This document shows positions 1 through 34,500 of a DNA stretch of 34,500 bases, in pieces. Under the pieces are notes generated by a model. It saw only the letters and a list, made by a program, of their open reading frames with translations. It searched no databases and was not told where the DNA came from. The stretch is from contig JADGCQ010000034.1 of NCBI GenBank assembly GCA_015228925.1, positions 1 through 34,500 on the forward strand, in the 5' to 3' direction. The number at the start of each line of letters is the position of its first letter. Position 1 is the first letter of the stretch. The translations under genes and the position numbers were made by a program. This DNA is from Magnetococcales bacterium. GTDB lineage: Bacteria > Pseudomonadota > Magnetococcia > Magnetococcales > UBA8363.

Positions 1-51
1 AAAGTCAAAACCCTGGGGGCAATCCCCCAGACCCCTTTTTTCTTTTAATAA
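1..51 (-). repeat. 51-base intergenic hairpin repeat, copy C
   Basis: The reverse complement of these 51 bases is identical to 20124-20174, and its first 45 bases are identical to 34456-34500. The core is a GC-rich stem (CTGGGGG, loop ATT, CCCCCAG with neighbouring bases) preceded by an A-rich tract and followed by GTTTTGACTTT. It lies 41 bases past the stop of murA, so it could also end that transcript. The copy starts at the first base of the window and may continue to the left. Confidence 0.9.
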
Positions 52-92
52 CTTTCAGGGGGTATCAACAAATTATCGAATGTCAACACGCC

Positions 93-1719
<1,627 letters not shown>

Positions 1720-3273
1720 ATGGCTATACCAATCAAAGCCCTTGAGACGTTGCGTAACCGCCGCAAGAAGATTATGGAAACGGGTGACGCAGAGAAAATC
1801 AAGAAGCGCCACGACAAGGGACTATTGACGGCGCGGGAACGGCTGGATCGTCTGTTCCAGGAAGGGACGTTCCAGGAATTGGGTGCGCATGTGCAGCACC
1901 GCTGCAATTTCTTTGGTATGGAGACCAAGGAGATCCCCTCCGACGGTGTGATCGTCGGGACCGGCTATGTGGATGGCCGTCAAGTAGCGGCTGCCAGCCA
2001 AGACTTTCTCGCCATGGCGGGAACGCTGGGTAAAATGCATGCCACCAAGATTGTCGCAGGGATGGAAATCGCCAAGAAGGTTGGCATTCCCCTGGTCGCC
2101 TTCAAGGATTCCGGTGGTGCCCGTATTCAGGAAGCGGTGGATGCCTTGTCGGGATACGGCGAGGTGTTTTACCAGAACGTCCTCCTTTCGGGGGTTGTTC
2201 CTCAGATTGCGGTCATCCTGGGGCCGTGTGCGGGTGGTGCGTCTTATTCGCCGGCACTGATGGATTTTATCATCATGACCCGCGAGAATGCCCAGATGTT
2301 CATCACTGGACCGCAGGTGATCAAGGCGGTTAGCGGTCGTGAATGCACCATGGACGAGGTGGGTGGCGCGACGATGCACGCCTCGGTGAGTGGTAACGTT
2401 CACTTTATTGCCGATGACGATGAACATGCCATTGAGATCTGCAAAGAGTTGTTGAGCTTTCTCCCCAACAACAACACCCAGGATCCTCCGCATCATCCCT
2501 ATCCAGAACTGGATATGAGCGACGATGCCGGGATGGCGGATCTTGTCCCCGAAGACCCGAAGGAAGCCATGGATGTCACGAAAGTGATCGAAAGGCTGGT
2601 GGACGATGGACATTTTCTCCAGGTTCACGAATTGTTTGCCCAGAACCTGATCACTTGTTTTGCCCGCATCCAAGGGATTGTGGTTGGCATCTTGGCCAAC
2701 CAATCCAAGTTTAAGGCGGGCTGTCTGGATATTGATGCTTCGGACAAGGGGGCGCGTTTCATCCGCTTTTGCAACGCCTTCAACATTCCCATTGTCAACC
2801 TTGTAGACGTTCCTGGGTTCCTTCCGGGCATCGAGCAGGAAAGAGGCGGAATCATTCGCCACGGGGCCAAGTTGTTGTTTGCCTACTCGGCATCCACGGT
2901 ACCCAAGCTTACCATCATTTTGCGTAAGGCGTATGGCGGATCCTATCTGGCCATGTGCAGCCAGGAGATGGGTGCCGACGTGGTTTTGGCATGGCCTACC
3001 GCTGAGATTGCGGTGATGGGTGCGGAAGGTGCGCTCAACATTCTGTATCGCAAAGAGTTGGATGAGGCCAAGGATAAGAAAGCCAGATCCAAGGAACTTA
3101 TTGAGGAATATCGTGAGAAGTTTGCGTCTCCTTATCTTGCTGCGGGTCGGGGCTACATCACCGATGTCATTGAGCCGGGGCAGACACGGGGTCAGGTTGC
3201 CCTCTCCTTGAGGAAGCTGCTCAACAAGAGGGATTTGCGGCCATTGAAGAAGCATGGCAACATTCCGCTTTGA
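1720..3273 (+). CDS. mmdA: methylmalonyl-CoA decarboxylase alpha (carboxyltransferase) subunit
   Basis: This is the carboxyltransferase of a biotin-dependent, membrane-bound decarboxylase. It moves CO2 from methylmalonyl-CoA to the biotin carrier. The 517-residue protein has the two crotonase-like carboxyltransferase halves of the PccB/MmdA family: an acyl-CoA-binding segment GGARIQEAVDAL with GPCAGGASYSPAL in the first half, and GFLPGIEQERGGIIRHGAK with KAYGGSYLAM in the second. The ATG at 1720 is chosen because GAGGA (1706-1710) lies nine bases upstream; a longer in-frame form from 1696 is less likely. Sequence alone could equally mean a propionyl-CoA carboxylase beta subunit. The next three genes (OadG-like, biotin carrier, membrane beta subunit) and the order A-D-C-B known from Propionigenium and Veillonella point to methylmalonyl-CoA decarboxylase. 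Glutaconyl-CoA decarboxylase is less likely, as its alpha subunit is about 70 residues longer. Confidence 0.9.
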   Translation: MAIPIKALETLRNRRKKIMETGDAEKIKKRHDKGLLTARERLDRLFQEGTFQELGAHVQHRCNFFGMETKEIPSDGVIVGTGYVDGRQVAAASQDFLAMAGTLGKMHATKIVAGMEIAKKVGIPLVAFKDSGGARIQEAVDALSGYGEVFYQNVLLSGVVPQIAVILGPCAGGASYSPALMDFIIMTRENAQMFITGPQVIKAVSGRECTMDEVGGATMHASVSGNVHFIADDDEHAIEICKELLSFLPNNNTQDPPHHPYPELDMSDDAGMADLVPEDPKEAMDVTKVIERLVDDGHFLQVHELFAQNLITCFARIQGIVVGILANQSKFKAGCLDIDASDKGARFIRFCNAFNIPIVNLVDVPGFLPGIEQERGGIIRHGAKLLFAYSASTVPKLTIILRKAYGGSYLAMCSQEMGADVVLAWPTAEIAVMGAEGALNILYRKELDEAKDKKARSKELIEEYREKFASPYLAAGRGYITDVIEPGQTRGQVALSLRKLLNKRDLRPLKKHGNIPL

Positions 3274-3307
3274 TGGAACTGTGAACTGGTAACCAAAGGA
3301 ATCTGAA

Positions 3308-3646
3308 ATGTTGTCCCAAGTTATCATGAAGTCGTTGTTTGCCTATGGCCTTCTGATGGTCATTGGGTTTTTTGTGGCTGTTATCATCAAGGTCATCGTG
3401 GATTTTTTCAATCGTGCTGCGGATGCCAAAGCCAAGGCGGCCCCTCCTGTGGTGGCGAAATCGGTGGCGAGACCGGCACCGGCAGTGTCGGCGGGGATAC
3501 CACCGCACCATATTGTGGCGATTATTGCTGCCACCCAGAGTTTGATGGGGGGTAGTATTTTGCGGATCGAAGATGCAGGTGTAGACAAGAGCTGGACATC
3601 GGTTGGACGTTCTATTCAACAATCGTCACATGACGTCCGTCGCTGA
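3308..3646 (+). CDS. mmdD: methylmalonyl-CoA decarboxylase delta subunit (OadG-like)
   Basis: This small 112-residue membrane protein should anchor and assemble the decarboxylase, as OadG/MmdD subunits do. It has one N-terminal membrane helix (about residues 8-34), then an Ala/Pro-rich linker (about 39-65) and a short C-terminal domain beginning PPHHIVAIIAA. That helix-linker-small-domain layout is typical of the gamma/delta subunits. AAAGGA (3295-3300) lies seven bases before the ATG. The gene is 34 bases after mmdA and 43 bases before mmdC. The family is poorly conserved, so the call relies heavily on context. Confidence 0.8.
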   Translation: MLSQVIMKSLFAYGLLMVIGFFVAVIIKVIVDFFNRAADAKAKAAPPVVAKSVARPAPAVSAGIPPHHIVAIIAATQSLMGGSILRIEDAGVDKSWTSVGRSIQQSSHDVRR

Positions 3647-3689
3647 TCCGTGTGACACTTGAACTCACTCAATTGCCGAGGATACTGTT

Positions 3690-4085
3690 GTGAAGCAGAG
3701 AAAACTGAGAGTAACCGTTGAGGGTAAGCAATACGAAGTCATGGTTGAGGACATCACCAGTGGGGAGAGAACGTCCTCCGGTCCTGCGCCGCGGGCAGCA
3801 CGGGAGCCAGTAGCACAAGCTCCGGCGGCTCCTCCGCCCAAGCCAGCCGCTGCTCCTTCTGGTCCAGCAGGTCAGGAAGCCAGAATCGCGCCTTTGGCTG
3901 GGATTGTCACTTCCGTCTACGTGAAAGAGGGAAGTGTGGTCAATGCGGGTGACAAAGTGGTGGAAATCGAGGCGATGAAGCAGAAGAACGATGTGGTCGC
4001 CCACCGCGCAGGGACGGTCAAGGACATCCTGGTCAAGGAAGGGGATCCGGTGGAATCTGCACAGGTTCTCATGTCCATCGTTTGA
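3690..4085 (+). CDS. mmdC: methylmalonyl-CoA decarboxylase biotin carrier subunit
   Basis: This 131-residue biotin carrier shuttles the carboxyl group from MmdA to the membrane subunit MmdB. It has a short N-terminal segment, an Ala/Pro linker (about residues 31-60) acting as a flexible arm, and a C-terminal biotinyl domain (about 65-131). The biotinylated lysine is Lys97 in EAMKQKN. Most carriers read AMKM here, so the residue after the lysine is Gln instead of Met. The start is a GTG at 3690 with GAGGA (3678-3682) seven bases upstream. A separate carrier, rather than one fused to the carboxyltransferase, fits the four-subunit methylmalonyl-CoA decarboxylase. Confidence 0.9.
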   Translation: MKQRKLRVTVEGKQYEVMVEDITSGERTSSGPAPRAAREPVAQAPAAPPPKPAAAPSGPAGQEARIAPLAGIVTSVYVKEGSVVNAGDKVVEIEAMKQKNDVVAHRAGTVKDILVKEGDPVESAQVLMSIV

Positions 4086-4380
4086 GTCAGTTTGTAGGTT
4101 TTTTCCTACTTCTGGAGCGGTCCAAGCGGAGCGCCTGGGATGGTTTATTGTCCCAGGCTGTTCTGTGTGGGTTGGTGGAGGATAGTGCTGTTTTTTTGGC
4201 GTGTCCGCTGGCCCGTGTGGCCCGTTATGGGTGGGCATTGTCTCCTTCTTCCCGGGCTAAGTTGGTTGGCGTGGGGGCAGTGGGTGTCGGTTGGTTTTGG
4301 TTTATTGACGGGTTCCTTAGCCTGATACGATGGTGTTGGGTGAAGGTTGCTGGGTAGATTCATCTTGGAGGAGCGTCGGC

Positions 4381-5625
4381 GTGGATATTAACTTTTTGGA
4401 TATTTTTCAAGGCATCAGTACGCTGGTGTCTTCGTTTCAGACGCAACCGAGTATTGCGTTTGCGAGGCTTTTTTTGATTGGTCTTGCATTTGTTCTGATC
4501 TACCTTGGCCACAAGGGTATTCTGGAGCCGTTGCTGATGATTCCCATGGGGATGGGGATGGCGGCGGTTAATGCGGGCATTATGTTTGTCCCGCCGTCGA
4601 TGAATTTGCCGGAGCAGGGCGATAAGGGTACTTTGTTTCTCAACCCCTTGATTTCGGAGGGGGAGAAGTTAACCAATATCTTGCAGATTGACTTTCTCCA
4701 GCCGATCTACATCTTCACCTTTTCCAACGGTTTGATCGCTTGTCTGGTTCTCATGGGGATTGGTTCGCTTTTGGACGTGGGCTATATCATGGCACGTCCT
4801 TTCCAGAGTATGTTCCTGGCTGTGTGTGCCGAGTTGGGGACCGTTGTTGTCTACCCGCTTGGTATTGCCCTCGGACTCGGTGAGGGTGCGGCTGCGGCGA
4901 CATCCACCATCGGTGGTGCGGATGGTCCCATGATTCTTTTCGCATCGCTCATGATGGCTCCCGAAATTTTTGTTCCGATCACCATTGTTGCTTACCTCTA
5001 CCTTGGGCTGACTTATGGTGGTTATCCCTACCTGATCAAGTTTTTAATCCCTGAGAAGATACGCGGGCTTCCGATGCCCATCGAAAAGGGATCGCGCATC
5101 ACTCCCGATCAGAAAATGATCTTTGCCGTGATAACCTGTACGTTGCTGTGTTTGTTGTTTCCTGTGGCGGCACCGCTGTTTCTCTCGCTCTTCTTGGGGG
5201 TTATGGTGCGCGAGGCAGGCTTGAAGGATTTTCATAGCCTGTTTTCCAACCAGATACTTTACGGTGCCACGTTTTTCCTTGGGCTGCTTCTCGGTGTTCT
5301 TTGTGAGGCGTCTACGATTATGAACCCTGTTGTTTTCAAGCTGTTAGCTCTTGGTATTACCGCACTAACCATCTCTGCAATAGGTGGTATCATCGGTGGC
5401 TATATCCTTTACTACCAGTCTGGTAAAGTGTTCAATCCGGTGATTGGTATTGCTGCTGTCAGTTGTGTTCCGACCTGTGCCAAGGTGGCTCAGAAGAGTG
5501 CCTCAAAGGCGAATCCAGAATGTATCATTCTTCCACAGGCTATGGGAGCTAATGTCAGTGGTGTGATCACTTCTGCTATTTTGGCCTCTATCTTGGTCGC
5601 GCTGGTTGGCCCGTTCAAAGGATGA
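4381..5625 (+). CDS. mmdB: methylmalonyl-CoA decarboxylase beta subunit, Na+ pump
   Basis: This integral membrane subunit decarboxylates carboxybiotin and couples this to Na+ export. The 414-residue protein is almost wholly hydrophobic. It carries the family motif GGADGP (about 178-183), whose Asp181 corresponds to the Na+/proton-binding Asp of OadB-type subunits, and an N-terminal helix ending in the family-like LEPLLMIPMGMG. The start is a GTG at 4381 with a strong GGAGGAG (4367-4373) seven bases upstream; an in-frame ATG at 4330 lacks such a site. The preceding 295-base gap is T/G-rich and holds two small hairpins (4094-4109 and 4135-4156) but no convincing gene. They could adjust expression between mmdC and mmdB. 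A terminator follows. Confidence 0.92.
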   Translation: MDINFLDIFQGISTLVSSFQTQPSIAFARLFLIGLAFVLIYLGHKGILEPLLMIPMGMGMAAVNAGIMFVPPSMNLPEQGDKGTLFLNPLISEGEKLTNILQIDFLQPIYIFTFSNGLIACLVLMGIGSLLDVGYIMARPFQSMFLAVCAELGTVVVYPLGIALGLGEGAAAATSTIGGADGPMILFASLMMAPEIFVPITIVAYLYLGLTYGGYPYLIKFLIPEKIRGLPMPIEKGSRITPDQKMIFAVITCTLLCLLFPVAAPLFLSLFLGVMVREAGLKDFHSLFSNQILYGATFFLGLLLGVLCEASTIMNPVVFKLLALGITALTISAIGGIIGGYILYYQSGKVFNPVIGIAAVSCVPTCAKVAQKSASKANPECIILPQAMGANVSGVITSAILASILVALVGPFKG

Positions 5626-5666
5626 CGATGTTTTAAGTTTGTGCTGGTGGATAAGATTTGGACGTG

Positions 5667-5694
5667 AAAAAAGGCCGCGAAAGCGGTCTTTTTT
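5667..5694 (+). terminator. Rho-independent terminator of the mmd operon
   Basis: An AAGGCCGC stem, GAAA tetraloop and GCGGTCTT arm (one G-T pair) is followed by a run of T. It lies 41 bases after the mmdB stop. The A-run before the stem makes it potentially bidirectional. Confidence 0.9.
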
Positions 5695-5735
5695 CATTGG
5701 TGATTGCGTTTCAAGGTTAAAAACGATTAGAAAGT

Positions 5736-5776
5736 AAAGAAGGGGTCTGGGGAATTCTTTCCCCAGGTTTTGACTT
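5736..5776 (+). repeat. diverged copy (D) of the intergenic hairpin repeat
   Basis: AAAGAAGGGGTCTGGGG, a short AT-containing loop, then CCCCAGG and TTTTGACTT matches the plan and many bases of the 51-base repeat, with a shorter stem and changed loop (AATTCTTT). It lies between the mmd terminator and the predicted small RNA. Confidence 0.7.
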
Positions 5777-5848
5777 GAGACAAGAACATATGCCCCGTTT
5801 TTGACGAAGGGCCAATCGGGATCGCAGCAGCGGGCAGGGGAGAGGAAT

Positions 5849-5898
5849 AAAAAAGCCAGGGGTCGGTAGAGGGGGGGAGAGGGGAACCGACCCCTGGC
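5849..5898 (-). terminator. terminator of the candidate small RNA
   Basis: Perfect 13-bp inverted repeat (5855-5867 with 5886-5898), 18-base pyrimidine-rich loop on the minus strand, then TTTTTT (complement of 5849-5854). There is no T-run on the other side, so the polarity is minus. Confidence 0.8.
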
Positions 5899-6060
5899 CA
5901 TAGGTGTGTAAAACACAACCTATGTCAAACAGCTCATAAAGAGCCGAACCAGGGACAGATGAAGGGGGGTACGCCTGTCCCTGGTGAGGCAGCGGGATTG
6001 TGTCCCACTACCTTTCTTTCAAAAACCGGAATTCACGCGACCGGTTCTAAAGCCGTTGTC
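5849..6060 (-). ncRNA. candidate small RNA with C-rich hairpin loops
   Basis: Read on the minus strand, this stretch is a chain of stem-loops. The first is a 5-bp ACCGG/CCGGT hairpin (6025-6045). The second is a short GGGA/TCCC hairpin (5994-6006). The third is a perfect 11-bp stem (5948-5958 with 5975-5985) with a 16-base loop containing six consecutive C. The fourth is a 7-bp hairpin (5899-5905 with 5918-5924). The last is a perfect 13-bp stem (5855-5867 with 5886-5898) with a loop holding runs of four and seven C, followed directly by six T. That last element is a textbook Rho-independent terminator in this direction only. No open frame with a ribosome binding site explains the region. The 5' end is uncertain; the AT-rich stretch 6060-6240 would hold the promoter. 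C-rich loops are known to pair with Shine-Dalgarno-like targets in several sRNA families. Confidence 0.65.
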
Positions 6061-6341
6061 TTACATATATCAAGAACCGGGCCATATTTAAATATCGTTA
6101 TAAAACAATATATTATTTAATAGAGTCGTTTTCCTTATCGAGAGCATGGTAATTATTTTTACAGTTGGTTACTGATCAAGAGGGATGGTACGGCTTGTTT
6201 ATTGTTATCAAATGTTTGAAATGAAACAATAATAAAAAAAAGTGGAAAATTTTTTTCCATCAAAGGTCATCTGTGCAAAATTCGACACCCCTGAAGGGGG
6301 AGCGTGAGACCGTGGTATGGTGATGGTGCATGGGTGTGGTG

Positions 6342-7040
6342 TCAGGGGAGAGGTTTTCCTGCTTGGAGCATACGCAGTGCCAGCAGTGGGGGCGAAATCC
6401 AGGTCATCATGTCGTCAAAGGTATTTTCTGGGGTGTCTCGATACTCGTCACGGATAAACAGCGCGTTGTGATCGCTGTTTTCCCGTTCGGAGGGGCTTTC
6501 AGGGGTCCATTGGGGCTTGTTGGCGGCGTTGACGGCTCCGAGTCCATTAGTGCCGTGGCTGATGACCAGTGCTGGGGTATGATCGATGCCATGGGTGACG
6601 GTGATACGTCCTGGGTTGATGCTGGTGAAGGTTGGGAGCGGTGTTTGGCTGCTGTCGGCGAAATCGGGGTCAACGGTATAGGTGAAACGGTTGTTCCATG
6701 GGTCCAGATAGCCCACCCCCAGGGTTACATAGGGAAGTTGGCCTATAGCGATTTCGTGATGATCTTTGATAGGATGGCACCGATGGTTGGTGCGCTCTTC
6801 CTGTCCATCGCCGTTGGCATCGGGGCAGGGGAGATATCCGTGGGTGATGGCAAATCCCATGAGGGTATCGTGGATGGTTTGCAGCATGATTTCGGCATCT
6901 TGGCGTTTATTGACTTCCTGGCGAATGGACAACGGGCCAAGAATGCCGCCCAGAAGCATACCCATGACCAGGAGGACCATGGCCATTTCCAGAAGCGTGA
7001 ACCCATGGCATGGGGGCAATGTTGTCGGTTTCATGGTCAT
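6342..7040 (-). CDS. prepilin-like protein (type II secretion / type IV pilus pseudopilin family)
   Basis: The 232-residue protein begins with a class III prepilin signal. A short leader ends at Gly13, followed by FTLLEMA and a hydrophobic helix (about 14-38). The conserved Glu18 is mature position +5. Cleavage by a prepilin peptidase between Gly13 and Phe14 and N-methylation are therefore expected. The mature part contains GYLPCPDANGDG, a Cys-containing segment seen in many minor pilin-like proteins. It should sit in the inner membrane and enter a pilus or secretion pseudopilus. No other pilus gene is nearby, so its machine must be encoded elsewhere. The ATG at 7040 has only a weak ribosome binding site; an ATG two codons later (7034) is an alternative. 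Confidence 0.85.
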   Translation of the reverse strand: MTMKPTTLPPCHGFTLLEMAMVLLVMGMLLGGILGPLSIRQEVNKRQDAEIMLQTIHDTLMGFAITHGYLPCPDANGDGQEERTNHRCHPIKDHHEIAIGQLPYVTLGVGYLDPWNNRFTYTVDPDFADSSQTPLPTFTSINPGRITVTHGIDHTPALVISHGTNGLGAVNAANKPQWTPESPSERENSDHNALFIRDEYRDTPENTFDDMMTWISPPLLALRMLQAGKPLP

Positions 7041-7176
7041 TGGGACTTTGGTTGGACGGTGAGATGTTTGGGGAGGATAACAAGGGCAAGAGTAAACAAA
7101 AACCCACGGTTCGCCAATCGTTTTTATCCGTTTTTCTACGATGGAATGGGTTTATCGTTTGTGGAGATGAAAGTTG

Positions 7177-8187
7177 ATGACCCTTGAAGAGGCATTGAAT
7201 CGTTATATCGAGGAGGTTTCCCGGAAGAAGTCGTCCCAGGGATATGATCGGGATGTCCGATTGGCGCGCATGATCCAAGACCGTTTGGATGCTTCTCAAT
7301 CTTTGGATGAAATCAGTCCCTTGGTTTTGAGTCGTTATCGTGACCTGAGGTTGAAAGAGGCGAGTCTTTCCACGGTTGCCAAAGATTTGGAGTTATTGAA
7401 AGATTTATTTCGGGTTGCCATGACGCAGTGGGGGTTGGCTTTGGATGGCAATCCGGCCAATGCGGTGATGGAACACGGTTCGAGTTTGGGACGGACCACG
7501 GGGATGGCCCCTGGGGAGCGGTTACGTTTGGTGGCGGCCTGTGATCATTACACCAATCCGATCCTTGGGTTGGTGATACGTATTATTTTGGAGACAGGTT
7601 TACGCAAGAATGAAATTTTAAGTTTAAAGTGTGCGGACATTGATTTGGCGCATCGGATTTGTCATGTCCCGCGCATTCAGCTCAACGCCCCTCGGCGGGT
7701 GCCATTGACCAAGAGTGCCGTGAAGCTGTTTCGCCGTGCTTTGGAATTGGAAGATCGGCCTTTGGATACCGAGTGGGTTTTTTATGGAGATCCGAGCCGG
7801 TATGGGGATCGCAAGCCTTATGCCTTGGATCGGGTGTTTAAGAAGGTGATTGCCAAGGCGCGGCTGAAGCGCATTGTCTTTGATGATTTGCGCACGGAGG
7901 CGATGATGGCCATGCGTGCGGCAGGTTTGACCGAAGGGGAGGTAGCGGCCATCACCGGATCCAGGCACACCCGGATTTCCCGCAAGGCACCCGAATATCA
8001 CGTAGAACGGTTATTGGAAAGGTTGGATGCCGTGTGGCCCGAAACCACACTGCCGGAGGTGGTCGTGGTTGTGACGGAGGAAGATCCTGGTCTGTCGGAT
8101 GTCCAGGGCGACCATGCCGAAAAAACCGAAGAAAAACGGAACTCCAGACGCACCGGGGGTGCGTTTGGTCAACCCAGGCGGTTTTAA
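7177..8187 (+). CDS. tyrosine recombinase-like protein with altered active site
   Basis: The 336-residue protein has the phage-integrase plan: an N-terminal SAM-like core-binding domain (about 1-100) and a C-terminal catalytic domain (about 108-285). Box I is clear (TGLRKNEIL, Arg143). Box II reads DDLRTEA where the family has HDLRHE or HDLRHT, so Arg239 is kept but both histidines are replaced. In the nucleophile region (ITGSRHTRISRKAPEYHVERL) the usual RYxH position appears as Arg-Lys, with a Tyr274 a few residues further on. It may be diverged or inactive. A charged tail follows from about residue 300. The ATG at 7177 has GGAG 11 bases upstream; TTG at 7174 is an alternative. It is divergent from the prepilin-like gene. 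No attachment site was identified. Confidence 0.75.
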   Translation: MTLEEALNRYIEEVSRKKSSQGYDRDVRLARMIQDRLDASQSLDEISPLVLSRYRDLRLKEASLSTVAKDLELLKDLFRVAMTQWGLALDGNPANAVMEHGSSLGRTTGMAPGERLRLVAACDHYTNPILGLVIRIILETGLRKNEILSLKCADIDLAHRICHVPRIQLNAPRRVPLTKSAVKLFRRALELEDRPLDTEWVFYGDPSRYGDRKPYALDRVFKKVIAKARLKRIVFDDLRTEAMMAMRAAGLTEGEVAAITGSRHTRISRKAPEYHVERLLERLDAVWPETTLPEVVVVVTEEDPGLSDVQGDHAEKTEEKRNSRRTGGAFGQPRRF

Positions 8188-8198
8188 GACTTGCCGGT

Positions 8199-8256
8199 GA
8201 AACGATTGCGGAGGTCGGGGGGGGGATGATCTCCCCCTGACTTCTGTAATCGTTTC
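8199..8256. terminator. long imperfect hairpin between convergent genes
   Basis: GAAACGATT (8199-8207) pairs with AATCGTTTC (8248-8256). Inside, GGAGGTCGGGGG pairs imperfectly with CCCCCTGACTTC. Its place between two convergent genes fits a bidirectional terminator, though neither side has a long T-run. Confidence 0.65.
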
Positions 8257-8269
8257 TATCGAAGGATGT

Positions 8270-8632
8270 TTAAAACTCATGGATACTGGCTTCAATACGC
8301 CATTCATTGGTTCTGCGGATCATCTCCATGCTTTGACCTTCGGCAACCAGGATCCAAAAGCACCCTTTGGTCTCTTTGGCCTGTTCGGAAAAACCGAGCC
8401 ATTTGTCCATGATCCCCTCCTGCTTCAGGGTGTCGAGCGTGGCGACTTCGACCAGGAACAGGACATGATTTTTTATAAAGGTCATGTCGGGTTGATGCTG
8501 GCCAACCGTTTCGGTGGTGGGATAGCGATCTTGCATGTGGGGGGTCCGAATATCGGTAAACCCCCAGGATTCAAACTGTTTGGATAGTTCGGTTAGGGCG
8601 GTGAACTTGAAGGATTCCATGTGTTGGGTCAT
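8270..8632 (-). CDS. conserved-looking small protein, possible PD-(D/E)XK-like fold
   Basis: This is a 120-residue soluble protein of unknown function. The ATG at 8632 is chosen because GGAG lies eight bases upstream on the minus strand; a longer frame to 8716 has no such support. The middle (about residues 46-66) reads HQPDMTF, then a short loop and FLVEVATLDTL. This resembles the PD...ExK core of restriction-endonuclease-like folds, but Ala stands where the catalytic Lys would be. Many Trp and Phe residues and a strand-like WILVAEG follow. A nuclease-related fold is an inference from this pattern only. An inactive or non-nuclease protein is equally possible. Confidence 0.6.
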   Translation of the reverse strand: MTQHMESFKFTALTELSKQFESWGFTDIRTPHMQDRYPTTETVGQHQPDMTFIKNHVLFLVEVATLDTLKQEGIMDKWLGFSEQAKETKGCFWILVAEGQSMEMIRRTNEWRIEASIHEF

Positions 8633-8992
8633 CAGATCGTCTCCACGGTGTCCGCAGGATTTTTTGGAAAGGTTGGTTTGAAGCCCTGCACCAAACCCTA
8701 CTTGATTTCCTGACAAAATGCCCGGATTTTTGACAGAAAAGCGTCATCATAGCTAAAAAATGAGGCGTTTTGGCCGTTGCTGTTTTCATATATTATTGAA
8801 ATAACAGAAAAAGACACATAGGCATGAAATTTGCGTATTTATCGACGGAAGTGTCTAAGGGGGGACCACCGGTTACCCTCTGCCGGGGTTGGACTGGGTT
8901 CCAATTCGGGCCAGAAGCAAAAAACGCAGTCTCTATGAACATGCCTTGTGCAATGAGGTGGAATGGGTTAATAAAAGCCAGGGGGCTTATCT
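8633..8992. other. intergenic region with no supported gene
   Basis: An AT-rich part (about 8740-8820) could carry the promoter of the minus-strand gene starting at 8632. The rest (8824-8992) is open in both directions for 70-80 codons, but neither frame has a good ribosome binding site or a recognisable motif. It could be the remnant of a gene. Confidence 0.4.
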
Positions 8993-9415
8993 TTAGCATT
9001 GGACCCATGGTAATCCGCGAAAGCGCCAACCATTGACGCTGGAGCGGTGGTGGTATTCGTCGCGGTCTCCTTCAAACCCTTCGAGGACGTTGTAGATGAC
9101 CAGAAATCCGGCCTGAAGGAGGAAGTTGCCAGCGTCGATGGAGCGGTGACCTGAACGGCAAATCAGTAGTATCGTTTGATCTTTCCGGGCGATGCGGGAT
9201 ACCGAATCCAAAAAATCGGGGTTGATTTCAAAGTCGGGGGCGTCTTGCCAAGGGATGTTGATGACCCCTTTGGGGGCTCCAACGAAGAAATGTTCGATTT
9301 CTGAGCGGATATCGAGAAAAACGGTCTCCTTGTGTTGTGACAACCGTAAAGCTTCATCGGGTGTGGCTTGGAGAAGTTTGGGATGGCGGGGACTATGGGG
9401 AGCAGAGGCTACCAT
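8993..9415 (-). CDS. rhodanese-domain sulfurtransferase
   Basis: This 140-residue, single-domain rhodanese moves sulfane sulfur through a persulfide on the active-site cysteine. Visible family features are FLDIRSEIEHFFVGAPKGVINIPW (residues about 33-56, split here by a variable loop), the active-site loop CRSGHRS with Cys86, and the closing NGWRFRGLPW. The six-residue loop size fits sulfur rather than phosphate chemistry. No signal peptide is seen, so it is probably cytoplasmic. It stands alone; the physiological sulfur acceptor is not indicated by the neighbours. The ATG at 9415 has only a weak upstream purine stretch. Confidence 0.9.
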   Translation of the reverse strand: MVASAPHSPRHPKLLQATPDEALRLSQHKETVFLDIRSEIEHFFVGAPKGVINIPWQDAPDFEINPDFLDSVSRIARKDQTILLICRSGHRSIDAGNFLLQAGFLVIYNVLEGFEGDRDEYHHRSSVNGWRFRGLPWVQC

Positions 9416-9508
9416 GGCAGGGTTCTCGTCAAGTGAAGGGGTTTAGTTAGGGAATTGAAAAACAGGCGTCACCGGCGATAATAACAGAATGACCGATTCG
9501 TTGGCGAC

Positions 9509-9564
9509 TTTTCTGCGGCGATTGCTACAAGAAAATGATCAAAACTGCCGCTGGTCGCAGAAAA
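9509..9564. promoter_or_regulatory. 9-bp inverted repeat upstream of 9629 gene
   Basis: TTTTCTGCG (9509-9517) is the exact reverse complement of CGCAGAAAA (9556-9564), with 38 bases between. It lies in the gap between the divergent rhodanese gene and the 9629 gene. It may be a two-site operator or an RNA stem; this is weak evidence. Confidence 0.3.
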
Positions 9565-9628
9565 ATGCTCTGTCGGGATGAACCCCTTGAGGTCGTCTTA
9601 AGTCTTTAGTCAACGTAATGGCACGCAC

Positions 9629-10204
9629 ATGTCTCAAGAAATATGGACCAGAAGGAAAAACACAACGCGACTTTCCGGAGCTACCGTTTCGGCCAATAAA
9701 ACTGGCAGGCGTGGCCCTGAAAGGTTGTCTATTTTGGCCAACCAGAAAGTTGAAAGGCGTGTGCGCAAAATCAATACGGGATTGGTCAAACATGCCGAGA
9801 CGCTTCCAGTGGTTCGTCGGAACCGGGTTTGGAACCAGTTTTCGGGAAGGGATATCGGGCTGCGTGCCTTGGAAGGGGGAGTCATCCTGGTCGCCGGAAT
9901 TTCCATGTTGGCCAAAAATAGTTTGGATAGCCTGATCGGGATGTTTAGAGACGGTCGGGCGGCGGTGGGGAATTTCTCCGTACTCTCCGATGACTTGGTT
10001 GGGTTCGAGGATGATCGGGTTGAGCCAGCATGGGAGTCGGAATCGGATGGCTTTTTGCCGTTGGACGATACGCAAGACTTGCTGGAAGTTGTCGAAGAAA
10101 GAAAAATGAATACCCTCCTGGAAGAAGAAACTGGCCTCTCTTCCGAGGTTTTAGACGACCAGGCTGGGGCGTTGCGTTCGCTGATCACGGATCATCGTGG
10201 ATAA
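9629..10204 (+). CDS. unknown protein with one hydrophobic segment
   Basis: I do not recognise this 191-residue protein. The first 75 residues are strongly basic, with many Arg and Lys. A hydrophobic stretch (about 81-97, GGVILVAGISMLAK) could be a membrane helix. The last 90 residues are acidic (for example DDTQDLLEVVEE). This charge layout suggests a cytoplasm-facing basic head and an acidic tail on a single-pass protein, which is inference. No clear ribosome binding site precedes the ATG, so the start may lie elsewhere. It sits 170 bases upstream of the kinase gene in the same direction and may share its function. Long antisense frames exist, but their Ser-rich composition is that of shadow frames. 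Confidence 0.55.
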   Translation: MSQEIWTRRKNTTRLSGATVSANKTGRRGPERLSILANQKVERRVRKINTGLVKHAETLPVVRRNRVWNQFSGRDIGLRALEGGVILVAGISMLAKNSLDSLIGMFRDGRAAVGNFSVLSDDLVGFEDDRVEPAWESESDGFLPLDDTQDLLEVVEERKMNTLLEEETGLSSEVLDDQAGALRSLITDHRG

Positions 10205-10374
10205 ACCATCATCTTACATGGGACTTTCGGGATAGGTGACTTGCTTTGCCCTTGCTGCATCGGTTATACCCATGGGACACGGATGCGGGAATGGGTGCAT
10301 GGTATGGTCATCAGCGTGAATATCCGCGACCTGTTTGCACTCTCGAAGGTTGAGGATGAGACCGAGATCGTTTC

Positions 10375-12324
10375 ATGAGTTCCACACAATTTACCGACGC
10401 ACTTCCGACCGGATCAAAAATCCTTTGGTTTGAAATCCAGAAGGTTCTTGGCAAGGGTGGGTTTGGCATTACCTATCTGGGTCGCGATACCAACCAGGAC
10501 CAGCTTGTCGCCATCAAGGAATACCTCCCCAGTTCGTTTGCCTCCAGGACCGAAGACCGCCAGGTTCAACCCAACACACCCTCCTGCAAAGACAAGTTTG
10601 AGTGGGGACTGAAAAGGTTTCTCAAAGAAGCGCAAACCTTGGCCCGCTTTCGTCACCCCGCCATCGTGCGGGTTGTCAGTTTCTTCCGCGATTCCAATAC
10701 GGCGTACATGGTGATGGAATATGTTGAGGGGGAGGGGCTGGATGTGTTGCTGAAACGAAAGAAGATATTGGCCCAAGATGAGGTCATGAAGATTTTGCCT
10801 CCGCTTTTGGATGGTTTGGAGGTTTTGCACGCCGCCAATTTTATCCACCGTGATATCAAACCACCCAATATTTTGATTCGCCACGACGGTACTCCGGTCA
10901 TTCTTGATTTTGGCTCGGCTCGGCAATCGGTTGGCGATGATATGACGAGTTTGCTTAGTTTGGGCTATTCCCCTTTTGAACAGTATGATTCTTCGGGCGA
11001 ACGGCAGGGACCGTGGTCCGATATCTATGCCATGGGCGGTGTGTTATACCGCTGTCTTTCTGGGAGAAAGCCCGCCGATGCCGCCATGCGGATTGCGGCA
11101 CGGTTGCGTAACGATTTGGATCCCATGAAGTCGGCGGTGGAGATCGGCAAGGGGCAGTACAACCCGGCTTTTCTGGCGGCTGTCGATAAAGCATTGGAAG
11201 TCTTGGAAACGGATCGTCCCCAGTCGATTGGCGCATGGCGCAAACTGTTGGGTGTTGCCCCCTTGGTGGCGGATTCGGGGAAGGTCAACAAGGTTCTCAA
11301 CAGGCAGGCGGATGAGGTGACCACGGACAATCCGCAAGGGGGTAAAAGGAAAAAAAGTAGTTGGCGTAGTTTTATTGCGTCCATCAACGAGTTTTCCGCA
11401 CAAAGTCTGCCGCCGTCCGTCTCTCCCGGTGAGGAGGCGGAACGGGTTGCTGTTGCACAAAAGGCGATCCCCGGTGTTGCCTCGGACAAGGGACTGGGTG
11501 GGGTAGCGGTTGGCAAAGAGACAGCCCCCCAAAAAACACCCACTTCGGTTGTGAAAATCAAAGCCCCATCGGTTTCCAAGGCGGTGGTCCCCCCGAAGAT
11601 ATTGGTCGAGGGGCTGACCAAAGTGGAATTTGTCAAGATTCCAGCGGGAAGGTTCCTCATGGGTTCAGATTCTGCCGAAAAGGGGCGGAAAGAGGATGAA
11701 GGGCCGGTTCACCCGGTGAACCTGGACGGATTTTGGCTGGGGAGGACTCCGGTAACGTGGCAGACGTGGAACCGGGTGATGGGTGATTATCCCAAAGGTT
11801 TGTTTAATCCAGAGTTGGCATTGCATCCGGTGGAGCGTGTTAGTTGGAACATGGCTCAAAAATTTATGGAACGATTGAATCACTATGCCAAAGGGGCGAA
11901 ACGGTTTCGCCTCCCGACGGAAGCGGAATGGGAGTATGCGGCCCGTGCGGGGACGCAATCGGTTTATTTTTTTGCCGGTGGGATTGATGTTTTGGGAGAA
12001 TACGCCTGGATCAAAACCAATTCTGGGGAACAAACGCATCCAGTTGGGACTAAGCAGCCGAATCCGTGGGGATTGTTTGATATGTTGGGCAATGTGTGGG
12101 AGTGGACCTGGGATGGGTATGACGCCGAGTTTTACCGTTCGAGTGGTGGGAAAAATCCCAGGGGACCGGATGCTTTGGAGAAAAAATGTTTGCGTGGTGG
12201 TTGTTGGCGCAGTTTAACGCGAGAATGCCGATGTGCCAATCGTATGCATGTGTCTGGAAAATTGGTCAGCAACATGGTTGGTTTTCGCTTGGTGATGGAA
12301 AGGCTGTCTGTCACGGCAAAATAA
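10375..12324 (+). CDS. Ser/Thr protein kinase fused to a formylglycine-enzyme-like (SUMF1) domain
   Basis: This is a 649-residue two-domain protein. The N-terminal Hanks-type kinase (about 15-295) has the glycine loop GKGGFGITY (26-34), Lys48 in AIKEYLP, the catalytic HRDIKPPNIL (His158-Asp160) and DFGSAR (178-183), so it should be active. A low-complexity linker (about 300-410) leads to an FGE-sulfatase/SUMF1-type domain (about 415-645) with PAGRFLMGS, RLPTEAEWEYAARAG, GLFDMLGNVWEW and the closing GFRLV. Near the end, RGGCW stands where RGGSW is usual, and ECRCANR provides Cys618 and Cys620. Cys620 aligns with one of the two catalytic cysteines of true formylglycine-generating enzymes; the other position is Thr615. 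The domain may therefore bind ligand or protein rather than oxidise a sulfatase. No membrane helix is apparent. The FecR-type lipoprotein follows 60 bases later. Confidence 0.92.
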   Translation: MSSTQFTDALPTGSKILWFEIQKVLGKGGFGITYLGRDTNQDQLVAIKEYLPSSFASRTEDRQVQPNTPSCKDKFEWGLKRFLKEAQTLARFRHPAIVRVVSFFRDSNTAYMVMEYVEGEGLDVLLKRKKILAQDEVMKILPPLLDGLEVLHAANFIHRDIKPPNILIRHDGTPVILDFGSARQSVGDDMTSLLSLGYSPFEQYDSSGERQGPWSDIYAMGGVLYRCLSGRKPADAAMRIAARLRNDLDPMKSAVEIGKGQYNPAFLAAVDKALEVLETDRPQSIGAWRKLLGVAPLVADSGKVNKVLNRQADEVTTDNPQGGKRKKSSWRSFIASINEFSAQSLPPSVSPGEEAERVAVAQKAIPGVASDKGLGGVAVGKETAPQKTPTSVVKIKAPSVSKAVVPPKILVEGLTKVEFVKIPAGRFLMGSDSAEKGRKEDEGPVHPVNLDGFWLGRTPVTWQTWNRVMGDYPKGLFNPELALHPVERVSWNMAQKFMERLNHYAKGAKRFRLPTEAEWEYAARAGTQSVYFFAGGIDVLGEYAWIKTNSGEQTHPVGTKQPNPWGLFDMLGNVWEWTWDGYDAEFYRSSGGKNPRGPDALEKKCLRGGCWRSLTRECRCANRMHVSGKLVSNMVGFRLVMERLSVTAK

Positions 12325-12384
12325 GGCTGTAACGGGGTTTTTGGGGCGTGAAACCCACCCTATGCTCATGCAGGGAGTATCCCT

Positions 12385-13149
12385 ATGGAATATCAATGCA
12401 ATCATCATCGACGGTCCATCCTGACCGGTTTGACATGGATGGCTGGTATCGCGGGTTTGGGATTGAGTCCGTTGTTATCCGGGTGTGTGACGGGAAGGAA
12501 AGAATTCTCCGAGGGGGTGATCAACTTCCAGGGGGATGTCCGGTTTGATGGTGTTGCGGTCACGCACGGCATGAAACCCGCTTCAGGAGGGGTGATTACG
12601 ACCGGGGTTGGTGGCCGGTTGACCGTGGTGATTGGATCTGACGCTTTGTTGATTCATGAAAATAGTGAATTACACCTAATATTCCCTCCTTTGGCGGCAG
12701 CCGCTGGTACAGTGGTTCATGATGGTCCCCCTTCCGCCAGTCCCACGGCGGATGCTGTCCGTCGTATCATGGGGTATCGTTTGAAGAGGGGCGGTGTTCT
12801 GTCGGTTTTTAGTCCTGGATTGCGAACGGTGCAAACCCCGAATGCTACCATTGGTATTCGGGGTACTGGCATTTATTTGGAATACCAGCCTGGCCGCAGT
12901 TATCTTTGTACCTGTTATGGACAAGCCGACATGCAATCGGTCCAGGAGCCATCTGCACGGGAGACGGTTCAAGCCACCCACCACGATGCCCCGCGTTTTA
13001 TCCATGACCCGGCTAGGGGGGTACCTGTTTTTGAAAAAGCACCGATGTTCAATCATACCGATGATGAATTGATCCTGTTGGAAGATTTGGTTGGCCGCCA
13101 ACCGCCCTTTGTGAGCGATTTTTCTTGGAATGGAGGAAAAAGATATTGA
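12385..13149 (+). CDS. FecR-domain lipoprotein, probable Tat export
   Basis: The 254-residue protein starts with twin arginines (Arg9-Arg10), a hydrophobic stretch and the lipobox LSGC, with Cys34 as the lipidated residue. It therefore looks like a Tat-exported lipoprotein facing the periplasm. The body matches the FecR domain: SGGVITTGVGGRLTVVIGSDALL (about 67-89, in two parts), a GGVLSVFSPG strand and TPNATIGIRGTGIYLEY (about 150-166), followed by the Cys pair CTCYG. Such domains bind or sense envelope signals. GGGAG lies about eight bases before the ATG. The 60-base gap from the kinase-SUMF1 gene suggests one operon, so the pair may link an envelope cue to protein phosphorylation (inference). 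Confidence 0.85.
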   Translation: MEYQCNHHRRSILTGLTWMAGIAGLGLSPLLSGCVTGRKEFSEGVINFQGDVRFDGVAVTHGMKPASGGVITTGVGGRLTVVIGSDALLIHENSELHLIFPPLAAAAGTVVHDGPPSASPTADAVRRIMGYRLKRGGVLSVFSPGLRTVQTPNATIGIRGTGIYLEYQPGRSYLCTCYGQADMQSVQEPSARETVQATHHDAPRFIHDPARGVPVFEKAPMFNHTDDELILLEDLVGRQPPFVSDFSWNGGKRY

Positions 13150-13191
13150 CAGAACAGCCTGTGATCATCAGAAACGATGGATGGTGAGGGG

Positions 13192-13677
13192 TTATTCTGA
13201 GTCATCTTGTGGCCTACTTCTCGCTTCGAGCATGTCAAAAATTTCATAATTGGAGTTGCGCACGGCATCCATCTCTTTGACCATCTCTTTGAGACTTGCG
13301 GCGGCGGCGTCGGCGGCGGATTGAATCTCGCTGATTTCTTTGGAAATGGCAGTGGTTGCCGCCGATGTTTGTTTGGAGAGTTCTTTGACCTCTTCGGCGA
13401 CGATCAAAAATCCTCTCCCGGATTCTCCCGCCTGGGCCGCTTCAATACCGGCGTTGATGGCGAGGAGTTTGGTTTGGCTTGCGATTTTTTTGACTTTTCC
13501 GATGGTTCCAAAAATATTTTCTACCGATTCCAACAGTCGGTCGGAGATTTTTCGGTTGGATTTGACCATTTCATCGGCTTTTTTCATCCTGGCGGTATCC
13601 TCGACCAGATTTTGGTAGAGTATATCGATAATCTTGATGGCTTCTTCGAGGGTGTCAGGGGGATTGGGCAAAGACAT
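13192..13677 (-). CDS. short soluble chemotaxis-receptor-type signalling protein
   Basis: This 161-residue, all-helical protein contains the methyl-accepting chemotaxis protein signalling hairpin (about 63-104), seen as [18 protein letters not shown] followed by [15 protein letters not shown]. It has no membrane segment and no sensor domain, so it is far shorter than a full receptor (500 residues or more). It could form a cytoplasmic array component or interact with CheA/CheW encoded elsewhere. The ATG at 13677 lies inside the last codons of the upstream Cys-rich gene (23-base overlap), with AAGGA nine bases upstream. Translation is therefore probably coupled, and the Cys-rich protein may be its sensory partner. 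It is convergent with the FecR-type gene. Confidence 0.85.
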
Positions 13678-14050
13678 GGGTTGGTTTTCCTTTGAAGTAG
13701 CGACAAGTACCGTCCATTTCGAAGAGATCCTGTGAGTAGATCTGGCGACAGGAGGGGCTGTTGTCACAGTCTCCTTCGTGGGGACACGCCACACCGACCC
13801 GGAGTTCTCTACCGGGGTGGGTGGATGGTTTGACCCCTTCCCGAAGGCATTTTAAACAGAGGGATGATCCGGGAACGGTTTGTTCTCCGTGTGTTTTGCA
13901 TTTTTTCGCAAGATGACCGAGCGTCGTCGGTATGGAAGGTTGTCTGGTGGGGATGGGGGCAGGGGTGTGCGTACACTCTGGATTTCCATAAAGCAACGCC
14001 ATGGACGCGATGATTTCTTGATTGTTTTTTTCAGACACTGGAATATCCAC
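13655..14050 (-). CDS. cysteine-rich protein coupled to the short chemotaxis-type protein
   Basis: I do not recognise the family. The 131-residue protein has eight cysteines: Cys26, Cys51, Cys65, Cys68, Cys89, Cys95, Cys101 and Cys116. CKTH (51-54) with CLKC (65-68) looks like a zinc ribbon. [12 protein letters not shown] and GTCRYF form a second cluster that could bind metal or an Fe-S centre. No membrane segment is seen. The start is uncertain. GTG at 14050 has AAGG seven bases upstream; GTG at 14080 extends the frame by ten residues, and GTG at 14038 shortens it. The gene overlaps the chemotaxis-type gene by 23 bases, which suggests a sensor-transducer pair (inference). Confidence 0.65.
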
Positions 14051-14138
14051 AACCTCACCTTGAACCCGACGCTGGCACACCGAGTATTTGATGATAGGTT
14101 ATTGGGTCAATTTTTTCCAGTGTTGGATAGATTAAAAT

Positions 14139-14166
14139 TGTGGGGGGAGATTTCCCCCCCCCCCAC
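14139..14166 (-). terminator. GC-rich hairpin after the ankyrin gene
   Basis: GTGGGGGGA (14140-14148), loop, then a T and eleven consecutive C ending in CAC. On the minus strand it is followed by AATTTTAATC and lies about 40 bases past the ankyrin stop. It therefore fits a terminator separating the ankyrin gene from the Cys-rich gene. The C11 tract is prone to length change. Confidence 0.65.
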
Positions 14167-14207
14167 ATACATAACGGAGGGTTGCGTGCGAATGGGTGAA
14201 GGTTGGA

Positions 14208-14606
14208 CTATCCGGCACTGATATTAGCACCATGCTCGATCAGGAGGGCGATAATTTTACGATGATTGTTTTCCAGGGCGAAACCCAACGCCGTCCGTCC
14301 CCACCAATCGGCGGCATTGACTGCGGCACCCGCTTCGAGCAATTTTTGTACGAGGGCGGTTTCACCATGTTCTGCGGCCCACATGAGGGTGGTCCGTCCT
14401 TGAAGGTCCATGGCATCCATGTAGCGGCCCTGATACAGAAGTCCGGGGACGATTTCAGGCTCATGGGGGATGACGGTGATTTTTTGCGAGACCGTGGATT
14501 GCCCATCCGATCTGGCTTGGTCCGCTGCGATGTCGGTATTGGATAATTCGATGATGCTGGAGATCATGATGCCAGGGATAACCATCGCCAGTCCGGGAAT
14601 TTTCAT
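14208..14606 (-). CDS. small exported ankyrin-repeat protein
   Basis: This 132-residue protein carries two ankyrin repeats near its C-terminus: GRTTLMWAAEHGETALVQKLLEAGAAVN in two parts (about 68-96), then GRTALGFALENNHRKIIALLIEHGAN (about 101-127). Such repeats mediate protein binding. The N-terminus (MKIPGLAMVIPGIMISSII) is hydrophobic and resembles a Sec signal or anchor, so the repeats are probably periplasmic. The ATG at 14606 is preferred because GGAG lies six bases upstream; a longer form to 14684 starts inside an AT-rich region. It reads divergently from the giant hybrid kinase and ends about 60 bases before the hairpin. The binding partner is unknown. Confidence 0.75.
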   Translation of the reverse strand: MKIPGLAMVIPGIMISSIIELSNTDIAADQARSDGQSTVSQKITVIPHEPEIVPGLLYQGRYMDAMDLQGRTTLMWAAEHGETALVQKLLEAGAAVNAADWWGRTALGFALENNHRKIIALLIEHGANISAG

Positions 14607-14982
14607 TGCCTTCTCCATGATTGTTTTGTTGAGAATTCCATCGCATGCACTGGTTGATATAGCAAGGGATCGGCCAGAATGCATATTTAAAAATATATGA
14701 ATATTTTTAATGGTATGCGGAAATATGCTTCAATAATTCAAAGGTGTGTTGTTGCCCTGGGGGGAAATTTTTTCCACTCGGATGGGGGCAGAAAATGCCG
14801 CAGAGGGGGTTGATGCAAGCTTGCATCTAATTTGGAAAAAAACTGGCAGGGGGGTGTAGAAATATGAAGATGGGAACATAAAAAGAATGCCAAGCAACAC
14901 AGATTTTGCTATGTTCCATGTACCTCGTCAGGGAGACGGGGCTAGGTGACCCGATCACTACTTGCAATGGGCGGACCCCGGA
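14607..14982. other. divergent promoter region, ankyrin gene and hybrid kinase
   Basis: No gene is supported here. Two palindromes stand out. One is an AT-only inverted repeat with ten-base arms around ATGA (14687-14710), close to the ankyrin start. The other is a perfect 16-base palindrome (14812-14827), about 155 bases upstream of the kinase start. Both could be operator sites. Confidence 0.55.
14812..14827. promoter_or_regulatory. perfect 16-bp palindrome, candidate operator
   Basis: GATGCAAGCTTGCATC equals its own reverse complement over all 16 bases. It lies between the divergent ankyrin and hybrid kinase genes. Its length and lack of a loop suggest a site for a dimeric DNA-binding protein rather than an RNA hairpin. 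The protein is unknown. Confidence 0.45.
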
Positions 14983-17900
14983 ATGGCCCAATCGAACCCA
15001 GCGATTATGGAACCTCTTTTGGTCGTGGAAGATTCACGAAGTTTTGCGTCGTTGCTCCTTGGGACGATGAAACAACAATTGGGACATCCGGTCACGCTGG
15101 CCAAAACATTCGATGAGGCCGTCCACGCCGTCAAATCGGCAAAAAGCCCCTACCTCCTCGCTATCCTCGATCTGTATATCCCCGGTGCCCCCAATGGTGA
15201 AATCGTCGATTTTGTGATCAAGGAGGGGATTCCTGCCGTGGTCCTGACCGGCATGTATAAAAAAGATCTTCAGGACCGTATCATGGCCAAGGGGATCCTT
15301 GATTATTTTGTGAAAGATAATATCGGTGTCATCGACTCGGTGATCCATTTTATCCGCCGTTTTCAGAAAAATAAAAGCGTTCGGATCCTGGCGGTGGACG
15401 ATTCTCGTAGTGTTCGCTCCATGTTGGCCAGTTTTCTCAAACGGTATGGGTTCACGGTATTGCAGGCCGAAGATGGTCAACATGCCCTGGAAATCCTGGA
15501 AAGGGAAGCGGTCCAATTGGTGATTACCGATTACCAGATGCCCCGTCTGGATGGTATTCAATTGCTCAAAAAAGTCCGCTCTTTTCACAGCCGGGATGAA
15601 TTGGCCGTTATCGGTCTCTCATCGGTCGCCGATGGCGATTTGTCGGTGCAGTTCATCAAGGCGGGTGCCAACGATTTTTTGGTAAAACCGTTCGAGAACG
15701 AAGAACTTTTGTGTCGTGTCACCCAAAATATTGAAATCATCGAACGGCATCACGATCTGGAAAAAATGGTCAAAAGGCATCAGTCGGTTTTGGAAAACGC
15801 CTTGGATGCCATCGTTACCACCGATGACCATGGTCACGTCATCGATTTCAATCCGGCGGCAGAAAAATTGTTTGGCTATACCAGGCAGGAAATTCTGGGA
15901 GGCTTATTGACTGAATTTATCATCCCCCCCTCCTTTCAGGATCGACATAATCTTGGAATGGCCGATTATGTGACCAGTATCGGCGATGGCAACAGCGTGG
16001 CACTGCGCAAACGGTTTGAAATTCCGGGGAAACGTTGCAATGGCGAAATCGTTGATCTTCAAGTTGCGTTGACCTCGGTACAGCAGAAAAATGAATTGAC
16101 GTTTACCGCGTTTCTTCAGGATATTACGGATCGCAAACAGTTGTTGCGCTCTTTGGAAGAGACGTTGGCGGCAGCAGAGTCGGCCAACAAGGCAAAAAGT
16201 GAATTCATCGCCAACATGAGCCACGAGATCCGTACCCCCATGAATGCGGTCATGGGATTTACCGATTTAGCGTTAAAAAATGAGTTGAGTCCCAAAATTC
16301 GTGATTATTTGGAGAAGGTGGAAGTTGCATCGCGCTCCTTGATGGGGATTATCAACGATATTCTCGATTTTTCAAAAATTGAAGCGGGCCAGATGGATTT
16401 GGATCCGGTCCGTTTTGATGTGACCGATTTGTTCGACCGGTTGGCGGATCTTTTCAGCAAACAGGTCGCTGACCGGGGGTTGGAATTGATCCTGATGCCT
16501 CCGGTTAATTATGACTCGGTTTTGTTGGGCGATGTCATGCGGATCGAACAGGTGCTGATCAACCTGATACGCAATGCCATCAAGTTTACCCATGAGGGGA
16601 CGATCGTTGTCCAGGCGGAAGTGGAAGAGTTGGACGAAGCCAAGGTGCAATTAAGTTTCCTGATCCGAGATACCGGCATTGGTATCGATCCCGAACGGCT
16701 GCAAAAACTGTTTCAACCATTTGTTCAGGCAGATGGTTCCACAACGCGCAAATATGGTGGCACCGGCTTGGGGTTGACCATCTGCAAACGTTTGGTAGAG
16801 CGGATGGATGGCCGCATCTGGGTGACCAGCACACCCGGTCAGGGGAGTGTTTTTTCTTTCACGGTGATGGTGGCCTATGCGGCAAAGAACCGGCGCAAAA
16901 AAATGATGGTCTCAGGCGACTTGTTTGGTAAGCGAGTTTTGGTCCTGGATGACAATGCTCTGCTTGTGGAAATTCTCCCCACCATGTTGGAGCGGATTTC
17001 CTTGAAGGCACAGGCGGTGCGGATGTGGGAGGAGGCTGCGGCCTTGTTGCTGAAACATAATTTTGGCAAAGATCCCATTGAACTGTTGCTGATTGACGGA
17101 ACCTTGAATGGATTGGATGGGGCGACGGTTGCCGCGAACATCTTAAAACAACTTCGTGAAACAACGCCGCCGGCGCGAATTCCCAAAATTATTTTGTTGA
17201 CCTCTTTTGGTGAGGATCAGTTTAAACAGCAGTGCAAAGAGGCTGGAATCGATGTATTTTTGGACAAGCCGGTCACCAATAATCGCCTGATTCATGCGGT
17301 ATCGGTGGCATTTGGCAAGGAAAGACCGAAAAATGAACGCCGGTTGACCAAGGTATTGTCGCAGGACTATGAAACAGCGGATGTCATTGGTGGTGCGCGT
17401 ATTTTACTGGTGGAAGACAATGTGATCAATCAACAGGTGGCCCGTGAACTGTTGGAACGGGTCGGGTTGATGGTGGAGGTTGCCAATAATGGTCGCGAGG
17501 CGTTGGACCTGATCGAGCGGTTTGCGTTTGATGCTGTTTTGATGGATTTGCAAATGCCCGACATGGATGGTTTTGAAGCGACGACTATTTTACGGAATGA
17601 TGATCGTTTTAGAAATCTTCCCATCATCGCCATGACGGCACACGCTTTGGAGACGGAACGTCGCAAATGCGTCGAAATCGGGATGAATGGTCATATCGCC
17701 AAACCGATTCGCCCCGAAAGGATGTATGGGGTTTTGACCAAGGTGATCGGTCCGCTTAAAGTCTTGCCCTTGGCCGATCATTTTAAACGCGATCAGTTGG
17801 ACCTGCCCGATATTTCCGGGATCAATATGAAAGATGGTCTGGAACGGTTGGGGGGCAATGCCAAACTTTATTTTCGTATTTTGCTCCGTTTCAGAAAAGA

Positions 17901-18444
17901 TCAACTCCGTTTGGGAGAAGAGTTGCGGACGACGGTGAAAAGCGGCAACCGATTGGCGGCGGCACGTTTGGCGCACAGCACCATCGGTGTTGCGGGGAAT
18001 GTCGGTGCGGATAAGTTGCGTCGGGTCGCCCAGGAATTGGAAACGTTTCTGGGTGATGAAAAGGTGACGGATTGGAGTGATCAGGTCAAACAATTCGTTG
18101 CCGAACTGGATCCTATTCTTGAAGCGTTGAAGGTGTTGGAAGATCGCGCTTCGGAGGCGGATGAGTCGGAAGCACAGGATGTGGGGGGGGGGAGTATCTC
18201 CCTCGAAGGGGAAAAAGGGGAGGCGATTGCGAAGGCTTTTGTTGAAATGGGTGAATTGCTGGATGCCAATAGCATCGAGGTGGCCGATTGCATGGGGTTG
18301 CTCCATACTCTGCTTCCCGATGCCGCCTATAAAAAAAGACTCAAGGCGTTGGAAGGGGAGATTGAGGACTATAACTTTGTCAAGGCGACGGAAATTCTTA
18401 ATGAAATGGCCGAAAAACTGGGTCTGCCCATCAGCGGGAAGTAA
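14983..18444 (+). CDS. large hybrid histidine kinase, REC-REC-PAS-HisKA-HATPase-REC-REC-Hpt
   Basis: This 1153-residue cytoplasmic phosphorelay protein has no membrane helix. Domains in order (numbering from the ATG at 14983): receiver 1 (about 10-125, Asp63), receiver 2 (about 133-250, Asp183), PAS (about 262-385), dimerisation domain with [10 protein letters not shown] (His414), ATPase with RNAIKF, DTGIGI and GTGLGL (about 515-630), receiver 3 (about 651-778, Asp705), receiver 4 (about 806-925, Asp855 in [10 protein letters not shown]), then an Hpt-like domain with His998 in [13 protein letters not shown]. The Lys usually two residues after the Hpt histidine (HxLKG) is Ile. The last 80 residues are an Asp/Glu-rich linker plus a helical segment. 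Start choice is uncertain: TTG at 14962 and ATG at 15007 are alternatives, and none has a strong ribosome binding site. The next gene begins two bases after its stop, so the two proteins probably work in one relay. Confidence 0.93.
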
Positions 18445-18446
18445 TC

Positions 18447-19640
18447 ATGGGAAAATCTAAAAGTCCTGCAAGAATCCTGATCGTGGATGATCAACGCTCG
18501 AATATCGATGTCCTGAGAGATATTCTCCAGGATTATGATCGGGCGATCGCCTTGAATGGTGAGCAGGCAATCAAGGTAGTCCGGTCAAAAAAGCCGCCGG
18601 ATCTGATACTTTTGGACATCATGATGCCGGATATGGATGGTTATGAGGTGATCACAATCCTTAAGGAAGATCCTGCGACGCGCGATATTCCGGTGATTTT
18701 TGTAACGGCCAAACGGGAAATCTCGGATGAAACCAAAGGGTTGCAGTTGGGTGCGGTGGATTATATCACCAAACCGTTTAATGCCGGTATTGTCAAGCAC
18801 CGAATTGAGGTACATCTTGAACTAAAAGCGCATCGTGATCGACTAGAAGAGTTGGTCAAGGAGAGGACGGCGGAATTGGATGAAGCAAGGTGTGTGGCGG
18901 AATCTCGGAAGCGGGCGGCTGAGGAGGGTGTTCGAGCTAAAAATGAGTTTTTGGCCATCATCAGCGATGAATTACGCAATCCGCTGAACAGTATCATTGG
19001 TTTTTCCTCTTTTCTGGGAGAACCCGATCTGCCGCAGGAAGAACGGGAGCAATATTTGGGCATTGTCAATAATGCTTCTTTATCGCTGTTGAACCTGATC
19101 AATGAAATGATCGAATTGGCCAATGTGGAGGCCAATGAGGTGCAATTGCAGTGTGAACCGTTTGATCTGGGTGATCTTTTGGATGGGGTTGTCGAGGAGT
19201 TCAGGACATCAGCGCAGGCCAAAGGTTTGGATTTCCGGGTCGATTTACAGGAAGGGTTACCGACGGTTCTTAATGGGGATGCCAAACGGTTGCAACAGGT
19301 GCTACGGCATTTGTTGAAAAATGCCATCGGCTTTACCAATCAGGGTGAGGTTTCGTTGCAGGTTGAGCAACAGTCTCAGACGCCGGACGCGGAGACGATT
19401 CAGTTTAGTGTTCGGGATACTGGGGTTGGGATTCCCAAGCAACAGCAGGAATTGATTTTTGAGGAATTTACACAATTAGAAAAAGCGTTTCGTCGCGTCC
19501 ACGGGGGGCTTGGTCTTGGCTTGACCATTTGCAAAAGGTTTGTCCCATTGATGGGTGGGAGAATTTGGGTGGAGAGTGAGGAAAACAAGGGGAGTGCATT
19601 TCATTTTACCGCGAGCTTTTCCCGGCATGAGGGAGGATGA
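18447..19640 (+). CDS. response regulator with kinase-like output lacking the phospho-accepting His
   Basis: This 397-residue protein has an N-terminal receiver (about 8-125) with the acidic pair Asp14-Asp15, Asp57 and Lys109. A coiled coil (about 125-165) and a histidine-kinase-like module follow. The H-box reads IISDELRNPLN, so Asp174 stands where the His of SHELRTPLN should be (codon GAT). The ATPase lobe keeps the Asn of the N-box (Asn292), DTGVGIP (324-330) and GGLGLGL (353-359), so ATP binding is plausible. Autophosphorylation on His is not. It is probably a phosphorelay target or an allosteric partner of the giant kinase encoded just upstream (two-base gap, GGAAG before the ATG). The receiver should accept phosphate from that kinase; this is inference. 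Confidence 0.9.
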   Translation: MGKSKSPARILIVDDQRSNIDVLRDILQDYDRAIALNGEQAIKVVRSKKPPDLILLDIMMPDMDGYEVITILKEDPATRDIPVIFVTAKREISDETKGLQLGAVDYITKPFNAGIVKHRIEVHLELKAHRDRLEELVKERTAELDEARCVAESRKRAAEEGVRAKNEFLAIISDELRNPLNSIIGFSSFLGEPDLPQEEREQYLGIVNNASLSLLNLINEMIELANVEANEVQLQCEPFDLGDLLDGVVEEFRTSAQAKGLDFRVDLQEGLPTVLNGDAKRLQQVLRHLLKNAIGFTNQGEVSLQVEQQSQTPDAETIQFSVRDTGVGIPKQQQELIFEEFTQLEKAFRRVHGGLGLGLTICKRFVPLMGGRIWVESEENKGSAFHFTASFSRHEGG

Positions 19641-19665
19641 TCGTGTGCCGATTTGGAAGGAAAAC

Positions 19666-19703
19666 GGGTTGGTGGTTTTCTTTTGGACGGATTGCACCAA
19701 CCC
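19666..19703. terminator. hairpin between convergent genes
   Basis: GGGTTGGTG (19666-19674) pairs perfectly with CACCAACCC (19695-19703) across a 20-base loop. It lies between the convergent kinase-like gene and the DUF2934 gene. On the minus strand it is followed by CGTTTTCC. The T-run is weak, so function as a terminator is only probable. Confidence 0.4.
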
Positions 19704-19719
19704 CCGCGTTCCATCGGGA

Positions 19720-19911
19720 CTATTCTTTCTTTTTGGGTTGCGCGATCTTAACGCGGTCGTTGGCTGGGTTGAACCGACCGATGCCGCCGGAGATTTTCAA
19801 TTGTTGTTCGGCTTCAAACCAGTAGTCCAGGTCACGACCGTGGGGGCGATCATCCCGTTCCCACAGGGCATAGGCCATCAAGCGAATTTGTTCTTCGGTC
19901 TCTTTGTCCAT
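19720..19911 (-). CDS. DUF2934-type small protein
   Basis: The 63-residue protein begins MDKETEEQIRLMAYALWE, and the segment RDLDYWFEAEQQL follows. The ALWE and DYWFEAE pattern matches the DUF2934 family of small cytoplasmic proteins. The family's function is unknown. The ATG at 19911 has AAGGAG eight bases upstream, so the longer frame to 19974 is rejected. The C-terminus is basic and ends in KKK. It is convergent with the kinase-like gene. Its left-end hairpin may end transcription. Confidence 0.8.
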   Translation of the reverse strand: MDKETEEQIRLMAYALWERDDRPHGRDLDYWFEAEQQLKISGGIGRFNPANDRVKIAQPKKKE

Positions 19912-20070
19912 CAAGGTTTCTCCTTGTTCACTGCGGATTGCTGGGGTCGGCTGTAGACATCTGGGCCGTCCCACCCCATGCCCAGTTCAAAATCGGCTAT
20001 GACCAACTCAAGCCGGTTCCTGCATGGTAACCATTTTTCTCCACGATTGCCAGCACTGAATGCAACCACC

Positions 20071-20174
20071 CCAGGGCAATCGCATTTGAAATTGGCATGT
20101 CCAAATGCCTTGGAAAGAATAAATTATTAAAAGAAAAAAGGGGTCTGGGGGATTGCCCCCAGGGTTTTGACTTT
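20071..20174 (+). repeat. intergenic repeat, long copy A
   Basis: The right half (20124-20174) is the 51-base core, identical to the reverse complement of 1-51. The left half (20071-20106) matches 34404-34439 at 33 of 36 bases by hand count. Copies A and B therefore share a composite unit of about 100 bases, whereas copy C shares only the core. Confidence 0.85.
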
Positions 20175-20200
20175 GCTTTTCACGCGCCCCTTTTCCCGAA

Positions 20201-20331
20201 GCATTTTTCCCGTGCCTTTTCTTTTAAAGGGAAAAATGCGCAGGCGCGCGCCTTAGCGTGGTATTTTTCGCGCTTTCTGCGAAAAATACCATGCATAATG
20301 CCATGTTTTACACGCTTCACCATGGCATTAT
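20201..20331. repeat. array of three perfect stem-loops
   Basis: Three consecutive perfect inverted repeats are seen: 11-bp arms at 20201-20211 and 20229-20239 (GCATTTTTCCC), 13-bp arms at 20259-20271 and 20279-20291 (TGGTATTTTTCGC), and 11-bp arms at 20295-20305 and 20321-20331 (ATAATGCCATG). The stem sequences differ from each other. None is followed by a T-run, so they are not ordinary terminators. Confidence 0.8.
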
Positions 20332-20504
20332 ATTTGCCTTTCTTCGCAAAAACCGCGCAAGTATGGCAAACTAAGGAAACTTGGCATGGACACATGATTT
20401 TCGCCAGAGTGGGCCAGACGGGTTCCACGGGGTGAAGTGATCGATGGAATTTTGTTGACAATTAAGATATTTAATGATGACGGTACTCTAATGATAGGTC
20501 TGCT

Positions 20505-22916
20505 ATGAGTATTTGGACAAGAGTTTTTTTGCTTCAGATTGTCATGACGATAACCATCTTGGCGTCTATTTTTTTCTTTCACCATTTTGCAGATAACCTT
20601 GAAGGTCAGTTTGATCTTCTGGAATATCAAACAATTCCCACCGTGATAGAACTGGACGCGATGCATGTGGCGGAATTGGGTATCTTTGCCGCAACAAATC
20701 GCATTCTTCTGATGAGACAGATATCCGATCATCAGAAAATGACCCGTGAACCTGGAACTCATAACCGGGCAATTTCTCCCTCAGAAGTGCATGAAATATA
20801 TGAACTGCAATCCAAAATTGAAGATTTCCAGAAAGCACTCAAACGTTATGGCATATTGGTCGCGCGATATTTCCCCGATGAAACCGTTTTTCTGGATACG
20901 GCATCGGAAGAGGGAAACCGACTGATTTCCCTGAGCAATACACTGCTGGATCGCCAGGGTGTACCGGAGGGGACAGCATTCGCAAGGGAGATTGAAGAAA
21001 AGTTTGAATACGTCAAACATCAACTTGAAAATTCCATTCTGGACGCGGAAAAAAATGAATTACGAGAAATTAATGAGCATCATGAGAACCTTGAGGAGAT
21101 GATCCACTGGATTAACATTTATGCGTGGGGTGCCGGGTTTATTGTCATTGCCATCGGAGTTCTCGTCAGTTTTTTTATCTCTCGTTCCATAATCAAACCG
21201 ATCCAACATCTGGCCCGCGCAACATCACGATTGAGTCAAGGGGTTTTTGATGTTGATCTACAGACGGATCGCAGTGACGAAATTGGATCGCTCACCAAGT
21301 TGTTTCAGGAAATGGTCGAAAAAAGGGCGCGTGTTGAAGCAGCCATTCAAGAACAACTCCATTTTCTGCGTGTCCTCATGGATGCCATGCCCTATCCGGT
21401 TTTTTATAAGAATATGGAACAACGTTATATGGGATGTAATCGCAAATTTTCAGAATATGTTGGATACGACCGAGAGTATATTGAAGGAAAAATGACCTCT
21501 GACATTATCTCCAAAGCCGATGCTTTAGTCGCCGATCATACTGATTCAGAGCTTTTAGCGACCGGAGGCGTTCAGATTTATGAATCCCAACTCTCCCGAA
21601 AAGATGGTGCGATCCGAGATGTCCTCTTCCATAAGGCGACGTTTGCTTCTTCTGATGGAACTACCCTGGGTTTGGTTGGGTCGATCATTGATATTTCGGA
21701 TAAAAAGCAGGCTGAAAGGGAACTTCTGGAAGCGCGTGACAAAGCAGATTCCTCCAGCAAAGCCAAAAGTACCTTTTTAGCGACCATGAGCCATGAAATC
21801 CGTACCCCATTGAATGCCATCATCGGCTTGAATGAACACCTTTTGGAGGATGAACCCGATATCCAACGCCGTCGCTACTTGGAAATTGCGAAAGATGCCG
21901 GGGAAAATCTTCTGGCGTTGATCAGTGACATCCTTGACCTCTCTAAAATTGAAGCGGAACAATTGGATCTGGAGTCGATTGCGTTTGATCTTCCCGAACT
22001 CATCCATCAGATTGTACGGATGTTCCAGCCGCGTGCCCAGAAGAAGGGGCTTGGATTGGTTGTCCAGATGGCACCCACTATCCCCGTTTATGTGATGGGT
22101 GATCCCCAACGGTTACGTCAAATTTTTCTCAACCTTTTGGGAAATGCCATCAAATTTACCGAACACGGTGAGGTTATGGTTACCGTCGAGAGGGGTGAGG
22201 GGGAGGCGATACATTTTTTGGTTTCCGATAGTGGCATTGGTATCCCTCTGGAAAAACAGGAGGTTATTTTTCAACCTTTCATCCAGGCTGATACTTCGAC
22301 AACACGCCGTGTGGGTGGAACCGGTCTGGGTTTGAACATCTGCCAAAGATTGATCACCATGATGGGAGGTTGCATTGAGGTGAAAAGTGAGGTGGGCAAG
22401 GGGAGTCGTTTCAGATTTACGATTCAACTTCCAGAGGCGGTAGAGCAGATCGGACATGTTGAACGGATTTCTGCAAAATTGGACAACGCAGCCACCCACG
22501 TTCATCCCATCCGTATTCTATTGGCTGAGGATACCGAAGAGAACGCCATTGTCGTCAGAGCTTTTTTAAAAAGCACCCCCCATCAATTGGATGTTGTCGA
22601 GGATGGTGTCCAGGCGGTTGCTCGGATTCAATCAGGGAATTATGATCTGCTCTTGCTGGATATCGAGATGCCCATTATGGATGGATTTACCGCCGCTCGT
22701 GCGATCAGAAAATGGGAAAAAGAGCAATCCCTGAAACCGATTCCCATCGTTGCTCTGACCGCACACGCATTTCAGGAAGTCTCTGACAAGGCCATTGAGG
22801 CTGGATGCGATGCCCATATTACCAAGCCTGTGCGCAAAAAACGGCTGTTGGAAACGATCCATCATTTTGCAGCGGTGGGTGATTCGGACACTTTCGTGGC
22901 GAGGATGCATACCTGA
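20505..22916 (+). CDS. membrane hybrid sensor histidine kinase, HAMP-PAS-HisKA-HATPase-REC
   Basis: This 803-residue inner-membrane sensor kinase has a first membrane helix (about 7-27), a helical periplasmic sensor (about 28-205), a second helix (about 206-226), HAMP (about 227-280), and PAS (about 285-403). These are followed by the dimerisation domain with [10 protein letters not shown] (His430), the ATPase with GNAIKF, DSGIGI and GTGLGL (about 530-642), and a C-terminal receiver (about 669-790, Asp719, Lys774). All catalytic motifs are intact. Its TGA overlaps the ATG of the efflux adaptor (TGATG), so it is co-transcribed and translationally coupled with the RND pump. It probably senses an envelope stress or pump substrate. 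No DNA-binding regulator is adjacent; the phosphate must pass to a protein encoded elsewhere. Confidence 0.95.
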   Translation: MSIWTRVFLLQIVMTITILASIFFFHHFADNLEGQFDLLEYQTIPTVIELDAMHVAELGIFAATNRILLMRQISDHQKMTREPGTHNRAISPSEVHEIYELQSKIEDFQKALKRYGILVARYFPDETVFLDTASEEGNRLISLSNTLLDRQGVPEGTAFAREIEEKFEYVKHQLENSILDAEKNELREINEHHENLEEMIHWINIYAWGAGFIVIAIGVLVSFFISRSIIKPIQHLARATSRLSQGVFDVDLQTDRSDEIGSLTKLFQEMVEKRARVEAAIQEQLHFLRVLMDAMPYPVFYKNMEQRYMGCNRKFSEYVGYDREYIEGKMTSDIISKADALVADHTDSELLATGGVQIYESQLSRKDGAIRDVLFHKATFASSDGTTLGLVGSIIDISDKKQAERELLEARDKADSSSKAKSTFLATMSHEIRTPLNAIIGLNEHLLEDEPDIQRRRYLEIAKDAGENLLALISDILDLSKIEAEQLDLESIAFDLPELIHQIVRMFQPRAQKKGLGLVVQMAPTIPVYVMGDPQRLRQIFLNLLGNAIKFTEHGEVMVTVERGEGEAIHFLVSDSGIGIPLEKQEVIFQPFIQADTSTTRRVGGTGLGLNICQRLITMMGGCIEVKSEVGKGSRFRFTIQLPEAVEQIGHVERISAKLDNAATHVHPIRILLAEDTEENAIVVRAFLKSTPHQLDVVEDGVQAVARIQSGNYDLLLLDIEMPIMDGFTAARAIRKWEKEQSLKPIPIVALTAHAFQEVSDKAIEAGCDAHITKPVRKKRLLETIHHFAAVGDSDTFVARMHT

Positions 22917-24085
22917 TGAAAGCATTACGCATTAGGATCATGGGTTTCTTTTTCATTTTAATCGTGTCTGGATTGTTTCTGACCGCCTGTTCCCAAAGGG
23001 ATGAGACTGCCAAAAAAAAACCGGATAATCCACCCATCCCGGTAACCACCACGGCTGTGCTGCAAAAAAATATCCCTTTGACCATCCAGGCTATGGGCAA
23101 CGCCGAAAGTTGTCATACTGTGGCCATCAAGGGACAGGTGGATGGTGAAATCATGACGACCCATATCACCGATGGTCAGGAAGTTCAAAAAAACGATCCC
23201 CTATTTAATCTGGATGATCGGCGTTATCAGCAACGTTTGGCCCAGCTCAAGGCCAATCTGGAAAAAGACCTCGCTTTGCTGGAACTTGCCCGTTCCAAGG
23301 AACACCGCCAACTGCGTTTGAGCAAGGAAAATATTGCGTCCGAGGAAAATCTGTCCATTCACAGCACCAATCGCAAGGTGGCACAGGCGACCGTTGAGAC
23401 CGACAAGGGGGCCATCGCCGAAGGGGAACTGCAACTGGCCTTTACCCGTATTCAGTCTCCCATCTCCGGCGTGGCGGGACGGATCCTTATCCATACCGGC
23501 AATCTTGTCAAAGCCAACGATGCCAACCCCCTAGTCATCATCAACCAAGTCGATCCCATGTGCATTACCTTCACCGTCGCCGAACACTTTTTGGACGGTA
23601 TCCGGGAAAACCATGCCAAGGGACCGCTGACGTTGCAAGTTACCCCCAACCGCGACCTGCGTGATTCCATCCCCGCAACCCTCCTCGCCATCGACAACAC
23701 CATCGACCGGCAAACCGCTTCCATCCGCCTCAAAGCCCAGGCGGATAATCCGCAACGTCGTTTGTGGCCCGGGATGTTTGTCACTTTGACCCTAAAACTG
23801 GCTGATCGCCCCGATACCCTTGTGATCCCCACACAGGCGATCCAGACCGGACCCAAAGGGACATTCGTTTACGTCGTCACCGCAGATAAAACCGTTGCAT
23901 TGCGCCCCATCACCCTGGCCCAAGAAGACAAGGATGATGCCGTTGTCCTGACAGGGGTTACAGCCGGTGAAATTGTCGTGACCGTGGGACAATGGCGTCT
24001 CAAACCCGGCGCATTGGTAGAGATCATCCAACCCAAGGATTTGGAAAAAACGACGGACAAGAAAAAACAGGGTGAGAAACCATGA
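22916..24085 (+). CDS. RND efflux periplasmic adaptor lipoprotein
   Basis: The 389-residue membrane fusion protein joins the inner-membrane pump to an outer-membrane channel. It has a signal peptide with lipobox LTAC (Cys25). A lipoyl/barrel-sandwich segment follows (about 60-95, with VAIKGQVDGEI), then a helical hairpin (about 96-165), the return strand (RIQSPISGVAGRI, about 177-189) and a beta-barrel domain with RLWPGMFVTL. The pattern is closest to MdtA-type adaptors. The start overlaps the stop of the kinase gene, and its own stop overlaps the pump's ATG (ATGA). No outer-membrane factor gene lies nearby, so a TolC-like channel is probably shared. Substrates cannot be read from sequence. 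Confidence 0.93.
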   Translation: MKALRIRIMGFFFILIVSGLFLTACSQRDETAKKKPDNPPIPVTTTAVLQKNIPLTIQAMGNAESCHTVAIKGQVDGEIMTTHITDGQEVQKNDPLFNLDDRRYQQRLAQLKANLEKDLALLELARSKEHRQLRLSKENIASEENLSIHSTNRKVAQATVETDKGAIAEGELQLAFTRIQSPISGVAGRILIHTGNLVKANDANPLVIINQVDPMCITFTVAEHFLDGIRENHAKGPLTLQVTPNRDLRDSIPATLLAIDNTIDRQTASIRLKAQADNPQRRLWPGMFVTLTLKLADRPDTLVIPTQAIQTGPKGTFVYVVTADKTVALRPITLAQEDKDDAVVLTGVTAGEIVVTVGQWRLKPGALVEIIQPKDLEKTTDKKKQGEKP

Positions 24086-27000
24086 ATATCACCGCTTTTT
24101 TTGTCCACCGTCCCGTCACCACCGTCCTGACCATGGCGGGCCTTCTCCTTTTTGGACTCTTAAGCTACCAGCAACTCCCCGTTGCCGCCTTGCCGACGGT
24201 CGATTATCCCACGCTTCAGGTTTCCGCCTCCCTCACCGGGGCGTCTCCCGATACCATGGCAAACTCCGTCGCCCTCCCCCTGGAAAAAGAGTTTTCCACC
24301 ATCGCTGGCGTTGAAACCATGACCTCCACCTCCAGCCTGGGGTCAACGCAAATTTCCCTGCAATTTACCCTAGATCGTGACATTGACGCCGCTGCGCAGG
24401 ATGTTCAAGCCGCCATCTCTTCCGCGCAACGACGGCTACCCAACACGATGAATACACCTCCCTCATTTCGTAAAGTCAACCCCGCCGAGCAACCCATTTT
24501 TTATCTGGCCCTCACCTCGGAGACCCTTCCGCTAACCGACCTCTCCGAATTGGCCGACACCACCCTCTCCCAACGTGTTTCCGTCCTCCCTGGTGTCGCC
24601 CAGGTCCGTATCTATGGTCTGCAAAGCCCTTCCGTCAGGGTGAAACTCAATCCCAATATCATGGCGGCCAACAATCTTTCCCTGGAAGATGTGGAGCAAG
24701 CCATCCAGCAAAACAACCCCAATCTCCCCTCCGGTTTTTTGATCAGCCCCAACCGTATGGTTTCCCTAGAAACCACAAGCCGCTCCCCAACGGCAAAAAG
24801 TTATCGTTCCATCATCATTGCCCAAAACAATGGCACGCCATTGCGTTTGGATGAAATCGCCCGCGTCATCGATGGCCCCGAAAACGACCTTGCAGCCGCT
24901 TGGTTTAACAACAACCGTGGCGTTGTTTTGGCCATTCAACGCCAACCTGGATCCAATACCATCGCCGTCTCCGACGCCATTCGAGAAATCATCCCCACCC
25001 TGCGGCAACAACTTCCCGCCACCGTTTCTCTGGAAATCCTTTATGACCGTTCCGTCAGTATTCGTGAATCGGTGCATGATGTACAGCTTACCCTGTTGTT
25101 GTCTCTCGCCCTGGTGGTATTGGTCACCTACCTTTTTCTGGGTAATGCCTCCGCAACCCTCATCCCCACCTTGGCCCTGCCCCTTTCCCTGGTAGGGGTT
25201 TTTCCCCTCATGCTCTATCTCGACATGAGCATTAACATTATCTCCCTCATGGCCCTGACCCTCTCGGTGGGCTTTGTGGTGGATGATGCCATCGTCATGT
25301 TGGAAAATATTATCCGTAACATGGAAGAGGGAAAATCGGCTTGGCAGGCGACTTTGGACGGAGGACAACAAATCTCCTTTACCATCGTCTCCATGACCCT
25401 TTCCCTGGCCGCCGTTTTTATTCCGGTCCTCTTTATGGAAGGGATCTTGGGGCGACTCCTGCACGAGTTTTCCGTCGCCATCATGACCGCCGTCATCCTG
25501 TCCGGGGTGATTTCTTTGTCTTTGACACCGATGTTGTGTTCCCGTTTTTTGAAACCCCATGACATTTCCCAAGGTAATGCGATTGTCCGTGGCAGCGAAG
25601 CCGCTTTTCTCGCCCTGCGACGCGGTTATGCTTGGTCATTGGACTGGTCTCTTAAGCACCGCCGCGTGGTTCTCCTCTTGTTTTTCATCATGGTCGGCTG
25701 GTCTATCCAAGTGGGGCAGGAGATGCCCAAGGGGTTCATGCCCTCCGAGGATACCGGCCAACTGCTGTGTATTACCGAAACCGAACAGGATATCGGTTTT
25801 GACGCCATGGTGGCGCGGCAACGGCAGGTGGCCGATATTATCGGTGCCGATCCGAGTGTTGCGACCGCCATGTCCTTCATCGGCGGTGGTTCCACCCCGT
25901 CCGCCATCAACAGTGGTCGCATCTTTGTGCGCTTAAAACCGATGAAAGAACGTCCCCACGCCGATGATATTGTCAAGCGTCTGCGGCCCAAACTGGTTAA
26001 AATTCCCGGCATCAAAGCCTTTATTCAAAACCTGCCGACTATCCGTATTGGCACCCGTCTGACCAAGAGTCAATATCAATTTACCCTCCAGGGGACCGAT
26101 ACGGCTGAACTATTTACCTGGGCTGACAAACTTGAAAAAGAGTTGGGGAATTTATCGGGATTCCAGAATGTCACCTCCGACATGCAACTGGCCAAAACCC
26201 AGGCTTTGGTCGCCATCGACCGCGACAAGGCCGCCTCCTTGGGGATTACCCCGGAGCGGTTGGAAAAATCTTTATATCTGGCCTTTGGACCCAAACAGAT
26301 TTCTACCCTGTACGGCTCCAGCAATCAATTTCCCCTTCTGTTGGAATTGGATGATGCCTATAAAACCGACCCCTCCATGTTGTCTTTGATTCGGGTACGC
26401 GGTGCCAATGACACCTTGGTCCCTCTGGATGCCATTGCCAAAATTTCCAGGACTGTGGGACCGGCATCCATTTCCCACCAGGGACAAATGCCTGCCATCA
26501 CCCTTTCTTTTGATTTGACCGCAGGTATGTCTTTAAGCCAGGCGATTGCGGCCATCGAAAAAACCCGTGCCACCATGGGAATGCCATCCACCATCACCGC
26601 CAGTTTTCAGGGTTCGGCCCAGGTTTTTCAATCTTCCATGGCCGGTATGGGATGGCTGCTGGGGTTGGCGGTCTTGGTGATTTATCTGGTGTTGGGGATG
26701 CTTTACGAGAGTTTTATTCATCCTTTGACGATATTGACGGGTCTTCCGGCGGCGGCTTTGGGGGCGTTGTTGACCCTCAAACTGTTTGGCATGGAGTTGA
26801 ATTTGTACAGCTATGTAGGATTGATCATGCTCATCGGCATCGTCAAGAAAAATGCCATCATGATGATCGATTTTGCCATCGAGGCCCAGAGGGCTGGGGA
26901 AAAATCCCCGATGGAGGCGATACGTCAGGCGGGATTGATTCGATTTCGCCCCATCATGATGACCACCATGGCCGCCTTGATGGGAACGCTTCCGATTGCC

Positions 27001-27165
27001 CTGGGATGGGGGGCGGGTGGGGAGGCCCGGCAACCGTTGGGGATCGCCGTTGTCGGTGGGTTGATCCTCTCCCAATGGCTTACCCTGTACATTACCCCGG
27101 TGATTTACCTCTATATGGAAAAAATTCGCCCTTTCATCGACCCGGATGATCATGATAGACGGTAA
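24082..27165 (+). CDS. RND efflux pump, inner-membrane permease
   Basis: This 1027-residue proton-driven RND transporter is of the hydrophobe/amphiphile efflux class and of usual length. It opens with the typical FFVHRPVTTVL helix and has two large periplasmic loops (about 32-335 and 550-860). The proton-relay pair Asp401-Asp402 lies in helix 4 (GFVVDDAIVMLEN), and the helix 10 lysine in GIVKKNAIMMIDF, so it is probably active. Overall it resembles MdtB/MdtC-like pumps more than AcrB, but subfamily assignment by eye is unsafe. The single permease gene implies a homotrimer. It overlaps the adaptor by four bases. No terminator is seen before the next gene 77 bases away. Confidence 0.95.
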   Translation: MNITAFFVHRPVTTVLTMAGLLLFGLLSYQQLPVAALPTVDYPTLQVSASLTGASPDTMANSVALPLEKEFSTIAGVETMTSTSSLGSTQISLQFTLDRDIDAAAQDVQAAISSAQRRLPNTMNTPPSFRKVNPAEQPIFYLALTSETLPLTDLSELADTTLSQRVSVLPGVAQVRIYGLQSPSVRVKLNPNIMAANNLSLEDVEQAIQQNNPNLPSGFLISPNRMVSLETTSRSPTAKSYRSIIIAQNNGTPLRLDEIARVIDGPENDLAAAWFNNNRGVVLAIQRQPGSNTIAVSDAIREIIPTLRQQLPATVSLEILYDRSVSIRESVHDVQLTLLLSLALVVLVTYLFLGNASATLIPTLALPLSLVGVFPLMLYLDMSINIISLMALTLSVGFVVDDAIVMLENIIRNMEEGKSAWQATLDGGQQISFTIVSMTLSLAAVFIPVLFMEGILGRLLHEFSVAIMTAVILSGVISLSLTPMLCSRFLKPHDISQGNAIVRGSEAAFLALRRGYAWSLDWSLKHRRVVLLLFFIMVGWSIQVGQEMPKGFMPSEDTGQLLCITETEQDIGFDAMVARQRQVADIIGADPSVATAMSFIGGGSTPSAINSGRIFVRLKPMKERPHADDIVKRLRPKLVKIPGIKAFIQNLPTIRIGTRLTKSQYQFTLQGTDTAELFTWADKLEKELGNLSGFQNVTSDMQLAKTQALVAIDRDKAASLGITPERLEKSLYLAFGPKQISTLYGSSNQFPLLLELDDAYKTDPSMLSLIRVRGANDTLVPLDAIAKISRTVGPASISHQGQMPAITLSFDLTAGMSLSQAIAAIEKTRATMGMPSTITASFQGSAQVFQSSMAGMGWLLGLAVLVIYLVLGMLYESFIHPLTILTGLPAAALGALLTLKLFGMELNLYSYVGLIMLIGIVKKNAIMMIDFAIEAQRAGEKSPMEAIRQAGLIRFRPIMMTTMAALMGTLPIALGWGAGGEARQPLGIAVVGGLILSQWLTLYITPVIYLYMEKIRPFIDPDDHDRR

Positions 27166-27242
27166 CTTGGCGCGTTTGGCTCATGATGTGGGCAGGTCCG
27201 ATAAATGGTTACATACGGTGGTGTCATAAGAGGTGCCGAAAT

Positions 27243-28409
27243 ATGAACGTCGATAAAAATACTACAAATGCAGAGTCGTTCTCATCAAAAAGTGAACTAG
27301 ATGAGAATGATAATTCCAAATATAATTCATTGGGTTTAGGCGTTGAATACGAAGATGTAGGGATTACCAATCCTTTTGACCCGGCTGCAATCAAGGTCGA
27401 AACTAAACAGATGAGTTTGGACACCCTGATTAAGAGAATGAAAGAGGGTGAAATTGAATTATCTCCCGATTTCCAAAGGAATGAGGTCTGGAAAGTTCCA
27501 GCTAAAAGCAGGTTGATCGAATCCCTTTTGATACGAATTCCACTTCCCGCATTCTATATGGATGCTACGAACGAAGAGAGTTGGTTGGTTGTGGATGGTT
27601 TGCAGCGGCTTTCCACTTTGAGAGATTTTATTATCAAAGAAACATTGGTATTAACTGATTTGGAATTTTTAGAACAATTTAATGAGAAAAAATTTTCAGA
27701 TCTTCCACGCAGTTATCAGAGGCGCATTGAAGAAACCCAGGTAACAGTATACCTGATCGAGAAAGGGACGCCGAATGATGTAAAGTTCAATATATTCAAG
27801 CGCATTAATACCGGAGGTCTTCCTCTTTCTTCTCAAGAAATCAGACATGCACTCAATCAGGGACCAGTAACCACTTTCCTTAAAGAGTTGGCTGAGTCAG
27901 AGATTTTTATAAAAGCTACTGACAAAGGTATTCGTGATAACCGGATGTCCGACAGAGAGTGCGTTATTCGTTTTTTTGCCTTTGTTATAACGCCATACTC
28001 TCAATATAACGGTGACTTTGACGCCTTTCTTGGTAACGCGATGGCTAGGATGAATAGGATGAGTTCCCTGGATCTGAAAGAAATGAAAAGAAGGTTCGAC
28101 AGAGCCATGTCCATCGCCATTAAAATTTTTGGGAGGAATGCCTTTCGCAAACAGTTTCGTGATAAAAATAATCGGCATCCTATCAATAAAGCCTTGTTCG
28201 AATCATGGTCAGTCAATCTGGAACAATTGACTGACCATGAAGTTGCAATTCTAGAAATAAAGAAAAAAGATCTTATAGATTATTTTATGGAAATGATGGA
28301 GAATCAAGAGTTCAACAATACCGTTACTCAAGGAACCGGAAATTTCATGCGTGTTCGCACAAGGTTTGAAATTATCCAAAGAATTATTCAGATTGTCCTA
28401 TCCGATTGA
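27243..28409 (+). CDS. DUF262-domain protein of a three-gene cassette
   Basis: The 388-residue protein has a charged, Asn/Ser-rich leader (1-50), then a DUF262 domain. Its motifs are SPDFQRNEVW (74-83), VVDGLQRLSTL (116-126) and FKRINTGGLPLSSQEIRHAL (185-204). The DGxQR and FxxxNTGG elements form the ParB/Srx-like nucleotide-binding core seen in GmrSD-type modification-dependent nucleases. No C-terminal DUF1524 HNH motif is visible; the last 180 residues are helical. Nucleotide hydrolysis or sensing is plausible, DNA cleavage by this protein alone is not supported. The ATG at 27243 has AGAGG about ten bases upstream. It opens a cassette with the ATPase and a third gene and is visibly AT-richer than the RND genes: 25 and 15 G+C per 60 bases at 27481 and 28261, versus 35 per 60 at 26941. 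Confidence 0.85.
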   Translation: MNVDKNTTNAESFSSKSELDENDNSKYNSLGLGVEYEDVGITNPFDPAAIKVETKQMSLDTLIKRMKEGEIELSPDFQRNEVWKVPAKSRLIESLLIRIPLPAFYMDATNEESWLVVDGLQRLSTLRDFIIKETLVLTDLEFLEQFNEKKFSDLPRSYQRRIEETQVTVYLIEKGTPNDVKFNIFKRINTGGLPLSSQEIRHALNQGPVTTFLKELAESEIFIKATDKGIRDNRMSDRECVIRFFAFVITPYSQYNGDFDAFLGNAMARMNRMSSLDLKEMKRRFDRAMSIAIKIFGRNAFRKQFRDKNNRHPINKALFESWSVNLEQLTDHEVAILEIKKKDLIDYFMEMMENQEFNNTVTQGTGNFMRVRTRFEIIQRIIQIVLSD

Positions 28410-28420
28410 GTACTGATAAC

Positions 28421-29530
28421 ATGATCAGCCGAATCCGTTTATTGAATTTCAAGTGTTTTGGAGAGGTTTCCATCCCTTTGGCGAACTTGACTTTAATGAC
28501 TGGTTTGAATGGCATGGGTAAATCATCAGCCATTCAAAGCTTGTTGGTTCTCCGACAATCCTTTCATCAAGGTCTTCTGCCAGGTCGAGGCTTGGCTCTC
28601 AATGGAGATTTGGTCAATCTTGGAACAGCCAAGGCCGTGCTTTACGAACACGCGCAGAATGACCATATCGGGATTTCATTGGCATATAATAACCAAGATC
28701 GTGAAACTGATTTTCTCTTCGGTTATGACAAAAATGCTGATATTCTGAAACCGCTGGGCCAGCAAAATGATACTGAAATCTTTAAGGAACAACTATTTAC
28801 AGATCAATTTCAATATCTTCACGCGGAACGATTGGGACCAAGGGTCACCTTCCCGGTTTCCCACCATCATGTGCGGGAACATCGCCAATTGGGATCCAAG
28901 GGGGAATATGCCAGCCATTTTCTCAGTCTGTTCGGTTCAACCCAGAAAGTCCCAAAGAAATTACAGCATTCTGATGGTCAATCAGATTTATTGGTTCATC
29001 AGGTCGCCGCTTGGCTGGGCGAAGTGAGTCCTGGGGTTGCTCTTCACCTCTCCCCTTATGCCAACATGGATGTGATGAATCTGGAATACTCTTTTCCTTC
29101 CGTAAACGGACGAAGCGATCATTTTCGCGCATCCAGTGTTGGTTTTGGAATCACCTATACCCTTCCTATTATCGTTGCTCTCCTTGCAGCCGAACCGGGG
29201 GATTTGCTGATCATGGAAAACCCGGAAGCGCATCTTCACCCACAAGGTCAAGTTCGAATTGGCGAGTTGATTTCCCGGGTCGCCGATGCAGGTGTTCAAC
29301 TGATCATTGAAACCCATAGCGATCACATTTTGAATGGAATTCGCGTCGCTGTGCGGCAAAAACGGTGTACCCCTGATAAAGTAGCCATCCACTATTTCTC
29401 CCGCAGACAAAAAGATGATCGCTCCTACAGTGATTTTGAATCTCCTAAAATTGACAAGGATGGGCGGATTGATCCTTGGCCAAGCGGGTTCTTTGATGAG
29501 TGGGAAAAAAGTTTGGAAAACCTGCTCTGA
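28421..29530 (+). CDS. AAA family ATPase with DUF3696-type C-terminus
   Basis: The 369-residue ABC/OLD-type ATPase begins like its family (MISRIRLLNFKCFGEV). It has Walker A GLNGMGKS (28-35), a signature-like SSVGFGITYTLPII (239-252), Walker B LLIMENPEAHLHP (262-274) and the switch motif ETHSDHIL (297-304). The end (DGRIDPWPSGFFDEWE, about 347-362) is the DUF3696 signature. Such ATPases drive or gate effectors in several anti-phage and abortive systems, including OLD, Septu and PARIS ATPases. No TOPRIM or HNH domain is fused here. The ATG at 28421 is preferred; TTG at 28406 would overlap the upstream stop. The third cassette gene follows after 14 bases. Confidence 0.88.
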   Translation: MISRIRLLNFKCFGEVSIPLANLTLMTGLNGMGKSSAIQSLLVLRQSFHQGLLPGRGLALNGDLVNLGTAKAVLYEHAQNDHIGISLAYNNQDRETDFLFGYDKNADILKPLGQQNDTEIFKEQLFTDQFQYLHAERLGPRVTFPVSHHHVREHRQLGSKGEYASHFLSLFGSTQKVPKKLQHSDGQSDLLVHQVAAWLGEVSPGVALHLSPYANMDVMNLEYSFPSVNGRSDHFRASSVGFGITYTLPIIVALLAAEPGDLLIMENPEAHLHPQGQVRIGELISRVADAGVQLIIETHSDHILNGIRVAVRQKRCTPDKVAIHYFSRRQKDDRSYSDFESPKIDKDGRIDPWPSGFFDEWEKSLENLL

Positions 29531-29544
29531 GTTGGGATAACAAC

Positions 29545-30492
29545 ATGTCAGTATTATTGATATTGAATGAATTGAGCCTTAATCCGGTTGCACCGAATAA
29601 AGAGATTGCCAGGGAGCGTGTTCAATCCTTTCTGAAAACCATTCGGGCAGCGTGTCGCGCCGGTATAAAAAGGGAACTTCGCACTCAGGAAAATTTTAAG
29701 GAGTGTTTGATTGCTACGGGTTATACATGGAGGAACTGGAATCAAGACAGTGAAGTCCCGAAAGAAGAACGCCAATATTTTTTGGGGATGGCGACACGTT
29801 CTCCGTATCTCAATGGTCTTGGTGAAAACCAGAACGAGTCGGTAGGGTTTGAATTTACAGTTAACGGGGTACGGGCTGAAGGTTTAGGGATAGCCTTCAT
29901 AACGGGCGGATTGGCTGTAAGCCTGTTATCAGAAGAAAACTGGGACTCCGCTGGCGTTGAAGTCGGTGTCAGTGAACTGATTGACGATGGGACCATCCGT
30001 GAATTTTCGAAAATAGTTCCTCACGCCAGTCGTGATGTGCATATTGATAACATTCATAGAAAATGGATCCATGATCGCCTTGCAAAATCGGTCTTCAGTG
30101 GAGAAGAACTTTGGAAGGAGTCGTCCATTTTTTTTCCTTCACTTGATTTTTGTCCCGCAGTTGAAACCCAAATGGCTCAATTGCCAAAAGAGGCTCTTGC
30201 TCCTATCCTCCGTGGTTTGTTTTGCTTGGAAACGTATTGCCAGGGTTGGACAGACGGAGGGTTTAACCAGAACTCCCTTGGCTGTGCTTCATCAACGGAA
30301 TCGAAGTCAACCAAAGCGACATATGGGAAGGAAAGAACATTTCTATGTCCCAATGGTGTCGAACGAGTATTCAGCTATCACGTTAAACCAGGGCAATCCT
30401 GGCGCATTTATTATGACCCTGATCCTGGTCCCGGCAGGATGTATATTGGATATGTGGGGCGTCACCTTCCGACTACGCGCCATAATCATTGA
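29545..30492 (+). CDS. unknown protein, third member of the DUF262-ATPase cassette
   Basis: I cannot name a family for this 315-residue protein. The N-terminal third begins MSVLLILNELSLN and contains a WRNWNQDSEVPKEERQYF segment. The middle is mixed alpha/beta. The C-terminal 50 residues look like a compact beta-rich module: RTFLCPNGVERVFSYHVKPG, then SWRIYYDPD and GRMYIGYVGRHLPT. This alternation of short strands with conserved-looking Arg, His and Tyr recalls small RelE-like ribonuclease folds, but that is only an impression. Seven cysteines are spread through the protein. GGGA precedes the ATG at 29545 by about nine bases. Its tight spacing after the ATPase suggests the effector or specificity subunit of a system. 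A terminator-like hairpin follows about 100 bases later. Confidence 0.75.
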   Translation: MSVLLILNELSLNPVAPNKEIARERVQSFLKTIRAACRAGIKRELRTQENFKECLIATGYTWRNWNQDSEVPKEERQYFLGMATRSPYLNGLGENQNESVGFEFTVNGVRAEGLGIAFITGGLAVSLLSEENWDSAGVEVGVSELIDDGTIREFSKIVPHASRDVHIDNIHRKWIHDRLAKSVFSGEELWKESSIFFPSLDFCPAVETQMAQLPKEALAPILRGLFCLETYCQGWTDGGFNQNSLGCASSTESKSTKATYGKERTFLCPNGVERVFSYHVKPGQSWRIYYDPDPGPGRMYIGYVGRHLPTTRHNH

Positions 30493-30594
30493 TCAGAGAC
30501 CATGCCAATAGGGGTCGATTAACATCTATAAAATTTTCAAACGCTGTGCAACATAATGTGTTTAACCTGTCCGGCAGAAAACTTTTTCCTATTG

Positions 30595-30636
30595 GCGGCG
30601 GTTCCCGTGACGAAGAACCGCCGCAGTTTTCCTTTT
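30595..30636 (+). terminator. terminator after the three-gene cassette
   Basis: GCGGCGGTTC (30595-30604) pairs perfectly with GAACCGCCGC (30615-30624), loop of ten bases, followed by AGTTTTCCTTTT. It separates the cassette from the convergent minus-strand gene and may serve both. Confidence 0.8.
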
Positions 30637-30640
30637 GGTT

Positions 30641-31078
30641 TCACGCCATGTCGTCCACAAGCAGGTGAAAGAGTTTGGGAGAAACCGTCTTCAGGTAGAC
30701 CAACTGTTCTGCATCCAACCGCATCAGGTCACAGTTGGTCTGGCAGATTGCTGAGGAAGAATAATGGCTGTGGTTGAAGAGACCCCGGCCACCAAGAACC
30801 GCTCCAGATGTTTGTGTGCAAGAGTTCTGCAAGGGCGTGGTCGCGTGGCACTTTTCATGACCGTTGGGAATGTCCACAGTGCCAAAAGGTCCGAAGTCAA
30901 CCCACTTGTGGATATCCACCGGGTGACCAGATTCTACCGTCCCCCTCTGTACCACGTAAATCGCATCTTCGGGTTCGCCTTCCTCGAACAGGGTTTCGCC
31001 ACAATGAAAGGCCATTGGGGAGGCTATAGCCTTGATGATATTCAAATCCTTTCCACTGACAACCGGGTGGTTTTTCAT
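30641..31078 (-). CDS. cyclic-nucleotide-binding-like domain protein
   Basis: This 145-residue single-domain protein resembles the cNMP-binding fold. GETLFEEGEPEDAIYVVQRGTV (about 27-48, in two parts) matches the first half of the domain, and GAVLGGRGLFNHSHYSSSAICQTNCDLMRLDAEQLVYL (about 92-129, in parts) the second. Between them lies a longer, Cys/His-containing stretch (about 49-90) than the family usually has. The phosphate-binding cassette (GE....R.A) is not clearly intact, so ligand binding is doubtful. No DNA-binding domain follows. GGGAG lies eight bases upstream of the ATG. It lies 108 bases after the antitoxin-like gene in the same direction. Confidence 0.7.
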   Translation of the reverse strand: MKNHPVVSGKDLNIIKAIASPMAFHCGETLFEEGEPEDAIYVVQRGTVESGHPVDIHKWVDFGPFGTVDIPNGHEKCHATTPLQNSCTQTSGAVLGGRGLFNHSHYSSSAICQTNCDLMRLDAEQLVYLKTVSPKLFHLLVDDMA

Positions 31079-31186
31079 GTTTTATTCTCCCACGGACAGC
31101 CATTAAAAATAGCCAATGTTGGCAACGCATTTTCTAAAGAATCTATTGAAGATCTATGACACAATCTTCCAATCCCAGGAAACGCA

Positions 31187-31459
31187 TCACATCGATACGC
31201 CAAGAATCCATTCCGTCCCCTCTTTTCTGGGTGCGGATGATTTCCAAAATCTGAACCGATGAGGTATGTCACGATCCAAGTTGGTGTTTGGAGAGATAGC
31301 GATTGCCTCACTTGCTGGACCAAACACCATTTCTTCACACTGGTTTTTCTCAACGGCATGTTCAAAAGCGGACTGAGCGACCCGATTCCAGTTGGTCCCC
31401 TCCATATTTTTCATAGCCTCGGAAAGATGCTTGGGAATATTTACAGTGATGGTTTCCAT
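31187..31459 (-). CDS. orphan ribbon-helix-helix antitoxin-like protein
   Basis: The 90-residue protein starts METITVNIPKHLSEAMKN, a beta strand plus helix like ribbon-helix-helix antitoxins, followed by NWNRVAQSAFEHAVEKN (second helix). The C-terminal half (about 45-90) is polar with no recognised motif, as in antitoxins that wrap their toxin. No PIN, RelE or other toxin gene follows it; the next gene downstream is the cNMP-like one. The ATG at 31459 has GGAG seven bases upstream, so the longer frame to 31546 is rejected. It may be a solitary DNA-binding regulator or a remnant of a toxin-antitoxin pair beside the putative defence cassette. Confidence 0.7.
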   Translation of the reverse strand: METITVNIPKHLSEAMKNMEGTNWNRVAQSAFEHAVEKNQCEEMVFGPASEAIAISPNTNLDRDIPHRFRFWKSSAPRKEGTEWILGVSM

Positions 31460-31777
31460 GATTATTCTCCAATTCCAAACGATTGCTTCAAAGATACTTT
31501 CAGGGTCTATAGGATGACCATATAAAGATAAATACACAAACCTCACTGGTATTCATTACATTTTCCATACCATTCTCACTTTTTGATAGCAAAGTAATAT
31601 TTTATTTTAAAAACAGTCAGATACGGCAAGTGTTTGCAGTGATGTAAAGAAAACTAAACAAAATGGTTGGTCAAAAATGACCGGAATATCATCTTCTGGC
31701 GGCCATAATTTGTTTTTCTTCGGGGCATTTTTTTCTAAACTGCTCCCAACACGGGAGAACCGTTTTTGTTTATATTC
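31460..31777. other. AT-rich gap between the antitoxin-like gene and the sigma-54 activator
   Basis: No gene is supported. The part next to 31459 is AT-rich and should hold the promoter of the antitoxin-like gene. Two small inverted repeats are visible: GGTCA-AAAA-TGACC (31669-31682) and CTCCC-AACAC-GGGAG (31743-31757). The latter is near the stop of the sigma-54 activator and could be a weak terminator. Confidence 0.45.
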
Positions 31778-33118
31778 TCAAGGAGGCGGGGAAATTTCTT
31801 TCAACTGGCTTACTTTTCGGGTCAATGTGCGCATGCTGATTCCAAGTTGAGCGGCCAATTGCGTCCGGCTACCCTGGTATGCTTGCAATATATGGCTCAA
31901 ATAGCGAGCTTCCAACGCCTTGAGCGGAACAATCGTCTCATCTTGTCCCCATGGTGATGGAGGAGGCGTTTTTTCAATGTCATGAAGTTCGCTCTGGACA
32001 AGGCCGGGGAAATGGATCGGTTCCAGCGTTGTACCATCGGCAAACAGCCGAGCCTGTTCCAAAAAATTGACCAATTCACGAATATTTCCTGGGAATTCAT
32101 ACATAGAGAGCAACAGTTCCGCATCATGGGTGAGGGTGGGGGGCTTTCCCACGGCGATGCGTAGCAAAATGGAACGCGCCAATAAGCCGATGTCTTCTCG
32201 TCTTTCTCGCAACGGCGGCAGTCGGATGGGAAACGCGCTGATGCGATAATAGAGGTCGCGGCGAAAACGCCCCTGATGGATCATCTCGTCAAGGTTGCAG
32301 TTGGTGGCGCAGACGAGTCGAAAATGGGCTTGGCGCGTTTGTGTGTCGCCCACTTTTCTGAAGGTATGTGTTTCCAGGAGACGCAAAAGTTTGACCTGCA
32401 CCGGAAGGGGAACATCACCAATTTCATCCAAAAAGAGCGTGCCGCCATCAACCGCCTCGACCAAACCATCTTTATTGGCGAGGGCACCAGTAAAGGATCC
32501 CTTGAGATGGCCAAAAAGTTCACTCTCGAAGAGCGTCTCTGACAAACCACTGCATTCTACAGGAATAAAAGGTTTGTTGGCCCATCCGGCGGCATCATGC
32601 AAGGCTCGTGCGATCAATTCTTTCCCAGTCCCCGACTCGCCGAGCAGCAATACCGGAACAGATTCCCGAGCCACCCGATGCACTTTCTCCAACATTTGGA
32701 TAAAAGCTGTGCTGATGCCAACAAGTCCATGGGCCCTCGGTTCGGCACTGGCGATCAGGGTCCGACATAATATTTCTTGATAATAAATAATATTGCCACT
32801 TTTATCGTAAACCGGGGTGATTTCCACGATGACATATTCATGCCCTTTCGCCACATGGTGAACATGAAGCCTGTGAGAGGATGAGCGCGTTGCTTGGCAG
32901 ATCTGTAAGGGGCATTTTTCTCCCATCTCATCACAGGGCCGATCATAACCATGGGAAACCTGAAAACAGGTTTTTCCAGTCAGGACACCCACTTTAAAAA
33001 ACACCGCTTGGTAGGCTTTGTTGGTCGCCAAAATTCTATAGTCAACATCGAGAAAAACTGCGGGATCCGTAAGGGCGTCCAATGAAGCCAAGTGGTCGGC
33101 ATCGGGTTCATGGGTCAT
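31778..33118 (-). CDS. sigma-54-dependent transcriptional activator with Cys-rich PAS domain
   Basis: This 446-residue bacterial enhancer-binding protein has an N-terminal PAS-like sensor (about 8-122). The sensor contains a Cys/His cluster: Cys51, His56, Cys62, Cys69 and Cys74 in TCFQVSHGYDRPCDE followed by KCPLQIC. The AAA+ domain (about 132-365) has Walker A GESGTGKE (160-167), the sigma-54 contact loop GSFTGA (207-212, Ser for the usual Ala), and Walker B GGTLFLDEIGD (225-235). Arginine-finger-like RFRRDLYYR follows. The C-terminus (about 400-440) is a Fis-type helix-turn-helix ending RTQLAAQLGISMRTLTRKV. The cluster suggests redox, metal or Fe-S sensing. A sigma-54 promoter with an upstream inverted repeat lies in the divergent intergenic region, so the 33342 gene is a probable target. 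Confidence 0.93.
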   Translation of the reverse strand: MTHEPDADHLASLDALTDPAVFLDVDYRILATNKAYQAVFFKVGVLTGKTCFQVSHGYDRPCDEMGEKCPLQICQATRSSSHRLHVHHVAKGHEYVIVEITPVYDKSGNIIYYQEILCRTLIASAEPRAHGLVGISTAFIQMLEKVHRVARESVPVLLLGESGTGKELIARALHDAAGWANKPFIPVECSGLSETLFESELFGHLKGSFTGALANKDGLVEAVDGGTLFLDEIGDVPLPVQVKLLRLLETHTFRKVGDTQTRQAHFRLVCATNCNLDEMIHQGRFRRDLYYRISAFPIRLPPLRERREDIGLLARSILLRIAVGKPPTLTHDAELLLSMYEFPGNIRELVNFLEQARLFADGTTLEPIHFPGLVQSELHDIEKTPPPSPWGQDETIVPLKALEARYLSHILQAYQGSRTQLAAQLGISMRTLTRKVSQLKEISPPP

Positions 33119-33149
33119 ATCAGGCTCCTTAAAAAATGGCCGCCAATTA

Positions 33150-33164
33150 TGTCTATGTTAGACA
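33150..33164. promoter_or_regulatory. candidate enhancer site for the sigma-54 activator
   Basis: TGTCTA-TGT-TAGACA is a perfect six-base inverted repeat with a three-base centre. Its centre is about 120 bases upstream of the -24 box of the sigma-54 promoter and 39 bases from the activator's own start. That is the expected place for an upstream activator site and for autoregulation. A second symmetric element, TCACA-GT-TGTGA, lies at 33208-33219. Confidence 0.5.
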
Positions 33165-33273
33165 ATGGATGTCAAAGCGCACCATCGTTCAAGTCGGGGT
33201 AACCGACTCACAGTTGTGATAACTATCTAAAACATAATCATTAAGAAGTCAGATTCATGACCCTAAGCAGGCA

Positions 33274-33288
33274 TGGTATGGGATATGC
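33274..33288 (+). promoter_or_regulatory. candidate sigma-54 (-24/-12) promoter
   Basis: TGGTATGGGATATGC has the invariant GG and GC separated by exactly ten bases and agrees with TGGCAC...TTGC at most other positions. Transcription would start near 33300, about 40 bases before the ATG of the 33342 gene. A 10-base palindrome (CACACGTGTG, 33310-33319) lies in the untranslated leader. Confidence 0.6.
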
Positions 33289-33341
33289 GTTCGTTGGGTG
33301 ATGGGTCAACACACGTGTGAACCATCAAAGGACTTGGTTAC

Positions 33342-33602
33342 ATGATAAACAATCCTATAGATTGGGTGACACATAAAAACTATCAGCGCGTTCATGCCTG
33401 GATCAGAAAACGGGAAGATGATTACAGGATCAACCTTGAAAACTGGGTTATGGTTAAATTTCGCAATCTTCCTGAAACTCCGAACAGTGCGGCGATTTTG
33501 GATCTTGAGCAATGGATCCAGATTTATCTGCCCCCTGTGCTTTTACGGGTTATGTGGGACCAACTCGCTGATGTCGAAGAGAAGATTTCTGGAGAATTAT
33601 AA
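33342..33602 (+). CDS. unknown small protein, probable sigma-54 target
   Basis: I do not recognise this 86-residue soluble protein. It is rich in Trp (five residues: WVTHKN, AWIRK, NWVMV, EQWIQ, MWDQL) and has a basic N-terminal half and acidic C-terminus. No signal peptide, membrane helix or metal motif is visible. AAAGGA lies nine bases before the ATG. The sigma-54 promoter upstream and the divergent sigma-54 activator suggest that it is made in response to the signal sensed by that activator. A strong terminator follows about 135 bases after the stop, so it is transcribed alone or with a short untranslated tail. Confidence 0.7.
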   Translation: MINNPIDWVTHKNYQRVHAWIRKREDDYRINLENWVMVKFRNLPETPNSAAILDLEQWIQIYLPPVLLRVMWDQLADVEEKISGEL

Positions 33603-33736
33603 TATTCACCGGGAATGGTCAAGCGATTTGGTTCAGAAGGTGCTGTGCGTTGGGCGAAAAGGATGGTATCCCGAATCGACCACCGAAGAGGGGAATTGAT
33701 CTTTTATGAAAAATCAAATTTTTAAAATGGGGTGAT

Positions 33737-33778
33737 CGTGGCGGAGAATGACCTCCGCCACGTATCTGTGTTTTTTTT
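33737..33778 (+). terminator. Rho-independent terminator after the 33342 gene
   Basis: CGTGGCGGAG (33737-33746) pairs perfectly with CTCCGCCACG (33753-33762), loop AATGAC, followed after a few bases by eight T (33771-33778). The T-run touches the stop codon of the convergent rubrerythrin gene. Confidence 0.88.
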
Positions 33779-34277
33779 ATGCAACTGAGCGATATTTCTC
33801 CCCTTTGGCATGACAAACGGGGCAATGATCCGGTGCTTTGCCAATTTCGGTATGACCGCAGATCGGGCAGACATAAATCTCCAGGCTGTCCAAATCTTGA
33901 CCGGACTTGATTGCTTTCAAGGCTTGTTCAAACAGGTCGTGGTGGATTTTTTCAACGGCCATGGCATTTTTCATCGATCGGACCGCCTTGTCGTGCCCTT
34001 CGTCCTCGGCGGTTTTGATAAAACCAGGATACATCTCGGTAAATTCGTAATGTTCTCCATCCATGGCCGCTTGCAGGTTGTCCGCCGTGCTTTGCACGCC
34101 ATCCAATACCCGAAAATGAGAATGAGCATGGATGGTTTCCGCCTCTGCGACGGCCCGAAACAGGCGGGCAACCTGGGCAAAACCCTCCAACTCTGCCTTC
34201 TCGGCAAAGGCAAGATATTTTCTGTTGGCCTGACTTTCGCCGGCGAAAGCCGTTTTGAGATTGTCGGTGGTTTTCAT
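33777..34277 (-). CDS. rubrerythrin
   Basis: This 166-residue non-haem di-iron peroxidase reduces hydrogen peroxide in the cytoplasm of anaerobes and microaerophiles. The N-terminal four-helix domain supplies iron ligands, seen as Glu14 (GESQAN), Glu47-x2-His50 (AEAETIH) and the second pair around VEKIHHD (Glu109, His112). The C-terminal rubredoxin-like domain has CPIC (137-140) and CPVC (152-155), so the electron-transfer iron site is intact. AGGAG lies about 11 bases before the ATG. It is convergent with the 33342 gene and stands alone. A 12-base palindrome lies 93 bases upstream of its start. Confidence 0.96.
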   Translation of the reverse strand: MKTTDNLKTAFAGESQANRKYLAFAEKAELEGFAQVARLFRAVAEAETIHAHSHFRVLDGVQSTADNLQAAMDGEHYEFTEMYPGFIKTAEDEGHDKAVRSMKNAMAVEKIHHDLFEQALKAIKSGQDLDSLEIYVCPICGHTEIGKAPDHCPVCHAKGEKYRSVA

Positions 34278-34369
34278 TCTGATGATTCTCCTAAAATACG
34301 ACGGTCAAGGGGACTTGCGGTCATCGTCATGATTATTTTTTCCAGAAAACTGCGCATGGTACCACGTTT

Positions 34370-34381
34370 ATCAACGTTGAT
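34370..34381. promoter_or_regulatory. 12-bp palindrome upstream of rubrerythrin
   Basis: ATCAACGTTGAT is a perfect palindrome 93 bases before the rubrerythrin start. It is in place for an operator of a peroxide- or oxygen-responsive regulator, but it does not match a consensus that I can name. Confidence 0.35.
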
Positions 34382-34403
34382 GATACTAAAAGCAGAAATC
34401 TCT

Positions 34404-34500
34404 CCAGGGCGACCGCATTTGAAATTGGCACGTCCAAATTCCCGAAAATAATCAATTATTAAAAGAAAAAAGGGGTCTGGGGGATTGCCCCCAGGGTTTT
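34404..34500 (+). repeat. intergenic repeat, long copy B (cut by window end)
   Basis: 34456-34500 is identical to the first 45 bases of the 51-base core (copy A 20124-20168). 34404-34439 matches 20071-20106 at 33 of 36 bases. The unit runs off the right end of the window in the same orientation as copy A and opposite to copy C. Confidence 0.85.

Follow-up and report, generated by a model that had tools for sequence, protein, structure and literature searches.

A conserved small RNA with C-run hairpin loops in Magnetococcales, apparently switched on by its own two-component system

The CsrB/RsmZ sponges are chains of hairpins that expose one repeated loop motif, the number of which varies between relatives, and CsrB titrates CsrA, just as CrcZ titrates Hfq/Crc. 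Within Pseudomonadota, C-rich loops are found in the alphaproteobacterial CcsR/cuckoo RNAs, the CCUCCUCCC sRNAs. In B11/6C RNA, the C-loop of the terminator pairs with guanine tracts beside ribosome-binding sites, which leads to repression (PMC12395582). In the CbrA-CbrB-CrcZ system of Pseudomonadaceae, a kinase gene and a sigma-54 response regulator gene are followed by a separate RNA unit with a sigma-54 promoter, and further RNA copies lie elsewhere in the genome (PMC8871633). Full-text search, outside the subscription literature, for small-RNA work naming Magnetococcus returned only a BarA-UvrY target study. Here we describe what appears to be a new regulatory RNA circuit of Magnetococcales, in which an RNA with C-run loops is switched on by its own sensor-regulator pair.

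The window, which is the whole stretch of 34,500 nucleotides that was analysed, carries the RNA gene on its minus strand, with the following parts and evidence.

5849..6058, minus strand: small RNA of about 210 nt (fold z = -8, conserved in 6 of 7 congeners, covariation)
6022..6048, minus strand: hairpin 0, the variable 5' hairpin (fold; sequence unconserved within the genus)
5987..6013, minus strand: hairpin 1, 11-bp stem AGGUAGUGGGA, loop CACAA without a C-run (four pairs changed on both sides)
5948..5985, minus strand: hairpin 2, loop CGUACCCCCCUUCA with six C on a 12-bp stem (the loop does not vary across 7 genomes; in three pairs both sides have changed)
5931..5945, minus strand: hairpin 3, short and weakly conserved (fold and pair count)
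5899..5924, minus strand: hairpin 4, CAUAGGUUGUG...CACACCUAUG (fold and pair count; nearly invariant)
5855..5898, minus strand: hairpin 5, the terminator, perfect 13-bp stem, loop UCCCCUCUCCCCCCCUCU with CCCC and CCCCCCC
5849..5854, minus strand: terminator T-run of six T (sequence)

The minimum free energy of the RNA region (minus strand, 6060-5849) was -99.4 kcal/mol, whereas shuffled sequences averaged -63.5 (sd 4.5); this gives a z of -7.99, and none of 200 shuffles was as low. A preliminary description of this DNA had noted a chain of about five hairpins; the chain holds, but the fold gives six. Sequence and fold bear out its perfect 13-bp terminator followed by six T, and also its loops with six and seven C on the two stems that are longest, at 12 and 13 bp, but the C6 stem is not the 11-bp stem it had reported, which belongs to the preceding hairpin without a C-run. 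C6+ loops on hairpins of at least 10 bp occur just 11 times in 516 kb of the window genus (both strands), and six of the 11 come from this RNA, as its two C-run hairpins in each of three genomes, so the C-run plan exceeds chance. A plus-strand reading with GGA loops of the CsrA type was rejected, since the promoter and the T-run are both on the minus strand. Two minus-strand ORFs overlapping the RNA (5503-5916 and 5727-5918) were judged spurious because both run through the terminator. Another terminator-like hairpin (AAAAAAGACCGC...GCGGCCTTTTTT) lies at 5664-5697 on the minus strand and separates the RNA from the convergent oadB gene.

In a similarity search of the genus, the RNA locus turned up in six of seven congeners, and the seventh genome is just 74% complete; the relatives are Magnetococcales MAGs. 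The 3' 140 nt of the RNA are nearly invariant in the genus, including the whole loop CGUACCCCCCUUCA and the loop flanks beyond the C-run, and the 5' hairpin varies. The C6 and C7 loops, whose conservation the preliminary description had proposed to look for together with homologues and compensatory changes, are kept in 7 genomes. A pair count over the alignment showed that 95.2% of cells pair and that 10 pairs are changed on both sides, though this covariation is modest as it rests on seven related rows; when the stem partners were slid as a control, pairing dropped to 34-48%. The stem of hairpin 5 is paired in 100% of cells across the 7 genomes, with three compensated pairs, and its substitutions (G-C to A-U, U-A to C-G) leave the C-run unchanged. 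When unit hairpins were compared between two genera, 6 of 11 pairs proved to be compensated (25 cells), and the slid controls were far lower. The window locus is almost certainly a genuine conserved RNA gene.

Rfam gave no match in the window at gathering score. Relaxing the threshold to E <= 10 gave 12 matches, none of them credible and 6C not among them, and the best hit of the CcsR/ar type was only ar7, which scored 13.6 bits (E = 3.7) where the gathering score is 60. The 6C and CcsR covariance models suggested earlier as a check therefore both failed to match, and by model the RNA belongs to no Rfam family, neither 6C nor CcsR. The earlier suggestion of a 6C-like plan in a Gram-negative host, either by convergence or as a new family, agrees with a conserved RNA gene without an Rfam match.

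Relatives were found with R1, a covariance model of the C-run hairpin. In a second genus (g7, family f7) it detected C-run arrays in 9 of the 11 genomes, each with two to six C-loop hairpins and spanning up to about 800 nt, and further members came from regulator neighbourhoods and weak hits in families f9 (G032, G028, G015) and f13 (G019). Across relatives the number of C-run hairpins per array is 1 to 6, with recurrent short spacer hairpins, e.g., GGUCACAAGUUUCUUGCGACC, between them. The stems of f9 and f13 are mostly unrelated in sequence (e.g., CCAGAGGCUUAGCGG), and the loops are still C-runs, e.g., UCCCCCCCCC; between families, then, stems are replaced completely and C-run loops are retained. 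Because the C-run loop survives this wholesale stem replacement, the C-run is probably the working part of the RNA. In 361 other Pseudomonadota, no C-run RNA matched at E <= 1e-3 under strict filters. Weak R1 hits in other families (L094, L095, L097-L101) were discarded as apparent coding sequence. In family f10, a TGGCACAATTGTTGAT promoter-like site and a hairpin with a CCCCC loop were seen about 280 nt past a homologous regulator (L149, G016 C294), which is a possible further member. Second, detached C-run loci were observed in f13 (L119, G019 C30) and f9 (L120, G015 C84; L121, G032 C102), and those of f9 adjoin grpE-dnaK.

The stems resemble dispersed CCAGGGG/CCCCTGG repeats, which are common in some of these genomes, and the hairpins might be taken for a DNA-level repeat (REP-like or palindromic) without RNA function. 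We regard this as very improbable, because there are one or two C-run loci per genome, with their strand constant relative to a conserved promoter, and because they have a terminator, compensatory changes, and loops that are retained as the stems change. A search with the bare stem/C-run pattern was swamped by dispersed repeats. G037 and G013 had more than 130 matches each to this pattern, and the matches listed for G037 were a dispersed G/C-rich palindromic repeat of the GGGGTCCAGGGGCAAAGCCCCTGG type, whose stem is like the CCAGGGG stems of the RNA.

Upstream of the RNA, a candidate promoter and activator-type sites were located as follows.

6069..6084, minus strand: sigma-54-like promoter TGGCCCGGTTCTTGAT (GG 6083-6082, GA 6071-6070, spacing N10)
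6271..6282, minus strand: upstream activator-type site AATTTTGCACAG with a TTTTNCAC half-site (kept throughout the genus except in one of 7 genomes)
6243..6259, minus strand: second, palindromic site TGGAAAAAAATTTTCCA (TTTTCCAC/GTGGAAAA sites recur upstream of relatives)
6146..6165, minus strand: possible and degenerate third site ACTGTAAAAATAATTACCAT (weaker evidence; the stretch in congener G002 is CTGGAAAAAAATTTTCCAG)

Transcription is predicted to start near 6058. The GG-N10-G spacing is present in all 21 aligned loci of four families, and between regulator and array the promoter has the form TTGG(C/T)(A/G)CG-N4-YTGATATATA. At -12 the loci read GA, or in one family GG or GT, where the canonical dinucleotide is GC, which means that the last base of GG-N10-GC is A, G or T, and the sigma-54 -12 element of Magnetococcales may have moved from GC to GA. 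Each window-genus genome has about 4-13 copies of TGGCAC-N5-TTGAT and fewer, 2-6, of the canonical TGGCAC-N5-TTGCW, a comparison in which coding-sequence bias is possible. Upstream of the aligned loci there are 32 sites of the TTTTNCAC type, where shuffles lead one to expect 2.0. The main one in the window genus lies at -193 to -197 from the promoter in 6 of 7 loci, with additional sites at -175, -165, -80 or -68 in some members, and the loci of g7, f9 and f13 have one at -81 to -86; in G032 this site is inverted, as GTGGAAAA, and lies at -95. A housekeeping sigma factor could instead transcribe the RNA from an extended -10, which TGATATATA resembles, and the -12 dinucleotide differs from the canonical GC; the two-component link described below would then be mere neighbourhood. 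This is improbable, since GG-N10-G is kept in all loci, even those without TATATA (f13 and one f9 locus), there is no -35, the sites keep a fixed distance near -84, and the detached copies (window genus, G019 C30) retain both promoter and sites.

In g7 the array lies downstream of genes for a histidine kinase with PAS/GAF sensors and for a response regulator that combines receiver, sigma-54 activation and Fis-type HTH domains; this holds in 8 of 8 members whose contig holds both, while in G035 the array and the kinase-regulator pair are on separate contigs. The closest homologues of the g7 regulator in f9 and f13 also directly precede the array. The RNA of the window genus stands apart from the regulator operon. 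A tree of 47 regulators placed the window-genus orthologues inside the array-linked clade (99/97), beside f9 (99/99), with one orthologue per genome; none was recovered from G004 (78% complete). The regulators of this clade, those of the window genus among them, have GNK(S/T)(L/V)AA in the HTH, and most paralogues have NQGIAA. The copy of the window genome is intact (G000 contig 9, 8189-9601) and adjoins a kinase-like ORF. The two-component system very probably controls the RNA. Since the orthologue falls in the array-linked clade with the same HTH and has an intact copy, control in trans is the best reading for the window genus. Regulators of the HK-NtrC type are expanded in the order, with up to 11 closely related ones per genome at E <= 1e-90. 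The preliminary description mentioned neither the promoter and its upstream sites, nor the linked two-component system, nor the long multi-hairpin relatives.

We propose the following mechanism. The histidine kinase and its NtrC-type response regulator would sense a signal, and the phosphorylated regulator would bind the TTTTNCAC sites upstream and activate the sigma-54 promoter. The product would be an RNA with one to six C-run-loop hairpins that ends in the terminator, and the C-runs, as its active parts, would pair with G-tracts near the ribosome-binding sites of several mRNAs and repress them. In the window genus the RNA gene would have been separated from the regulator operon and yet have stayed under the regulator's control. 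We consider this whole circuit, from sigma-54 two-component system through C-run RNA to mRNA pairing, the best explanation and slightly favoured overall, with the element as the gene of a small RNA that acts in trans and belongs to a new, previously uncatalogued Magnetococcales family. The pairing step, to which we give an even chance, has its precedent in B11/6C.

The G-rich ribosome-binding-site regulon guessed at earlier did not hold up in target searches. Gene-level checks found no peak of G6+ runs at Shine-Dalgarno distance. Among 5-mers Shine-Dalgarno-like ones dominate, and GGGGG was counted 9 times in the window genus, where 3.5 were expected, and 2 times in g7, where 4 were expected. 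GGGGGG-N4-9-ATG outnumbered its reversed control throughout the Magnetococcales, whether or not a genome carries the RNA, and as this excess is independent of the RNA and lacks the Shine-Dalgarno-distance peak, the idea of a broad poly-G regulon was given up. Hits to the exact complement of the invariant loop 1 stayed at chance level, with no orthologous target common to the genus; the closest congener pair share a few such sites, as expected of near-identical genomes. The RNA may still have a few specific mRNA targets.

The main rival to mRNA pairing is that the sigma-54-controlled RNA acts as a sponge, titrating a C-rich single-strand binder such as Rho, a cold-shock protein or PNPase, because the kinase-regulator-RNA layout, with one loop repeated in varying number, resembles CbrAB-CrcZ. 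The near-identical C-loops that vary from 1 to 6 in copy while stems get replaced would suit such a role, and so would the mRNA target searches without a signal. To our knowledge, no bacterial protein is titrated by C-run hairpin loops, and the invariant loop flanks of the window genus fit pairing as well as protein binding. The operon layout is that of CbrAB-CrcZ (PMC8871633), but known C-loop sRNAs act by base pairing (B11: PMC12395582), and we hold the sponge to be doubtful. That the RNA is a decoy for a protein that binds poly(C), for instance Rho, and so a sponge of an undescribed kind, is more unlikely still; if it were true, the sensed signal would globally alter termination or mRNA handling.

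The magnetotactic lineage thereby gains a regulatory RNA that is specific to the order and probably has a sensor-regulator pair of its own, an independent convergence on the CbrAB-CrcZ layout. The fast replacement of stems with strict retention of loops is a natural experiment that singles out the C-run as the functional part, and the RNA offers a direct test of what C-run loops bind outside Actinobacteria.

Compared with the known systems, the RNA shares with the actinobacterial 6C RNA and its mycobacterial form B11 a pair of hairpins whose loops each hold six or more C, the last hairpin being the terminator. However, its host belongs to a different phylum, and unlike 6C/B11 it has long relatives with up to six C-hairpins and a link to a sigma-54 two-component system. 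The loops of CcsR/cuckoo are CCUCCUCCC, whereas those of the Magnetococcales RNA are long C-runs in another context, and CsrB/RsmZ differ in their GGA loop motif and in their regulator. In CbrAB-CrcZ, the RNA lies directly downstream of the kinase and regulator, likewise in g7, f9 and f13, but not in the window genus, where it is detached; CrcZ/CrcX/CrcY are multi-copy, and so are the C-run loci in f13 and f9. But CrcZ repeats A-rich Hfq/Crc sites where this RNA repeats a C-run in hairpin loops, and the CbrA kinase has an SLC5 transporter domain where the array-linked kinase has PAS/GAF sensors, and the two RNAs are not homologous. By anatomy, the RNA is akin to 6C in its loops and to CrcZ in its control, and to neither by homology.
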